Below are positions 1 through 64,000 of a stretch of DNA of 64,000 nt, in pieces. Position 1 is the stretch's first letter. Each line of letters begins with the position of its first letter. The position numbers and the translations under genes were made by a program. The notes beneath the pieces were generated by a model, which saw only the letters and a list, made by a program, of their open reading frames with translations, was not told the origin of the DNA and made no database searches. This DNA comes from Prevotella sp. 10(H). GTDB taxonomy: Bacteria > Bacteroidota > Bacteroidia > Bacteroidales > Dysgonomonadaceae. The DNA lies in the NCBI RefSeq assembly GCF_000711235.1, contig NZ_JOMI01000002.1, forward strand, positions 248,001 through 312,000, read 5' to 3'.

Positions 1-1
1 A

Positions 2-58
2 GTTATAAATGCTTTTCAAGAAGAAAGAAATACATTAGACAGTTTAGGTTTTCATTAA
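2..58 (+). CDS. 3' end of an unidentified gene (partial)
   Basis: Frame 2 from the window edge reads 18 codons ending ...TLDSLGFH and then TAA. The composition looks protein-like and the frame stops just before the GNAT gene that follows on the same strand. Too little is visible to name a family, and a chance open stretch cannot be excluded. Confidence 0.4.
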   Translation, partial: VINAFQEERNTLDSLGFH

Positions 59-80
59 AGATAAATTGAAATTTAATACC

Positions 81-902
81 ATGAGACTAGTTAAAGCGAA
101 AAGGGAAGATATAGCCCAGATTTTATATATAACCATAGATACAATAAGGAAGATATATCCGAATTACTATCCGAAGGACATTGTCGATTTCTTCCTCGAT
201 TATCATTCCGAGGAAGCGATATTAAAAGATATAGAAGAGGGTAATGCCTATCTTTTGGCACATGACGGTATGTATATCGGTACCGGTAGGATACATGGAA
301 ATGAATTGGGGCGGATGTTCGTCCTGCCTGCTTTTCAGAAAAAAGGATTCGGTACTTTTATGATCGATGCCCTTGAAGAAATAGTAGGGAAGAATTATGA
401 TACTGTTTTCCTCGATTCGTCTTTCCCTGCCTATAATCTTTATCTGAAACGGGGATATACTGCCGAAGAATATAAGACGGAGAAGGTCAATAGCGATAGC
501 GTGTTATGTTATTATGTCATGAAGAAGGACATAATACGCAAGTCACGACGTCCGATAAACCTGAATAACAAAGTCTTTATCTCCATAGAAAATACGGCTG
601 ACGGAGAAGTGTCCGAAAAAACTATTTTCAGATATCACCAGCAGGAAGATATTATATGGGCCGAATATTATGGAGGACATGTAACAAGGGGGTACCTTAT
701 CGGAAAATTCGTATCCGATACAGTATTGACTTTTGTTTATCAGCACATCAATGTTAATGAGGAAATCCGTATGGGAGAATGCAGAAGTACTATAGAAATA
801 CAGCCCGACGGGCGGCTCCGCCTTTATGAAGAATGGCAATGGCTCTATAATGATAATACATCCGGACGTTCGGTAGTAGAAGAGATAAAAAAAGAGGAGT
901 GA
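81..902 (+). CDS. GNAT N-acetyltransferase fused to a C-terminal beta-rich domain
   Basis: A GNAT acetyltransferase fills about residues 1-150. The acetyl-CoA binding segment (RMFVLPAFQKKGFGT) lies near residues 78-92. A second domain of about 115 residues follows, starting at INLNNKVFIS and rich in paired aromatic and charged residues (IIWAEYYGG, EEWQWLY). This second domain is known to me as a stand-alone family often labelled n-acetylglutamate synthase in Firmicutes and Bacteroidetes, a label that is probably not functional evidence. I chose ATG 81 over the upstream TTG at 66 because GNAT proteins usually begin right at the first beta strand (MRLVKAKREDI). The substrate is unknown. The stop codon lies inside the terminator shared with rpoC. 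Confidence 0.85.
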   Translation: MRLVKAKREDIAQILYITIDTIRKIYPNYYPKDIVDFFLDYHSEEAILKDIEEGNAYLLAHDGMYIGTGRIHGNELGRMFVLPAFQKKGFGTFMIDALEEIVGKNYDTVFLDSSFPAYNLYLKRGYTAEEYKTEKVNSDSVLCYYVMKKDIIRKSRRPINLNNKVFISIENTADGEVSEKTIFRYHQQEDIIWAEYYGGHVTRGYLIGKFVSDTVLTFVYQHINVNEEIRMGECRSTIEIQPDGRLRLYEEWQWLYNDNTSGRSVVEEIKKEE

Positions 903-924
903 CACAGTGTCGCTCCTCTTTTTT
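888..924. terminator. Bidirectional terminator between the GNAT gene and rpoC
   Basis: Stem of about 17 bp with one G-T wobble and a 3-nt loop (CAG at 905-907), A-rich on the left and T-rich on the right. It serves the plus-strand GNAT gene, whose stop codon it contains, and the minus-strand rpoC ending at 951. Confidence 0.85.
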
Positions 925-950
925 CTAACTATATAAAAGAATAAAATTAA

Positions 951-3900
951 TTATTCTACGGCGTCAAAGTCTACAACAGTCTTCCTTGTAGCAGCAATCC
1001 TGTCGAAATCTTCTTTTGTACCTACAACAAGTTTTTCAAACTCGCGCTGGCCTGTACCTGCAGGAAGCAAGTGTCCGCAGATTACATTTTCTTTCAGACC
1101 TTCCAGTCTGTCTACCTTCGCATTGATAGCGGCATCGTTCAGTACTTTTGTTGTTTCCTGGAACGAAGCGGCAGACATGAAGCTTTGTGTCTGAAGGGCT
1201 GCACGTGTAATACCTTGAAGTATCTGGTTAGCTGTAGCCGGAATAGCATCTCGCACTTCTACCGGACGAAGGTCTCTACGTTTCAGCATAGAGTTTTCAT
1301 CTCTCAGTTTACGTGCCGTTACAATCTGGCCCGGCTCGAATGTAGCAGAATCTCCGCCGTCGACAACGACTTTTTTACCCCAGATTCTGTCATTCTCTTC
1401 CATCACATCGTATTTGTCGATAACCTGTTGCTCGAGGAAGCGTGTATCTCCCGGATCGATCACTTCTACCTTGCGCATCATCTGACGCACAATTACTTCG
1501 AAGTGTTTATCATTGATTTTTACACCCTGCAGGCGATATACATCCTGTACTTCGTTTACAATATATTCCTGAACGGCAGTCGGCCCCATGATAGCCAGAA
1601 TATCCGAAGGAGTTGTTGCTCCGTCCGATAATGGCATACCTGCTCTTACGAAGTCATTTTCCTGTACAAGGATTTGCTTCGATAGCGGAACAAGGTATTT
1701 TTTCACTTCACCGAGTTTCGATGTTACGATAACTTCCCTGTTACCACGCTTGATCTTACCGAATGAGATTTCTCCATCGATTTCAGATACAACAGCAGGG
1801 TTTGAAGGGTTACGCGCTTCGAACAATTCGGTCACACGCGGAAGACCTCCGGTGATATCGCCAGCCTTACCTACAGCGCGCGGAATCTTAACAAGGACAT
1901 CTCCCGCCTTAATGGTGTCGTTATCGTCTTTCACGATGTGGGCACCCAGAGGTAAGCTGTATGTCTTGATTGTATTGCTCTTCTCATCGGCGATATGTGC
2001 TTCAGGAGCTTTCGTCTTATCACGCGATTCGATGATAATCTTCTCTTTCAATCCGGTCTGCTCGTCCGACTCAACTTTGTATGTTACGTTTTCAATAACA
2101 TTTTCAAACTTGATGCGTCCTGTAGCTTCCGAGATGATTACTGCGTTGAATGGGTCCCATTCGCAGATCAGGTCATCTTTTTTCACTTTGGCTCCGTCTT
2201 TAAAGTAAAGTTTGGAACCATAAGGGATATTATGAGTAAGAAGTACAATCTTAGTATTAGGATCTACCAGACGAAGTTCAACCAGACGGCTGACAACGAT
2301 CTGTACTTTCTTGCCTGTTTCGTCCACTGTTTCCACTACGCGCAGGTCGTCCATTTCGAGCACCCCGTCGTATTTGGCAATAATATTACTTTCGGCAGCA
2401 ATGTTGGAAGCGATACCCCCAACGTGGAAAGTACGTAGTGTCAACTGTGTACCCGGCTCACCGATCGACTGTGCGGCAATTACTCCTACAGCCTCACCAC
2501 GCTGAACCATACGGCCTGTTGCAAGGTTACGTCCGTAACATTTGCCGCATACGCCTTTCTTCGATTCGCAGGTAAGTACCGAACGAATTTCCACACTCTC
2601 GATAGGAGAATTCTGGATAGCGTTGGCTGCATCTTCTTTTATCTCTTCACCCGATTTCACAATGATTTCGCCTGTCATCGGATGCTGTATATCATGTACG
2701 GAAACACGTCCTAACATACGTTCATAAAGAGAAGCAACAACTTCTTCGTTGTTTTTCAACTCTGTACAAACAAGTCCGCGCAGTGTACCGCAGTCTTCTT
2801 CGTTAATGATAACGTCCTGTGAAACGTCTACCAGACGACGGGTCAGATATCCGGCATCGGCTGTCTTAAGGGCGGTATCGGCAAGACCTTTACGCGCACC
2901 GTGGGTAGAGATAAAGTACTCCAGCACCGACAGACCTTCTTTAAAGTTGGAAAGGATAGGGTTCTCAATAATCTGAGCACCTTCCGCTCCGCTCTTCTGA
3001 GGTTTGGCCATCAATCCACGCATACCTGACAACTGGCGTATCTGTTCTTTCGAACCACGGGCGCCCGAATCCAACATCATATACACAGAGTTGAATCCCT
3101 GATTGTCTTCCGATAATTGTTTCATCAGGATGTTAGACAATCTCGAGTTGATGTGCGTCCATGTATCGATAATCTGGTTGTAACGTTCGTTGTAGGTAAT
3201 GAATCCCATGTTATAGTTATTCATTATCTGCTCAACCTCGTCGTAACCCTCAATTACCAGTTCGTCTTTTTCTTCCGGAATAATAACATCCTCAAGGTTG
3301 AACGACAGACCTCCGCGGAATGCCATTGTATAACCAAGGTCTTTGATATCATCGAGGAACTGGGCTGTTTTGGCAACTCCGGCTACTTTGATAACATTAC
3401 CGATAATGTCACGAAGCGATTTCTTGGAAAGTACTTCGTTAATGAAACCAACTTCTACAGGAGTTTTCTCGTTTACAAGAACACGTCCTACAGTAGTTTC
3501 GCGCATCATGCGTGCTACTTTTCCTTCTTCGTTCAGGTCGTTTACATATACTTTGATAAGGGCGTGAATGTCTACTTTTCCTTCATTGTAAGCGATGATC
3601 GCTTCTTCCGGTCCGTAGAATGTAAGGCCTTCGCCTTTCGCACCCTTACGTATTTTTGTAATATAATATAGTCCGAGAACCATGTCTTGTGAAGGTACGG
3701 TAATCGGCGCACCGTTCGCAGGGTTGAGGATGTTATGCGATGCAAGCATCAGCATTTGCGCCTCAAGGATAGCTTCGTTACCTAACGGCAAGTGAACAGC
3801 CATCTGGTCACCGTCGAAGTCGGCATTGAATGCGGTACATGATAGCGGGTGCAACTGGATTGCCTTACCACCGATCATCTTCGGCTGGAATGCCTGAATA

Positions 3901-5234
3901 CCCAAACGGTGAAGGGTAGGGGCACGGTTGAGAAGAACAGGGTGTCCTTTCATTACGTGTTCCAATATATCCCATACCACAGGTTCCTTGCGGTCTACTA
4001 TTTTCTTTGCAGATTTTACTGTTTTAACGATACCGCGTTCGATCAGCTTACGGATGATAAACGGTTTGTACAGTTCGGCTGCCATATCCTGTGGAATACC
4101 GCACTCATGCATCTTCAATTCAGGGCCAACGACAATTACCGAACGGGCCGAATAGTCGACACGTTTACCCAACAGGTTCTGACGGAAACGTCCCTGTTTA
4201 CCTTTCAAGCTGTCTGAAAGTGATTTCAACGGACGGTTAGCATCTGTTTTCACTGCGCTCGATTTACGCGAGTTGTCGAACAGTGAATCCACAGCTTCCT
4301 GAAGCATACGTTTTTCATTACGCAGGATTACTTCCGGAGCCTTGATATCGATAAGTCTTTTCAGACGGTTGTTACGGATAATAACGCGGCGATACAGATC
4401 GTTCAGGTCGGATGTTGCAAAACGTCCACCATCGAGCGGCACCAACGGGCGAAGTTCCGGCGGAATAACAGGAACAATCTTAACGATCATCCATTCCGGT
4501 TTATTCTTGCCTTTCGATCCGCGGAATGCTTCTACAACCTGAAGCTGTTTCAACGCTTCGTTTTTACGTTGCTGTGAAGTATCTGTACTTGCCTTATGAC
4601 GCAGTGTATTTGCCAGCGAATCGAGATTGATGCGCGACAACAGGTCATATACGGCTTCTGCTCCCATCTTGGCGATAAACTTGTTAGGGTCTGTATCGTC
4701 AAGCAGCTGGTTTTCTTTCGGAAGCTTATCAAGGATGTTCAGATATTCTTCTTCTGTAAGAAGGTCTTTTTCTGCTATTCCTTCTTCTACTGCAGCACCC
4801 GACTGTATTACTACATAGCGTTCGTAGTAAATGATAGAATCGAGTTTCTTCGTAGGTATACCCAACAGATAACCCATCTTGTTAGGCAGAGAGCGGAAAT
4901 ACCAGATATGAGCTACCGGAACTACAAGGTGGATATGTCCTGTACGTTCGCGGCGGACTTTCTTTTCTGTAACTTCAACACCGCAACGGTCGCAGACAAT
5001 ACCTTTGTAACGGATTCTCTTATATTTACCGCAATGACATTCGTAGTCCTTTACAGGGCCGAATATACGTTCGCAGAAAAGTCCGTCACGTTCAGGTTTG
5101 TAAGTACGGTAGTTGATTGTTTCGGGTTTCAAAACTTCACCGCTCGATGCTTCCAGAATCTCTTCGGGAGAGGCAAGGCTCACGGTAATTTTTGAAAAGC
5201 TACTCTTTACTTTATTTTCTTTTCTAAAAGCCAT
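951..5234 (-). CDS. rpoC: DNA-directed RNA polymerase subunit beta'
   Basis: Largest catalytic subunit of RNA polymerase, 1427 aa, the usual Bacteroidetes length. The N-terminal zinc-binding site (CHCGKYKR...CDRCGVEVT) is near residues 67-88. The catalytic magnesium-binding motif NADFDGDQ is near residue 470. The second cysteine cluster ([11 protein letters not shown]) and the trigger-loop region ([21 protein letters not shown]) lie in the middle. It is the last gene of the secE-to-rpoC run and is followed by a strong terminator. The 118-bp gap to rpoB is unusual because it contains heptanucleotide arrays that can fold back on each other. Confidence 0.99.
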
Positions 5235-5254
5235 ATTACTTTTTTCCTTTAAAA

Positions 5255-5348
5255 GCTGTTAGCCGTTAGCTATTAGCTTATAGCTGTTGTTAGAGTATTA
5301 TTTGAAACCATCAGCTAATAGCTAAAAGCTATCAGCTAACGGCTATAA
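5255..5348. repeat. Two opposed heptanucleotide arrays in the rpoB-rpoC spacer
   Basis: The left array (5255-5292) reads as successive 7-mers GCTGTTA, GCCGTTA, GCTATTA, GCTTATA, GCTGTTG. The right array (5310-5348) reads CAGCTAA, TAGCTAA, AAGCTAT, CAGCTAA, CGGCTAT. The two are near reverse complements, so the rpoBC transcript should form an imperfect hairpin of roughly 30 bp between the two coding regions. A related array lies at 33329-33364. Confidence 0.8.
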
Positions 5349-5352
5349 GTAT

Positions 5353-8300
5353 TTAGTCGAGGGATACACTTAATCCCAGTCCGCGCATCTCATGCAGCAA
5401 TACGTTGAGCGATTCAGGTATGCCCGGTTGTGGCATCGGTTCACCTTTAACGATAGCTTCATAAGCTTTGGAACGTCCTACAACGTCATCCGACTTGATG
5501 GTAAGGATTTCTCTCAGGATATAAGCCGCACCGAATGCTTCCAGTGCCCAAACCTCCATTTCTCCGAAACGTTGTCCCCCGAATTGAGCTTTACCACCCA
5601 GAGGCTGTTGCGTGATAAGAGAGTAAGGCCCGATAGAACGCGCATGCATCTTATCTTCCACCATGTGTCCGAGTTTCAGCATGTAGATAACACCTACCGT
5701 TGCATGCTGGTCGAACTGGTCTCCTGTACCTCCGTCGAACAAGCGAACTTTACCGTAACGAGGAACGTTGGCTTTGTCAGTCCATGCGTTCAGGTCGTCC
5801 AGACTGGCTCCGTCGAAGATAGGGGTGGCAAATTTCACACCCAGTTCTTTTCCTGCCCAACCCAGTACGGTTTCGAAAATCTGCCCGAGGTTCATACGAG
5901 AAGGCACCCCTAGCGGATTCAATACGATATCCACAGGTGTTCCGTCCGGTAAGAACGGCATATCTTCCTGACGAACTATACGCGATACGATACCTTTGTT
6001 ACCGTGGCGTCCGGCCATCTTATCACCTACCTGTACTTTACGTTTCTTAGCTACATAAACTTTAGCAATCTGAACGATACCGGAAGGAAGTTCATCCCCG
6101 ATAGTCAGGTCGAAACGTTTACGTTTCAGTTCGGCGTCGAGTTCTTTATATTTACGCAGATAGTTTACAACTACGTCGCGTATCAGGTCGTTTTTATGAG
6201 CATCTGTTGTCCAGTTGCTTACCTGAATTGTTTCGTAGTCGATGTTATCCAATGCGCTCTTAGTAAACTTAGTACCTTTGGCAATAATCTCTACATTCAG
6301 ATAATCTTTTACTCCCTGCGATGTCTTACCTTCGGTCAGTACGAGTATTTTATCTACAAGTACGCCTTTCAGCTTAGCCATCTTTTCTTCGTACTCTTCA
6401 TCCAGTTTCGGAAGCAATGCCTTGCTCGAAAGTTTTGTCTTCCCTTTCTTCGATGCTTTAGAGAACAGGTTAGTTCCCACTACCACACCTTTCAGTGAAG
6501 GAGAAGCTTTCAATGAAGCATCTTTCACATCACCGGCCTTGTCACCGAAGATAGCGCGAAGCAGTTTTTCTTCCGGAGAAGGATCCGATTCACCTTTCGG
6601 AGTAATCTTACCGATCAGGATATCTCCCGGGCCTACACGTGCTCCGATACGGATAATACCTCTTTCGTCGAGGTCTTTAGTAGCATCTTCGCTTACGTTA
6701 GGAATATCGGAAGTAAGTTCTTCCACACCGCGTTTAGTGTCGCGAACTTCGAGTACAAATTCTTCTACGTGAACGGAAGTGAATACATCTTCACGGACGA
6801 TACGTTCGTTCAATACGATCGCATCCTCAAAGTTATATCCTTTCCAAGGCATGAATGCTACTTTCAGGTTTTTACCTATAGCCAACTCGCCTTGTTCGGT
6901 AGAATATCCTTCTGTCAGAATCTGATCCAGCACAACCCTGTCACCTTTGCGGCATGTAGGGCGAAGGTCGATAGTAGTATTCTGGTTGGTTTTTCTGAAC
7001 TTAGGGATGTAATATGTTTTGATAGCATCATCGAATGCGACAAAGTCTTCATCGGATGTACGGTCATATTTAATTTTAATAGTGCTTGCATCCACATACA
7101 CCACTTCTCCGGCTCCTTCTGCAACAATCTGGGTACGTGAGTCGCGGATCAGCTGTCCTTCGATACCTGTTCCCACAATCGGAGCTTCGGTACGCATCAA
7201 CGGCACAGCCTGGCGCATCATGTTCGAGCCCATCAGTGCACGGTTAGCATCGTCATGCTCAAGGAAAGGAATCAATGAAGCCGCGATAGAAGCGATCTGT
7301 GTAGGAGATACATCCATCAGTTCGATTTCTTCCGGAGCTACTACCGGATAGTCTGCATCCTGACGCGCTTTTACGCGTTTAAGGATGAATGAACCGTCAT
7401 CATTCAACGGAGCATTACCCTGTGCAATAAGCTTGTCTTCTTCCTCTTCGGCTGCAAGATATACGATACCTTCAGGAGATAAGTCGACTTTGCTGTTAGC
7501 AGCCTTGCGGTACGGAGTCTCGATAAATCCGAGATCGTTTATCTTCGCGTAAACGCAAAGAGACGATATCAGACCGATGTTCGGACCTTCCGGGGTTTCT
7601 ATCGGACAAAGACGGCCATAGTGAGTATAGTGAACGTCACGCACCTCGAAACCTGCTCTTTCACGGGAAAGACCGCCGGGGCCGAGTGCCGACATACGGC
7701 GTTTGTGAGTAATCTCAGCCAGCGGATTCGTTTGATCCATGAACTGAGACAGTGCATTCGTTCCGAAGAATGTATTAACAACGGATGAGATAGTTTTCGC
7801 ATTGATCAGGTCGATCGGCGTAAATACCTCATTGTCGCGAACGTTCATTCTTTCACGAATGATACGCGCCATACGATTGAGACCAACTCCAAACTGGTTG
7901 AAAAGCTGCTCACCAACAGTACGTACACGACGGTTGCTCAAGTGGTCGATATCATCAACTATTGCTTTTGAGTTTATCAACTCGATAAGGAATTTGATGA
8001 TCTCGATGATATCCTCTTTCGTTAATACGCGGATATCCGTACTTGTTGCCAAGCCCAGTTTCTTGTTCAGCCTGTAACGTCCTACCTCTCCGAGGTCGTA
8101 ACGTTTTTCTGAGAAGAACAGGTTGTTGATAACCTCGCGTGCACTGGTATCATCGGCAGGTTCTGCACTACGCAGCTGCCTGTAGATATGACGAACGGCA
8201 TCTATTTCGGAGTTACTAGGGTCTTTCTGCAATGTATTGTAGATAATAGCAAAGTCAGAAATGTTTTGAGAATCCTTGTGTAACAGGATAGACGGCACGT

Positions 8301-9165
8301 TAGATTCCAGTATCAGGTCGAGATGCTCTTTGTCCAGCACTGTTTCACGTTCAAGAATAACTTCGTTACGTTCGATTGAAGTCACCTCGCCGGTGTCTTC
8401 ATCTACGAAGTCTTCCATCCATGTTCTCAGAATTCTGGCTGCAAGCTTACGTCCTGCTACTTTCTTTATATTTTGTTTAGTAACTTTTATTTCTTCTGCC
8501 AGGTCGAATATCTCAAGGATATCGCGGTCGCTTTCGAAACCGATAGCGCGAAGCAATGTAGTTACAGGTAATTTTTTCTTACGGTCGATGTATGCATACA
8601 TGACATTGTTGATGTCAGTCGCAAATTCGATCCATGAGCCTTTGAACGGAATGATACGCGCCGAATAAAGCTTGGTGCCATTGGCATGCATTGTCTGTCC
8701 GAAGAATACACCGGGTGAACGGTGCAATTGTGAAACTACTACACGCTCTGCTCCGTTGATGACAAAGGTACCTTTCTCGGTCATATATGGAATCAGCCCC
8801 AGGTATACATCCTGAATGACTGTATCAAAATCTTCATGGTCAGGGTCGGTACAGTAAAGCTTTAATTTGGCTTTGAGCGGAACACTGTATGTTAAACCCC
8901 TGTCGATACACTCTTCGATAGTGTAGCGCGGAGGATCAATGAAGTAGTCCAAAAATTCTAATACAAAGTTGTTTCGTGTATCGGCTATAGGGAAGTTTTC
9001 AGCGAAAACCTTGTATAAGCCTTCTTTTTTCCTTTTCTCAGGGGGGGTATCAAGCTGTAAAAAATCGCGGAACGATTTCAGCTGTACTTCGAGAAAATCC
9101 GGATATGGTAGCGGATTCTTAATTGAAGCAAAATTGACTCTTTGATTTGTATTTGTTGAAGACAT
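5353..9165 (-). CDS. rpoB: DNA-directed RNA polymerase subunit beta
   Basis: Second catalytic subunit of RNA polymerase, 1270 aa, full length. Recognisable segments include the rifampicin-pocket region ([25 protein letters not shown], where the DQTN and HKRR residues match the drug-sensitive form), the GPNIGLI segment, the [10 protein letters not shown] active-site segment, the [13 protein letters not shown] clamp segment and the C-terminal [21 protein letters not shown]. It lies between rplL upstream and rpoC downstream, as in most bacteria. Confidence 0.99.
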
Positions 9166-9266
9166 GGATTACCAATTTTATTGAACTAATTATTTTTGAC
9201 GCAAAAAGGTTAAGAACCCTCTTTCATGAAGGTTCCTAACCAAATATCCTTTCTCAGGACTTATCT

Positions 9267-9644
9267 TTACTTAAGTTCAATTTCGGCTCCAGCTTCTTCT
9301 AGTTGTTTTTTCAATGCGTCTGCTTCATCTTTAGTCACTCCTTTTTTAAGTTCGCTAGGAGCAGCATCCACTAGATCTTTAGCCTCTTTCAAACCAAGTC
9401 CTGTAAGTTCTTTTACAGCTTTAACAACCTGCAATTTGTTAGCACCTGCCGATTTAAGAACAACATCGAATGCTGTTTTTTCTTCTGCAACTTCAGCTGC
9501 ACCACCGGCAGCAGGAGCAGCAACTGCAACAGCAGCAGCGGCTGGTTCAATACCGTATTCAGTTTTTAGAATTTCAGCTAATTCGCTTACTTCTTTTACT
9601 GTCAAATTTACTAGTTGTTCTGCAATAGCTTTGATATCTGCCAT
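9267..9644 (-). CDS. rplL: 50S ribosomal protein L7/L12
   Basis: Stalk protein of the large ribosomal subunit, 125 aa. An N-terminal dimerisation helix (about 1-35) is followed by an alanine-rich hinge (about 36-55) and the C-terminal globular domain that recruits GTPase factors ([15 protein letters not shown]). It follows rplJ by 45 bp and precedes rpoB, the standard order. Confidence 0.98.
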
Positions 9645-9689
9645 TTTTGTATAAATTAAAATTGTTATTATTCTTTTGTTATAAGTAAA

Positions 9690-10202
9690 TTATTTCTTAG
9701 ACAATGTTTCTAAGACGCCATGGATTGTATTTCCACCCGATTGAAGGGCAGAGATAACATTCTTGGCCGGAGATTGAAGCAATCCGATAACTTCGCCGAT
9801 AAGTTCGTTCTTGCTCTTGATGTTTTCCAGTGCGGAAAGGTTTTCCGATCCCACATAGAAACTTTCCTGAACATACGCGGCTTTAAGCGCAGGTATTCCT
9901 TCTTTTTTGTATTTAGCGATCAGCTTAGCCGGAGCATTAGCCGAATTAGAGAACATGATAGCAGTGTTTCCCTTAAGCGCTGCGTTCAACTCTGAATAAT
10001 CGCCTTCAAGGCTTTCAAGAGCTTTTTGCAACAGGGTGTTTTTTACAACCATCAGCTTAATTTCCTGCTTAGAACATTCTCTTCTCAATGCGCTTGTTTT
10101 AGCAGAATTGAGAGTAGCAATGTCGGTAAGGTAGAAATGCTCGTAGCCTTTGATTGTGGCTGCTATAGTTTCTATGATAGTGCTTTTATCTTCCTTTCTC
10201 AT
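9690..10202 (-). CDS. rplJ: 50S ribosomal protein L10
   Basis: Stalk base protein, 170 aa, which anchors L7/L12 dimers through its C-terminal helix and binds 23S rRNA through its N-terminal domain (KEDKSTIIETIAATIKGY). It is 20 bp downstream of rplA, so there is no room for the long L10 leader structure known from enterobacteria. If L10 autoregulates here, it must act on another site. Confidence 0.97.
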   Translation of the reverse strand: MRKEDKSTIIETIAATIKGYEHFYLTDIATLNSAKTSALRRECSKQEIKLMVVKNTLLQKALESLEGDYSELNAALKGNTAIMFSNSANAPAKLIAKYKKEGIPALKAAYVQESFYVGSENLSALENIKSKNELIGEVIGLLQSPAKNVISALQSGGNTIHGVLETLSKK

Positions 10203-10222
10203 AATTTTCAGTCAATTTTTGA

Positions 10223-10918
10223 TTAATTTTCTACTGATTTAGGGTCGATTTTAATACCCGGGCTCATAGTACTTGAAAGACAAACACTTTTTACATAAGT
10301 TCCTTTAGCTGCAGTAGGTTTCAGTTTGATAAGCGTGTTGATAAACTCTTTCGCGTTATCTCTGATTTGCTCAGGAGAGAAAGTAACTTTACCGATAGAA
10401 GCGTGGATGATTCCGGCTTTGTCTACCTTGAAGTCAATCTTACCCGATTTTACTTCCTGTACGGCTTTAGCAACGTCTACAGTCACAGTTCCGCTCTTTG
10501 GGTTAGGCATCAGACCGCGAGGTCCTAAGATACGTCCCAGAGCACCAACTTTACCCATGATAGCAGGCTGAGTGATGATAACATCGATATCAGTCCAGCC
10601 ACCTTTTATCTTTTCGATATATTCGTCCAGTCCTACATAGTCGGCGCCTGCTTCTTTAGCAGCAGCCTCCGCGTCAGGAGCACATAATACCAAAACTCTA
10701 ACTTGTTTTCCTGTTCCATGAGGAAGAGATACTACACCTCTTACCATCTGGTTAGCTTTACGTGGGTCTACACCGAGGCGTACATCTATATCTACTGATG
10801 CTTCGAATTTAGTTGTAGTGATCTCTTTTACAAGAGCCGTTGCTTCGGTTAATGTATATAGTTTCCCTGCTTCAATTTTGCTGAAAGCTAACTTTTGATT
10901 TTTTGTAAGTTTACCCAT
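10223..10918 (-). CDS. rplA: 50S ribosomal protein L1
   Basis: L1 stalk protein, 231 aa, with the characteristic [19 protein letters not shown] segment near residues 127-145. It is separated by 18 bp from rplK and co-transcribed with it. L1 is a classic autogenous repressor of the rplKA mRNA in other bacteria; I did not identify its target site here. Confidence 0.98.
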
Positions 10919-10936
10919 TTCTAAATTGAAGTTTAA

Positions 10937-11380
10937 TTATTGAACATCCGGGAAAGCCCCTTTTACAGTAATACCCATACTTCTTGCTGTACCAGCAACC
11001 ATTCTCATGGCTGATTCGACTGTAAAACAGTTAAGGTCGACCATTTTATCTTCGGCGATAGCTTTTACCTGTTCCCAGGTAATTTCTGCTACTTTCTTAC
11101 GATTTGGTTCGGCCGATCCACTCTTTGTCTTAGCTGCTTCAAGTAATTGAATTGCTACAGGTGGCTGTTTTACAATGAAATCGAAAGACTTATCAGCATA
11201 GTAAGTAATTACCACAGGTAATATTTTACCAGCCTTGTCTTGAGTTCTGGCATTAAATTGCTTACAGAAATCCATGATGTTGATACCTTTCGAACCTAAC
11301 GCAGGCCCTACCGGAGGAGATGGATTTGCTGCACCGCCTTTAATCTGTAATTTTAATTGTCCAGCAATTTCTTTAGCCAT
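10937..11380 (-). CDS. rplK: 50S ribosomal protein L11
   Basis: L11, 147 aa, GTPase-centre protein. The proline-rich N-terminal signature ([21 protein letters not shown]) and the C-terminal rRNA-binding helix region ([17 protein letters not shown]) are both present. It lies between nusG and rplA in the standard order. Confidence 0.98.
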
Positions 11381-11443
11381 TTTTGTTTTAATTTTTAGTT
11401 TTTGTTAAAACTTAAGATCGAGCATTCGAATGCGTAACCAGAC

Positions 11444-11989
11444 TTACTGCTCTTTTTCGACTTGCATGTAATTCAATTCGAGCGGAGTTTTCCGTCCGAA
11501 TATCTTTACCATTACTTTCAGTTTCTTTTTCTCAGCGTTCACTTCTTCAATAATTCCCGAGAATCCGGAGAAAGGACCGTTGGTCACCTTCACGTTTTCG
11601 CCGACAATGTATTGAACGTCCATGCCCACTTCCTGCTCGTCCAGTTCGTCCATTGTGCCCAATATGCGGTTTACTTCCGACTGGCTCAACGGCTGGGGAT
11701 TGGTAGTGTTGGGTAAGAAACCCGCTACGTAATTGATATTACGCAGTTCATGGATCACTTCACCTATCAGGGCGGCTTCAATCAATATGTAGCCGGGAAG
11801 GTAAGCTCTTTCTTTAAGAACTTTCTTTCCGTTACGCATGATATAAGTCTTTTCTGTAGGGATAAGAACTTGAGAGATATACTTTCCTAATTCAGTCTTT
11901 TTTATCTCAGCCTCAAGATATTCTTTGACTTTATTTTCTTTTCCACTAACAGCACGTAGTACGTACCATTTTTTTTCGATTTCAGTCAT
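11444..11989 (-). CDS. nusG: Transcription termination/antitermination protein NusG
   Basis: NusG, 181 aa. The N-terminal NGN domain binds RNA polymerase (KKWYVLRAVSGKENKV at the start, ERAYLPGYILIEA near residue 60). A C-terminal KOW domain (VKVTNGPFSGFSGIIEEVN) contacts Rho or S10. It is 19 bp downstream of secE. Confidence 0.98.
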   Translation of the reverse strand: MTEIEKKWYVLRAVSGKENKVKEYLEAEIKKTELGKYISQVLIPTEKTYIMRNGKKVLKERAYLPGYILIEAALIGEVIHELRNINYVAGFLPNTTNPQPLSQSEVNRILGTMDELDEQEVGMDVQYIVGENVKVTNGPFSGFSGIIEEVNAEKKKLKVMVKIFGRKTPLELNYMQVEKEQ

Positions 11990-12008
11990 AGTTTCTGATG
12001 AGGATTAC

Positions 12009-12203
12009 TTAATTTAACAGACCGTAGAAAAGCTTGACAATAGACTCGAATGCAGAATCGATACCCCAGACAATCAGTGCCATGATAATGGAAGCGATCA
12101 TGACAATAACCGCACTACTGGTAAGTTCTGCCCGACTAGGCCAAGAAACCTTGTATACAAGCTCGTTATAAGAATCTTTTACGTAATTAATTATCTTTTT
12201 CAT
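12009..12203 (-). CDS. secE: Preprotein translocase subunit SecE
   Basis: Small SecE, 64 aa, with the cytoplasmic amphipathic part (NELVYKVSWPSRAEL) and one membrane helix (SSAVIVMIASIIMALIVWG). The open frame extends further upstream, but that extension runs into the tRNA-Trp gene. ATG at 12203 (MKKIINYVKDSYNE) is therefore the start, giving the usual minimal SecE length. Confidence 0.95.
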   Translation of the reverse strand: MKKIINYVKDSYNELVYKVSWPSRAELTSSAVIVMIASIIMALIVWGIDSAFESIVKLFYGLLN

Positions 12204-12221
12204 TACTCTCTTTGAGTTTTT

Positions 12222-12296
12222 TGGCACGGGCGGAGAGATTCGAACTCCCGACATTTGGTTTTGGAGACCAACGCTCTACCACTGAACTACGCCCGT
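12222..12296 (-). tRNA. tRNA-Trp (anticodon CCA)
   Basis: On the minus strand the 5' acceptor arm ACGGGCG pairs fully with CGCCCGT. The anticodon stem-loop TTGGT-CTCCAAA-ACCAA gives CCA. The T-loop reads TTCGAAT. The 3' CCA is encoded. The position between tuf and secE is conserved across many bacteria. Confidence 0.96.
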
Positions 12297-12351
12297 AAAT
12301 TAAAGTCGGTTATATCGCAAACCGACTTTAGGATATTTGATAAGAAATTTC

Positions 12352-13539
12352 TTATTCGATAATTTCTGTAATCTGTCCTGCTCCTACTGTACGTCCACCT
12401 TCGCGGATAGCGAAACGAAGACCTACGTTACAAGCTACTGGATAGATTAGTTCAACAACGATACTCACGTTGTCACCAGGCATAACCATGTCTGTTCCTT
12501 CAGGAAGAGTGATTTCTCCGGTAACGTCTAGCGTACGCAGGTAGAACTGAGGACGATATTTGTTGTGGAATGGAGTGTGACGTCCACCTTCTTCTTTCTT
12601 CAGGATATACACCTCAGCTTTGATCTTAGTATGAGGAGTGATTTTTCCCGGGTGAGTGATTACCATACCACGTTTGATCTCTTCTTTGTCGATACCACGA
12701 AGCAATAGACCTACGTTGTCACCAGCCTGTCCGTCGTCAAGAATCTTACGGAACATTTCTACTCCTGTAACAACTGATTTTTTTGCTGCAGCTCCAAGAC
12801 CGATGATTTGTACTTCTTCACCAGTTTTGATTTTACCGGTTTCGATACGGCCTGTTGCTACTGTTCCACGACCTGTGATAGAGAATACGTCTTCAACAGG
12901 CATAAGGAATGGTTTGTCAACATCGCGTGGAGGAAGTGGAATCCAAGTATCCACAGCGTTCATGAGTTCCATTACCTGGCTAACCCAAGGCTCAACACCG
13001 TTAAGTGCACCTAGAGCAGAACCGCGGATAACCGGAGTATTGTCGCCGTCGAACTCATAGAATGAAAGAAGTTCTCTCATTTCAAGTTCAACAAGTTCAA
13101 GCATTTCTTCGTCTTCAACGATATCGCATTTGTTCATGAAAACAACCAGTCTTGGTACGTTTACCTGACGTGCAAGAAGGATGTGCTCACGAGTTTGAGG
13201 CATAGGACCATCAGTAGCAGCAACTACGATGATAGCACCGTCCATCTGAGCAGCACCAGTAACCATGTTCTTTACGTAGTCGGCGTGTCCCGGACAGTCA
13301 ACGTGCGCATAGTGACGGTTAGCTGTTTCATACTCTACGTGAGAAGTATTGATTGTTATACCGCGTTCTTTTTCTTCAGGAGCGTTATCGATAGAATCGA
13401 ATGAACGAGCTTGAGAAAGACCTTTGTCAGCCAGTACTTTAGTGATAGCAGCAGTCAAAGTAGTTTTACCATGGTCAACGTGACCGATTGTACCGATATT
13501 CACGTGCGGTTTCGCCCGGTTAAAATGTTCTTTTGCCAT
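12352..13539 (-). CDS. tuf: Elongation factor Tu
   Basis: EF-Tu, 395 aa, the GTPase delivering aminoacyl-tRNA to the ribosome. G1 GHVDHGKT is at residues 19-26, with switch [16 protein letters not shown]3 DCPGH and G4 NKCD. Domain II ([13 protein letters not shown]) and domain III ([16 protein letters not shown]) are complete. It is flanked by tRNA-Thr and tRNA-Trp. Confidence 0.99.
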
Positions 13540-13604
13540 AATTAATCTTCTATTATTTAGTTAAATGTATATATTTAATTCTAATTGAATCCGTTTACAA
13601 ATAG

Positions 13605-13676
<72 letters not shown>

Positions 13677-13835
13677 ATAAATCTTTCGATTTATTCTTCA
13701 ATAAAAAATCACCCTTCGTCTTGCTTAACTCAGGTGTTTGTTCTTTATCGAATTAAAAAAGAGAAGCTGAACTCAAAAAACGTTAAACTAAATAGCTTTT
13801 CCGTTGTTCTATCTATACTTCTTATTTTATACCTG
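13677..13835. other. Spacer between the two tRNA-Thr genes
   Basis: 159 bp, AT-rich, with no cloverleaf on either strand. In many bacteria tRNA-Tyr and tRNA-Gly sit between the two Thr tRNAs upstream of tuf. I looked for them here and found no trace. Confidence 0.6.
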
Positions 13836-13909
13836 AGCCTCTTGTCGGATTCGAACCAACGACCCCGAGATTACAAATCACGTGCTCTGGCCAACTGAGC
13901 TAAAGAGGC
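13836..13909 (-). tRNA. tRNA-Thr (anticodon TGT)
   Basis: Minus-strand cloverleaf with perfect acceptor stem GCCTCTT/AAGAGGC and loop TTTGTAA, anticodon TGT. The anticodon stem CGTGA/TCTCG has a U-U mismatch at its middle pair. T-arm TTGGTTCGAATCCGA is normal. No CCA is encoded. It is a second threonine isoacceptor in tandem with the GGT one, upstream of tuf. Confidence 0.93.
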
Positions 13910-14079
13910 GTAAAAACTAATTTTGCCGTCATTTCTGCTTTTTTCATAGCGAAACGGCGACAAAATTAGAAATTATTTTTTAGAATCACAATACTTTATG
14001 TATTTATTTTTCCTTAGTTCTTCGTTTTGGAACATATTCCTCTATCCTTTGGATGGAAAAGGGATGTATAAGAGATTTC

Positions 14080-14382
14080 TTATTGTTTGATCTGAGCTTT
14101 TTCTTTCACTTTCAGTATTTGCTTTTCGAGGGCTTCCACGTTGAGCATTACTGCTTCTTCGAAGGTGTCGGCCACTTTATTGGCAAACAGCTCTCCGTTC
14201 TTGATGTTCAGCTTTACCGAAGCTTCCTTGTTGTTTGCTACTTCCGGTTTCACCACCTTGAGAATTACATCTGCGTCTACGATCAGGTCGGAAAATTTAT
14301 CGAGTTTAGATAGTTTCTTTTCGATAAACTCTTTTAATTGAGCGCTTGCTTCAAAGTGCACAGACTGAATTGCAATATTCAT
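14080..14382 (-). CDS. hpf: Ribosome hibernation-promoting factor, short type
   Basis: 100-aa HPF/RaiA family protein. It starts MNIAIQSVHFEAS, has the beta-alpha fold with the LSKLDKFSDLIVDADV segment, and ends in the basic helix EKQILKVKEKAQIKQ. It binds the decoding region of the 30S subunit and prevents translation in stationary phase. It lacks the C-terminal dimerisation domain of long HPF. It sits between the xer-type gene and the tRNA-Thr/tuf group, the common Bacteroidetes order. Confidence 0.92.
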   Translation of the reverse strand: MNIAIQSVHFEASAQLKEFIEKKLSKLDKFSDLIVDADVILKVVKPEVANNKEASVKLNIKNGELFANKVADTFEEAVMLNVEALEKQILKVKEKAQIKQ

Positions 14383-14401
14383 AATATTTCCTCCTTTAAT
14401 T

Positions 14402-15289
14402 TTAGGCTCTTGGATGAGCCTTGTTATAAATTTTCTTTAGTTCTTCAAATGAAGTGTGCGTATATATTTCGGTAGCCGCGAGGCTCGAATGTCCAAGTAG
14501 TTCTTTTACTGCGTTGATGTCAGCCCCGTCGTTCAGCATGCTGGTGGCAAATGAATGACGCAGGACATGCGGGCTGGTTTTGGATAATGTGGGTACCTGC
14601 TTCAGGTTTTCGGTCACAATGCGGTGTACCAGCATGGGATAGAGCTGTTCACCGTCGTTTTTTACAAACAGGTATCCTGATAAATTTTCTATCTGGGTAT
14701 TCCTTATAGTTATATATTGGCTAAGGAGATCTTTCATGCCGTCGCTGAATGGGATAAGGCGTTGCTTGTTTCGTTTTCCCGTTACCTGTATCGTTTCGGC
14801 GCTGAAATCTACCTCCGTATCTTTGAGTCCGATCAGTTCGGCGCGACGGATACCTGTAACGTAAAACAACTCGATCATAATATGGTTTCGCAGCGATTCG
14901 AAACTGTCGTCGAAATTCGTTTCATCCAGCACCTTGTCCATATCCCCGTTGTTTACGAACGAAGGGATCGGTTTAGGCGTTTTCGGTCCTGTTATTTTCT
15001 TTACCGGATTTGTGGAAACTTCATTTATCCGCAGCAGGTATTTGTAAAATGATTTTAGTGTGCTCAACTTGCGGTTTACCGACCGGGCTGATATTTTCGC
15101 TTCCATCAGTGAAACTATCCACATGCGTACGATGTCGCTGTCTACATTCTTGATATCGGTGTCAGGGAAGTGCTGTTGCAGGAACTCAGCGAATTGATGA
15201 AGGTCTGTAGAATAAGAAATCTCCGTATGTAAAGAGAAGTTCTTTTCATAACGGAGATATCTTGTATATTTCTCTATTAGTAACATCAT
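14402..15289 (-). CDS. xerC: XerC/XerD-type tyrosine recombinase
   Basis: 295-aa two-domain recombinase. The N-terminal SAM-like core-binding domain spans about 5-90 and the catalytic domain about 110-290. Catalytic residues are all visible: Arg I in VTGIRRAEL (about 148), HVLRH (about 243-247), GHSS and the tyrosine in TEIYTHTS (about 276). It resolves chromosome dimers. Whether this copy is XerC or XerD cannot be settled from one sequence. ATG 15289 is directly followed by a second ATG. The gene is 60 bp downstream of rpsU and in line with hpf. Confidence 0.9.
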   Translation of the reverse strand: MMLLIEKYTRYLRYEKNFSLHTEISYSTDLHQFAEFLQQHFPDTDIKNVDSDIVRMWIVSLMEAKISARSVNRKLSTLKSFYKYLLRINEVSTNPVKKITGPKTPKPIPSFVNNGDMDKVLDETNFDDSFESLRNHIMIELFYVTGIRRAELIGLKDTEVDFSAETIQVTGKRNKQRLIPFSDGMKDLLSQYITIRNTQIENLSGYLFVKNDGEQLYPMLVHRIVTENLKQVPTLSKTSPHVLRHSFATSMLNDGADINAVKELLGHSSLAATEIYTHTSFEELKKIYNKAHPRA

Positions 15290-15352
15290 CTATCCGAATT
15301 GTAATCCTGAATGACGAAGTTAATAATATTATGCGAAAATGGCAATAGCTAT

Positions 15353-15544
15353 TTATTCTTCTTCGCGGTGCATCGCCTGCACGTATACAGCGTGTAATTT
15401 TTGTTCTCTTTTTACTACCGACGGCTTGCGGAATTCCTGACGACGTCTAAGTTCTTTTACTACACCTGTTTTTTCGTATTTTCTTTTAAATTTCTTCAAG
15501 GCTTTTTCGATATTTTCGCCTTCTTTCAATGGAACAATAATCAT
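15353..15544 (-). CDS. rpsU: 30S ribosomal protein S21
   Basis: 63-aa bS21 with the typical MIIVPLKEGENIEKALKKFK start and basic C-terminal helix. In Bacteroidetes, bS21 is part of the protein pocket that hides the anti-Shine-Dalgarno end of 16S rRNA. No SD sequence precedes its ATG (the upstream stretch reads AGAATAACATTT). It is the first gene of the rpsU-xer-hpf run and has a leader of about 200 nt with an SD-led mini-ORF. Confidence 0.97.
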   Translation of the reverse strand: MIIVPLKEGENIEKALKKFKRKYEKTGVVKELRRRQEFRKPSVVKREQKLHAVYVQAMHREEE

Positions 15545-15709
15545 AAATGTTATTCTGTTTTTTTATTATTTTTTGTTTTGTTTAATCAATTTAAAGATGT
15601 CGCTTTCAGCAGCGGCATATTGTTTATTCAGTATTGTGGATTTTTTATGTATAATAATCTTTCGAACACCGTTACGATGACGGTATTTCATTCACATGAT
15701 ATGTTTTGT

Positions 15710-15721
15710 TCAAAAGATCAT
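15710..15721 (-). CDS. SD-led three-codon mini-ORF in the rpsU leader
   Basis: On the minus strand GGGAGG (15726-15731) stands 4 nt before ATG ATC TTT TGA, encoding Met-Ile-Phe. SD sequences are rare in this phylum and this is the strongest one I saw in the window. Its position, about 20 nt after the predicted transcription start and about 165 nt before rpsU, suggests a regulatory uORF. Translation of it is inferred, not shown. Confidence 0.45.
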   Translation of the reverse strand: MIF

Positions 15722-15747
15722 TAAACCTCCCTTCTGTTTTCGGGTTG

Positions 15748-15778
15748 CAAATTTATTATTTAATTCTTTAGAAACAAA
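15748..15778 (-). promoter_or_regulatory. Promoter for rpsU and downstream genes
   Basis: Minus-strand -7 box TAAATTTG (15748-15755) with a -33 TTTG at 15775-15778, spaced 19 nt. Both match the Bacteroidetes consensus. Predicted start near 15742. Confidence 0.7.
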
Positions 15779-15873
15779 GATTTTATGTGAAATAATTCTT
15801 GTCAACGTCAAAAATAGCGCATTTGAGATAGTTAAAATAGAGGCTGAGAAACTGTGGATAAACAATTAATAAT

Positions 15874-15910
15874 CCTCTCCGGTCCAACTACACAACGAAG
15901 ACCGGAGAGG
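15874..15910. terminator. Strong hairpin downstream of the 446-aa FISUMP gene
   Basis: Perfect 11-bp stem CCTCTCCGGTC / GACCGGAGAGG with a 15-nt loop, GC-rich in an AT-rich gap. There is no good T-run on the minus-strand side (ATTATTAATTG), so it may act as an mRNA-end stabiliser or a weak terminator. Confidence 0.55.
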
Positions 15911-16042
15911 CTATAATCAGCAGAACAAATCTCGGATTGCTATTTTCACAAACCACAATCGATGATGAAGACAAATTAAAAAGACAAATAATAATCTGCT
16001 GAGATTTTTATCATAACCGGTTTGTGTTATTTTTATAGGGTT
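15911..16042 (-). other. Structured 3' region of the FISUMP transcript
   Basis: Holds two interleaved inverted-repeat pairs: CAGCAG (15918-15923) with CTGCTG (15996-16001), and CACAAACC (15947-15954) with GGTTTGTG (16019-16026). The order A-B-A'-B' means both cannot nest as simple hairpins. No ORF is visible. Confidence 0.35.
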
Positions 16043-17383
16043 TTAGTCATTTTGTTTACACCTTACGGGATGCAGGTAGCTGCGCTCGGGCGAATGCCGC
16101 CTTACGCGTACGCTATATGTGTTTGACGGGCTTTGGTAACCACCGCTGATGTTGTACTCAAAAAGCCTAGTATATGCATTGCCTGCGCCCGAGGCACTGC
16201 TTGTCCACAGCTGGGTTGTTTCCCCGTAATTGTGTACGCTGCCGTTGTATATACTTCCTGTAATTATAATATCGAAGCCGCCTTCTATCGCCGTCAGGCT
16301 TTTCCCTGTATACAGTGGGGTAGGTGCTCCCGGCATCATGCATCGTCCTATCATTGCTAAGCCATGGCCTTTGTCGCTGCCCGACCCCCTGAGTGAATTC
16401 CGATCGGGAAATGTCGCCGTTTCCCATATACTTTCCCATCCCGTAACGGGAGAGGAGGGGATAAAGCCACTCATATCAGTATCATTGTATGAGCTGTACA
16501 GGCTAGCATTATTATATAGCTCTTTTTCCAGTGCGTTCCATTCCCTGTCGCTGGGCAAGTGCCACCCTTCGGGGCAAATACCTTGTATGATGTAATTCCC
16601 TTTACTGTCTTTTGTCCCGATATTTGAATCCGATTCCACCTCATCGTTTCCGGGTGCTACACCCGATGCCGTACTCTGAATCTGGTCTGTAGCCGTCGGG
16701 GTATATTTTCCGGTTGCGGCTGCCCAGCTGTACAGCATTCCCTGTTTGCGTGCCCATGCTGCCGGTTGAGAAGCGGATAATGTGTTCGACGGATAGGCAT
16801 ATTCCGCATTTGCCGGATTTATACCACCTGTATGTATATTCAATACCGGTGGTGATGCAATATTAGATGCGTAACTTTTTACAGCAAGGTTCTGTATCAT
16901 CCATACTCCGGCCGAACCGAATCTGCGTGCTTTGAATTCCTTTCCTTCCTGATCTGTAAAGACCATAGTTCTGTCATTGCCGTCGTGAAGAAGTTCCCAT
17001 CTGTCGCCATGCCAGACATACAAGCCCGGCGGTATAGGAGTGGAATCATCGCAGGGATCGGTAATCTCCTTACCTACATTATATACAACCAGTCCGATAT
17101 GCGTATTTATTTCGAAATTATCGCCCGGTGTTCCGATAGATGCTGCCAGTTCGGCATCTGTAGAAGGCGTAAGATTATTTATTATTACGCGTGGCATGGA
17201 CAGGCCGCGCACAGCATTGGTGTTGTCGGCTGTGGGTGCGTATTGTTTCAGGTCGAGTAGCGAACCTTTGTTGGGTTCCATATCTGCCCCGATTGTTACC
17301 TGTGCCGATGCATTATTAATAGAAATGATGTATATCAAAAATAAAAATACACCGGCAGCAATTCTGAGACTTCTCTGTTTCAT
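16043..17383 (-). CDS. Secreted FISUMP-domain protein (446 aa)
   Basis: Signal peptide at about residues 1-27 (FLFLIYIISINNASA, then QVTIG). The N-terminal motif GSLLDLKQYAP is shared with the next gene. The C-terminal half carries the Fibrobacter succinogenes major paralogous (FISUMP, TIGR02145) signature: VWMIQNLAVKSY near residue 160 and GICPEGWHLPSDREWN near 268. Family members are exported surface or matrix proteins of unknown function. It lies 77 bp downstream of the paralogous 750-aa gene and probably shares its transcript. Both are downstream of a membrane LytTR regulator. Confidence 0.8.
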   Translation of the reverse strand: MKQRSLRIAAGVFLFLIYIISINNASAQVTIGADMEPNKGSLLDLKQYAPTADNTNAVRGLSMPRVIINNLTPSTDAELAASIGTPGDNFEINTHIGLVVYNVGKEITDPCDDSTPIPPGLYVWHGDRWELLHDGNDRTMVFTDQEGKEFKARRFGSAGVWMIQNLAVKSYASNIASPPVLNIHTGGINPANAEYAYPSNTLSASQPAAWARKQGMLYSWAAATGKYTPTATDQIQSTASGVAPGNDEVESDSNIGTKDSKGNYIIQGICPEGWHLPSDREWNALEKELYNNASLYSSYNDTDMSGFIPSSPVTGWESIWETATFPDRNSLRGSGSDKGHGLAMIGRCMMPGAPTPLYTGKSLTAIEGGFDIIITGSIYNGSVHNYGETTQLWTSSASGAGNAYTRLFEYNISGGYQSPSNTYSVRVRRHSPERSYLHPVRCKQND

Positions 17384-17460
17384 TTGTTTGTGATTAGTTG
17401 AATTGAATATATTTAAAGTGCTAAAGGTTTATTAGTATGGAGAGAGTATCAGGCTCTTTT

Positions 17461-19713
17461 TTAATCATCTTTTTTACAACGTACAGATTGTAACATATAC
17501 TTATATGTATGCAAGCGCATTACCTGTCCGAAATCATATGTAAAGCCTCTGGTCCATGCTCCATTGACTATACCGCTACTTGTCCAGAATCTTGCCGAGC
17601 CATAATAAGTATGCATCATAGGGCCCATACCCCAGCCTACACACATAACGTTAAATCCTCCTAAGGCAGGTTCTTTGCTGTAGCCATATGAATAAACCGA
17701 GAAATTGGCTTCGAAATCTCTTACCGGACATATCTCTTTGAAGACTCCGGCATAACCCTCATTCATAATAGAACTTCCTCCGCGCCAGCCTCTAGCGGTT
17801 TCGAAATTGGGATTCCACGTTGCAGGATTAAAAGTGTTGATAAGGTCATCCGTATAGTCGCTGTATTTTTTCGGATTATTGTAGAGTTCCCGTTCCAGTT
17901 CGTTCCATTCCCTGTCGGTAGGCAAGTGCCATCCTTCAGGGCAAATGCCTTGTATTTTTCCGTTTTTAGCGCCGGACGTTGTTTCGTAAATGCTTTCGAT
18001 TTCATTTGGTCCGGCAGGAAGTTCGAGACCGGGTGTCGCCTGCCCCTGATTGAGTATGTAGGACTCATTCAGGTTTGTAGCGGCGTACCATGAATAAAGT
18101 ACTCCCTGTTCGGAATACCACGGCTGTCCATAAGCAGCGTGTCTGATAGGAGGTGTGCCCCATCCTTCAGCACCAACTTTCCTTATAGTATCGTTTTGCG
18201 TGGGATTGACAACGTGGATATAGCGTGGATAGCCATATACCCGCGCCGAAGTATTGCGGGTAGCCAGACTGTCGCCGCTATATACTCCTAGTGGTGCGCC
18301 TCCCATATTATCTGCATAACGTGTGGCTGCCAGATTGGTAGTCATCCATCGCCCGGCATTACCGAACGATGCCGAGTAGAACCTGTTGTCTGACTGATCT
18401 TTGTGATAAAGAACCTTGTCCTGCCAGTCTGATACAGGAATGGCATCGCCATCCTGAATGGAGGAAAGATCGGGTAGGCCTGCACATTGGATAAGTGTGA
18501 CGACGATGGAGTCGAAGCGATGATTGGGTGCAGGGATACTATCATAGAATGTTAAGGTAGCTGCTGTTTTGTACTGGTTCCTTTCAGCCACATAGCTGTC
18601 GGATGAACTGTTTGTTCTTACCGATCGATTGTTTCTTATCGGTGTATAACGTTGGAGTGTCGGCTCGTTGCCATAAGCAACGTTATAGTTAGTCACTTCT
18701 TTCCCCCCTTTAGACGGAATTACGATATTGCTAATGATATTGGGGGTTACTACCCTGTATTTGCTTGTCCATGAAGCGTTGGAAGCGATATCGAAAAAGA
18801 AATAATTAGCACTCCATCCGGGAAATGTTTGAGTATCTATAACAGTTATCAGATGCCTGAAACTTGTCCTGTTTCTGTAAGGTGACCATTGATGTGTGCT
18901 ATTATCGACTGTGAGAGCGTAGTTGGTCTGATTAAGTACAAATGTCCTTTCTGCCGAGTCGCCGCATTCGTCCTGCGATGTTGTAAACTTTATGGTTGTT
19001 TCGCGGCTTTGCCATGGTTTATTGATAATATCTACTACATTGCTCATATTATTGAGGCCGAAACTGAAGTTGGTCGGATTTGTACTTAGCGGAGTCGTCC
19101 ATCCCGAAGGGGGATTGGAAGAAAAAGAGAGGCCTCCGCCAACTGTATTCGTTATGTTTGTAATGGAGGTGGTAAGGCCGGCGGATTTCCATGCGATTTT
19201 CATGTTCTGAGTAGAAGCCAGCGGTGATTGTCTTCCCAATCCGCTAAGAATCGGAATAATAGTCTTGGTCCCCGGCATTTTGGTTTCGTCGTTCCACAAG
19301 ATTTCCGCCACTTCTATCCCTTCATTCCTTGTGAGTTGTTCCCATTCGTTACCTTTCCAAATATATACTCCTTTGGCAAAACCCTGACATTGGTTCAGGT
19401 TGTATACAATAAGTCCTACATGTCTTTTGTCTTCTTCCTGTTTTTGCAATGCTGTCTGGTAGTCGCTGTTGGGGGTTCCCGAGCCGGGAGTATTTTCCAA
19501 CATGGGATAAAGATTGTTTTTGTCGGTCAGTTTGACCCTTGGTAATGCAAGTCCCTTTGATGATGTGACCATATTATGATCGTTCGTATATTCTTTAAGG
19601 TCGAGTAGTGAACCGCTATTCGGATTTTTATTAGATCCTACTGTTACCTGTGCCTGCAACCCATAAAAGGTCATCCATAAAAGTGTTAATAATGTAATCT
19701 TTACAAATTTCAT
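17461..19713 (-). CDS. Secreted FISUMP-domain protein (750 aa)
   Basis: Signal peptide at about 1-21 (LLTLLWMTFYGLQA, then QVTVG). It has the same GSLLDLKEY N-terminal motif as its 446-aa neighbour, a middle part of about 350 residues that reads like beta-rich extracellular domains, and a C-terminal FISUMP domain (GRWMTTNLAATRY near 456, GICPEGWHLPTDREWN near 589). The C-terminus ends in MLQSVRCKKDD, parallel to LHPVRCKQND in the neighbour. The two genes look like a duplication in which one gained a central insertion. No catalytic motif was recognised. Confidence 0.8.
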   Translation of the reverse strand: MKFVKITLLTLLWMTFYGLQAQVTVGSNKNPNSGSLLDLKEYTNDHNMVTSSKGLALPRVKLTDKNNLYPMLENTPGSGTPNSDYQTALQKQEEDKRHVGLIVYNLNQCQGFAKGVYIWKGNEWEQLTRNEGIEVAEILWNDETKMPGTKTIIPILSGLGRQSPLASTQNMKIAWKSAGLTTSITNITNTVGGGLSFSSNPPSGWTTPLSTNPTNFSFGLNNMSNVVDIINKPWQSRETTIKFTTSQDECGDSAERTFVLNQTNYALTVDNSTHQWSPYRNRTSFRHLITVIDTQTFPGWSANYFFFDIASNASWTSKYRVVTPNIISNIVIPSKGGKEVTNYNVAYGNEPTLQRYTPIRNNRSVRTNSSSDSYVAERNQYKTAATLTFYDSIPAPNHRFDSIVVTLIQCAGLPDLSSIQDGDAIPVSDWQDKVLYHKDQSDNRFYSASFGNAGRWMTTNLAATRYADNMGGAPLGVYSGDSLATRNTSARVYGYPRYIHVVNPTQNDTIRKVGAEGWGTPPIRHAAYGQPWYSEQGVLYSWYAATNLNESYILNQGQATPGLELPAGPNEIESIYETTSGAKNGKIQGICPEGWHLPTDREWNELERELYNNPKKYSDYTDDLINTFNPATWNPNFETARGWRGGSSIMNEGYAGVFKEICPVRDFEANFSVYSYGYSKEPALGGFNVMCVGWGMGPMMHTYYGSARFWTSSGIVNGAWTRGFTYDFGQVMRLHTYKYMLQSVRCKKDD

Positions 19714-19904
19714 AGCAAGTATGTTTTGTGTACGTGTCTGTTAAATCAGAATGAAGTAAGTAACCGGAGCTAGTTTGTCGGATTGTAGGTGTTGTTGCCT
19801 TCAATATTTGTATGTTCCTTACGTGTCTTCTTTTCTTTACCGCAGACCAAAGGAAATATGCTTTTTTTTTAGAACAAAAAAAAAGTGATATTATCCCCTG
19901 AAAT

Positions 19905-19957
19905 TGTGACGAATGGTAATATTTATATCATTCGTCACATGCTCTTTGTGACGAATG
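19905..19957. repeat. Three copies of an 11-bp repeat at the 3' end of the LytTR gene
   Basis: TGTGACGAATG occurs at 19905-19915 (+), 19929-19939 (inverted) and 19947-19957 (+). The two direct copies are 42 bp apart. Two copies lie within the last codons of the LytTR gene, and the first two can form a hairpin. A run of nine T follows on the minus strand near 19876-19884, so one role is termination. The site also lies about 190-245 bp upstream of the FISUMP genes. Confidence 0.75.
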
Positions 19958-20845
19958 AGCAAGGGTGTTTTCGGGTAATTGGAGAGTTACAAGGCTTTTT
20001 ATTGTTTTAAGATACGACCTCGATACCGGTATTTCGGCATTGGTTTTAGTGAGAGTAAGAGTGTAGGTCTGTGACTGACTGCGGATATTACAGATATAAG
20101 ATGTATTGACAATATATGTCCGGTGGCATCTTGCAATTGAGAAATGTTTGCACAATATTTCGGTCATATTGGATATTGTTGCTCTCGACGATTTGCGCCG
20201 GACTTCATTGTTGTCTATATAGAAAATGATTACATAATTGCCTTGAGCTTCGGCATAAAGAAAATCTTGAGGAATGATTTCCAGTTTTTCTCTTGCATTG
20301 ATTGTTATAGAAATAATATCTTCCCTCTCTTCGGTTTCCTCGATACAAGAAATTTCACTACTAGTAATGGCTTCATCCTGTTTCTCTGTGGCCCAAGTCT
20401 GCTTCACCTGAATAAAAATAATCAATGTGGGAACGATAGCGATAAACCATGCTATAGGAAACCAGAAGAACATCAGTTCGGTTCTTGTATGAATGATATT
20501 GGGGCATTCTTTCAGATAAATAGAATAGACATAATAAGTGGTGGCCGGAATGCTGAGAGAGGAAATGAATAAGCCGTAAGACAGGAGCTTATATATTTTC
20601 CAATTCTCCGGATTATAGAATTTTTTGAATATACGGGGGAAAATGTAAACGACAATAATTGCCGAAATGGTAGTGATAAGGGTAATTATAATAACAACCT
20701 TAAGCTTGTAGGTTATGGAACTGAGTCCCAGTGGTTCGAGTATATAAGTAAGCAGAAAAATCCATACAGTTGGTGCAGCTACTATAAGCCAGTTCTTATG
20801 GTAGTAGGGAAAAGGTTGTTTCAGGTAGTCTATAATATTTTTCAT
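19928..20845 (-). CDS. Membrane-anchored LytTR-family DNA-binding regulator
   Basis: Four predicted membrane helices in the first 160 residues are followed by a linker and a C-terminal LytTR DNA-binding domain (about 195-290: EIIPQDFLYAEAQGNYV, IARCHRTYIVN, IPVSRSYLKTIK). There is no phospho-receiver domain, so signalling is probably through the membrane part. I prefer ATG 20845 (MKNIIDYLKQPFPYYH); the frame is open to 20863. It lies immediately upstream of, and in the same direction as, the two FISUMP genes, which makes it their likely regulator (inference from position). Confidence 0.82.
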   Translation of the reverse strand: MKNIIDYLKQPFPYYHKNWLIVAAPTVWIFLLTYILEPLGLSSITYKLKVVIIITLITTISAIIVVYIFPRIFKKFYNPENWKIYKLLSYGLFISSLSIPATTYYVYSIYLKECPNIIHTRTELMFFWFPIAWFIAIVPTLIIFIQVKQTWATEKQDEAITSSEISCIEETEEREDIISITINAREKLEIIPQDFLYAEAQGNYVIIFYIDNNEVRRKSSRATISNMTEILCKHFSIARCHRTYIVNTSYICNIRSQSQTYTLTLTKTNAEIPVSRSYLKTIKSLVTLQLPENTLAHSSQRACDE

Positions 20846-20863
20846 TATGACAGAATATACCAA

Positions 20864-21124
20864 TCAATTAAATCTGGGCTATAAAATTATGTTAGCTTAT
20901 AATGGATTATTGTCTTATATCAGGATAAGGCGTAACTTCTCTTTACAATAATGTTATATTTATTGACCCGCTCTTGTTGCTTCGAGTAGCAAATATAATA
21001 TTAAAAATATAAGATAGCAACTAATTGTTTCTAAAAGAAACTACTATAATGCAGCTGGCTGGGTTTTGTATAGAAACTCGTCTAATTTGTTTATGGGCAA
21101 AATAAAAAAAGTAAAGCTTTGGTA
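20864..21124. other. AT-rich intergenic stretch
   Basis: 261 bp upstream of the LytTR gene and downstream of the ElaA-type gene. I see no ORF, RNA gene or clear hairpin, and no exact TAnnTTTG box on the minus strand. Confidence 0.5.
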
Positions 21125-21577
21125 TTATTCTTTTCTCATTCTGATATGTGGTATGCCGTCTTCCATATATGTATCGGATACTTTGACGAAGCCATGGCTT
21201 TCGTAGAAGCGTTGCAGGCGTTCCTGAGCCGAGATAAGGATAACTCTTTCAGTTAATAAGACATTTGCCAGTTCAATCGCTTTTATCATAAGGTCGTGCC
21301 CGTATCCGTATTGCCTGTATTCCTGCGCTACTATCACACGTCCGATGCTGGCCTCTTCGAAATAATCGCCTGCGCTGAATATACGGCAGTAAGCAATGAG
21401 TTTACCGTCGATATAACCGTGAAGATGTACAGCTTTCTGGTCTTTATAGTCCATATCCAGATAGGGGGCATCCTGTTCGAGTACAAATACCTTGCATCTG
21501 AGATGCAATATTTCGTATAGCTCATCTGTCGATAGTTCGTCGAAGCGGCTGACTTTCCAGCTTATATCTTTTTTCAT
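21125..21577 (-). CDS. ElaA-family GNAT acetyltransferase
   Basis: 150-aa single-domain GNAT of the ElaA type. Features include LYEILHLRCKVFVLEQDAPYLDMDYKD at the N-terminus and the acetyl-CoA motif IGRVIVAQEYRQYGYGHDLM near residues 78-97. The substrate of ElaA proteins is not established. It is transcribed divergently from the UbiB-type gene and has its own -7 box. Confidence 0.85.
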   Translation of the reverse strand: MKKDISWKVSRFDELSTDELYEILHLRCKVFVLEQDAPYLDMDYKDQKAVHLHGYIDGKLIAYCRIFSAGDYFEEASIGRVIVAQEYRQYGYGHDLMIKAIELANVLLTERVILISAQERLQRFYESHGFVKVSDTYMEDGIPHIRMRKE

Positions 21578-21597
21578 TGTTTCTTTACTTTAGAGGG

Positions 21598-21605
21598 CAA
21601 AGATA
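21598..21605 (-). promoter_or_regulatory. -7 box of the ElaA-type gene
   Basis: Minus-strand TATCTTTG, exact match to TAnnTTTG, 21 bp upstream of the ATG. Confidence 0.55.
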
Positions 21606-21697
21606 AGTATTTTGGAAAGAAATTTATTTATAAAATTGAAACAGGCTGTTACATACTAACTTAAATCCGTATTTTTACATTTTCAAGATTTACTCAT

Positions 21698-23353
21698 ATG
21701 GATAATATCAAAAAGATAAAGAGGACGGCGCGGGTTGCTGCCGTACTTTCTAAATACGGATTTGAAACACTGGTAACACAGACAGACCTGAAAAAACTTA
21801 TCCCCGATGCCTACATCGAGCATAGCGAAAAGCGTAAAGAAGCTTTTTCGCTCAGTATCTACGAGCGTATACGCATGGTACTGGAAGAACTGGGCCCCGC
21901 TTATGTAAAACTGGGACAACTGATGAGTAACCGCGACGACCTGCTGCCGGAAGAATTGATCGTAGAATTGCAGAAACTGCAGGATCAGGTGCAGGCGAAA
22001 GATATAGATTTACGCGCCACACTGAAAGAAGAACTGGGAATAGAGCCCGACGATATATTCGAGGAAATAGATTTAGAACCGATAGCTGCCGCCTCACTGT
22101 CGCAGGTATATACTGCCGTAATGAGGGAAGGACAGAAGAAAATTATAATTAAAGTAAAAAGAAAAGGCATCCGTGAAATAATAGAGGCGGATATCCTTAT
22201 CATGAAAGATTTGGCTAGTATCCTCGAAAAATATTATGATGCAGCAAGAAAAGTCGGATTATATAATATTGTCTGCACGTTTGAAAAAGCCGTGATAACC
22301 GAGTTGTCCTTTACGCAGGAGTTGGCAAATATCGAGCGTTTCAGAATTAACTTCAAGAATAACGATACAATATATGTGCCCGCCACTTACAAGGAACTTT
22401 CCAACAGTAATATATTATGCATGGAGTTTATCGACGGCATAAAAGTATCTGATAAGCAGCAACTGCTGGACAGCGGACTGGATACGAAAGTACTTGCCGA
22501 ACGGATTGTCGACCTGTATCTGAAGCAGATTATCGACTACGGATTTTTTCATGCAGACCCGCATTCGGGGAATATATTTATTCTGCCCGACGGTAAAGTT
22601 GTCTTTATCGATTACGGTTCGGTAGGTAAACTGTTGCCGAAAGATAAGGAGAATCTGGGCGATTTTGTTATCTATGCTCTCCGCAAGGATGTGAAGCGGC
22701 TTATCCGCATCATTAAGAAGGTAGCTGTAAGGTATAGTATAAAGAATGAGGAACAGTTGGGGCGTGACCTATATGAACTGCTATATATAATGGATAATAC
22801 TTCCATAAAAGAACTCGACCTGAAAGATATAGCGAAAATGGTTTCCCGCCTGCTGAATGAAAATGAAACCATACTGCCCGATTATATATACCTGCTTGTG
22901 AGAGGGATTATCCTACTCGAAGGCATTGGTCGCGAATTGGGTATAGAAACCAATATAATCGAGAATGTAAAGCCTTATGGTATAAAGTTGATGAAGCAAC
23001 GGCTGAATCCGAAACATCTCACCAATAAAGTCCTCGATAAGCTTTACGATATGGGCGACAGGCTCGAAGAACTACCGGAAGATATTCATTCTCTCGTTCA
23101 GAAGGTGAATAACAACGATCTGGAGATAAATCACAGATTGAAAGGCCTCACAGATATCCGCAATACCATGAATCATCTGGTTATCGCCGTTATTATCGCC
23201 GCCTCTACTATCGGCTCGGCTATACTTATACAGGCAGCAATGCCGCCTACTGCATGGGGTGTATCGGTGCTGGGCTTTCTCGGATTCTTGGTTTCCGGTA
23301 TAATGGGAGTGATTGTTATACTCTCCATTTTGCGGAATAAGAAGTCGGACTGA
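21698..23353 (+). CDS. ABC1/UbiB-family protein kinase-like protein
   Basis: 551 aa. The atypical kinase core contains LGPAYVKLGQLMSNRDDLLP (the KxGQ motif of this family, about residues 65-84), AAASLSQVYTA (A-rich loop), IIKVKRKG (lysine), MEFIDGIK, the catalytic segment HADPHSGNIF near 284 and the metal-binding FIDYGSVG near 303. Two C-terminal membrane helices (about 490-545) anchor it. UbiB proteins bind ATP and lipids and support quinone metabolism in other bacteria. No ubi or men genes lie nearby. It ends 3 bp from the convergent DUF486 gene. Confidence 0.92.
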   Translation: MDNIKKIKRTARVAAVLSKYGFETLVTQTDLKKLIPDAYIEHSEKRKEAFSLSIYERIRMVLEELGPAYVKLGQLMSNRDDLLPEELIVELQKLQDQVQAKDIDLRATLKEELGIEPDDIFEEIDLEPIAAASLSQVYTAVMREGQKKIIIKVKRKGIREIIEADILIMKDLASILEKYYDAARKVGLYNIVCTFEKAVITELSFTQELANIERFRINFKNNDTIYVPATYKELSNSNILCMEFIDGIKVSDKQQLLDSGLDTKVLAERIVDLYLKQIIDYGFFHADPHSGNIFILPDGKVVFIDYGSVGKLLPKDKENLGDFVIYALRKDVKRLIRIIKKVAVRYSIKNEEQLGRDLYELLYIMDNTSIKELDLKDIAKMVSRLLNENETILPDYIYLLVRGIILLEGIGRELGIETNIIENVKPYGIKLMKQRLNPKHLTNKVLDKLYDMGDRLEELPEDIHSLVQKVNNNDLEINHRLKGLTDIRNTMNHLVIAVIIAASTIGSAILIQAAMPPTAWGVSVLGFLGFLVSGIMGVIVILSILRNKKSD

Positions 23354-23356
23354 CGC

Positions 23357-23731
23357 CTACTTTTTGAAAACCAGATATACGGCTGCGATAAGAAAAGCGA
23401 ATGCCAGCAGGTGATTCCATTTGAAAGCTTCCGTCTTGAAAGCCAATGTGCTGAACAGGACAAATACGGTAAGGGTAATCACTTCCTGTATAATCTTCAA
23501 TTGCATAAGCGAAAACGGGCCGCCGTTGCCCTCAAAACCTAATCTGTTGGCAGGAACCTGAAAACAATATTCGAAAAATGCTATTCCCCAACTGATAAAA
23601 ATTACTCCTGCAAGCGGCAAGGCTGCAAACCATGAGTATTCCTTCATTTTGAGGTGTCCGTACCATGCAAATGTCATAAAGACATTGGATACGATAAGTA
23701 AAAGTACTGTATATAAGCCCGCTAAGTTCAT
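23357..23731 (-). CDS. DUF486 family small membrane protein
   Basis: 124 aa with four predicted membrane helices: N-terminal LLLIVSNVFMTFAWYGHLK, middle GVIFISWGIAFFEYCFQVPANR, and the signature PANRLGFEGNGGPFSLMQLKIIQEVITL. It belongs to a DMT-like family (COG3169) of unknown substrate. It converges tail to tail with the UbiB-type gene. Confidence 0.88.
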   Translation of the reverse strand: MNLAGLYTVLLLIVSNVFMTFAWYGHLKMKEYSWFAALPLAGVIFISWGIAFFEYCFQVPANRLGFEGNGGPFSLMQLKIIQEVITLTVFVLFSTLAFKTEAFKWNHLLAFAFLIAAVYLVFKK

Positions 23732-23766
23732 ATTCTACTAATTCGTTATATTCGTTTTTTGCGATG

Positions 23767-23774
23767 CAAAAGTA
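23767..23774 (-). promoter_or_regulatory. -7 box of the DUF486 gene
   Basis: Minus-strand TACTTTTG, 36 bp upstream of the start. Confidence 0.5.
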
Positions 23775-23817
23775 AAGCAAATTCTGATATCTGCATCATC
23801 TTATAATTTAAATTTCT

Positions 23818-23825
23818 TATCTTTG
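23818..23825 (+). promoter_or_regulatory. -7 box of the TPR/PD40 gene
   Basis: TATCTTTG, exact consensus, 27 bp before the ATG at 23852. Confidence 0.6.
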
Positions 23826-23851
23826 AAACCATTAATTATAAGGAATAGTTT

Positions 23852-25276
23852 ATGAAAACGATCTTTATTTATATAGTGCTTTCCCTATGCTGTCTGCCGG
23901 CCTTGTATTCACAGACGCTGGCCGAAGCTAAGGCGCTTTACCTCAAGGGTGAATATGCGCAGGCATTGCCCGTATTCGAAGCCGAATATGCCGCCAAACC
24001 AAAGGATGCGAATATAAATCAATGGTACGGTGTCTGCCTGTACGAAACAGGCGGAGATATAGCTCTGGCTGAAAAATGCCTGTTGGTAGCATCACAGAAA
24101 AAAATACAGGATTCATTTTATTACCTCGGACAGATATATACAGATCAGTTCCGCTTTACAGAAGCTGAAGAAAATTTCGACAAGTATGAATCACTGTTGA
24201 AGAAGAAAGACGACGATGCCCGTGCCCGCCTCGAAGAAAGACGGAAGTATATGTCGCGTATGCACCGTGTGGTATCCAATACGGAAGATATACAGATTAT
24301 CGACAGCATGGTAGTGAATAAGTCCGATTTCCTTTCGGCTTATAAGCTGAGCCTCAGTTCGGGGCGCATCGATTATTTCAATAAGGTCTTTACCTCGAAT
24401 AAGCCTGTGGATGCAACCGTTTATTTCAATGAGAAGGAAACAAAAATATATTATTCGCAACCCGATAAAAACGGTTCTTATTCATTGTATTCGATGGAAA
24501 AGCTGCTGGATGAATTCGGTAATGAAAAGAAATTGTCACCAAATAATTTCAATCTCACCGGAGATATCAATTATCCATATATGATGACCGATGGCGTTAC
24601 TATTTATTTCGCAGCCAAAGATTATGAAACACTGGGCGGATACGACCTCTTTGTATCTCGTTACAATATGAATAACGATACATATCTGGCGCCGGAACGA
24701 CTGAATATGCCTTTCAACTCTGTATACAACGACTATATGATGGTGGTTGATGAAGAAAAAAATGTAGGATGGTTTGCTTCCGACAGATTCCAACCAGAGG
24801 GGAAAGTATGTGTGTATACTTTTATCCCTAACAATGTGGTGAAAATCGTACAAAGCGAAGATGAAAAATATGTAGCCGACAGGGCGCGTATAACATCGAT
24901 AAAGGACTCGTGGGCAAAGGGCCAAAATTACTCGCAGCTGATCGCTTTAGCACGCAAAGCGCCTAAAGAAGAAGTGAAAGTGGTACACGACTTTGTTTTT
25001 GTAATTAACGATGCCAATACATATTACAAATTGGCTGATTTCAAAAACAAAACGGCACGCGATACTTACTACAGGGTAGTGCAAATGAAGTCTGATCTGA
25101 AATCGACAACCGATAAACTAAACGCGCTCAGGGATACATACAGCAAGGCTTCGGCAGAAGTAAGGCGCACAATGGCTACCGAAATACTCGACATGGAACG
25201 CAAGCAGGAACAACTGCGTAGCCAGATACAGCCGCTGGAAATGCAGGCCCGTAATCAGGAAATACAGAATCAGTAA
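23852..25276 (+). CDS. Exported TPR and PD40-repeat protein
   Basis: Signal peptide at about 1-20 (YIVLSLCCLPALYSQ). Tetratricopeptide-like helices follow to about 125 (EAKALYLKGEYAQALPVFEAEY). A beta-propeller-like part with PD40-type repeats spans about 185-330 (TIYFAAKDYETLGGYDLFVSRY). A C-terminal coiled coil fills about 410-474 and ends in many Q and E. Such proteins in Bacteroidetes are usually periplasmic or outer-membrane-associated scaffolds. No enzyme motif is visible. Monocistronic, with its own promoter and terminator. Confidence 0.78.
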   Translation: MKTIFIYIVLSLCCLPALYSQTLAEAKALYLKGEYAQALPVFEAEYAAKPKDANINQWYGVCLYETGGDIALAEKCLLVASQKKIQDSFYYLGQIYTDQFRFTEAEENFDKYESLLKKKDDDARARLEERRKYMSRMHRVVSNTEDIQIIDSMVVNKSDFLSAYKLSLSSGRIDYFNKVFTSNKPVDATVYFNEKETKIYYSQPDKNGSYSLYSMEKLLDEFGNEKKLSPNNFNLTGDINYPYMMTDGVTIYFAAKDYETLGGYDLFVSRYNMNNDTYLAPERLNMPFNSVYNDYMMVVDEEKNVGWFASDRFQPEGKVCVYTFIPNNVVKIVQSEDEKYVADRARITSIKDSWAKGQNYSQLIALARKAPKEEVKVVHDFVFVINDANTYYKLADFKNKTARDTYYRVVQMKSDLKSTTDKLNALRDTYSKASAEVRRTMATEILDMERKQEQLRSQIQPLEMQARNQEIQNQ

Positions 25277-25295
25277 GAAGCAAAATATTACATAA

Positions 25296-25331
25296 ATATG
25301 GGGTAAAGCATGGATGTGCTTTACCCCGTAT
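25296..25331. terminator. Bidirectional terminator
   Basis: 15-bp stem with one wobble pair (ATATGGGGTAAAGCA / TGCTTTACCCCGTAT) and a 6-nt loop, between the convergent TPR/PD40 gene and the 49-aa gene. Confidence 0.85.
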
Positions 25332-25348
25332 TCATTTTTGACGCGGCA

Positions 25349-25498
25349 TTATTTATGCGACCTGCCCAAATAATAAGATAAAATGAGTGAGCCTGCCTGT
25401 ATGGCAATTAATGCCCAGATCATATTCTGTCTTCTGTTTTTTCTTTTCAGCGCTTTCAGTTCTTTGTCATGCTTGTCATCAAATTCAAAATCTTCCAT
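25349..25498 (-). CDS. Small single-pass membrane protein (49 aa)
   Basis: A 49-codon minus-strand frame encodes MEDFEFDDKHDKELKALKRK..., an acidic then basic N-terminus, a hydrophobic helix (IWALIAIQAGSLILSYYLG) and RSHK. The charge layout (basic stretch before the helix) predicts a cytoplasmic N-terminus. The gene sits directly in front of a strong shared terminator, which supports it being real. Function unknown. Confidence 0.65.
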   Translation of the reverse strand: MEDFEFDDKHDKELKALKRKNRRQNMIWALIAIQAGSLILSYYLGRSHK

Positions 25499-25768
25499 AA
25501 GTATATCTTTTTTATTATTTAATCAACTGTTAATATATAGAGTTTATCTTATATCAACAATCCAACTAACATTTTTGATTTGAGAAAAAGTTAATTTTTT
25601 TATTTTGATAGTAAAAATGGTATGATATTGAGGTTTTTAAGTATTTTATTTTTGAAAGTTTATCTATATTGTTTTATAGCTTTTAGCTATTACTTATAAT
25701 TTAGTTATATATGTTTTTAAACACCATGAATATTTATCACAAGATTTGCATGCTTTAAAAATGTAAAG
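25499..25768. other. AT-rich intergenic region
   Basis: About 270 bp of very AT-rich DNA between the 49-aa gene and the next gene. I see no ORF or structured RNA; it presumably holds divergent promoters. Confidence 0.5.
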
Positions 25769-25776
25769 TATATTTG
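25745..25776 (+). promoter_or_regulatory. Promoter of the membrane protein-XRE pair
   Basis: -33 TTTG (25745-25748) and -7 TATATTTG (25769-25776) separated by 20 nt, with the ATG at 25819. Confidence 0.65.
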
Positions 25777-25818
25777 TCTTTTAGTAAAGTTTATTTTACA
25801 ATTTTAATCTGATATAAT

Positions 25819-26217
25819 ATGAATAATAAATTACGTTTATTTCCGCATTATTTTAAGTACATAGGGATTGCCCTTTGTTTTATAAATCCTGTGTCATTTT
25901 TCTTTTTATTGAATACTGTTTTTAAGGGAGTGGATATAGATCTTATTAAGTTCTTTTCTTTTAGCTTGTTAACATTGGGATTGTCATTTATAGCCTTTGC
26001 CCGCGAGAGGGTGGAAGACGAAATGATGGTATCGATACGCTTACAGGCGATAGTATTTGCTTTTATTTTTTCCGTCTTTTATTTTTCCTTTATGAAACCA
26101 TTGATGAGCTTTCTTCTCGAAGGAACTATATCTCAGGTAAATTCTAATGGTATAATAAGTACAATGTTAGTGGCTTATATCCTAATATTTTACTTTCTAA
26201 AATGGCGGCTTAAATGA
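25819..26217 (+). CDS. Small integral membrane protein coupled to an XRE regulator
   Basis: 132 aa with four predicted helices. A basic loop (FAREREVEDEMM-like, FARERVEDEMMVSIRLQ) lies in the middle. The stop codon overlaps the start of the following HTH gene (ATGA), so the two are translationally coupled. Pairs of a membrane protein with a short XRE repressor are common in Bacteroidetes and Firmicutes. The function of the membrane partner is unknown. Confidence 0.75.
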   Translation: MNNKLRLFPHYFKYIGIALCFINPVSFFFLLNTVFKGVDIDLIKFFSFSLLTLGLSFIAFARERVEDEMMVSIRLQAIVFAFIFSVFYFSFMKPLMSFLLEGTISQVNSNGIISTMLVAYILIFYFLKWRLK

Positions 26218-26414
26218 AAAATACTATAAAACTGGAACGTGCGCGACTGAACTTCACCCAGCAGGAACTGGCCCGACAAGTAGGAGTTTCGCGTCAGACT
26301 ATCAACTCGATAGAAGCCTGTCGCTATATTCCCTCTACGGTCTTGGCTCTTAAATTGTCTGCTGCTTTCGGCAAGCCTGTAAATGAAATATTTGAACTGG
26401 AAGATGAGGATTAA
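26214..26414 (+). CDS. XRE-family transcriptional regulator (66 aa)
   Basis: Compact helix-turn-helix protein: KLERARLNFTQQELARQVGVSRQTINSIEACRYIPS at about residues 4-40, ending in an acidic tail. It resembles the YozG/Cro-type short repressors. It is coupled by a 4-bp overlap to the membrane protein before it, and probably regulates that operon. Confidence 0.9.
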   Translation: MKNTIKLERARLNFTQQELARQVGVSRQTINSIEACRYIPSTVLALKLSAAFGKPVNEIFELEDED

Positions 26415-26430
26415 TTCGGGTATGAAATGT

Positions 26431-26550
26431 GTTACTTTTGTTACCTTTTAACATTTTATCTTGCAAAGACGCAAGGACGCAAAGATATGTTGTTAACTGA
26501 TAACTGTTGACTGACAACTGAATTATCCGTTACTTTCGTTACTTTTTAAC
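26431..26550. repeat. Composite repeat, copy A
   Basis: The left end GTTACTTTTGTTACC-type 23-mer (26431-26453) is identical, in inverted orientation, to 33295-33317. The right end (26529-26550, starting GTTACTTTCGTTACTTTTT) matches 33159-33180 inverted at 20 or more of 22 positions. The interior differs: three 8-mers of type GCAAAGAC (26463-26486) and four heptamers ending ACTG (26493-26520: TTAACTG, ATAACTG, TTGACTG, ACAACTG). Confidence 0.8.
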
Positions 26551-26585
26551 TAAACATAGTTAATATATGTAAATAATATGGGTGC

Positions 26586-27830
26586 TTATATCACTAACAA
26601 AAGAATGACTATAGGGATAGCGGGGAGAGAACGGGCAAGGTAATAGGAGAAGCCTTTGGATTTCGGAGTAGAATTATTCCCGAGTGACAATTCACCTGAA
26701 GACTTGTATGCCTGCCATCCCGGATCGGCGTTATCATTATAACTCCAAAAATCTTCTACCGTAGAGTCGGGGAAGTAGAAGAGTTCCTGACAATAGCCGC
26801 TCAGTCTTCTCTTCTTTACTTTAATAGGATTAACAGAACCGATGCAGTCTACATCGCAATGATATACTATATCTTCTTCGATGCCATATTCGTTGACGGC
26901 ACGGAACTTATAGTAGGTATAGCATTCTTTCATGTAATACTTGCCGTTGGCAGCTTTGGCAAATTCGAAACGGCCGATTTTTCTCAGTACCTGAACAAGT
27001 TTGCCCATGTAGCGCTTGGCAGGTTGAGAAGCTAGGACAGAATCGACAGATTCGATTTCCATTGACTTTATAGTCATATCGTCTTTGTTGATGAGTACTT
27101 GGCCGTTTGCCCAGCCATCTTTTCCTATCAGCGGTTCTATGTTAAGGATTATAAGCGAGCTGTCCGATGTGAAAGACCTGCTGGTTTCATTGTTGACGCT
27201 TTTGCCGAACGAAAGCAAGTGGGAAGCATGGTATTCCGCCCCGTAGAGCTCGGATGTGGGAGTGACCGATTTTTGAAGCCTTCTGATGTCTACAATGTTG
27301 TATATGTAAGGTATACGCTCTTTCTTCAGGCTCTTTTTCAGTGTCTTTTCGTCGAGGGAAGTAGTGTATTTCAGGTATATCTCATTTTGCAGGGTGTCGG
27401 TAGTTTTGGTTTGAAGGAAGTGTAGCAGATATCCGATTGAAGTTCCGGTTACGAGATTCTTCTTGGTATTAAGCATTACTTCTTCCAGCAGTTTATCTGC
27501 ATCATAAGGACTGATAACTACCGGAGCCAACGATACAGGATTGAGCTCCATAACGACAATGGATTGTCTTTGCAAGGTGGCTTTAAGTACAGACTTTGAT
27601 TTGTAGCCGATGCATTGGAAATAGATGATATCCTCGCTGTTGGCAGGAATCGAAAACTGTCCTTTATGGTCTGTATAGGCATAGTCTTTGGAAGTAGCGC
27701 CGTATTGGACGATAACATCAGGCACGGGCTTGTTCGTATCCTTGTCTATAACTGTTCCTTGTATGGAGGTTTGGGCACTGATAGTTATACTGGATAACAG
27801 AAGGAGTATGATTGTTTCTATTCTCTTCAT
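26586..27830 (-). CDS. Exported protein with carboxypeptidase-regulatory-like domain
   Basis: Signal peptide at about 1-19 (IILLLLSSITISAQ). A beta-sandwich CarboxypepD_reg-like domain spans about 22-105 (SIQGTVIDKDTNKPVPDVIVQYG). A large remainder of the kind seen in DUF5686-like or TonB-associated Bacteroidetes proteins follows. The C-terminus is oddly hydrophobic (SLPAIPIVILLLVI at the last 14 residues), as if a membrane anchor were cut short. Location is probably periplasm or outer membrane; function unknown. Confidence 0.75.
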   Translation of the reverse strand: MKRIETIILLLLSSITISAQTSIQGTVIDKDTNKPVPDVIVQYGATSKDYAYTDHKGQFSIPANSEDIIYFQCIGYKSKSVLKATLQRQSIVVMELNPVSLAPVVISPYDADKLLEEVMLNTKKNLVTGTSIGYLLHFLQTKTTDTLQNEIYLKYTTSLDEKTLKKSLKKERIPYIYNIVDIRRLQKSVTPTSELYGAEYHASHLLSFGKSVNNETSRSFTSDSSLIILNIEPLIGKDGWANGQVLINKDDMTIKSMEIESVDSVLASQPAKRYMGKLVQVLRKIGRFEFAKAANGKYYMKECYTYYKFRAVNEYGIEEDIVYHCDVDCIGSVNPIKVKKRRLSGYCQELFYFPDSTVEDFWSYNDNADPGWQAYKSSGELSLGNNSTPKSKGFSYYLARSLPAIPIVILLLVI

Positions 27831-27973
27831 TACGCTTTCCGGTTTTTAAGTATGAACGGATATATTGTCATGATATTTTATGGCAAAAATGAATAAGAGT
27901 TAATTAAGATATTATATTGCCTGTGTGAATATATCTTTCAGAACTAAAACCTGTGTTTATATAGTCTTTTTAA

Positions 27974-27981
27974 TATCTTTG
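27974..27981 (+). promoter_or_regulatory. -7 box of the rhomboid gene
   Basis: TATCTTTG, 24 bp before the ATG at 28005. Confidence 0.6.
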
Positions 27982-28004
27982 CACAGTTATTAAAATTAGT
28001 GCGT

Positions 28005-28664
28005 ATGACATTCAATGTAGCAAATATTCTGCCTCTTATTATTATTGCTCTTACCGTTCTGACCAGTATAAAGGGTTTTAACGATATGGCTTTTTTCGAC
28101 AGATACAAGTTTAATGTCGGGGCCATTCTCGGCAAATCGAAGCAATGGGATAGGCTATTGACCTCGGCTACACTTCATGGAGATTATATGCACCTTATCT
28201 TCAATATGCTTACGCTGTACTTCTTTTCGGATGTAATAATAGCAGCTTTCGGGATATGGCAGTATCTTCTCATTTATTTTTTATCTATAATAGGAGGAGG
28301 ATTGCTTTCGCTATGGGTGCACAGGAGAGAATCCTATTATAGTGCAATCGGTGCCTCGGGTGGAGTAGTAGGAGTTTTATTCGCTTCCATAGCCATTTAT
28401 CCGACAATGGGCATATACATGTTCTTTATACCTATTCCTATTCCGGGCTGGATTTTCGGGCTAGTCTATCTGGCTTATTCTATTTACGGCATGCGTACAC
28501 AGCAGGGGAATATCGGGCACGACGCGCATCTTGGTGGTGCGGCTATAGGACTTATACTTGCTCTGATTTTCAGTCCTGCCCTTTTGCAGGAGAACACGCT
28601 ATATATAGGTATTATGATCGTGCCTTTGATTATTTTGGCATATCTTGTTTTGAAAAAAAAATAA
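28005..28664 (+). CDS. Rhomboid-family intramembrane serine protease
   Basis: 219 aa with six predicted helices. The catalytic serine is in IGASGGVVGVLF (near residue 117), the histidine is in GHDAHLGGAAIG (near 174), and the HGDYMHLIFNMLTLYFF segment holds the oxyanion-side histidine and asparagine. ATG 28005 is preferred over the in-frame GTG at 27999 because it fits the promoter spacing and starts at the first helix. It cleaves membrane-spanning substrates; the target is unknown. Confidence 0.92.
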   Translation: MTFNVANILPLIIIALTVLTSIKGFNDMAFFDRYKFNVGAILGKSKQWDRLLTSATLHGDYMHLIFNMLTLYFFSDVIIAAFGIWQYLLIYFLSIIGGGLLSLWVHRRESYYSAIGASGGVVGVLFASIAIYPTMGIYMFFIPIPIPGWIFGLVYLAYSIYGMRTQQGNIGHDAHLGGAAIGLILALIFSPALLQENTLYIGIMIVPLIILAYLVLKKK

Positions 28665-28667
28665 TTG

Positions 28668-28675
28668 TACTTTTG
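28668..28675 (+). promoter_or_regulatory. -7 box upstream of the 109-aa gene
   Basis: TACTTTTG, 133 bp before the ATG at 28809. This would give a long leader, so another closer promoter is possible. Confidence 0.35.
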
Positions 28676-28808
28676 TTTCGTTCTTAACACAAACAAGATA
28701 CCTTACACAGGTCGCGCCTCTGTAAAAAACTATTCGTTTATTGAACATAGCACTTATTACTTTGTTATAAAAAATATATATATATCTTATAAATAAAATG
28801 TAATAATA

Positions 28809-29138
28809 ATGGGCAACGAGAAAGACCTTATACAGTATGACGAAGATGATGCAGTAAAATTTATACAAAACTATCTTCCACAGGAAATGAAGGAAAAATA
28901 TACCGATGATGAGATAAACTATATCATCGACATTGTATATGATTTCTACGACGAAAAAGGATTTATGGACGAAGACACTGATGAGAATTCAGTGGTGGAT
29001 ATCGATGAAGACGAGATTGTCGCATATGTCCTCAAATACACCAAGAAAGATAAGGTTAATAATTTTACCGCAGACGATATAGCCTTCATTATACAGGGAG
29101 AACTCGCCTATTGCGATTCTATAGGTATATTCGAATAA
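28809..29138 (+). CDS. Conserved acidic protein of unknown function (109 aa)
   Basis: Highly acidic cytosolic protein with two similar halves: AVKFIQNYLPQEMKEKYTDDEINYIIDIVYDF, and EIVAYVLKYTKKDKVNNFTADDIAFIIQGEL. This suggests an internal duplication of a helical unit of about 40 residues. No signal peptide. I know similar short proteins in Bacteroidales but no assigned role. Confidence 0.75.
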   Translation: MGNEKDLIQYDEDDAVKFIQNYLPQEMKEKYTDDEINYIIDIVYDFYDEKGFMDEDTDENSVVDIDEDEIVAYVLKYTKKDKVNNFTADDIAFIIQGELAYCDSIGIFE

Positions 29139-29182
29139 GAGACAATAAATCACAAACAATAATCATTTAATTTATATTAATT

Positions 29183-29863
29183 ATGAAACAATTTTCAGTT
29201 TTAGCAGCAATCTTTATGAGCTGCGCGGTCATATTTTCTAGTTGTGGAGCTAGTGACACAGTCAAAGGCGGAGGTATCGGTGCTGGTGCCGGAGGTGCAT
29301 TGGGTGCTGGTATCGGTGCTATCATCGGAGGAGGTAAAGGTGCTGCATGGGGTGCCGGTATAGGTGCTGTGCTTGGTGGTACTGCAGGTGCTGTTATCGG
29401 TAACAAAATGGAGAAACAAAAGAAAGAACTGGAGCAGATCAATGGCGCTCAGGTTGAAACTATCAATGACGGACAGGCTATTAAAGTTACTTTTGAATCA
29501 GGTATCTTGTTTGCAACTAATTCAAGTACATTGAATGCTGCTTCTCAGAGCTCATTGACAAGCTTTGCCAATTCTTTGAATAACAATCCTGATACGGATG
29601 TACAGATTTACGGACATACCGATAATACAGGTTCTGACGCTATCAATAATCCTCTGTCGGAAAAACGCGCTCAGTCTGTATATAACTTCCTTATGACAAA
29701 AGGTGTAGCAGGGAACCGTATGGTATCTCAGGGATTCGGTTCTACTCAGCCTGTGTCTGACAACAGCACAGTTGCAGGTCGTGCACAGAATCGCCGTGTT
29801 GAGATCTATATTCTTCCTAACGAGAAGATGATTCAGGATGCTCAGAAGCAAGCCGGAAAATAA
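29183..29863 (+). CDS. OmpA-family lipoprotein with glycine zipper
   Basis: Lipobox at the end of the signal peptide (AVIFSSC, Cys near residue 21). Then comes a glycine-zipper segment of about 50 residues (GAGAGGALGAGIGAIIGGG), then the OmpA peptidoglycan-binding domain (about 105-215: TDVQIYGHTDNTGSDAINNPLSEKRAQSV, with the NRRVEIYI end). It resembles YiaD. It links the outer membrane to peptidoglycan. Monocistronic, with a strong terminator. Confidence 0.9.
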   Translation: MKQFSVLAAIFMSCAVIFSSCGASDTVKGGGIGAGAGGALGAGIGAIIGGGKGAAWGAGIGAVLGGTAGAVIGNKMEKQKKELEQINGAQVETINDGQAIKVTFESGILFATNSSTLNAASQSSLTSFANSLNNNPDTDVQIYGHTDNTGSDAINNPLSEKRAQSVYNFLMTKGVAGNRMVSQGFGSTQPVSDNSTVAGRAQNRRVEIYILPNEKMIQDAQKQAGK

Positions 29864-29887
29864 TTGCAGGTCTCAAATATAATATAG

Positions 29888-29914
29888 AAAGGTGGTCAGT
29901 TTTTGATCACCTTT
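29888..29914 (+). terminator. Terminator of the OmpA-type gene
   Basis: 11-bp stem AAAGGTGGTCA / TGATCACCTTT with one G-T pair and a 5-nt loop, followed by TTTTATT. Confidence 0.85.
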
Positions 29915-30033
29915 TTTATTATAAAGATCAGGATATAAGAACATTTTCAGGATGAAAGATGTTATATAAAAACCTGCCGGAAATGAAAGCAGCAAACTAC
30001 AAAGGTTAATAATTTCCCAGTATTAATCAGTTA

Positions 30034-30057
30034 TTACGCACTGATTTGTTTGCGTAA
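30034..30057. promoter_or_regulatory. Interrupted palindrome upstream of the 74-aa gene
   Basis: TTACGCA (30034-30040) and TGCGTAA (30051-30057), 10-nt spacer, with ATCAGT/ACTGAT steps around it (30026, 30040, 30060). Possible operator; no ORF is present in 29915-30133. Confidence 0.35.
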
Positions 30058-30133
30058 GCATCAGTTCACTTTTATACAAGGCATCCTTATTCATTAGAAA
30101 TTAAATAGTGTTTAATAAATAAAATAAAGAGTT

Positions 30134-30358
30134 ATGAAGAAAGTATTAGTCGGAGCTGCACTTGGCGCTGCAGCAATATACGCCGTTTCAAAAATGTATA
30201 AACAAGGTAAATTGAATACATTGTGCAATGATGTAAGCGATATGGCAATGAAAGCAAAACGCAATCTGAGAAATGTTGCCGATATGGGTAAAAACCAGGT
30301 TGAATATGTCAAAGATCGCGTTGAATACGAATTCACAAACGGTAAAGAAGAGAAATAA
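30134..30358 (+). CDS. YtxH-like small protein (74 aa)
   Basis: Short hydrophobic N-terminus (VLVGAALGAAAIYAVSKMY) followed by a basic amphipathic helix (MAMKAKRNLRNVADMGKNQVEYVKDR). This is the layout of YtxH/general-stress-type small proteins. It probably sits at the membrane. Function unknown. Confidence 0.7.
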   Translation: MKKVLVGAALGAAAIYAVSKMYKQGKLNTLCNDVSDMAMKAKRNLRNVADMGKNQVEYVKDRVEYEFTNGKEEK

Positions 30359-30380
30359 TCTTATCTTTTAGAATGTATAA

Positions 30381-30413
30381 ATACAGGATGATTCTATTTG
30401 AATCATCCTGTAT
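30381..30413. terminator. Bidirectional terminator between the 74-aa gene and clpB
   Basis: Perfect 14-bp stem ATACAGGATGATTC / GAATCATCCTGTAT with a 5-nt loop, followed by TTTTTTAT on the plus strand. Confidence 0.9.
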
Positions 30414-30422
30414 TTTTTATGC

Positions 30423-33014
30423 TCAATTCTTAAAGTCCAGTTCCCCGTCTCTCATATCTACCACAATCTTATTCTCCTTATCCACTGTACCTGCAAGTAG
30501 CTGCTTGGATAAGGTATCCAGTACGGTACGCTGAATAACACGCTTCACCGGACGGGCACCGAACTCGGGGTCATATCCCATCTGCGCTATCCATGCAATG
30601 GCTTCTTCGGTGAATTCGAGACGTACGCCATTGCCTTTCAGCATCTTTATCACGCTATTGAGCTGAATGCGCACTACTTGTTCTATTTCATTCAGTGTCA
30701 GTGGCTCGAACATCACCGTTTCATCGATACGGTTCAGGAACTCCGGACGCATATTCACTTTCAGCATATCCAGCACCTGACGTTTGGTTTTCTCCACTAT
30801 CTCGTCATGATTCTTCGGCGTTATGCCTGCAAAATTCTCACGGATAAGTGGTGAACCCATATTGGAAGTCATAATGATAATTGTATTCTTAAAGTTTACC
30901 ACACGGCCTTTATTGTCTGTCAGACGTCCGTCATCCAATACTTGCAGCAGTATATTGAATACATCGGGATGCGCCTTTTCTATTTCATCGAACAGCACTA
31001 CGGAATATGGCTTACGGCGTATGGCTTCGGTCAATTGCCCCCCTTCATCATAACCCACATATCCCGGAGGCGCTCCGATAAGGCGTGTGGCACTGAATTT
31101 CTCCTGATATTCGCTCATATCGATACGGGTCATCATATTTTCGTCGTCGAACAGGAATTCAGCAAGCGCTTTTGCCAGTTCTGTTTTACCTACTCCGGTA
31201 GTACCTAAGAAGATAAATGAACCGATAGGGCGCTTTGGGTCTTGCAATCCGGCACGACTACGGCGAATAGCATTTGATACAGCAGAAATCGCTTCATCCT
31301 GACCTACGACACGTCTGTGCAGTTCAACTTCAAGGTTTAATAACTTGTCTCGTTCACTTTGCAGCATCTTATTTACAGGGATACCTGTCCAGCGTGAAAC
31401 CACATCAGCAATATCGTATGCATCGACTTCCTCTTTTACCATCGCCTGGTTTCCCTGCATTTCGTGCAGTTGGTTCTGTAGTGTTTCGATACCGTCTTCC
31501 AGTTCTTTCAGTTTGCCGTAGCGCAGTTCGGCAACCTTGCCGTAATCGCCTTCGCGCTCGGCTTTATCGGCCTCGAATTTGGTATCTTCTATCTCTATCT
31601 TATTTTGCTGTATCTTGTTGATAACCTCTCTCTCCGATTGCCATTTGGCTTTCAGTTCGGTTTCTTCTTCTTTAAGTTTACTTATTTCTTTCGAAAGTTC
31701 CTCTTCTTTCAATTTGTCATTTTCGCGGCGAATAGCTTCGCGTTCGATTTCAAGCTGTTTGATACGGCGGCTTTTTTCGTCCAGTTCTTCGGGTACTGAA
31801 TCTACTTCCATACGCAGTTTGGCGGCAGATTCATCCATAAGGTCGATAGCCTTATCCGGAAGAAAACGGTCGGAAATATAGCGGCTCGATAACTGCACGG
31901 CAGCAATTATAGCCTCGTCTTTGATACGCACCTTATGATGGTTTTCATACTTCTCTTTCAGTCCGCGCAAAATGGAAATCGCATCCGCTTCTGTCGGTTC
32001 GTCTACCAATACGGTCTGGAAACGTCGCTCGAGCGCTTTGTCCTTTTCAAAATACTTCTGGTATTCGTCCAGTGTTGTTGCACCTATCGAACGCAGTTCG
32101 CCACGTGCCAATGCAGGTTTCAGAATATTTGCTGCATCCATGGCACCTTCGCTTTTTCCTGCCCCGATAAGGGTATGGATTTCGTCAATAAAGAGAATAA
32201 TCTGACCTTCCGATTTCGTCACTTCATTCACTACAGATTTCAGCCGTTCTTCAAATTCACCTTTATATTTTGCACCCGCTATTAAAGCACCCATATCGAG
32301 GGAATAAATCTGTTTGCTTTTCAGGTTTTCAGGAACATCTCCGCGTACAATGCGGTGTGCCAGTCCTTCGGCAATAGCAGTTTTTCCTGTACCCGGTTCG
32401 CCGATTAATATCGGATTGTTTTTGGTGCGTCGGCTCAGAATCTGCAAAACACGGCGTATTTCATCGTCGCGACCGATTACGGGGTCTAGTTTACCATCCT
32501 TAGCTCGCTGAGTCAGATTGATTGCATATTTTTCCAAAGCCTGATAGGTATCTTCTGCAGTCTGGCTTGTTACATTGCTGCCTTTTCTGAGTTCTTGTAT
32601 AGCCTGTTGCAGTTCTTTTTCAGAAATGCCTGCATCTTTCAGCATTTGCGCTGCCGAACTTTTACCGGACAATATCCCTAAAAGTATATGCTCGAGAGAA
32701 ATATACTGGTCACCCATTTTCCGGGCATATTCGGTAGCCTTGTCTAATGCAGCATTGCTTTCGCGGCTGAGGAATGTTTCTCCACCGCCAGATACTTTAG
32801 GGAAAGAATCTATTTCCCTGCTCAACACATTTGTTAGATTACCGGGATTCGCCCCCAGTTTTTGAAAAAGGAAGTTGACAACATTCTCTCCGGTCAGAAT
32901 CACACCCATAAGGATGTGAGCCGGTTCAATAGCCTGCTGCCCTTTTTCTTTTGTAACCTCGATAGCCTTCTGAATAGCTTCCTGAGATTTGATTGTAAGA
33001 TTATTGAAATTCAT
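30423..33014 (-). CDS. clpB: ATP-dependent disaggregase ClpB
   Basis: 863-aa Hsp100 chaperone. The Clp N-domain spans about 1-145. The first AAA module has Walker [14 protein letters not shown] near 205. The long middle coiled coil that distinguishes ClpB from ClpA/C covers about 410-525 (many E, K and L heptads). The second AAA module has [16 protein letters not shown] near 605 and a C-terminal sensor-2 [10 protein letters not shown]. It has no ClpP-binding loop, consistent with disaggregation with DnaK. I found no CIRCE element upstream. Confidence 0.98.
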
Positions 33015-33158
33015 ATATTTAGTTTTTTCGTTTGCTATTAATTAAATTAACTATTGTTTGTTTCTACTTGTTCAAAATATTTGCCAAGTTAGTGTTTTTG
33101 ACAAAATGACAGTGGTAATTTTCGTGATTATTAATTTAGTATTTGTTAACAATGTTTG

Positions 33159-33317
33159 GTTAAAAAGTAACGAAAGTAATGGAAATTTCAGTTGACAAGT
33201 AAACAAGATACGAGATACGAGTTGAAGACTCGTCTACTTGTTTACCCGTTTACTTGTATCTAATCGAAAGATTTTACATTCATTAACCATATATTGTTAA
33301 AAGGTAACAAAAGTAAC
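33159..33317. repeat. Composite repeat, copy B
   Basis: Inverted relative to copy A at 26431-26550: ends at 33159-33180 and 33295-33317 match copy A's ends (the latter exactly over 23 bp). The interior is unrelated in sequence but again made of 7-mers (33200-33257: AGATACG, AGATACG ... CTACTTG, TTTACCC, GTTTACT) and is self-complementary around 33193-33257. Confidence 0.8.
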
Positions 33318-33328
33318 AGATTTTTCAA

Positions 33329-33364
33329 AGAGCTAATAGCCATCAGCTAACGGCTAAAAGCTAC
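33329..33364. repeat. Heptanucleotide array of the rpoB-rpoC type
   Basis: Reads AGCTAA, TAGCCAT, CAGCTAA, CGGCTAA, AAGCTAC in consecutive 7-bp steps, the same unit family as in the rpoB-rpoC spacer. Confidence 0.75.
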
Positions 33365-33406
33365 CCTAATATAGATAAATTTCTTTCTCAATATTTTGCT
33401 TAACTC

Positions 33407-33436
33407 TTGTCGCTTCAATTATTTTATGTAAGTTTG
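33407..33436 (+). promoter_or_regulatory. Promoter of the thiamine operon
   Basis: -33 TTG (33407-33409) and -7 TAAGTTTG (33429-33436) separated by 19 nt, placing the start just in front of the riboswitch. Confidence 0.65.
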
Positions 33437-33443
33437 CACGTCA

Positions 33444-33530
33444 CTGTTAGGGGTGTTCTTCACGGAAGAGCTGAGATTAAACCCTGGAACCTGATATGTT
33501 GTAATTGACATCGGAGGGAAACGGTAAATT
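33444..33530 (+). ncRNA. TPP riboswitch (THI element)
   Basis: Shows the conserved THI-box parts in order: GGGGTG (33450-33455), CTGAGA (33471-33476), ACCCTGGAACCTGAT (33481-33495), and the closing CGGAGGGAAACGG near 33512-33524. It senses thiamine pyrophosphate. It precedes thiM and is followed by an intrinsic terminator, so the switch probably acts by transcription attenuation. Confidence 0.96.
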
Positions 33531-33562
33531 GAAGCCTATAATTGTTAATAACATATTATTGC

Positions 33563-33594
33563 AAGCCGTTTCGAGCAGTCGAAGCGGCTTTTTA
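33563..33594 (+). terminator. Attenuator of the TPP riboswitch
   Basis: 12-bp stem AAGCCGTTTCGA / TCGAAGCGGCTT with one T-G pair and a GCAG loop (33575-33578), followed by a T-tract (33589-33593). It ends 22 nt before the thiM start, the expected place for a riboswitch-controlled terminator. Confidence 0.9.
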
Positions 33595-33615
33595 TATTAT
33601 AAACTCTTAGAAAAT

Positions 33616-34416
33616 ATGATAAATATCCAGTCTTTAGTTCGCGACCTGAATGCAGTACGCAGCAAGTCACCCCTTATTCATAACATTACCAATTATGTAG
33701 TGATGAACAATACTGCCAATGGCTTGCTGGCTGTCGGTGCATCACCCGTTATGGCTCACTCCTTGGAAGAAGTAGCCGAGATGGCTTCTATCGCGTCTGC
33801 TTTAGTGATTAATATAGGTACGTTGGAGCCGCAATGGGTAGAGGCTATGCTTATCGCCGGAAAAACAGCTTTGGCAAAAGGTACGCCTGTCGTATTCGAC
33901 CCTGTAGGGGCGGGAGCAACCAAGTATAGAACGAAAGTTTGCAAACGGATAATAGAAGAGTGCCTTCCGTCTGTTATTCGTGGTAATGCTTCCGAAATAA
34001 TGGCTTTGTGCGATGCAAATGTGCAGACTAAAGGCGTAGACAGTACCGATTCGTCGGATACAGCACTCGGGTCAGCAAAAGCTTTAGCAAAACAGACACG
34101 CGCGGTTGTGGTTGTAAGCGGTCAGACCGATTATATCACTGACGGAATAAATACCCAAACTGTAGAGAACGGCAATCCAATGATGGCACGTGTTACAGGT
34201 ATGGGTTGTACGGCAACGGCGGTTGTGGCTGCTTTTATGGCTATCAATCCCGATATAATGCAAGCTGCCACGCATGGCATGGCTGTAATGGGTATTGCAG
34301 GAGAGATAGCTGCCCGTCGTTCGTCAGGAAACGGAAGCATGCAGGTCAACTTTCTCGATGAGCTTTACAATCTCAACGAAGAGACAATAAGGACTAATAT
34401 AAAACAAACTAAATAA
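33616..34416 (+). CDS. thiM: Hydroxyethylthiazole kinase
   Basis: 266 aa. It phosphorylates the thiazole alcohol from salvaged thiamine. Family segments include SPLIHNITNYVVMNNTANGLLAVGASPVM at the N-terminus, DPVGAGATKYR, IRGNASEI and the C-terminal GMGCTATAVVAAF with the catalytic cysteine. The reading frame opens upstream at a TTG (33505) inside the riboswitch and runs through the terminator. ATG 33616 (MINIQSLVRDL) is the correct start. First gene of thiM-thiE-tenA-thiD. Confidence 0.96.
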   Translation: MINIQSLVRDLNAVRSKSPLIHNITNYVVMNNTANGLLAVGASPVMAHSLEEVAEMASIASALVINIGTLEPQWVEAMLIAGKTALAKGTPVVFDPVGAGATKYRTKVCKRIIEECLPSVIRGNASEIMALCDANVQTKGVDSTDSSDTALGSAKALAKQTRAVVVVSGQTDYITDGINTQTVENGNPMMARVTGMGCTATAVVAAFMAINPDIMQAATHGMAVMGIAGEIAARRSSGNGSMQVNFLDELYNLNEETIRTNIKQTK

Positions 34417-34417
34417 A

Positions 34418-35056
34418 ATGCCGGCATTCGATTTGAATCTCTATCTGGTTACAGACCGCTCTCTTTCTCTAAACCGCCCATTGGAACTGGTAATAGAAGA
34501 AGCTGTGAAAGGCGGTGTAACTATGGTACAACTACGGGAAAAAGAAGCTTCCACACTCGAATTTTATAATCTTGCGGTAAGGCTAAAGGAAATACTCAAA
34601 CCGAACAATGTACCTCTGATTATAAATAACAGGCTCGATATTGCTTTAGCTTGTGATGCTGAAGGATTACATATCGGACAAAGTGATATGCCTTATAATA
34701 TCGCACGAAAAATTTTAGGAAAAGATAAGATTATAGGACTTTCAGTAGAAAGTATCGAAGATGCCGTTAAAGCGAATAAACTAGATGTAGACTATATCGG
34801 AATTTCTCCCGTCTTCGGCACTAAGACAAAAACAGATACCGCACCTGCTATCGGCCTCGAAGGTATAAAAGAAATAACCAAGATAAGCGTACATCCAAGT
34901 GTAGGCATAGGCGGTATAAACCTGTCGAATGCAAAGGATATAATACAGGCCGGCGCTGATGGTATATCGGTTGTGTCGGCAATTATGTCGGCAGAAAATC
35001 CGCAGGAATCTGCCTGTCAGTTGAAAGAAATAATAGTAAAATCAAAAAACAGATAA
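34418..35056 (+). CDS. thiE: Thiamine-phosphate synthase
   Basis: 212 aa TIM-barrel enzyme joining HMP-pyrophosphate and thiazole phosphate. Signatures: LYLVTDR at the start, VQLREKE, IINNRLDIALACDAEGLHIGQSDMP, SPVFGTKTKTD and the phosphate-binding VGIGGINLSNA. It begins 1 bp after thiM. Confidence 0.96.
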   Translation: MPAFDLNLYLVTDRSLSLNRPLELVIEEAVKGGVTMVQLREKEASTLEFYNLAVRLKEILKPNNVPLIINNRLDIALACDAEGLHIGQSDMPYNIARKILGKDKIIGLSVESIEDAVKANKLDVDYIGISPVFGTKTKTDTAPAIGLEGIKEITKISVHPSVGIGGINLSNAKDIIQAGADGISVVSAIMSAENPQESACQLKEIIVKSKNR

Positions 35057-35059
35057 ATT

Positions 35060-35713
35060 ATGAAATGGAGTGAACAGGCATGGAATGCGGCAAAGCCAAT
35101 TTATGATAAGATATTGGAGCAACCTTTTATACAAGGTTTGATAGACGGTACACTGGATAGGGAAAAGTTTATCTTCTATATTCAACAGGATGCTCTTTAT
35201 CTGGCTGAATATGGTAAAGTACTGACAGGCATAGCATCAAAACTGACTAATCCCGAACATATAGAAGCATTCATCCATTTTGCCGGAGATAGTATGGCTG
35301 TGGAAAAGGATTTGCACGAAAGTTTTGTAAGCAAGATTGCTTCTGCATCTAAACCGGAACCCTCTCCGGGTTGTTTAATCTATACTTCATTCTTGTTGAG
35401 ACAGCTGGCAAATTCTCCGGTTGAAGTTATTGCCGCAGCAGTATTGCCTTGCTTCTGGATATATAAAGAAGTTGGGGATTATATCATCGAGCATCAGACG
35501 AAAGGAGAGAACCCTTATCAGGAGTGGATAAATACATACGGAGGAGAGGAATTCGAAGCATCGGTGAAATCGGCAATCGCTATTTGCGACGAACTAGCGG
35601 ATAAATGTACTGCGGAGCAACGGCAAGCAATGACTGATGCCTATGTCATGTGTTCCCGTATGGAATGGATATTCTGGGATAGCGCATGGCGATTGGAAAA
35701 ATGGCCTGTGTAA
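35060..35713 (+). CDS. tenA: Aminopyrimidine aminohydrolase (TenA/thiaminase II family)
   Basis: 217 aa all-helical protein. The active-site cysteine is in LPCFWIYKEVG (near residue 132). Other conserved parts are FIFYIQQDALYLAEYGK and the C-terminal RMEWIFWDSAW. TenA hydrolyses aminomethyl-HMP from degraded thiamine, feeding HMP to ThiD. It sits 3 bp after thiE, which supports a salvage role for the operon. Confidence 0.94.
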   Translation: MKWSEQAWNAAKPIYDKILEQPFIQGLIDGTLDREKFIFYIQQDALYLAEYGKVLTGIASKLTNPEHIEAFIHFAGDSMAVEKDLHESFVSKIASASKPEPSPGCLIYTSFLLRQLANSPVEVIAAAVLPCFWIYKEVGDYIIEHQTKGENPYQEWINTYGGEEFEASVKSAIAICDELADKCTAEQRQAMTDAYVMCSRMEWIFWDSAWRLEKWPV

Positions 35714-35734
35714 CCACAAAAGAATTATTGGTAT

Positions 35735-36544
35735 ATGAAACACTATAAAATTGCACTATCCATTGCGGGAAGTGACCCCAGTGGCGGGGCAGGTATACAG
35801 GCCGACCTGAAAACGTTCTCGGCATGCGGTTGCTACGGAGCAACTGTCATTGTTGCCGTAGTAGATGAAAATACGGTAGGAGTGACGGATGTTCACCCGG
35901 TTCCCGTTCCATTTGTATCAGGGCAGATAAAGTCGGTACTGGACGATATCGGGGCTGATGCGATAAAAATCGGTATGCTCCATTCTTCGGAGCTTATATT
36001 GGCTGTAAAGGAAACATTGTCGCGTTACGATATTAAAAATATAGTCCTCGATCCTGTCATGGTTGCTACATCGGGAGATAAGCTATTGCAGGATGAAGCC
36101 ATAAAGACTTTAAAGGAAGAACTTATACCTTTCGTCAGGGTAATAACACCGAATGTTCCCGAAGCCGAAATTCTGCTGGGGAAGAAGATTTCTTCCCAGA
36201 AAGAACTTGCTGCCGTTGTAAAAGACCTCTCTTTCGGGAATCAGGTATCGGTGATGCTGAAAGCCGGACATCTGACAGAGGACAAACTTACCGACGTATT
36301 CTATAATGCCGAAACCGACGAAATAATCGAACTTAGTTCGCAACGTATCTCAACAAAGAATACGCATGGAACAGGCTGCACTTTTTCATCTGCTATTGCC
36401 GCGTTTCTTGCACACGGCCTGCCACTGAATGATGCGGTAAGGCAGGCGAAAGATTATATAAATAAAGCTATCGCTGCCGGAGCCGATTATGAAATAGGGA
36501 AGGGGCACGGGCCTGTGCATCATTTTTTTAATTTCTGGGAGTAG
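35735..36544 (+). CDS. thiD: Hydroxymethylpyrimidine / phosphomethylpyrimidine kinase
   Basis: 269 aa ribokinase-fold enzyme. Substrate site GSDPSGGAGIQADLKTFSA is near residues 11-29, DPVMVATSGDKLL is in the middle, and the anion hole with catalytic aspartate region THGTGCTFSSAIA is near 209. It phosphorylates HMP twice. Last gene of the operon, 21 bp after tenA. Confidence 0.96.
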   Translation: MKHYKIALSIAGSDPSGGAGIQADLKTFSACGCYGATVIVAVVDENTVGVTDVHPVPVPFVSGQIKSVLDDIGADAIKIGMLHSSELILAVKETLSRYDIKNIVLDPVMVATSGDKLLQDEAIKTLKEELIPFVRVITPNVPEAEILLGKKISSQKELAAVVKDLSFGNQVSVMLKAGHLTEDKLTDVFYNAETDEIIELSSQRISTKNTHGTGCTFSSAIAAFLAHGLPLNDAVRQAKDYINKAIAAGADYEIGKGHGPVHHFFNFWE

Positions 36545-36578
36545 GATAAATTCATTGTGCTGTATTATAATTATTTCC

Positions 36579-36586
36579 TATATTTG
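36579..36586 (+). promoter_or_regulatory. -7 box of the C39-like lipoprotein gene
   Basis: TATATTTG, 23 bp before ATG 36609. Confidence 0.55.
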
Positions 36587-36608
36587 AAAAGGTATAAAAG
36601 TATAATGC

Positions 36609-37553
36609 ATGCATAACACAACCCGTTATCTTTTAATCATCTTATCTTTTCTCTGCATATTTATATCGTGCAAAGAGAATAATGAGAGAAGTTACATCGC
36701 CGCTTTTTCTATTCAGGGTCAAAGTGATAGTGCCCGCATAGATACTCTTTCCCGAACCGTTTATTATAAGATGCCGGCAGATGTAAAATCCGGTAAAGGG
36801 CTTGTTCCGGTATTCAGTTTATCCGGAAAAGGTAAGATTTATGCAGACGGCGAGGAACAAGTAAGCGGAGTAACGCAAGTAAACTTTGAAAGGCCTGTCG
36901 AATACACTATAGTCAGTAAAAATAAGAAGGACACTGCAAAATGGAAAATTGTTATAACCAATAACGATACCACTTACAAATGGGGCATGGGACGGTTCCT
37001 CTCACAAGCTAAAAGTAATGATAGCACCCGCCCCGGAGGATGGTATGTAACACAAAAACGAACAGGGAAATTTGCCTCGACTAATTGTGGCCCCGCCTGT
37101 GCCATAATGGCTGCAAAATGGAGCGATGCAGCATTCTCGAAAAACGTTGAAGATGCGCGCAATTCCTGCACAAGAAATAAATATTGGTATTTGGAGAATA
37201 TCTGGAATTATCTGAAAGCGAATCACATTCCTTATACTGTAGACTTTCGCAAAGAAAATAACAGAGAAACTTTTTTTGATGATATAAAAAAACATATCGA
37301 TGAAAATAAGATAGTAGTTGTAGGTCTTAATATGAAATACATAAGTCGAATCTTCGGACCGGCAAAAAATTATATGCAGGAGGGTGGACATTTTGTTATA
37401 GTTAAAGGTTATTGGATCGTTGATGATAAGACTTATTTGGAGATTTACGATCCTGAGGCATGGCAGGTTGGAAACTCTTATTACAAGGCAGAGGAGGTTT
37501 ATCAGGGAGTTTTGAACCATGGCAATATACTCCTGATAGTATCACAAAAATAA
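36609..37553 (+). CDS. Lipoprotein with C39-like cysteine peptidase domain
   Basis: Lipobox ISC with Cys at residue 21. About 100 residues of a beta-rich domain follow (SFLRTVYYKMP-like repeat region, ending in VNFERPVEYTIVSKNKK) of the kind found as DUF5018-type linkers in Bacteroidetes lipoproteins. Then comes a papain-like C39 domain: Cys near 160 in STNCGPACAIM, His near 260 in GGHFVIVKGY, Asp near 281 in YDPEAW. The triad is complete, so an active cell-surface peptidase is plausible. No C39-type exporter lies nearby. Confidence 0.78.
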   Translation: MHNTTRYLLIILSFLCIFISCKENNERSYIAAFSIQGQSDSARIDTLSRTVYYKMPADVKSGKGLVPVFSLSGKGKIYADGEEQVSGVTQVNFERPVEYTIVSKNKKDTAKWKIVITNNDTTYKWGMGRFLSQAKSNDSTRPGGWYVTQKRTGKFASTNCGPACAIMAAKWSDAAFSKNVEDARNSCTRNKYWYLENIWNYLKANHIPYTVDFRKENNRETFFDDIKKHIDENKIVVVGLNMKYISRIFGPAKNYMQEGGHFVIVKGYWIVDDKTYLEIYDPEAWQVGNSYYKAEEVYQGVLNHGNILLIVSQK

Positions 37554-37611
37554 AATAGACGATAGTTGCGATTGTTTAGTAAATAAAGAGGCATTTAGTC
37601 TATTCTTTTTA

Positions 37612-37619
37612 TACCTTTG
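37612..37619 (+). promoter_or_regulatory. -7 box of the PLP-enzyme gene
   Basis: TACCTTTG, 27 bp before ATG 37646. Confidence 0.55.
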
Positions 37620-37645
37620 AGCCCGAATTCAAATGTCATAAACCG

Positions 37646-38908
37646 ATGCCTCAAAACCACTCTCAGAACAAAAAGTTTTCTACACGAATCATAAGTGAAA
37701 AATTTAAGAAGCAGGATGTGCACGGTGCTATATCTATGCCCATATATCGTAATGCCGCATTCGAATTTCCCGATTCGGAAAGTATTGCCGCCGCTTTTCA
37801 GTATAAGGAAGAAGTTGCTTCACATACCTATACAAGGATAACGAACCCTTCGGTCGAAAATCTTGAATGCAAGATAAAAGCCGCATCGGGTGCCGAAAAT
37901 GTAATGGCGCTGGCTTCAGGCATGGCGGCTATATCGAATACATTTCTTACAATAGCTTATACAGGTAGTAATATTGTGACTTCACCGCATCTTTTCGGGA
38001 ATACCTTTTCCCTGTTCAACTTCACACTTGCGGCTTTTGGCGTAGAAGTACGTTTTGTAAATACGGATAATATTGAAGAAGTCGCTTCTGCTATCGACGA
38101 AAATACATGCGCTTTCTTCTGCGAACTGATAACAAATCCTCATCTCGAAATAGCAAACCTGCCCGAAATTTCGAAGATATTGAAGATGCGAAATGTGCCG
38201 ATGATTGTAGATGCTACGGTTATCCCGTGGTGCGGATTCGATGCGCGCAAGGCAGGTGTGGATATCGAAGTGGTATCGACTACAAAATACATCTCGGGGG
38301 GAGCAACAACTATCGGCGGTGCTATTGTAGACTATGGAACTTTCAATTGGGCACACAATAAACGGCTTTCAACTGTGATAAAAAAAGACGGAATGTCGCA
38401 ATTCTCATTCAAATTGAAACGCGAAATTGCCCGTAACATGGGCGCGGCTATGGATCCCGAAACGGCTTATTTGCAGGCATTAGGAATGGAGTCGTTGCAA
38501 CTGCGTTTTGAGAAAATGTCTACTTCGGCATACGATCTGGCAAAATTCCTTTCCGAACAAAATAAAGTGGTTAAAGTCGGTTATCCAAAGTTGGAAAGCT
38601 CTCCGTATAAAAAGATATCAGACAGTCTGTTTTCAGGTAATCCGGGTGCAATGCTGACATTCTGCCTTGAAAATAAAGAAGCATGTTACAAGTTTATGGA
38701 CAGGCTACAGATTATCCGCCGGGCAACAAACCTTTTCGATAATAAAACGCTGATTATTCATCCTGAATCTACAATCTACGGTACATTCCCGCCTGAAATG
38801 AAAGGCCTGATAGGCATAGAAGATAACCTGATGCGTTTATCTGTCGGATTGGAAGATGTGGCCGATTTGCAGGCTGATATTATACAGGCGCTCGAAGATA
38901 AAAATTAA
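37646..38908 (+). CDS. Cys/Met-metabolism PLP-dependent enzyme (O-acetylhomoserine sulfhydrylase-like)
   Basis: 420 aa. PLP-lysine in STTKYISGGATTIGG, the tyrosine/arginine pair in HTYTRITNPSVENLE, ALASGMAAIS, and the C-terminal LSVGLEDVADLQADI are all present. The family includes cystathionine gamma-synthase, methionine gamma-lyase and O-acetylhomoserine sulfhydrylase. Length and the VDATVIPWCGF segment favour an acetylhomoserine-type enzyme, but the exact reaction cannot be told from sequence alone. No SAM riboswitch precedes it. Confidence 0.85.
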   Translation: MPQNHSQNKKFSTRIISEKFKKQDVHGAISMPIYRNAAFEFPDSESIAAAFQYKEEVASHTYTRITNPSVENLECKIKAASGAENVMALASGMAAISNTFLTIAYTGSNIVTSPHLFGNTFSLFNFTLAAFGVEVRFVNTDNIEEVASAIDENTCAFFCELITNPHLEIANLPEISKILKMRNVPMIVDATVIPWCGFDARKAGVDIEVVSTTKYISGGATTIGGAIVDYGTFNWAHNKRLSTVIKKDGMSQFSFKLKREIARNMGAAMDPETAYLQALGMESLQLRFEKMSTSAYDLAKFLSEQNKVVKVGYPKLESSPYKKISDSLFSGNPGAMLTFCLENKEACYKFMDRLQIIRRATNLFDNKTLIIHPESTIYGTFPPEMKGLIGIEDNLMRLSVGLEDVADLQADIIQALEDKN

Positions 38909-38964
38909 GCTTTATTTTTCACATTAATTGTAAGATAATAGTTACTACTTTCAAAGAAAAATAG

Positions 38965-38972
38965 TACTTTTG
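38965..38972 (+). promoter_or_regulatory. -7 box of aroQ-pyk
   Basis: TACTTTTG, 51 bp before the aroQ ATG. Confidence 0.55.
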
Positions 38973-39023
38973 TCCTCTAAACTAATAAAATAGCGCAATC
39001 CGGCGCTAATTATCTGATTAATA

Positions 39024-39455
39024 ATGAAGATACTGATAATAAACGGTCCTAATCTGAATCTGCTGGGAAAAAGGGAGCCCGATGTATACGGGAATACTTC
39101 TTTCGAAGAATACTTCTCAGGCTTGCAGCAGACTTACAAGGATTGTGAATTATCATATTTCCAGTCCAATCATGAAGGAGCGCTTATCGATAAGATACAC
39201 GAAGACGGATTTACGTGCGACGGCATAGTCCTAAACGCAGGAGCATACACGCATACATCCGTTGCGCTTCACGATGCTATAAAAGCGGTGACTACACCGG
39301 TTATTGAAGTTCATATATCCAATATTCATACGCGGGAAGAGTTCAGACATAAATCACTCATTGCAGCGGCCTGCAAAGGATCGGTCGTTGGCTTGGGGCT
39401 TTTGTCTTATGAACTGGCAATAGATTATTTCCTGAAAGCAGGAAAAGCTATATAA
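39024..39455 (+). CDS. aroQ: 3-dehydroquinate dehydratase, type II
   Basis: 143 aa shikimate-pathway enzyme. IINGPNLNLLGKREPDVYG carries the catalytic tyrosine segment, SNHEGALIDKI, LNAGAYTHTSVAL, and EVHISNIHTREEFRH with the catalytic histidine. Followed by pyk after 44 bp. Confidence 0.96.
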   Translation: MKILIINGPNLNLLGKREPDVYGNTSFEEYFSGLQQTYKDCELSYFQSNHEGALIDKIHEDGFTCDGIVLNAGAYTHTSVALHDAIKAVTTPVIEVHISNIHTREEFRHKSLIAAACKGSVVGLGLLSYELAIDYFLKAGKAI

Positions 39456-39499
39456 AACAGAATTGAAAAGAAACAATATACATTAATTAAATTGCATTT

Positions 39500-40966
39500 A
39501 TGACTCAGAAGAAAACGAAAATTGTAGCTACAATTTCAGACATGCGTTGTGATGTTGATTTTCTGAAATCGTTGTACAACGAAGGAATCAACGTTGTTAG
39601 GATGAACTCTGCCCACATGACAGAAGAGGGCTTTATTCAGGTAATGACAAATGTACGCGCGGTATCTCCTCACATTGGTATTATGATGGACACAAAAGGT
39701 CCGGAAATACGTACCGCTAAAAATGCGTCGGGAGAGAAAATCGTTGTAAAAACAGGAGATAAAATCAAGGTCGTAGGAGACCTCAATTTCCTTTCTACTC
39801 AAGAACAAATAGGTGTTTCTTATCCTAGTATTGTTCAGGATGTGCCTGTAGGTAGCATACTTCTCGTTGACGATGGTGAAACTGCAATGAAAGTTATCGA
39901 CAAAACAACTGACTACCTTCTTTGCGAAATTCAGAACGATGGTACTATCGGTAACCGCAAGAGCGTAAACATTCCGGGAGTAAGCGTAAACCTTCCTTCT
40001 ATTACTGCAAAAGATAAAAGAAGTATTGAAATCGCAATCGAAAACAAAGCCGATTTTATCGCTCACTCATTTGTAAGAAACAAACAGGATGTATTAGATG
40101 TACAAAAAATCCTCGACGAATATAACAGCCCTATCAAGATTATCGCTAAGATCGAAAATCAGGAAGGTGTTGACAATATCGACGAAATTTTTGAAACAGC
40201 TTACGGTGTAATGGTTGCCCGTGGTGACCTCGGTATCGAAGTACCGCAGGAAAATATCCCTGCTATCCAGCGTTTACTTATCCGTAAAGCTATTGAATAT
40301 AAGAAGCCGGTTATCGTTGCAACGCAGATGTTGCACACTATGATCGAGAATCCACGCCCTACACGTGCAGAGGTTACAGATATCGCTAATGCAGTATATT
40401 ACGGAACTGATGCCGTGATGTTGAGTGGAGAAACAGCCTATGGTAAATATCCGTTGGAAGCTGTTCGCACAATGGCGCAAATTTGTGCTACTACAGAGCA
40501 GTCTAAACTGGACGAAAAAGTTATTCCTGTACCTTTCAAAGATGAAGAATACGATACTACATCTTTCTTGGCGAAACAAGCTGTTAAGGCTGCAACACAG
40601 TTAGGTCTTGCTGCTATTATTACAGATAGCTATACAGGGCGTACAGCACGTACGATTGCTGCATTCCGCAGTAAATGTCCTGTCTATGCAGTTTGCTGTA
40701 GCGAAGAAGTTGCACGCCAGCTTTCTGTATGCTATGGTATACAGGCCAGCTATCAGGAATCAACAGGGTTTACTACTCATCAGCACAAGCAATATTTCCT
40801 GAAAGCTCTTAACTCTATGCTGGAAGGCGGTCTGGTAAATAAAGAAGATCAGGTTGCTTATCTGAGCGGTTCGTTCGGTGAAGGTAAAGGAACATCATTC
40901 CTTGAAATCAACGGAGTTGGCCGTGTTGTAGATGCAGGTGATGCTTTTGAAGTGCCTGTAGATTAA
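39500..40966 (+). CDS. pyk: Pyruvate kinase
   Basis: 488 aa. MMDTKGPEIRTA near 63, the active-site segment IIAKIENQEGVDNIDEI near 214, VARGDLGIEVP and the TRAEVTDIANAV region are all present. A C-terminal allosteric domain follows. It converts PEP and ADP to pyruvate and ATP. Likely co-transcribed with aroQ, both using or producing PEP-derived metabolites. Confidence 0.97.
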   Translation: MTQKKTKIVATISDMRCDVDFLKSLYNEGINVVRMNSAHMTEEGFIQVMTNVRAVSPHIGIMMDTKGPEIRTAKNASGEKIVVKTGDKIKVVGDLNFLSTQEQIGVSYPSIVQDVPVGSILLVDDGETAMKVIDKTTDYLLCEIQNDGTIGNRKSVNIPGVSVNLPSITAKDKRSIEIAIENKADFIAHSFVRNKQDVLDVQKILDEYNSPIKIIAKIENQEGVDNIDEIFETAYGVMVARGDLGIEVPQENIPAIQRLLIRKAIEYKKPVIVATQMLHTMIENPRPTRAEVTDIANAVYYGTDAVMLSGETAYGKYPLEAVRTMAQICATTEQSKLDEKVIPVPFKDEEYDTTSFLAKQAVKAATQLGLAAIITDSYTGRTARTIAAFRSKCPVYAVCCSEEVARQLSVCYGIQASYQESTGFTTHQHKQYFLKALNSMLEGGLVNKEDQVAYLSGSFGEGKGTSFLEINGVGRVVDAGDAFEVPVD

Positions 40967-41026
40967 GACTCGAAATTATAAGTGATGAATTAAATTATAA
41001 GTTTTAATTTTATTGCTTACCAAAAT

Positions 41027-41058
41027 AAAAAGGGATACATTCTGATGTATCCCTTTTT
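41027..41058. terminator. Bidirectional terminator between pyk and the cupin gene
   Basis: Perfect 14-bp stem AAAAAGGGATACAT / ATGTATCCCTTTTT around a TCTG loop. It ends 3 bp from the cupin stop codon. Confidence 0.92.
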
Positions 41059-41060
41059 CA

Positions 41061-41414
41061 TTATTCTAAATCTGTCCTGTCGTTAGTTGTGTCATTGTCG
41101 GGCTGCGAAACGAGCAGAAAATCAATTGCTTCAGATGATTCATTAGCTATATAATGCCTCATCATCGGTTCTATAAGCACTCCTTGCTGTTCTTTTAGTG
41201 TCACGGTCTTGCCGTCCACTTTGATTGTTGCCGTACCTTTGAGAATAAAGAAGAATTGCCGCGATGAAGAATGGAAGTGTAATGTTTCACGTGTTCCGGC
41301 GGGCATTGTTTCAATTTTCACTGACAGTGAATCTCTGTTCATGAGAATCCAACTGCTGCATTTGTCACCCCAGAAATAATGAGGGGCTGAATTCTTATCT
41401 ATCACTCTGCTCAT
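41061..41414 (-). CDS. Cupin-domain protein
   Basis: 117-aa single cupin: first motif GTRETLHFHSSSRQFFFILKG (about 40-60), second motif with a reduced metal site (GVLIEPMMRHYIAN). One or two histidines of the metal site are retained. These small cupins often bind sugars or act as epimerases or stress proteins; no specific function can be given. Confidence 0.85.
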   Translation of the reverse strand: MSRVIDKNSAPHYFWGDKCSSWILMNRDSLSVKIETMPAGTRETLHFHSSSRQFFFILKGTATIKVDGKTVTLKEQQGVLIEPMMRHYIANESSEAIDFLLVSQPDNDTTNDRTDLE

Positions 41415-41550
41415 AATACTACAATTTTAAAGGTAAAGTGTCTTAAAATTAAGAAATAATTTGGATAATATCGTTATTTTATCGATTTATATCGGATAAA
41501 TAACGTATTGTATTTCTGTAAAACGAGTAGAGATAAATGTTTATTCTATC

Positions 41551-42168
41551 CTATTCTTTGAAGTATTTCTTGGCGTTCAGCTCACAACCATCCTTATAGG
41601 TTATAATATCATCATCGAATTCTTTGGATTCATGAAAACTTTTTCGTTTTACAGTCCAATATTCGTTCAGTACCGAACGGTAGCAGATTTCCATTTCCAG
41701 ATTAAGAAATTTGGGATACATATATTGTAATATATCAGGACTTTGCAACCAGCTTATAATAACTATCATTTGGCCCGGCATAATAACTTTATTTCTCAGC
41801 GGTTCTATTTCAGGAGAACTCTTAATATGTTCAGGTATTTGCATCTGCTTGCGCAGATCAGACCACGATTCTATTTCAACGCCATCCAGTCTCATTACTA
41901 CCTTTTCGATAATGGCAGGTCCGTTACCCTGATTGGTAATATTTATATCGAATTCGGTTGGTTGACCCTCGCTTTGGAAGCCTACACCTCTTCCGATATA
42001 TAAATGAGGCCATGTGGAAGCTTTATTTTGTTCTATCAGAATATCGGTCTGCCTTGTCAGAAGGGCGGTTTGCTGTATGTACATTATCAGTGTAAAAAGG
42101 CTTACGGCAAGGGCCATGATAGTCAGTAAATTACTTTTTAAAAACCGTCCTGTTTTGTCTTTTTCCAT
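41551..42168 (-). CDS. Membrane-anchored protein of unknown function (205 aa)
   Basis: Short basic N-terminus, one membrane helix (LTIMALAVSLFTLIMYIQQ, about 14-32), a helical stalk (TALLTRQTDILIEQNKA), and an extracytoplasmic beta-rich domain (FDINITNQGNGPAIIEKVVMRLDG). The layout resembles other single-pass Bacteroidetes hypotheticals. No catalytic motif. Confidence 0.65.
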   Translation of the reverse strand: MEKDKTGRFLKSNLLTIMALAVSLFTLIMYIQQTALLTRQTDILIEQNKASTWPHLYIGRGVGFQSEGQPTEFDINITNQGNGPAIIEKVVMRLDGVEIESWSDLRKQMQIPEHIKSSPEIEPLRNKVIMPGQMIVIISWLQSPDILQYMYPKFLNLEMEICYRSVLNEYWTVKRKSFHESKEFDDDIITYKDGCELNAKKYFKE

Positions 42169-42324
42169 GGTGTGTTAATCGGTATGAATAGTATTATTTA
42201 TATGTCAGATTGTGAAATTACGGAAATATTTCATTTATGCGAACAATCTTCAGATAAATCATATCTTTTTGTTTAATTCTGAAATCATTATCTTTACTTT
42301 GTATCGTTTTAATAAATATAAGGA

Positions 42325-42969
42325 ATGTCATTAGATAGAAACGAATCCATCGAGGAATATATACTTTCCCATATCGACGAAGAAAGCGATCTGCTGAAAC
42401 AACTTAACCGTGATGCGCATGTCAACCTCTTGAAACCGCGCATGCTTTCGGGTCATCTGCAAGGCAAGATGCTGCAAATGTTCTGCAGGATGATGCAACC
42501 GAAATATATTCTCGAAATAGGTACATATACCGCCTATGCTACTCTTTGCCTTGCCGAAGGGGCTACCGATGATGCCGAAATACATACCGTCGAGGTAAAT
42601 GACGAACTGGAAGATTTCATTATGAAATATCTTCATCAAACGAAACTGAAAGATAAGATACACCTGCATATCGGCGATGCAATGGAAATTATTCCACAAA
42701 TCGACAGAATTTTCGACCTCGTTTTTATCGATGCCAACAAGCGACATTATATTGAGTATTATAATCTCATTTTCGATAAAGTTCGTTCCGGCGGGCTTAT
42801 CATTGCAGATAATACGCTATGGGACGGGCATGTGCTGGAAAAACCCAAGCCATCGGATAAACAGACTATCGGCATACAGTTATTCAATGATATGATTGCT
42901 AAAGACGACAGGGTGGAAAAAGTTATTCTGCCTGTAAGGGACGGATTGACACTGATATGGAAAAAATAA
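42325..42969 (+). CDS. SAM-dependent O-methyltransferase (COMT-like)
   Basis: 214 aa. SAM-binding motif I in ILEIGTYTAYATLCLAEG (about 68-85), acidic residue of motif II in HTVEVNDELE, and metal-binding VFIDANKRHYIEYY and IADNTLWDG. The family methylates catechol-like or other hydroxyl substrates; the substrate is unknown. Confidence 0.9.
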   Translation: MSLDRNESIEEYILSHIDEESDLLKQLNRDAHVNLLKPRMLSGHLQGKMLQMFCRMMQPKYILEIGTYTAYATLCLAEGATDDAEIHTVEVNDELEDFIMKYLHQTKLKDKIHLHIGDAMEIIPQIDRIFDLVFIDANKRHYIEYYNLIFDKVRSGGLIIADNTLWDGHVLEKPKPSDKQTIGIQLFNDMIAKDDRVEKVILPVRDGLTLIWKK

Positions 42970-43008
42970 ATTGACTAATTAAAATCCTGAAATCAGAGAT
43001 AACCATTG

Positions 43009-43036
43009 TTAACTGTTGACTGCTCACTGTTAACTG
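43009..43036. repeat. Heptanucleotide array ahead of rbfA
   Basis: Four consecutive heptamers TTAACTG, TTGACTG, CTCACTG, TTAACTG, the same NNNACTG unit as in copy A at 26493-26520. It lies just upstream of the rbfA -7 box. Confidence 0.8.
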
Positions 43037-43044
43037 AAAAATAT

Positions 43045-43052
43045 TACCTTTG
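43045..43052 (+). promoter_or_regulatory. -7 box of rbfA
   Basis: TACCTTTG, 19 bp before ATG 43071. The heptamer array overlaps the -33 region. Confidence 0.6.
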
Positions 43053-43070
43053 TACCCTAAATTATACAAA

Positions 43071-43427
43071 ATGGATACAACCAGACAACAAAAGATAAAT
43101 CGCCTTATTCAGAAGGAACTAAGCGAAATATTCAGGAAACAGACACAACAAATGCGCGGTGTACTTGTTTCTGTAAGTACGGTGCGTGTAAGTCCCGATC
43201 TTGGTATTGCCAAAGTATACCTGAGTATTTTCCCGTCCGAAAAGGCTGAGGAGTTACTTGAGAATATAAAGATCAATGTAAAGACCCTGCGTTTCGACTT
43301 AGGGCAAAAGGTCGGCAAACAGTTACGCGTCATTCCCGAATTGTCATTCTATCTCGATGATTCCCTCGATTATCTTGAGAATATAGATAAGCTGCTCGGT
43401 AAAGAAAATAACAGCAAAGACGAATAA
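43071..43427 (+). CDS. rbfA: Ribosome-binding factor A
   Basis: 118 aa KH-like 30S maturation factor. RQQKINRLIQKELSEIFRKQ at the start, VRVSPDLGIAKVYLSIFP, and the C-terminal IPELSFYLDDSLDYLENIDKLL are typical. The frame is open from 43050 but ATG 43071 (MDTTRQQKIN) fits the promoter and the family start. Confidence 0.95.
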   Translation: MDTTRQQKINRLIQKELSEIFRKQTQQMRGVLVSVSTVRVSPDLGIAKVYLSIFPSEKAEELLENIKINVKTLRFDLGQKVGKQLRVIPELSFYLDDSLDYLENIDKLLGKENNSKDE

Positions 43428-43428
43428 A

Positions 43429-44694
43429 TTGAACCTTCCGTTTCATATAGCCAAACGTTACCTTTTTGCGAAGAAGTCGCATAATGCAATCAATGTCATA
43501 TCGATGATATCGGTATGCGGCATTACATTGGCTACTGCTGCGTTAGTGTGTGTCTTGTCTGTATTCAACGGTTTTACCGGAGTGGTGGATAAGACGTTCA
43601 GCTCTTTCGATCCCCAGTTGCAGATAACTCCTGTACAGGGAAAAGTTTTCAATCCCGATACTCCTGAAATGCAGGAGGTAGAGCAGCTTCCCGAAATAGA
43701 CTTTACATCCGAATCCCTCGAAGAAAACGCCTTATTGATGAATGGTGGCAGACAGGAGCCGATTTTGCTTAAAGGTGTTTCGGAAGGATTTGAAAAACTC
43801 GCTGATATCGACAGCCTTATTATTGACGGGCATTTTCTGTTGAGAGAGAAGACTGCAGATGCGGTGCATGCTACAGAAACAGATTCCGTAAGTGAATGGC
43901 ATATCGATAACGGTGTTATCGGTGCAGGACTTGCCATGTTTATCGGTGTACGGGCAAATTTTGTCGATCCTGTAGAAATTTATATGCCGAAGAGGAATGT
44001 AAGGGTTAATCCTGCTAATCCGTCTACGGCATTTGACAGGGCTAGTGTATATATAAGCGGAGTATTTGCTATTAATCAGGCAAAATATGATGATCAGATA
44101 CTGATCATATCTATCGAACTGGCAAGGGAATTGCTGAACTACGAAAAAGAAGTTTCTTCTATTGACATAAAACTGAAAAATGCCGGGGAAGTAGAAAGTG
44201 TTCAGGCAAAAATAAAATCCATATTAGGAGATAATTATTCGGTAAAGAACCGTTTCGAACAGCAGGAAAGCATGTTTCGCATGGTAAGTATCGAAAAATG
44301 GATGACATTTCTTATACTGGGTATAATTCTTATTATAGCTACATTTAATATTGTAGGGTCGCTGACCATGCTCATATTTGAAAAAACTGACGATATTACT
44401 ATCCTTAGAAATATGGGAGCAGATAATAGGCTGATAACAAATATATTCCTGTTTGAGGGCTGGTTGATAAATATCAGCGGTGCAATAGCGGGACTGGTTC
44501 TGGGCATTATTATATGTGTGCTTCAGCAGCATTTCGGCTTACTTAAACTCGGTTCGTCCCCCGGAGCTTTTATTATGGATGACTATCCTGTTTCAGTAAA
44601 TTTGATGGATATTCTTCTGATATTTGTAACGGTGAGTATTGTCGGATTTCTTGCCGTGCTTTATCCGGTGAATAATTTGAGAAAACGTTTATAA
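43429..44694 (+). CDS. LolC/LolE-family ABC transporter permease
   Basis: 421 aa, one N-terminal helix, a large periplasmic domain (about 50-270) and three C-terminal helices, the MacB/FtsX topology. It starts with NLPFHIAKRYLFAKKSHNAINVISMISVCG, the usual beginning of this family, which supports the TTG codon at 43429, 1 nt after the rbfA stop. It probably works with an unlinked ATPase in lipoprotein release. It overlaps the convergent GNAT gene by 6 bp. Confidence 0.88.
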   Translation: MNLPFHIAKRYLFAKKSHNAINVISMISVCGITLATAALVCVLSVFNGFTGVVDKTFSSFDPQLQITPVQGKVFNPDTPEMQEVEQLPEIDFTSESLEENALLMNGGRQEPILLKGVSEGFEKLADIDSLIIDGHFLLREKTADAVHATETDSVSEWHIDNGVIGAGLAMFIGVRANFVDPVEIYMPKRNVRVNPANPSTAFDRASVYISGVFAINQAKYDDQILIISIELARELLNYEKEVSSIDIKLKNAGEVESVQAKIKSILGDNYSVKNRFEQQESMFRMVSIEKWMTFLILGIILIIATFNIVGSLTMLIFEKTDDITILRNMGADNRLITNIFLFEGWLINISGAIAGLVLGIIICVLQQHFGLLKLGSSPGAFIMDDYPVSVNLMDILLIFVTVSIVGFLAVLYPVNNLRKRL

Positions 44695-45174
44695 TATCAG
44701 TTGCCAGAATTCGACGTCTATCAACTTGCCGAATTTCGTTCCCGCTTCTTTAAAATTCCCAATCAATTCGAAGTTAAATTTGCGGTGAAGTTTTTGACTT
44801 TCCGGATTTGGAAGTGATACGACCCCAATCAATGAATGAATATTTGCTCTTCGCGCGCGTTCAATTAATTCCTGATAGAGTATACTCCCTGTTCCGTGAC
44901 CCGTCATTGTGTGGTCGAGGTAGACACTTGTTTCCATTGTGATGTCGTAGGCGGCTCTTTCGCGCCAGTTCGCGAAGTAGGCGTAGCCTGTTATTATGCC
45001 TCTCTCTTCGTATACAAAAAAAGGAAAATTTTTCTGTTCTATTTTTTCTATACGCCGCATTATATCTACATCTGTGACCGGTTCGTATTCGAAAGTGATA
45101 ATCGTGTTTTCGATGTAGTAATTGTATATTTCTGCAATTCTCTTTGCATCGTTAAGATTTACATTTCTTATCAT
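44689..45174 (-). CDS. GNAT acetyltransferase, phosphinothricin-acetyltransferase type
   Basis: 161 aa. IRNVNLNDAKRIAEIYNYYIENTIITFEYEP at the N-terminus, GYAYFANWRERAAYDITMETSVYLDHTMTGHGTGSILY with the acetyl-CoA loop, and GVVSLPNPESQKLHRKFNFELIG near the C-terminus are the PAT/YncA family pattern. The substrate in this organism is unknown. It is 6 bp downstream of the 139-aa gene. Confidence 0.88.
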   Translation of the reverse strand: MIRNVNLNDAKRIAEIYNYYIENTIITFEYEPVTDVDIMRRIEKIEQKNFPFFVYEERGIITGYAYFANWRERAAYDITMETSVYLDHTMTGHGTGSILYQELIERARRANIHSLIGVVSLPNPESQKLHRKFNFELIGNFKEAGTKFGKLIDVEFWQLIL

Positions 45175-45180
45175 AATTCT

Positions 45181-45600
45181 TTACTCTGTTTGTGGAGGCA
45201 TCTCATTCATGTCTTTATGCACTTCGAAAGGTTCGGCCGACACAATGCTATCCACTACGAATTTCGAATAGCCGCGCCAGGGCAGTCTCCCGTAATATTC
45301 TTTATAGTGAAGCTTCACATTCTGTCCGCTCATTCCCATCAGCTTTTTGGCTAGGTCGCTGTCGTCTATCGAAAACTGGAATTCATTCGACTGCAAGCCC
45401 TGCATTCCCTGCCCGAAGCCCGATTGGATAAGTTCCCCTTCGTATGTTTTGAATACAACGCCTTTGTGTTTTACATTATTCAGTGTTCCTGCCTTTACGC
45501 CCGAGTCGCTGAAAGGAACAAAATACCATACATATCCGAAAATAAGCAAACCTGCTATAATGATGGCTGCAATTATCGTAATAACCTTCTTTGCTGTCAT
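45181..45600 (-). CDS. Membrane-anchored protein of unknown function (139 aa)
   Basis: N-terminal anchor (VITIIAAIIIAGLLIFGYVWYFV, about 6-28) followed by a beta-rich domain (GTLNNVKHKGVVFKTYEGELIQSG...FSIDDSDLAKKLMG...KLHYKEYYGRLPWRGYSKFVV). Homologues are common in Bacteroidetes without a known role. Divergent from the MmcQ/YjbR-type gene. Confidence 0.75.
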   Translation of the reverse strand: MTAKKVITIIAAIIIAGLLIFGYVWYFVPFSDSGVKAGTLNNVKHKGVVFKTYEGELIQSGFGQGMQGLQSNEFQFSIDDSDLAKKLMGMSGQNVKLHYKEYYGRLPWRGYSKFVVDSIVSAEPFEVHKDMNEMPPQTE

Positions 45601-45659
45601 AACCTTAAATCTTAAATATTTATAAGGTAAACAACAAATGAGATGTTATGTTCGGTAAA

Positions 45660-45667
45660 CAAAGATA
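45660..45667 (-). promoter_or_regulatory. -7 box of the 139-aa gene
   Basis: Minus-strand TATCTTTG, forming a tight divergent pair with the plus-strand box at 45683. Confidence 0.5.
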
Positions 45668-45682
45668 TTCATAATTTTAGAC

Positions 45683-45690
45683 TATTTTTG
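45683..45690 (+). promoter_or_regulatory. -7 box of the MmcQ/YjbR gene
   Basis: TATTTTTG, 25 bp before ATG 45715. Confidence 0.5.
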
Positions 45691-45714
45691 TATTGTAAAA
45701 CAAAAAGCAACCGT

Positions 45715-46077
45715 ATGAACGTTGAAGAATTAAGGGACTATTGCCTTTCGGTAAAGGGTGCGACCGAATCACTCCCTTTCGATGACAAAACATTGGTCTT
45801 CAAAGTTGTGGGTCGTATGTTTGCATATATTGTCCTCGAACCTAAAGACGGTGTATTTAAGGTTGACCTTAAATGTGATCCTGAGAAATCGGCAGATTTG
45901 CGCGAGCGTTATGAGGGGGTGCAAGGCGGAACCCATACGCGACACCTGACGTGGAATACTGTGTATATTGAAAGCGACCTCTCGGACAGTATGATAAAAG
46001 AATTGATCGATCATTCGGTGGATGAAGTAATAAAGAAGCTTTCGAAAAAGAAAAGAGAAGAATATTTAAACTCGTAA
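45715..46077 (+). CDS. MmcQ/YjbR family protein
   Basis: 120 aa. [37 protein letters not shown] and the conserved [25 protein letters not shown] match the MmcQ/YjbR (CyaY-like fold) DNA-binding family. An upstream in-frame start exists at 45643 but lies before the -7 box, so ATG 45715 is used. Followed by engB 17 bp later. Confidence 0.88.
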
Positions 46078-46094
46078 ACAGAAAAGAACTAAAT

Positions 46095-46691
46095 ATGATT
46101 ATAAAAGATGCTCAGTTTGTAATAAGTAATACCGATTACCGTAAATGTCCGCAGGACGGGAATCCCGAATATGCATTTATCGGGCGTTCGAATGTCGGCA
46201 AATCTTCACTTATTAATACGCTGACAAACAGGAAAGGTTTGGCAATGACGTCGTCTAAACCGGGGAAGACGCAACTGATAAACCATTTTATTATAAATAA
46301 CGAATGGTATCTGGTCGACCTTCCCGGATATGGTTATGCACAACGGGGTAAAGAGGGGCGCGAACAAATAAGGAAGATTATCGATAGCTATATCCTCAAA
46401 AGAGAAGCGCTTACTTGTTTATTTCTTCTATTAGATAGCCGCCATGAGCCGCAAAAGATAGATATCGAATTTATGAACTGGCTCGGAGAGGAAGGTGTAC
46501 CTTTTGCCATTGTATTTACAAAGATAGATAAGTTGAGTAAGGGTGCTCTGAAAAAGAATACCGATTCCTATATTGACACTTTAAAAGAAACATGGGAAGA
46601 GCTTCCACCCATATTTTACACCTCTTCGGAACATCGGATAGGCATTGAAGATGTACTTGGTTATATAGATCAGATAAATAAAAGCCTGTAA
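46095..46691 (+). CDS. engB: Ribosome biogenesis GTPase EngB/YsxC
   Basis: 198 aa. G1 [14 protein letters not shown] (about 32-45), switch region [14 protein letters not shown]3 DLPGYGYA, G4 TKIDKL and the C-terminal [13 protein letters not shown]. Involved in late 50S assembly. Confidence 0.95.
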
Positions 46692-46706
46692 ATAAAACTG
46701 CATACT

Positions 46707-47345
46707 ATGTTATCAGTGCCAATGGCATATGTCAGAGAAGACGATTACTCATCAGTGATCGGGGCTTTGAAGCATGCAGACGAAAATAAGATTTCCTGTG
46801 TAAATTCGCCGCAACTATATCCAGCAATTCCGAAAGTAATATTTAAGATTCTGCACAACGACACACATCTCTTTCTGCAATACTTTGTAGAAGAAGATGA
46901 AATTCTGGCAGAGGTTACAGAAGATAACGACCGGGTGTGCACCGATTCATGCATTGAGTTCTTCGTCTCTTTCGGAGCGCCTTATTATTACAATCTGGAA
47001 GTTTCCTGCATCGGAACTGCTATGATGGCTTACAGGGAAATGGGAGAAGAAAAAGTTTATGCACCGATGGAAGTCCTAGCATCGATTAAACGCTATCCGA
47101 GTCAGGGTCGCGAACCTTTTGGTAAAATCAGAGGCGATTTTAAATGGGATATACTGCTTATCATTCCGGTGTCGGCATTCTGGCAATCGGGATTAGAATC
47201 GTTTAAAGGAGTAAAAGCAGAAGCAAATTTTTATAAATGTGGCGATAATCTGACGCTTCCCCATTACCTGTCATGGCAGCGGATAAAGTCGGAAAGTCCT
47301 AATTTTCACCTGCCTGCTTTCTTTGGCGAAATACATTTTGAATAA
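46707..47345 (+). CDS. CBM9-like domain protein
   Basis: 212 aa, beta-sandwich resembling carbohydrate-binding module family 9: LYPAIPKVIFKILHNDTHLFLQYFVEEDE, then VCTDSCIEFFVSF and KWDILLIIPVSAFW. No signal peptide is visible, so it may be intracellular or a detached module. Ligand unknown. Confidence 0.75.
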   Translation: MLSVPMAYVREDDYSSVIGALKHADENKISCVNSPQLYPAIPKVIFKILHNDTHLFLQYFVEEDEILAEVTEDNDRVCTDSCIEFFVSFGAPYYYNLEVSCIGTAMMAYREMGEEKVYAPMEVLASIKRYPSQGREPFGKIRGDFKWDILLIIPVSAFWQSGLESFKGVKAEANFYKCGDNLTLPHYLSWQRIKSESPNFHLPAFFGEIHFE

Positions 47346-47436
47346 AAATTCACAATAGCAGCTAAAGTGCATTATTTTAACAAGATACATCCTTTATTTT
47401 TGTGTTAAAAATGCTTTCATCGTATTGATTTTTTTT

Positions 47437-47444
47437 TATCTTTG
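47437..47444 (+). promoter_or_regulatory. -7 box of the DUF47-pit operon
   Basis: TATCTTTG, 61 bp before ATG 47505. The open frame upstream of that ATG lies over this box and is therefore not coding. Confidence 0.6.
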
Positions 47445-47504
47445 CATGCGCTTAGGAGAGCGGAATTTCCGCAGACCCGTCAAATATGGATATATTTAAT
47501 TTTT

Positions 47505-48152
47505 ATGAAAAATAATTTCTTCGATAGGTTCAAGCCTAAAGAAAACAAGTTCTTTCCTTTAATGAGTGAAATGGCTCAGGTAATTCTGGCCGCGTCTGAT
47601 CTGATCATCGAATGTGTTCAGGTAACAAGCCACAACGAAGCTGTGGATTATTACAAAAAGATCAAAGAGCAGGAACGGAAAGCCGATGCCATTCAAAACC
47701 AGATTTTTGAAGAGTTAAATGAAACGTTTATCACCCCATTCGACAGGGAAGATATCAATCACCTGTCGTCAACAATGGATGATGTAACCGATCTGATCAA
47801 CAGTTGTGCAAAACGTATTATGCTTTACAGCCCTAAGGTAATGCCCGAGGCAGCAACACGTCTGGCAATGTTTGTCCGCGAGTCGGCCGGTTTCCTTGTG
47901 CAGGCGATAGACGAACTGGATGTATTGAGAAAAAGTACCGTAAACATCAAAGAATACTGTGAGCAGTTGGGCGTTGTGGAAAAGAAAGCCGACGATGTTT
48001 ACGAGCATTTCCTTATCGACCTGTTCGAAAATGAAACGGATGCCATCGAAGTGATTAAGCTGAAAGATATTCTTCACGAGCTCGAACGGGCCACAGACGC
48101 ATCCGAAGCCGTAGGGAAGATTATTAAAACAATGATTGTAAAGTATTCATAA
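47505..48152 (+). CDS. DUF47/PhoU-like phosphate transport regulator
   Basis: 215 aa all-helical protein of the TIGR00153 family. Heptads such as EQERKADAIQNQIFEELNETFITPFDREDI and EKKADDVYEHFLIDLFENETD (metal-cluster binding in PhoU-like proteins) repeat twice. Start at ATG 47505 (MKNNFFDRFKPKENKF). It sits 12 bp before pit, the standard pairing, and probably controls Pit activity. Confidence 0.93.
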   Translation: MKNNFFDRFKPKENKFFPLMSEMAQVILAASDLIIECVQVTSHNEAVDYYKKIKEQERKADAIQNQIFEELNETFITPFDREDINHLSSTMDDVTDLINSCAKRIMLYSPKVMPEAATRLAMFVRESAGFLVQAIDELDVLRKSTVNIKEYCEQLGVVEKKADDVYEHFLIDLFENETDAIEVIKLKDILHELERATDASEAVGKIIKTMIVKYS

Positions 48153-48164
48153 CCAATACAACAG

Positions 48165-49205
48165 ATGACATTACTGATAATAATTATTGTTTTAGCAATA
48201 GTTTTCGATTTCATTAATGGATTTCACGATGCAGCTAACTCGATAGCAACCGTCGTATCCACAAAAGTTCTTACTCCCACACAAGCCGTTATCTGGGCGG
48301 CATTCTTCAACTTTGTAGCCTATTTTATCGCCAAATTTATAATCGGAGGTTTCGGTATTGCCGATACTGTATCCAAAACGGTGGATATGAGTTTTATAGC
48401 CAATCCTTCGCATGTGATTATTGCCGGACTGGTTGCAGCCATCGTATGGAACCTGATTACATGGTGGCTGGGTATACCTTCTTCGTCATCTCACACCCTT
48501 ATCGGTGGATTTGCAGGTGCAGGTATAGCAGCATCGGGATTTCAGGCGGTACATGCCGGAGTTATCGGCGTGATCGCTGCATTTATTGTTATTGCACCGC
48601 TTATAGGTATGGTCGGTGGTAATATGATTACTTTACTTACCTTACATCTGGTGAAAAAGGCCAAGCCCGGAAAAGCCGACCGATGGTTTAAGAATTTGCA
48701 GCTTATATCTTCCGCCATGCTCAGTATAGGGCACGGGTTGAACGACTCGCAGAAAGTAATGGGTATTATTGCTGCGGCATTGATTGCCTTTACGCAGACG
48801 AATCCCGATGTACATCCGTGGCTGTATATGAATTCCATGGATGATATGCACGACTGGGTGCCGATAGCCTGTTTTACAGCAATAGCATTCGGTACGGTTT
48901 GCGGCGGATGGAAGATCATGAAGACAATGGGTAACCGTATCACCAAAATAACACCTATCGAAGGATTCTGTGCCCAGACAGCAGGTTCACTGACTTTATT
49001 TATAACCGAAATACTGCACGTGCCTGTAAGTACAACGCACGTTATCACCGGTAGTATTATCGGGGTAGGCTCTGTGAAACGTTTGTCGGCAGTGCGTTGG
49101 GGTGTTACGAAAGACCTGCTTGTAGCATGGATTCTTACTATTCCTGTGAGTGCGGTAATGGCAATGCTTTGCTATTACGGACTCGGACTGCTCATAACAG
49201 ATTGA
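48165..49205 (+). CDS. pit: Low-affinity inorganic phosphate transporter Pit
   Basis: 346 aa, about ten membrane helices. Signature DFINGFHDAANSIATVVSTK near residues 14-33 and its inverted counterpart LSIGHGLNDSQKVMGII in the second half, plus GIPSSSSHTLIGG and VPVSTTHVITGSI. Imports phosphate with a cation. Confidence 0.95.
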   Translation: MTLLIIIIVLAIVFDFINGFHDAANSIATVVSTKVLTPTQAVIWAAFFNFVAYFIAKFIIGGFGIADTVSKTVDMSFIANPSHVIIAGLVAAIVWNLITWWLGIPSSSSHTLIGGFAGAGIAASGFQAVHAGVIGVIAAFIVIAPLIGMVGGNMITLLTLHLVKKAKPGKADRWFKNLQLISSAMLSIGHGLNDSQKVMGIIAAALIAFTQTNPDVHPWLYMNSMDDMHDWVPIACFTAIAFGTVCGGWKIMKTMGNRITKITPIEGFCAQTAGSLTLFITEILHVPVSTTHVITGSIIGVGSVKRLSAVRWGVTKDLLVAWILTIPVSAVMAMLCYYGLGLLITD

Positions 49206-49249
49206 TATAAAAAAACAATCACACAGGCGCAACTACATAATATATTGCA

Positions 49250-49257
49250 TAATTTTG
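49250..49257 (+). promoter_or_regulatory. -7 box of the acyltransferase gene
   Basis: TAATTTTG, 29 bp before ATG 49286. Confidence 0.5.
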
Positions 49258-49285
49258 TAGATTAATTTATGCAAAGATTCAGCAT

Positions 49286-50464
49286 ATGAATAAGGAGCAG
49301 GATTCTTCTAAAGTTCTTGCAAAGGATAATAAGATATACTTTCCAAATCTCAATGGATTGCGATTCTTCGCGGCTTTCGTTGTCCTTTTGGGGCATCTGG
49401 AGCAGATGAAGGAATATTATCTGGATATAGAGCCCTACCAGTTTCTTAAAAACCCCGATTCGGGGCAACTGGGAGTGATTTTATTCTTTGCCTTGAGCGG
49501 TTTCCTTATTACTTATCTGTTGCTTCTCGAAGAAGATAAGACAAAGACAATTTCCATTAAGGATTTTTATATCAGGCGCGTACTGCGTATATGGCCGTTA
49601 TATTATTTCCTTATTTTGCTGGTTTTCTTTGTGCTGAGATATATCCCGTTCTTCGAACTGCCTCATGTGGATGTCGACAATGCCTATTCACCGCGGAATC
49701 TTATGCTTTATCTGATGATTCTTCCGAATGTGGTTATTCACGCATTCGAATCCGTCATTCCATATATAGGCCATTCGTGGTCGATAGGGGTAGAGGAGCA
49801 GTTTTATATTATCTGGCCGCTATTGATGAAGTTCGTGAAGAAGAAAGAACGGCTGCTTATCGGTGTCATAGTTGTTTATCTACTGATGAAATACGCTCTA
49901 TTACCTGTCCTGCACGATGTTACAGGGAATTATCATCTTTATCTTTTCTATAAGATATGGAATAAGTTTAGTATCAGTTGCATGGCTATCGGCGGCTTGT
50001 TTGCTGTGTGGCATTATAAGAAAAGAGCGATAGTCAAAGTATTGTACAACCCGATTTTGAACTGGTGTATTGTATTGTTTTTATGTACGACGCTTTTCAC
50101 TACTTTCCGCCTGCCATACCTGAATTATGAATTCTTTGCCTTGCTATTCGGTATATTGATATTGAATATGGCGACCAATCCCAATCCTATCATAAATTTC
50201 GAGAACCGTGTATTTAATTATCTGGGTAAGATATCATACGGTTTGTATATGTATCACATTATTTGTGTGGTTATAGCTGTGAAATTATTAGCCTATTTAG
50301 GTATCTATGCATGGGAAATTCAGGTGATTTTCTCACTTGGGATTACAGTACTGGTATCGAGCCTGTCTTATTACGGCTTCGAACAGCGTTTTATCCGTAT
50401 GAAAGGCCGTTTCTCAAAGATATTGAGCGGTGACAATGCTGCCATTGGTAAAAAAGATGAATAA
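49286..50464 (+). CDS. Acyltransferase 3 family membrane protein (OafA/YrhL-like)
   Basis: 392 aa, about ten helices. NLNGLRFFAAFVVLLGHLEQ with the active-site histidine (near residue 31), RRVLRIWPLYYF, and IGHSWSIGVEEQFYIIWP are the family motifs. It transfers acyl groups to surface polysaccharides or lipids; target unknown. It stands alone between pit and rpsA, so no pathway can be inferred from context. Confidence 0.92.
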   Translation: MNKEQDSSKVLAKDNKIYFPNLNGLRFFAAFVVLLGHLEQMKEYYLDIEPYQFLKNPDSGQLGVILFFALSGFLITYLLLLEEDKTKTISIKDFYIRRVLRIWPLYYFLILLVFFVLRYIPFFELPHVDVDNAYSPRNLMLYLMILPNVVIHAFESVIPYIGHSWSIGVEEQFYIIWPLLMKFVKKKERLLIGVIVVYLLMKYALLPVLHDVTGNYHLYLFYKIWNKFSISCMAIGGLFAVWHYKKRAIVKVLYNPILNWCIVLFLCTTLFTTFRLPYLNYEFFALLFGILILNMATNPNPIINFENRVFNYLGKISYGLYMYHIICVVIAVKLLAYLGIYAWEIQVIFSLGITVLVSSLSYYGFEQRFIRMKGRFSKILSGDNAAIGKKDE

Positions 50465-50477
50465 TTTATACCCTCCT

Positions 50478-50509
50478 ATTGCTTTATATCCTGAAAAACA
50501 ATATCTTTG
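50478..50509 (+). promoter_or_regulatory. Promoter of rpsA
   Basis: TTG near 50479-50481 and TATCTTTG at 50502-50509, spaced 20 nt, ATG 72 nt downstream of the -7 box. Confidence 0.65.
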
Positions 50510-50581
50510 CACCGCTTTTAAAGCAAAAAATGTTTAACTTTTTAATGATACTGATCAGGACAGGCGCCAGATCGAATTTGA

Positions 50582-52384
50582 ATGATTGATAATTTAAAAA
50601 ATGTACAGCCGGTTGCAGACTTCGACTGGGATGCGTACGAAATGGGAGACTCTTACACAGGTAAGAGCAAAGACGAATTAGTAGAAACCTATGACCAGTC
50701 GTTGAACAAAGTAAACGATAAAGAAGTGGTAATGGGTAAAGTAACTGCTATGAACAAACGCGAAGTTGTTGTTAATATCGGTTACAAATCAGACGGTGTT
50801 GTTTCGATGAATGAATTCCGTTACAATCCTGATCTGAAAATCGGCGACGAAGTAGAAGTATACATCGAAAGCCAGGAAGATAAAAAAGGACAGTTGATCC
50901 TTTCTCACAAGAAAGCCCGTGCTACACGTTCTTGGGATCGTGTTAACGAAGCTCTTGAAAAAGATGAAATCATCAAAGGTTACATCAAATGCCGCACTAA
51001 GGGTGGTATGATCGTTGACGTATTCGGTATCGAAGCATTCTTGCCGGGTTCTCAGATCGACGTGAAACCAATCCGCGACTACGATGTATTCGTTGGTAAG
51101 ACTATGGAATTCAAAGTGGTGAAAATCAACCACGAATTCAAAAACGTTGTTGTTTCACACAAGGCTCTTATCGAAGCTGAACTTGAACAACAGAAGAAAG
51201 ACATTATTTCGAAACTTGAAAAAGGTCAGGTACTTGAAGGTACAGTTAAGAACATCACTTCTTACGGTGTGTTTATCGACCTTGGCGGCGTAGACGGACT
51301 TATCCACATCACAGACCTTTCTTGGGGACGCGTTCAGCATCCTGAAGAAGTGGTTAAACTGGATGAGAAAATCAACGTTGTTATTCTTGACTTCGACGAT
51401 GATAAAAAACGTATCGCTCTTGGCTTGAAACAGCTTACTCCTCATCCATGGGATGCTCTTAGCTCCGAACTTAAAGTTGGCGATAGAGTGAAAGGTAAAG
51501 TTGTCGTTATGGCTGATTACGGTGCATTTATCGAAATCGCTCCGGGTGTAGAAGGCTTGATCCACGTATCGGAAATGAGCTGGGCTCAACACTTGCGCAG
51601 TGCACAGGACTTTATGAAAGTTGGCGACGAAGTAGAAGCTGTAGTGCTTACACTTGATCGTGACGAACGTAAAATGTCATTGGGTATCAAACAACTGAAA
51701 CCGGATCCATGGGAAAATATCGAAGAAAAATATCCTGTGGGAAGCAAACATACAGCTAAAGTACGCAACTTCACTAACTTCGGCGTATTCGCTGAAATAG
51801 AAGAAGGCGTAGACGGCCTGATCCACATTTCTGACCTTTCTTGGACTAAGAAAATCAAACACCCTAGCGAAGTTACTTCTATAGGTGCCGATATCGAAGT
51901 TCAGGTGCTTGAAATCGACAAAGAAAACCGTCGTTTGAGCCTTGGTCACAAACAACTTGAAGAAAACCCTTGGGATGTATTCGAAACTATCTTTACAGTA
52001 GGTTCTATCCACGAAGGTACAGTTGTGGAAATGGTTGACAAAGGTGCTGTAATCTCTCTTCCTTACGGTGTTGAAGGTTTCGCAACTCCAAAACACTTAG
52101 TGAAAGAAGACGGTACTCAGGCTAAAGTGGACGAAAAATTAGACTTCAAAGTAATCGAATTCAACAAAGACTCTAAGAGAATTATCGTTTCTCACAGCCG
52201 CGTGTTCGAAGACGAAAGACCTGAAGCTAAAGAAGCTGCAGCTGAGAAGAAAGCAAGAAAAGCTGCTAAGAAAGAAAAAGACGAAACAGTTAGCCAGTCA
52301 TCCAGTATGGAAAAAACCACATTGGGCGACATCGAAGAACTAGCTGCTTTGAAAGAAAAACTTTCAAGTGGTGATGCCAAATAA
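50582..52384 (+). CDS. rpsA: 30S ribosomal protein S1
   Basis: 600 aa with six S1 RNA-binding domains starting near residues 49, 134, 219, 304, 391 and 477. Domains 3-5 are the most canonical (GTVKNITSYGVFIDLGGVDG, GLIHVSEMSW, GLIHISDLSW). An alanine/lysine-rich tail follows. S1 unfolds and holds mRNA on the 30S subunit. It is particularly relevant in a phylum that rarely uses SD sequences. Last conserved gene before the acquired island. Confidence 0.97.
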   Translation: MIDNLKNVQPVADFDWDAYEMGDSYTGKSKDELVETYDQSLNKVNDKEVVMGKVTAMNKREVVVNIGYKSDGVVSMNEFRYNPDLKIGDEVEVYIESQEDKKGQLILSHKKARATRSWDRVNEALEKDEIIKGYIKCRTKGGMIVDVFGIEAFLPGSQIDVKPIRDYDVFVGKTMEFKVVKINHEFKNVVVSHKALIEAELEQQKKDIISKLEKGQVLEGTVKNITSYGVFIDLGGVDGLIHITDLSWGRVQHPEEVVKLDEKINVVILDFDDDKKRIALGLKQLTPHPWDALSSELKVGDRVKGKVVVMADYGAFIEIAPGVEGLIHVSEMSWAQHLRSAQDFMKVGDEVEAVVLTLDRDERKMSLGIKQLKPDPWENIEEKYPVGSKHTAKVRNFTNFGVFAEIEEGVDGLIHISDLSWTKKIKHPSEVTSIGADIEVQVLEIDKENRRLSLGHKQLEENPWDVFETIFTVGSIHEGTVVEMVDKGAVISLPYGVEGFATPKHLVKEDGTQAKVDEKLDFKVIEFNKDSKRIIVSHSRVFEDERPEAKEAAAEKKARKAAKKEKDETVSQSSSMEKTTLGDIEELAALKEKLSSGDAK

Positions 52385-52407
52385 GCATTGAAATATTATT
52401 ATAATAG

Positions 52408-52440
52408 AAGAGGGTAGCTATTTTTAGGATAGTCCTTTTC
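52408..52440 (+). repeat. Left copy of the island-flanking inverted repeat
   Basis: Begins AAGAGGGTAGCTATTTTTAG. The same sequence with a few differences occurs inverted at 61224-61257. About 30 of 36 positions match allowing single-base gaps. Its own hairpin potential is weak (8-bp stem with two wobble pairs) and no T-run follows. Confidence 0.75.
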
Positions 52441-52569
52441 AAGAGTAATAGACTGTATATCAGATGTAGATATTTGTGGTTTTAGCCATATCCTGCATAT
52501 GTTTCTACATAATGGCTTGGTTATTACTACAATTTTATAAATACAAATATATACAGTTTGTTTTAATCT

Positions 52570-52618
52570 AAAAGCCTATAGATGAAAAGATTTTGAAGTC
52601 TTACATTTATAGGCTTTT
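52570..52618. terminator. Terminator hairpin before the island
   Basis: 11-bp stem AAAAGCCTATA / TATAGGCTTTT with an internal 27-nt part that has its own small pairings. A T-run on the plus-strand side continues TTTTTGCTTTTG. Could end rpsA transcription or, read from the other side, that of the R-M genes. Confidence 0.8.
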
Positions 52619-52714
52619 TGCTTTTGTTTGCTTGGAAATTATTTTTCTACATAACTAATTTCGCTTTAGTTGGTTGTAGTGAATGGAAGTAAAAAAATAA
52701 GCTATTGGTAATAC

Positions 52715-53425
52715 TCAGTTCTGTTGTTCTGAAAAATCAATCCATAAATGTCTCAATTGGATATTATCATCATATACTCGATATGAAATAGAAGAATAAC
52801 TAGACAAAGTATCGTTCTCGTTATTTATCACAAGTAAGTCATTCTCTAGCCAAGTTAATTTATCATCATTTGCGTTCTTAATTTGCTCCTGTATCCAATT
52901 ATTTACTTTTTGAATCCAATACTTTGGAGAATCTGTCTGAATATATCCTATAATTCCAGCATAAACAACATCCTTGCCATGACGTCCATTCTTAAAACGT
53001 TCGATACCTCCTGAATTTTTTACACATTTATTATTTTGATATTCTCCACAAACATATTCCTTCTCTCTGTTTTTAGGTAGTTTAGAGTTTAATCTTTTAG
53101 CTTCAAATTTAATCAGTGAAGGAGAATCATCATCAATATTATTCTCTTGAGCATATGCATGAGTTCCAAATACAGCAAAATCTGTTGATGTATTTTCTTT
53201 ATCATCTTCAATATTTTGATGATGAAAATAAAATGGATATTCAGACGGTTTTTTAGAATTCAGAGTTTTACAAAGTCTATTTGTTATCGCATTTTCATTT
53301 TCGTCATTTTTACCTTTAAAACCAATTAAAATCAGTGATAAGTAGTCATAAACCTTGTTGATTATAGTATTGTCAGGAGCACTACTTAATGTACCAAATG
53401 TATTATTTATTATTTCTCGCATCAC
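52715..53425 (-). CDS. Putative restriction endonuclease partner (PD-(D/E)XK-like)
   Basis: 236 aa. A likely nuclease core is STDFAVFGT, followed after about 20 residues by LIKFEAKRLN, giving the D...ExK pattern of PD-(D/E)XK enzymes near residues 82-110. The following GIERFKNGRHGKDVVYAGIIGYIQ is of the helical-strand type seen after such cores. No family was recognised with certainty. Its start overlaps the end of the methyltransferase gene by 4 bp, so the two are translationally coupled. It is AT-rich compared with rpsA next door, as expected for a transferred gene. Confidence 0.6.
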   Translation of the reverse strand: MMREIINNTFGTLSSAPDNTIINKVYDYLSLILIGFKGKNDENENAITNRLCKTLNSKKPSEYPFYFHHQNIEDDKENTSTDFAVFGTHAYAQENNIDDDSPSLIKFEAKRLNSKLPKNREKEYVCGEYQNNKCVKNSGGIERFKNGRHGKDVVYAGIIGYIQTDSPKYWIQKVNNWIQEQIKNANDDKLTWLENDLLVINNENDTLSSYSSISYRVYDDNIQLRHLWIDFSEQQN

Positions 53426-56400
53426 TTCCCCTGTTTAAATAGATCAACAAATGTTTCATCCGCATCTCTCACAGCAATAGAAGGTAACCAATACCTTCTT
53501 TGATTGGGTTTGTATAAAAATATTACATTTTTATGATATACTTTTACTATTCGTTTAATCCATAAATTATATCCTTGTTTGCTATTTATTAGGTTTTTCA
53601 ATTTAGATTCAATTTCTTCGATAGATGAAGGAATATCTATTTCTGGTTTATCTCCTAAAACAAAGGGATACGCAATAAATTCATTTCCTACAATCGGAGT
53701 GTAAGGTTTGAAATTATCATATATAGAATTAAGAATATCACAATACATTTTCCCATAGACTTCTAATTCTTGGAAATCAACATGAGCTAATACTATGCTC
53801 TTTTCTCCTGCTTTTCTAAAATCTGCATAATAATCAACTATATCATTCAATAATATTTTCTCTATATTATCCAAAGGAATTTGAGGATATGGCAAGTTTA
53901 GAATATCTCCTTTTAAAGGAACACCTTCTCTAGAAGTTAAAACTTGTCCACTTAGTAGCCACATTAAAGGAACACAATTTTCATCTTTTAGATAACTTCC
54001 GAGTTTATGTAAATCTGAAATATCACTTTTAGGTGAGTGGATTCCAAATATTTTATCTTTAAAAGTTAAATATTGATCACTATAAATTACCGGAATGGAT
54101 CTACCAGTTACACTTTCCTTTATTAATAAATGCGGCGGTTGGAATATTTCTTTATTTTTTTTTCGAGGTCTCAAAAAATATTTACTCGTACATATTTCTA
54201 TTTTTGAAATTCCATTCTCTGTAAAACCATCTGTTTCTACATAATTATAGTTTGTGATCCAATCTGCTTTATACCTTTTCTCTAGATTGTTCAGCTCCTT
54301 AATTTCTTCTTCTATTTTATTTTCCTTTAATGAAAGATTTTTAACCCTTTGAATATTTTTTGAATTCGCTGATTCTATCCAACCTTCTGCAACTTTCCAA
54401 TTGTTGTTTTGCACTCTTTCATTCAAGTATTTTCCAACTGTTTGAATATCCTTAGCTGTGATTTTATCTAATAGCTGATGAAGTCTTCCTCCACCCAAAA
54501 AATTTGCCTGCCATACTCCAGGGAGTTTTATTGCTGATTTATAGGGTACCTTATGAATATCATAATGATCAATTTCAAAATCAATTTTTTCACCTGAAGC
54601 TTTTGTTCTTCTAAAAATGTTATGGAAACATGGTTTGCCAGGATTAGCTGCTTTTTCTGCAAAAACAGAGACTACTGCGGGCTTAGCACTAGAACTACTT
54701 CCGATAAATAACTTGGCTCTTAATGATGTAAAATCAAAAATACCCTTAATATAATATTGCTCAAATAAATATTTTCTAAAATCATACGTATTGGTATTAT
54801 ATAAAACAGGACCAGAAGGCAATATTAGACAACAATTTCCTCCCTCACTTAATAATTTGATAGATTGTTCTAGGAATAGTAATGCAATTTGATTGTCTGG
54901 TACAACAGGACGATCCTGATTATTCTCTTTTTCTTGTTTATCTACTGTATTTGCCCAATCAGTAAATTCAGAGTTAAAGGGAGGATTCCCAATTATGAGT
55001 TGAAAATCAGATTTTATTTTTTCTTCTTGTAATGTCTTAAAGAAATCACCTTGATATAAATTACAGCCAATAAGATCATCAAAATGTACATTCCTCCATA
55101 TCTCTCTTGGTGACAATGAATCTAATAAAGCAAGCCCAAGACTGAAATAAGATAGGGTGACAGCTTCATCTTCTAAATCGCAACCGAAAATATTTTTTTG
55201 TAATAAATCTTTAAGCTCTTGAATGTTTTCTTTTTTAGGTCTCTTCCAATTATTTTGAACTCTCCACCATTGAATCATTCTTTTAAAAGCTCCGACAAGA
55301 AAAATTCCAGAGCCACAAGCCGGATCTAAAATTTTAAAATCTTTTTTAGGTTTTTTCAATGGCATGCATTGGTCAATAAGAAACTGAACTAAATATGGAG
55401 GGGTATAGACTACTCCTTTCTTCTTTTGTCCGTTCTCATCAGCTAAAAAATCTTCATATATATGGCTTATTAACTCAATTGGAAGGTAATTAAATTGATA
55501 TAATCGCCAAAGGCTCATTTGCCCTATTCCTTGGTTACCTTCCGCAAAAAATGAAACATCTCCTCTGACAAAATACTGGAAAAGGGTAAGATCTATTTTC
55601 TTTTTGAGCGTTAATAGTTCGTTATCATCCAAATAAAAAATTTGCCCATTAAAATGTTCTTCACTAGAAAGCTCCTTTAGAACATTAACAAACGTATCCA
55701 CATTCTCTAAGACTCCTTCTAATGTTGGATTATGAGGATTGTATGCTTTATAAAATTCGTTAGGATTCAATGCTCCGTTACCATCCTCATCTTTTCTCTC
55801 TTCAAGATACTTTATAAGTATCAGCATCATTAAGATTCGTTTAACTAATGCTGAATTTTCATTTCCTAGACGAGAAATTATATTTGACTTGACATTTTTT
55901 AGTTGGGATAGTAATTGTTCATATGCACCCTCTTCATATTTGAATTGCTTACCTTCATTAGAATCCCAGAATAAACCAGAATCGAATTGACGAACATTAT
56001 AAATATCCAATTTCTGTTGTATATCATCTAACAAATCAATAAAATCATGAGGCGATGTAATAAATTCGCTCCCATCCGTATCCCATTCTGGTTTTTTACC
56101 ACAATTATATATTAGAATTTGAGATGCCCTAATAATGAAACAAAAAGGAACTATTCCTGCATTCCACAATTTATGATGAATATCAGCTTCAGGAGTATTC
56201 AAATTTTGTCCAGACTCATCATAAATATAAATCTGGGGTTTAGGGGGGCGATTGTCATTATAGAATCGAAAATAAACAGCCGTTGCTTCAAATTCGTTAG
56301 CTTGTTCTAATGCTAGAAATAAATCTGGATCATTTTCGTCAGCTCTCTGAGAGACTAAACGCAAACCAGAATATCTATCATTAGACATTCCCAATTTACC

Positions 56401-56439
56401 TAAAGCAGAATGAAATGGTATGTTGGAACCGACACTCAT
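53422..56439 (-). CDS. N6-adenine DNA methyltransferase, Eco57I/TaqI-like (1005 aa)
   Basis: SAM-binding motif I DPACGSGIFLVGAF is at residues 372-385. Catalytic motif IV NPPF is at 485-488, so the target is adenine N6. Residues 1-330 form an N-terminal region with helical bundles (VKRILMMLILIKYLEERK, YEDFLADENGQKKKGVVYTPPYL) like those of type I HsdM and type IIG enzymes. The last 350 residues look like a TaqI-type specificity domain (KIEICTSKYFLRPRKK, FKDKIFGIHSP). No clear nuclease motif was seen in the N-terminus; nuclease activity probably lies in the coupled 236-aa protein. No BREX or DISARM partner genes are present. Confidence 0.85.
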   Translation of the reverse strand: MSVGSNIPFHSALGKLGMSNDRYSGLRLVSQRADENDPDLFLALEQANEFEATAVYFRFYNDNRPPKPQIYIYDESGQNLNTPEADIHHKLWNAGIVPFCFIIRASQILIYNCGKKPEWDTDGSEFITSPHDFIDLLDDIQQKLDIYNVRQFDSGLFWDSNEGKQFKYEEGAYEQLLSQLKNVKSNIISRLGNENSALVKRILMMLILIKYLEERKDEDGNGALNPNEFYKAYNPHNPTLEGVLENVDTFVNVLKELSSEEHFNGQIFYLDDNELLTLKKKIDLTLFQYFVRGDVSFFAEGNQGIGQMSLWRLYQFNYLPIELISHIYEDFLADENGQKKKGVVYTPPYLVQFLIDQCMPLKKPKKDFKILDPACGSGIFLVGAFKRMIQWWRVQNNWKRPKKENIQELKDLLQKNIFGCDLEDEAVTLSYFSLGLALLDSLSPREIWRNVHFDDLIGCNLYQGDFFKTLQEEKIKSDFQLIIGNPPFNSEFTDWANTVDKQEKENNQDRPVVPDNQIALLFLEQSIKLLSEGGNCCLILPSGPVLYNTNTYDFRKYLFEQYYIKGIFDFTSLRAKLFIGSSSSAKPAVVSVFAEKAANPGKPCFHNIFRRTKASGEKIDFEIDHYDIHKVPYKSAIKLPGVWQANFLGGGRLHQLLDKITAKDIQTVGKYLNERVQNNNWKVAEGWIESANSKNIQRVKNLSLKENKIEEEIKELNNLEKRYKADWITNYNYVETDGFTENGISKIEICTSKYFLRPRKKNKEIFQPPHLLIKESVTGRSIPVIYSDQYLTFKDKIFGIHSPKSDISDLHKLGSYLKDENCVPLMWLLSGQVLTSREGVPLKGDILNLPYPQIPLDNIEKILLNDIVDYYADFRKAGEKSIVLAHVDFQELEVYGKMYCDILNSIYDNFKPYTPIVGNEFIAYPFVLGDKPEIDIPSSIEEIESKLKNLINSKQGYNLWIKRIVKVYHKNVIFLYKPNQRRYWLPSIAVRDADETFVDLFKQGK

Positions 56440-56498
56440 TATACTAAATTATTATATAGACGAAATAAGATATTAATAAGCTATTATTTACTTGACAA

Positions 56499-56774
56499 TT
56501 ATTTATACTTTTCAATATAGTCTCTTATTATTTGTACATCCAATTCTGGAGAGAAACCAAGTCTTATAGTTTCTTTCCAATAAGGCTCTGAGTTGCAAGG
56601 ATTATTACCTGTTCTGAATTTAACATGGAATAAATCTGCTGTTTCAGATCTTTCAAATATATCCATTATCAGATAATCATCATTTGCTAATTTTAAGAAA
56701 TTCATATTACTCTTTGAACATTCTTGAAATCCAAAATGAAATAATATGGACTCTATTTTTTGTAATATACTCAT
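56499..56774 (-). CDS. Small protein of unknown function upstream of the methyltransferase (91 aa)
   Basis: MSILQKIESILFHFGFQECSKSNMNFLKLAN..., a compact alpha/beta protein with a tryptophan and acidic residues near the C-terminus. No helix-turn-helix is recognisable. The frame is open to 56879 but ATG 56774 starts at a natural N-terminus. It is 59 bp upstream of the methyltransferase on the same strand, so it may be the first gene of the R-M operon (controller, inhibitor or specificity partner; inference only). Confidence 0.55.
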   Translation of the reverse strand: MSILQKIESILFHFGFQECSKSNMNFLKLANDDYLIMDIFERSETADLFHVKFRTGNNPCNSEPYWKETIRLGFSPELDVQIIRDYIEKYK

Positions 56775-56931
56775 AATATGGACTTTATTGAAAATTTCAC
56801 TCTGTTCTTCGTATAATTGCTGGATAAAATTGAATAACCATGATAAAGATAATATAAACTTTTTTTCATAAAAAATCATTTTCTCTAAACCTTCCCTATC
56901 CTGACCTCCTATTCTTATACAAATTAATCGG

Positions 56932-56943
56932 TCCCAAGTGGGA
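56932..56943. promoter_or_regulatory. Palindrome in the divergent gap of the island
   Basis: TCCCAAGTGGGA, two 5-bp arms, between the small R-M gene (minus) and the integrase-like gene (plus). Possible operator for either side. Confidence 0.35.
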
Positions 56944-56971
56944 TTATGTCAAACAATTTAATTTTATAAGA

Positions 56972-57895
56972 ATGGAAAACAATTCAAAATCAACAGTTTC
57001 AGAAGTTATCGATCACCTGATCGAAAAATTCAACACACAGGTCAGAGTAAAGAACGGAAAAGAGGTCATAGGTTCCACCAATGCCAAAGACTATAAGATG
57101 TTGAAAAACTCATTGGAGAAATTCGTCTCGGAAAATTATAAGAAACCTTTAGCTGGTTTTACCTTTAGGCAGATTGATTCTGATTTTCTGTCCGGTTATA
57201 TTGAGTATCTTGAAAGACGCGCTGCTAATATGGGAACAAAGGGAGCTCTACCCAACCGTCTGAAAAAACTTCAGGCTGTATTCAACCACGCTCGTGATAT
57301 GGGAATTAAGGGCACTGATTCAACTGTATTCAGTCATATAACAGAACAGATGAAAATATCAGGGGCAACACCCTTAATTCTTTCTGCTGATATAATGAGT
57401 AAGATAGAAAACATCGACCGTTCGTTTTTTTCTCGTACAGAACTGTTTCATATTGACCTGTTCCTGTTCAGTTATTATTCCGGAGGAATGAGTTGTTCCG
57501 ATATGGCCTATCTAACTTATGGGCAGATCAAGAAAGGCATTATTACATACGAAAAGATGAGAACCCGAAAGACTATAGTTGTTCCTCTTATTACAAAATC
57601 TCAGGATATTATAAACCGTTATCGGGATAAATGTTATTCAAATTATGTCTTACCTATATTCTCCGCAAAACACCTGACAGAAAAACAACAGCGCGAAAAA
57701 ATAGACCGTTTGGCATTCAATATCAACCAGACATTAATCAAAGTTCGGAAGCATATTAAGTTCCAGAAGAAAATAACACTAAGCTCCACGCAGGCTGCTT
57801 TTATTGCCAGACTAAAGTCTGCTGATGCCGGAATATATCATATAATCCAAAATACAGGATGCACAATGGAATATATCTGTAAACATTTTCTATAA
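56972..57895 (+). pseudogene. Truncated, catalytically degraded tyrosine-recombinase-like protein
   Basis: 307 aa. It begins directly at the core-binding SAM-like domain (TVSEVIDHLIEKFNTQVRVKNGK). The roughly 105-residue N-terminal arm-binding part present in the two neighbours is missing. In the catalytic part Arg I is absent (YYSGGMSCSDMAYL). The second arginine position reads Q (SSTQAAFIARL near residue 273). The C-terminus ICKHFL replaces the tyrosine-bearing IYKHYW of the neighbours, so the nucleophile is lost. The frame is intact, so it may be an expressed DNA-binding derivative and not a dead gene; that is why both readings are given. Confidence 0.65.
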
Positions 57896-57986
57896 TGTCA
57901 TACTATTATCTTATAGAATAAAGATAAAGATCTTTGTGAAAAGATTATTTTTTAAGTAAAAATTTAAGTTAGTAGGTTATAGGGTG

Positions 57987-58019
57987 TACAGTGCAACCAA
58001 TATTTTAGGTTGCACTGTA
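57987..58019. terminator. Bidirectional terminator between two recombinase genes
   Basis: Perfect 12-bp stem TACAGTGCAACC / GGTTGCACTGTA with a 9-nt loop and TTTTATTT after it. It separates the converging integrase-like genes. Confidence 0.88.
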
Positions 58020-58035
58020 TTTTATTTATGTATGT

Positions 58036-59313
58036 TCAGAACAATTCATTCAGATGTATCCGCATCTGTTCCTTATTTGTGTTCACATAATAATATTTAT
58101 AAATTGTCTGCGGGTTATTACCTACCTGTTCCGCTATTTGTAAAGGATGATAGCCCTTGTCAATCAGCATGGAGATAAAACAACTGCGGGCGGTACTCCA
58201 TGTAACTTTTTCCCTGATATGTTCATTGCTACATATCTTGTATAGTGTTTTATTTACTTTCATGGTAAGCCTGCAAACCAGTTCATATTTATGTTTTTCG
58301 GACTGGTTGTATCTTTTGAAGATAGGAAAAACATAATTCATGTAAGCTTCTTTTCTGTATTTTTCGATTAGGTCTTTTGCCTTGTCTATTACTATTAATA
58401 TTACACGGACCTGCTTGTTGCATTTTATCCTTTCAAACACCAGTTCGTCTTTTTTCACACACAAGCGTGTAAGAAAGCATATATCAATATTGGATATCCC
58501 GCCGGCATAATAACTGAAAAGGAACAGATCTAAATGGAACTGTTCGCATCTGCTCAGAAAGGATCGGTCTGTATTTTCGATTAACCGCATAGATTCGGAT
58601 GTAATAGCTTTAGGTATGAAAAAACGGGATTTAAATTTATCACGTATAGGATCAAAGGCAGAAATATCTACCCCATATATTCCTTTCTTTCTGGCATATG
58701 TAAAAGTGGCACGAAGGTATTTCAGTTTGGCATAAACACCTCCGTTATTACCTTTTTTTGCTCCCTGCTGCTGTACATAAACACCATATTCTGTAATGAA
58801 TTTCTCATTTATATCCCGAAACAGGAATTTGGAGAATTCTTTCCGGTACTTAAGTCTGGTAAAACTTTCAAGTGATCTCTTAAGAATTTTATAACCTTTG
58901 GCCGTATTGGCACTGCTGAGAGTTATTCCGTTTTTCACACGCTTACGATTCATGAAATAATCGATAATATGATCTAGCATGGAAGAAACCGTTGTAAACC
59001 GGTCTTTATATTTCCTGTGCTCGTCATAATAATGGGATAATTCCAAAGGCGTCCATTCCTTGCCTTGAAATTCCCATCTTTCTGCTACCTTCAGATATTT
59101 CAAGATTATTTTCCGAAGCAGATGATTCTTTGAGTTGATCTCGGTAGTATTTCCAGCAAAACACTGTTTCTTCTGATTCCAGTCTTTGTATAAACCGGAT
59201 ATACAGATAGCCTTGGTAATTCGTGAATAACCGGTTCGGTAGAATACAATTTTCAGGCGAACCATTTGGATGTCTTTTGGAGAACGCTCTCCTTTAATGC
59301 GGATAGTAAACAT
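58036..59313 (-). CDS. Tyrosine recombinase of the GGM subfamily (425 aa)
   Basis: N-terminal arm-binding domain (about 1-105: MFTIRIKGERSPKDIQMVRLK, ISGLYKDWNQKK), core-binding domain (about 110-240) and catalytic domain. The second catalytic arginine (WSTARSCF, near 377) and the tyrosine (TIYKYYY, near 406) are present. The first arginine is not at its usual place: the segment reads FSYYAGGISNIDICFL where related integrases have ARGM. Start ATG 59313 gives the same N-terminus as the neighbour at 61040. No phage or conjugation genes are nearby. Confidence 0.85.
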   Translation of the reverse strand: MFTIRIKGERSPKDIQMVRLKIVFYRTGYSRITKAICISGLYKDWNQKKQCFAGNTTEINSKNHLLRKIILKYLKVAERWEFQGKEWTPLELSHYYDEHRKYKDRFTTVSSMLDHIIDYFMNRKRVKNGITLSSANTAKGYKILKRSLESFTRLKYRKEFSKFLFRDINEKFITEYGVYVQQQGAKKGNNGGVYAKLKYLRATFTYARKKGIYGVDISAFDPIRDKFKSRFFIPKAITSESMRLIENTDRSFLSRCEQFHLDLFLFSYYAGGISNIDICFLTRLCVKKDELVFERIKCNKQVRVILIVIDKAKDLIEKYRKEAYMNYVFPIFKRYNQSEKHKYELVCRLTMKVNKTLYKICSNEHIREKVTWSTARSCFISMLIDKGYHPLQIAEQVGNNPQTIYKYYYVNTNKEQMRIHLNELF

Positions 59314-59756
59314 AGCTGATAATTTAGTATTGAAACAATAAAATGTCAGCATGAAAGAAAGTAAGTAAAATTTGTAATAATATGGAAAAATGTAAAAAAA
59401 GAAAGCCAAGAAATCAGAACGGTTTTTCTTTTTATTGAAGTCTGTACTATAAAATGGTGTAAACCTATTGTTTTAAAGCAAGTTACATAGCATCAGCTGT
59501 ATATATTAAAAATACAGGTTGTCTCCCGACAACCTATTTATTTATAGAATATTAAGTGTATTTCGGATTCTCTTATTTTATGTATTAAATTGATAAACTG
59601 AGTTTTATACATTTTGACATTCTGCAGCCATTTTGAGGTGTAAATTGACAAAAAGAGAGAAAATACTCTTTAAATATTATATCTAAATCTCAATTAAATC
59701 AGTATGTAATGCAATACACAAAAGTGTTTGTAAAGATACATATAGTGTGCCATATT
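59314..59756. other. Intergenic gap between the two full-length recombinase genes
   Basis: 443 bp, AT-rich, no ORF of its own. Contains the perfect hairpin at 59516-59535 (AGGTTGTC / GACAACCT with TCCC loop). The word AACCTATT occurs at 59463-59470 and 59531-59537. Possible promoter and recombination-site DNA for the gene at 59313. Confidence 0.5.
59516..59535. repeat. 8-bp inverted repeat in the recombinase gap
   Basis: AGGTTGTC TCCC GACAACCT, perfect arms, about 200 bp upstream of the recombinase start and about 220 bp after the next one's stop. Could be a terminator or a recombinase site. Confidence 0.5.
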
Positions 59757-61040
59757 TTAAAACATCTCATTCATATGCTTAAGTACGTCATCTTTATGAG
59801 TCTGATCCCAATAATGCTTATAGATTGTATTGGGGCTATTGCCTGCAAATTTTGCCACAGCAATCGGATGGTATCCTTCATCAATCATCTTGGTAATAAA
59901 GGTACCCCTTGCTGCATACCAGGTAAATTCTTTTTCAAGTTTTAATTCCCGGGCAACTTTCTTTAATGTCCTGTTTACTTTCTCCTGAAGACGCTTTACA
60001 CGTTTGAATTGCTGGTGTTCTGTTTTGTGCTTAACCGTAAATATAGGGAGTACATAGTTTTGGAAACATTTATCCTTATACTTTTCTACAATAGCTTTAG
60101 CCTTTTTATTGAATGGCATCTCAGCCTCTTTCGGGAATTTAGTCCGTTCATAAATGATTATATCATCCACAATACAATCCCATATCAGATAACAAACATC
60201 GATACTAGCCATACCTCCGGTATAGAAACTGAATAAAAAAATATCTATCCAGAAGATCTCTTTTTTACTGAATATGGATTTATCCATTTCTTCCATCTGT
60301 GTAATAATTTTGTAGGGAATTGTCTGAGGTGGATTTTCTTTCCTTTTGAAATGCTGACTGACACAATCAAAAATTCTCTTATCCGTATAGGGTTGTCCCA
60401 TCAGGCTGGCATTATAAAATACACCGACAAACTTCTTAAGTCTTTCAGGAAGTCCTGCACTTGTTCCTTCTTTAAGCCCTCTTTCCTGAAGATAGAAGAC
60501 AAAATCTTTCAGGAATTTCTCATCTATATCTCTGAAATAGTAAGTAGAAAAACTTCTGTCATATACTTCCTGTGTAAATTTTTGTAGCTGTGATCGAAGA
60601 TAATAATATTGCCGAGCATTATTAACACAGGATATGAACTTACCGTTCTTGAGCCTCTTCTGGTCTTTCATATTCTCTATGATGATATCGATACACTGTG
60701 ATATTGGTAGGACCTTTACCTTTTTCGTCCGTATATTTTTGTCTTCCGTATCGAAATAATGTGACCACTGGACAGGTGACCATTCAATGCCTTCAGCTTC
60801 CCATCCTTCGGCAACCTTCTGATATTTGAGCCTAAGATCGATAAGAATTTTATTCTTTCCGGCTGCATCTTTTGATTTGGGCTTAAAGTTTTGCGTTGCC
60901 TGATCCCAGTCTTCATACCTTCCCGATACATTTAATGCTTTAGATACTCTGGGATAACCTGTCTGGAATAAAATCATATCCAGTTTTACCAGCTTACCGT
61001 CTTTAGGGTGTGGTTTTCCTTTGAAGTTAATTGTATACAT
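59757..61040 (-). CDS. Tyrosine recombinase of the GGM subfamily (427 aa)
   Basis: Paralogue of the 425-aa protein. N-terminal arm-binding domain (MYTINFKGKPHPKDGKLVKLD, NVSGRYEDWDQ), core-binding domain, catalytic domain with arginine in WYAARGTF (near 376) and tyrosine in TIYKHYW (near 407). Arg I is again missing (FYTGGMASIDVCYL) and the histidine after the second arginine is glycine. The protein is full length. Its upstream region carries recombinase-site-like inverted repeats, unlike the other two genes, so it may be the active member. Confidence 0.87.
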   Translation of the reverse strand: MYTINFKGKPHPKDGKLVKLDMILFQTGYPRVSKALNVSGRYEDWDQATQNFKPKSKDAAGKNKILIDLRLKYQKVAEGWEAEGIEWSPVQWSHYFDTEDKNIRTKKVKVLPISQCIDIIIENMKDQKRLKNGKFISCVNNARQYYYLRSQLQKFTQEVYDRSFSTYYFRDIDEKFLKDFVFYLQERGLKEGTSAGLPERLKKFVGVFYNASLMGQPYTDKRIFDCVSQHFKRKENPPQTIPYKIITQMEEMDKSIFSKKEIFWIDIFLFSFYTGGMASIDVCYLIWDCIVDDIIIYERTKFPKEAEMPFNKKAKAIVEKYKDKCFQNYVLPIFTVKHKTEHQQFKRVKRLQEKVNRTLKKVARELKLEKEFTWYAARGTFITKMIDEGYHPIAVAKFAGNSPNTIYKHYWDQTHKDDVLKHMNEMF

Positions 61041-61065
61041 TATTAAGTGGTTTTAATTGCCATTT

Positions 61066-61098
61066 ATGTAGGATTAATTCCTACATATTATTCTACAT
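61066..61098. promoter_or_regulatory. Inverted plus direct half-sites upstream of the 427-aa recombinase
   Basis: ATGTAGGA (61066-61073), 5-nt spacer TTAAT, TCCTACAT (61079-61086), then a third half-site TTCTACAT (61091-61098) in the same orientation, 12 bp further. The pair starts 26 bp upstream of the ATG. Geometry fits an operator or a recombinase core site (arms of 8-9 bp, short spacer). Confidence 0.55.
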
Positions 61099-61119
61099 GA
61101 GAATAGGGCTATACCACGA

Positions 61120-61173
61120 AAAAGGTTTACTCTGAGTATATTTTAGTATATAACCCGTACGAGTAAACCTTTT
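61120..61173. repeat. 13-bp perfect inverted repeat at the island end
   Basis: AAAAGGTTTACTC (61120-61132) and GAGTAAACCTTTT (61161-61173), 28-nt spacer rich in TATA steps. It lies between the recombinase and the right island repeat. A terminator role is possible (TTTTT follows on the minus side), but it has the look of a paired protein-binding site. Confidence 0.6.
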
Positions 61174-61223
61174 AAATATCTTACAATCTTTTGGTTACAG
61201 AATATTACTCTGTATATATATGA

Positions 61224-61257
61224 AAAAGAGGCTGTCCTAAAAATAAGCTACCCTCTT
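61224..61257 (-). repeat. Right copy of the island-flanking inverted repeat
   Basis: On the minus strand AAGAGGGTAGCTTATTTTTAGG continues AGCCTC and so pairs with itself; AGAGG and CCTCT stems plus a T-run also make it the likely terminator of the minus-strand regulator gene ending at 61275. Inverted match of 52408-52440. Confidence 0.75.
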
Positions 61258-61274
61258 TTTTTATTACCTGTTTG

Positions 61275-61559
61275 TTATTTCTTTATGTAATCCTGCAATG
61301 CTTTTACATATTTATCGAATGCATCTATACCGACTTCGGTGATTTTGCATACTGTACGTGGCTTTTTTCCATCGATGAATTTCCTGACACTTATATAGCC
61401 TGCTTCATTCAATTTATCTATCTGCACACTCAGGTTCCCTGCAGTAGCATTCGTTTTCTCCTTGATAAAGACAAAGTCAGCTTCCTCCACTGATAAAAGT
61501 AAAGACATAACAGCCAACCGGAGCTGAGAATGCAAAAGAGGATCCAGATCTTTAAACAT
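61275..61559 (-). CDS. Winged-helix transcriptional regulator (94 aa)
   Basis: Winged-helix DNA-binding protein: LLHSQLRLAVMSLLLSVEEADFVFIKEKTNATAGNLSVQIDKLNEAGYISVRKFIDGKKPRT, the wHTH pattern of the ArsR/MarR-like HTH_34 family. It overlaps the preceding membrane-protein gene by 8 bp, so it is co-transcribed and probably regulates that gene. Confidence 0.85.
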   Translation of the reverse strand: MFKDLDPLLHSQLRLAVMSLLLSVEEADFVFIKEKTNATAGNLSVQIDKLNEAGYISVRKFIDGKKPRTVCKITEVGIDAFDKYVKALQDYIKK

Positions 61560-62172
61560 GTTTTTTTGCTTTTCTGTTCGCTATATGGCCGGGGATGCTT
61601 AATCCCGCAATGACACAGGCAGCTAGTATAATAAATTGAAGAGAGCTGTCTCCCGTGAAATAGGTTGCGACAGATAATATTGCCCCTGTCCAGAAAATAA
61701 TTGCTCCGTAAAAGTACAATCTGAAACGGCAGGCAACCGATGTAACAAATTGTGCCGTTCCCATCATCAGCAAGATGCACGGGGTGATGATGATAGTTAA
61801 TGCGGCTGTTTTTAGTATACATGCACTTCCGAAGATGACAAGGATGAAGACAATTACCGATATGGCAAATGCTTTCCATATATTCGATACTATCTTATCT
61901 ATATGAGTAGTTACAATAGCTTCTCTTTTCTTCTTTCGGTTTATGAATGCAACTATTGCCATCATTGGAATCATTAATATCCATACCCAGAACGATTGGC
62001 GCGGCTCACTCAGTGTATGCAGGAGAATGTAATTAAATATAGCTGTAAGCGCTACGAAATATCCGCAGAATATGCTTGTGTTACCCGCTCCTTTCCGAAA
62101 GTTATTCTGAGCCTGAGTAATCATCTCGTTAATTAAATTCAGGCTATCCTGTTCTGAAAACTTTTTTTCCAT
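61552..62172 (-). CDS. Integral membrane protein of unknown function (206 aa)
   Basis: Cytoplasmic N-terminus (MEKKFSEQDSLNLINEMITQAQNNFRKG) followed by about six membrane helices (IFCGYFVALTAIFNYILLH, FWVWILMIPMMAIVAFI, ILVIFGSACI, GTAQFVTSVAC). It is always seen with short winged-helix regulators in Bacteroidetes. Start 3 bp after the DUF2141 stop. Role unknown. Confidence 0.75.
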   Translation of the reverse strand: MEKKFSEQDSLNLINEMITQAQNNFRKGAGNTSIFCGYFVALTAIFNYILLHTLSEPRQSFWVWILMIPMMAIVAFINRKKKREAIVTTHIDKIVSNIWKAFAISVIVFILVIFGSACILKTAALTIIITPCILLMMGTAQFVTSVACRFRLYFYGAIIFWTGAILSVATYFTGDSSLQFIILAACVIAGLSIPGHIANRKAKKHV

Positions 62173-62175
62173 AGT

Positions 62176-62610
62176 TTATTGCTTTATTGCGGATACCAGA
62201 TTTATGGATGTCGAGGTATTTCCATCTACCGTAAACTTGCATTCCTCAAATACAGGCGGTCTTCTAAGTGTTGCCGGATCGATATTATTGCTGAAACCGT
62301 ACTTTTCTGTCGGTATTCCGTATTCTCCCAAATCCAGTTTTCCGTTGTCATTCTCGTCCTGAAACATTGTAATTGCGTAATCACCTTTTTTCAGATCATC
62401 GAATTTTACTTCCGTTTTACTACCCTCTATCGGTATTACTTTTCCTGTCCCTTTATTGCTGAGGAAAGGGGTTTCAGAATCGAACAAAGCTATATACAGC
62501 TTTCCCGATTGATTTTTTATGCCTGTTATTTCGACCGTCACGCTATGCTGGGCTTCAATCATGCCTGAAATAAACCCTGCTAAAAATAATATAAATATAA
62601 ATCTTTTCAT
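62176..62610 (-). CDS. DUF2141 secreted protein (144 aa)
   Basis: Signal peptide at about 1-20 (ILFLAGFISGMIEAQ). A DUF2141 beta-sandwich follows (HSVTVEITGIKNQSGKLYIALFDSETPFL, DLKKGDYAITMFQDENDNGKLD, EYGIPTEKYGFSNN). Such proteins are exported and often in the outer envelope. First gene of a three-gene operon with the membrane protein and regulator. Confidence 0.9.
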   Translation of the reverse strand: MKRFIFILFLAGFISGMIEAQHSVTVEITGIKNQSGKLYIALFDSETPFLSNKGTGKVIPIEGSKTEVKFDDLKKGDYAITMFQDENDNGKLDLGEYGIPTEKYGFSNNIDPATLRRPPVFEECKFTVDGNTSTSINLVSAIKQ

Positions 62611-62667
62611 AATTTAATTTGTTTAAGCATCGTCCAACATTTGAATTATCTAAATCATGATTTATTG

Positions 62668-62675
62668 CAAATATA
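62668..62675 (-). promoter_or_regulatory. -7 box of the DUF2141 operon
   Basis: Minus-strand TATATTTG, 58 bp upstream of the DUF2141 ATG. Confidence 0.55.
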
Positions 62676-62793
62676 AACTAGTTTATAATATAAACCAAAT
62701 TATTTCATAAATAAATATCAAATATTGAACCTATTGTTTGATTCAAAGGTTTTAATTATATTTATAAAAGGTATTAACTAAAAGGATTATGAT

Positions 62794-63021
62794 ATGGATG
62801 AACTGGTTACTGTAAAAACTTCTGATTTTGAAGCTGATCTGGCTATAGCAAAATCGTATCTTATAGATAATGGCATTGACTGTGTTGTCAATGGAGAATA
62901 TATTACCATCGGTCTGCCTGAGGGTGGGGGAGCGAGATTGCAGGTAATGTCCGATAATTACAACCGTGCAGTGGAGTTGCTTGTCCAAGGTGGATTTCTC
63001 AGAAGAGAAGACGTCAAATAG
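62794..63021 (+). CDS. DUF2007 family protein (75 aa)
   Basis: MDELVTVKTSDFEADLAIAKSYLIDNGIDCVVNGEYITIGLPEGGGARLQV..., the small putative signal-transducing ferredoxin-like DUF2007 fold with the ARLQV segment. No interaction partner nearby. Confidence 0.88.
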   Translation: MDELVTVKTSDFEADLAIAKSYLIDNGIDCVVNGEYITIGLPEGGGARLQVMSDNYNRAVELLVQGGFLRREDVK

Positions 63022-63039
63022 TAGGCATCTTATGAAAAA

Positions 63040-63069
63040 AAACGACTATTCAGTTTTGAATAGTCGTTT
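63040..63069 (+). terminator. Terminator of the DUF2007 gene
   Basis: 12-bp perfect stem AAACGACTATTC / GAATAGTCGTTT with a 6-nt loop. Confidence 0.85.
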
Positions 63070-63252
63070 CAATTTAGAAATATTATTAATCTTCGAAGGA
63101 TAGCCATTTAAATTTAAAGTAACTAAGACTGGATGTGTTGACGAAATTAATTTACACGAGTATTATACAATAAATCAAAATACGAACAAGTTATTATTAG
63201 GTGGCTTATACTTAATCCACAAAATTCAGGCTTATGTACAATTTTAATCTTA

Positions 63253-63762
63253 ATGAAAATGAGAAAATTATTGATTATTATTTTGATTTCATTAGCAGGT
63301 ATGAATATGAATTTATTTTCGCAGGAAAATGATCAATGATTTTCTGTATCTATTGATTCAGTGAAGACAAAAGGAGATAATATATTGAATAAGGTTCTTC
63401 TTTTTTACGTATCTATTAAGAATCATTCATCAAAAAAATTAGAATTTCACCATACTCCTATTTACATGTCTGCCAATCAGGGTTGGAATATGATTTTAAA
63501 AAAGAATAATGTGGTAAAAGTTGAATGGGATGATAGTCGCTATATGGGTGATATTTATCGTCGCCTTAAAACTTTTATTATAGAAGGGAATAAAGAATTT
63601 AATGTAGAATTTCCAATACAAATATCTTCTATGGTAGTTTCTGGCTCTAATGACAATTTATCAGGGAATGATACTTGTCAATTGATATTATCTACTGCTG
63701 AATCAAGGGAAAATAACACATGTTCGGTAAGCAGTAATGTTATTGGATTTGAGATAAAATGA
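63253..63762 (+). pseudogene. Secreted protein broken by an in-frame TGA after the signal peptide
   Basis: ATG 63253 starts KMRKLLIIILISLAGMNMNLFSQENDQ, a good signal peptide with cleavage after FSQ. TGA follows at 63337-63339. The same frame continues without a stop from 63340 to 63762 (FSVSIDSVKTKGDNILNKVLLFYVSIKN...VIGFEIK). The second part looks like a beta-rich extracellular domain and could restart at GTG 63361, but it would then lack an export signal. Changing the TGA to TGG (Trp) would restore a 169-aa exported protein. Confidence 0.75.
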
Positions 63763-63781
63763 TGTTTTATTTATATTTATT

Positions 63782-63817
63782 AAAAAGAGAGGATAATTTG
63801 TATTGTCCTCTCTTTTT
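63782..63817 (+). terminator. Terminator of the broken secreted-protein gene
   Basis: 12-bp stem AAAAAGAGAGGA / TCCTCTCTTTTT with a 12-nt loop. Confidence 0.88.
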
Positions 63818-63872
63818 TATCATACCATCCAATATTACTGCTGAATTACTTTCATTAAGTTGAAAATCAACC

Positions 63873-64000
63873 TTAAAATATTCCCCAAATATTTTTCACA
63901 TTACTTTTCGCAGTATTCCACACCTCGTCGCCGCGTCCGGCTAATATCAGTTTTATCATAGCTTCTGCAAAACCTTTCATCTGATCGAACTCGACTTTTG
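63873..64000 (-). CDS. 3' end of an unidentified gene (partial)
   Basis: Minus-strand frame without stops reads ...VEFDQMKGFAEAMIKLI and LAGRGDEVWNTAKSNV, ending NIWGIF. It has helix-like composition and no stop up to the window edge. The start lies outside. Family not recognised. Confidence 0.6.
   Translation of the reverse strand, partial: KVEFDQMKGFAEAMIKLILAGRGDEVWNTAKSNVKNIWGIF

Follow-up and report, generated by a model that had tools for sequence, protein, structure and literature searches.

Several described mobile elements carry more than one tyrosine recombinase, and in some of them a recombinase-fold component lacks catalytic residues, as is the case for GinC of the GInts and Tfp of SE (PMC10214605, PMC5385486). 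All four gin genes of the GInts, ginC included, are essential, and GInts are on record in Bacteroidetes (PMC5385486). The tfp gene of SE could not be deleted (PMC10214605), and SE is further characterized by a circular copy with a 6-bp left flank that leaves no empty site behind. The archetype RIT has three tyrosine recombinases, all of which keep the catalytic Tyr, and Tn554 has several but no dead recombinase-fold protein (PMC10214605). Outside such elements, MrpR (YopR) of SPbeta is a dead recombinase-fold master repressor which occupies repeated operators and keeps Tyr and Lys (PMC10516654). In the IntCTnDOT subgroup of active enzymes, the first catalytic Arg can be absent, its function being taken by a downstream Arg (PMC8138268).

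The window analyzed here, a 64,000-nucleotide stretch of Prevotella sp. 10(H), is part of one contig (C2) of a near-complete genome. It contains an element of about 8.9 kb with the order left end, cargo, dead Int, Int2, Int3, and right end, where dead Int denotes the product of the open reading frame (ORF) at 56972-57895 (+) and Int2 and Int3 its two neighboring recombinases. The features of the element are as follows.

52401-52439, plus strand: left junction, with the outer arm and loop of a putative split host terminator (about 52408-52425), then the inner half-site AGGATAGTCCTTTT (52426-52439)
52440-52625, plus strand: conserved subterminal left end, 83-90% identical at six other loci (G000, G001, G017, G018)
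52715-53425, minus strand: cargo, 236-aa protein of no known family, overlapping the methylase gene
53422-56439, minus strand: cargo, type IIG-like DNA methyltransferase/restriction protein of 1005 aa (N6_Mtase, Eco57I; Pfam, PADLOC)
56499-56879, minus strand: cargo, ORF of 126 aa that matches no family and has no counterpart in the element of Dysgonomonas hofstadii
56887-56971, plus strand: conserved block upstream of the dead Int gene, with dyad arms at about 56911-56927 and 56957-56973 and the center TCCCAAGTGGGA
56972-57895, plus strand: dead Int, tyrosine-recombinase fold, 307 aa, core-binding and catalytic domains without arm domain or C-terminal tail
58036-59313, minus strand: Int2, tyrosine recombinase retaining the alternative Arg, Lys, Arg II, and Tyr, 76% identical to D. 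hofstadii Int2
59757-61040, minus strand: Int3, tyrosine recombinase adjoining the right end and retaining the same four residues as Int2, 83% identical to D. hofstadii Int3
61041-61221, minus strand: subterminal right end, located upstream of Int3 and conserved with 80-94% identity at two loci of G001 and in G009 and G029
61222-61264, minus strand: right junction, in which the half-site AGGACAGCCTCTTT on the inner side (61225-61238, minus strand) is joined by a loop and by the outer arm of the putative split terminator

With two catalytic tyrosine recombinases, a third without catalytic residues, and cargo between imperfectly repeated ends, the element resembles GInts and SE. It differs from both in layout. 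GInts have a ginABCD operon at the 5' end with a small GinD and SE has the operon intA-tfp-intB-srap, whereas the dead Int gene is convergent to Int2 (of which a longer TTG-started ORF extends to 59409), and Int3 lies at the other end. In the ORF listing, no further credible ORF that could be a GinD or Srap counterpart was found between the recombinase genes. Dead Int also stands apart from the third recombinases of GInts and SE in being a 307-aa protein that lacks both termini and shares as much as 45% identity with local integrases that are intact. The element is not an RIT either, as an RIT has three consecutive recombinases, each with its catalytic Tyr.

The outermost 25 nt of the element, in the left junction and at 61240-61264, form an inverted repeat with 84% identity. 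The inner half-sites of the two ends are alike and inverted, whereas the outer part of the repeat looks target-derived; SE, by comparison, has imperfect terminal inverted repeats of about 13-19 bp. In an alignment of the left ends of seven loci from four genomes, the sequence is conserved inside the element and variable outside, and beyond the inner half-sites lies locus-specific sequence resembling hairpin arms with a T tract. The site occupied here lies between rpsA and a MarR-like gene, and in D. hofstadii the hairpin arms are those of the ilvC terminator. In four other genomes (G003, G009, G012, and G020), ilvC is followed by an unbroken terminator and then by a homologue of the gene found beyond the D. 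hofstadii element. The simplest reading of these sequences is that the element inserts into the loop of a host intrinsic terminator and that its inner arms restore the hairpin at both ends; an outermost inverted repeat such as the one observed is expected from a split palindrome. SE attB sites, in contrast, are reported to have no inverted-repeat structure (PMC9345347). The element is presumably mobile. An empty rpsA/MarR site was sought via the MarR gene across the genus, and rpsA was not found at those loci. The terminal hairpin, searched with a strict pattern as a genome-wide repeat, gave zero matches in the genome itself. TGTAGRA arm-type motifs common to both ends were rejected as candidates, as their 13 occurrences in the window compare with 10.2 expected and are not significant.

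A decayed relative is present on contig C3 of the same genome, where a left end (L055:702-894) is 83% identical to the one described here. About 8.6 kb from it lies what is left of an Int2-like gene, 60 C-terminal residues with 82% identity to Int2 (L055:9459-9650). Elsewhere in the window, long inverted repeats (57 nt with 86% and 35 nt with 91% identity) are found at 26425-26568 and 33141-33323, about 6.6-6.8 kb apart. A cluster of short AGCTGTTAGC-type inverted repeats is located between rpoC and rpoB (5250-5355), with a related copy at 33328-33362.

An orthologue of dead Int, 74% identical over 304 residues, was found in D. hofstadii (G001, NZ_JACIEP010000003.1), where its neighbor is the Int2 orthologue and Int3 follows at a distance of about 9 kb. 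The left cargo of that element, divergent from dead Int, consists of a 538-aa ATPase and a 232-aa protein, and between Int2 and Int3 there is a three-gene Lamassu-type cluster of an LmuB-like SMC protein and its partner genes (L043:11245-15534). Because an ATPase and a Lamassu-like system make up the D. hofstadii cargo, the tie to restriction-modification genes drawn in the preliminary description appears to be incidental, and the dead form is not always beside such genes, as had been put forward for checking; what stays the same is the mobile element. The constant context of dead Int is two catalytic recombinases and conserved ends. Sibling elements do occur without it: one (L048) has Int2 and Int3 with no dead copy adjoining Int2, its other end probably being on a separate contig (L107) with a gap between, and two (L049 and L111) have Int3 alone with no dead copy beside it. 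Not every member of the family therefore needs dead Int. A conserved 339-aa protein (MYRRFL...) was observed near lone or paired family integrases in three genomes (L046:11621-12640, L047:7971-8990, and L049:7751-8770).

The dead Int ORF is an unbroken frame of 307 codons. Compared with Int2 and Int3, the protein starts at the core-binding domain. Its alignment with Int3 begins only at about Int3 residue 103-112, leaving the N-terminal stretch of Int3 without a counterpart, which indicates that the arm domain is absent. The stop codon follows one residue past F306, so that the C-terminal tail of about 20 residues is gone as well. Pfam recognizes the domain Phage_int_SAM_5 (7.5e-8). The preliminary description, which had listed an intact 307-codon frame, a well-kept core-binding domain, and the absence of the first 105 or so residues, was accurate in these respects.

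Catalytic residues were compared in an alignment of 20 proteins, comprising 18 full-length relatives and the dead proteins from this window and D. hofstadii. At the canonical Arg I position all members, both neighbors included, have Gly, and the absence of this Arg is therefore a family trait and not a loss by dead Int, contrary to what had been stated in the preliminary description. A conserved Arg in a YxR motif, 24 residues downstream of the canonical Arg I position, is the obvious candidate to substitute for it in the Int2/Int3 family. This alternative downstream Arg, the N-terminal arm domain of Int2 and Int3, and their occurrence in Bacteroidota are shared with IntDOT (PMC8138268). Int2 and Int3 nevertheless form a family of their own, and dead Int differs from IntDOT in lacking the arm domain and catalytic residues. 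The active sites of SE are of the RHRY type, whereas the residue sets of Int2 and Int3 are IntDOT-like.

The alternative Arg, Lys, Arg II, and Tyr are retained in 18/18 full-length relatives. In both dead proteins they are replaced by K195, R197, Q274, and F306, respectively, and the first two of these, the changes of the YxR Arg and of the catalytic Lys, are the distinguishing mark of dead Int. Q in place of Arg II near residue 273, and Cys and Phe at the two C-terminal Tyr positions (C303 and F306), had been noticed before and are borne out by the alignment. Of the latter two columns, that of C303 holds F or E in three relatives with all other residues kept (L046, L050, and L051). Only the F306 column is invariantly Tyr in the family, which identifies F306 as the replacement of the nucleophile. 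The catalytic Arg, Lys, Arg II, and Tyr needed for an active IntDOT-like recombinase are all missing from dead Int, as is the arm-binding domain that such an enzyme also needs, which supports the view that dead Int is catalytically inactive.

An AlphaFold2 model built from nine sequences (pLDDT 85.9, pTM 0.62) has helices through residue 306 and contains both the core-binding and the catalytic domain of the tyrosine-recombinase fold. In structural comparisons (Foldseek, VIA-align 2), its best match was Tn1549 Int (Z 16.9, rmsd 3.3 over 268 residues), followed by lambda Int (Z 16.4), both matches spanning residues 6-307, and XerH and Cre were matched as well. The DNA clamp of dead Int thus appears intact in the model; fold likeness alone shows no function. 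Among the lower-ranked matches were the repressors SroF (9rd5; Z 12.3) and MrpR/YopR (Z 10.2-10.6, with 10.2 for 8a0a). Like MrpR, dead Int combines a tyrosine-recombinase fold and lost catalysis with core-binding and catalytic domains that stand without an arm domain. MrpR and SroF of phi3T (PDB 9rd5, 9rgl) are phage master repressors to which the likeness is at the level of the fold only (Z 10.2-12.3), and as they score below active integrases, the structural matches give no specific pointer to a repressor. A sequence search of solved structures with dead Int gave no match.

The 85 bp upstream of the dead Int gene are 90.6% identical at the nucleotide level to D. hofstadii, compared with 76.4% for the coding sequence, and this homology ends near the cargo boundary. 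The dyad in this block is centered on TCCC-N4-GGGA, and its right arm overlaps the dead Int start codon. The block folds better than shuffled sequences (z -2.9 and -3.2). An ungapped dyad as good was found in 0/100 shuffles for D. hofstadii and in 6/100 for this window, where the result is marginal. Within the element, the dyad arms occur in the upstream block only, as a single occurrence, and the dyad is lost from decayed copies. As a core-type recombination site the block was rejected, its best half-site score ranking 772 in the window, unlike the element ends. Since it is conserved above the coding sequence and is unlike the end half-sites, an operator is favored over a recombination site, and the block is probably the operator or leader of the dead Int gene.

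We favor, with some confidence, the interpretation that dead Int is a non-catalytic DNA-binding partner of Int2 and Int3, most likely a repressor or modulator that acts on the expression of the recombinases and on the movement of the element. An IntDOT-like tyrosine recombinase would have lost its arm-binding domain, its C-terminal tail, and four catalytic side chains, with the core-binding domain and catalytic clamp retained and presumably kept by selection ever since the copies found in at least two species shared an ancestor. The remaining protein would bind DNA but not cleave it. Its probable target is the dyad-bearing block upstream of its own gene, with sites common to Int2 and Int3 as possible further targets, and such binding would repress or modulate recombinase expression and movement of the element much as MrpR acts on its operators. 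MrpR operators are repeated, whereas the dyad here occurs once in the element. Further points that weigh against this interpretation are that intact sequences number only two, that copies in one MAG (G024) are broken, that omega is higher than for Int2 and Int3, that sibling elements lack a dead copy beside their recombinases, that the dyad is marginal in the window, and that MrpR and SroF rank below active integrases as structural matches.

The close alternative is that dead Int is structural, a non-cutting protomer or bridging factor in the Int2/Int3 synaptic complex that is needed for integration or excision, as GinC is; we regard this as rather unlikely, though deserving of serious consideration. 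Two intact recombinases and one dead one are kept together in one element in two species, the near-conservative changes (R to K, K to R, R to Q, and Y to F) could preserve DNA contacts, and in the known systems the corresponding proteins are required (all four gin genes including ginC) or their gene is not deletable (SE tfp). The C-terminal tail of tyrosine recombinases contacts the next protomer, and dead Int has neither this tail nor an arm domain. Furthermore, its gene is convergent to Int2 and not operonic with Int2 and Int3, and the siblings with Int2 and Int3 or with Int3 only seem to manage without it. Together with the conserved dyad of its own, these features make a regulatory role likelier than a structural one. 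The earlier proposal of a retained, integrase-derived DNA-binding repressor or architectural protein therefore holds in that the protein is retained, dead, and predicted to have a DNA-binding fold, with a repressor or modulator as the likelier of the two roles.

That the gene is a pseudogene in decay, left from a duplicated integrase and passively transported with the element, is already disfavored, and we consider it very improbable. Four catalytic residues and both ends have been lost, and a low-completeness MAG (G024) holds two broken copies with the same start point as dead Int, one of which retains part of the upstream block. With only two intact dead Int sequences known and these copies broken, the gene can evidently be lost. 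The open frame, however, has the same ends in two species at 74% amino acid identity and dS of about 1. The truncated start, the early stop with its KHFL end, and the four substitutions are common to both, which is not due to chance, and the simplest reading is that selection acted after inactivation. By pairwise maximum likelihood on the two sequences, omega of dead Int is 0.175 (dN 0.175, dS 1.0), with a likelihood ratio of 94 against omega 1 and all three regions below 0.21. By the same method omega is 0.076 for Int2 and 0.034 for Int3, so that constraint on dead Int, whose omega is 2-5x theirs, is weaker than on both, which is a point in favor of decay. Conservation of the upstream block above the level of the coding sequence and the complete fold predicted at high confidence again argue against it. 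In the tree, the dead pair forms a clade (100/100) with a long stem (0.97), whose sister group is not settled. A Tyr-less clade of its own with dN/dS below 1, as the preliminary description had suggested looking for, is thus what was found. As judged from sequence comparison, the dead Int gene is real, intact, and under purifying selection, and not a recent pseudogene.

No other copies of the dead form were detected among 101 family genomes (E <= 1e-40), viral contigs, plasmids, and phages; the search of genome contigs returned D. hofstadii alone, and plasmid and phage matches were at most 35% identical and were to other integrases or fragments. One genome per species was compared, and the conservation described is thus between species only. 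That dead Int is still an active recombinase working through other residues is hardly credible, for although the family already has an alternative to the canonical Arg I, both species have other residues at all four invariant positions (alternative Arg, Lys, Arg II, and Tyr), and Cys stands where a second Tyr might have served.

A role of this kind had been thought undescribed in the phylum. This does not stand in full, given that GInts occur in Bacteroidetes and that Tfp, GinC, and MrpR are known; what is new is that dead Int apparently descends, within Dysgonomonas (Bacteroidota), from an IntDOT-like enzyme, along with the non-operonic layout and the putative terminator-loop target. The high identity of dead Int to local integrases would point to an independent origin. 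We tentatively propose, with doubts somewhat stronger than our conviction, that a dead recombinase arose independently in Bacteroidota as an element regulator or subunit, in a family of elements that split terminator loops and restore the hairpins at their ends.

The dead third recombinases of GInts are required and SE tfp is undeletable. Dead Int is a useful case for asking what such proteins do: it still shares as much as 45% identity with intact relatives, the residues that its ancestor used for catalysis can be read off directly, and siblings with and without it exist in the genus; the sibling contrast and the readable residues make the choice between repressor and structural subunit directly testable. 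The finding also suggests more than one evolutionary origin of regulators or subunits derived from integrases, and it connects the spread of defense genes of the restriction-modification and Lamassu-like kinds with a small element.
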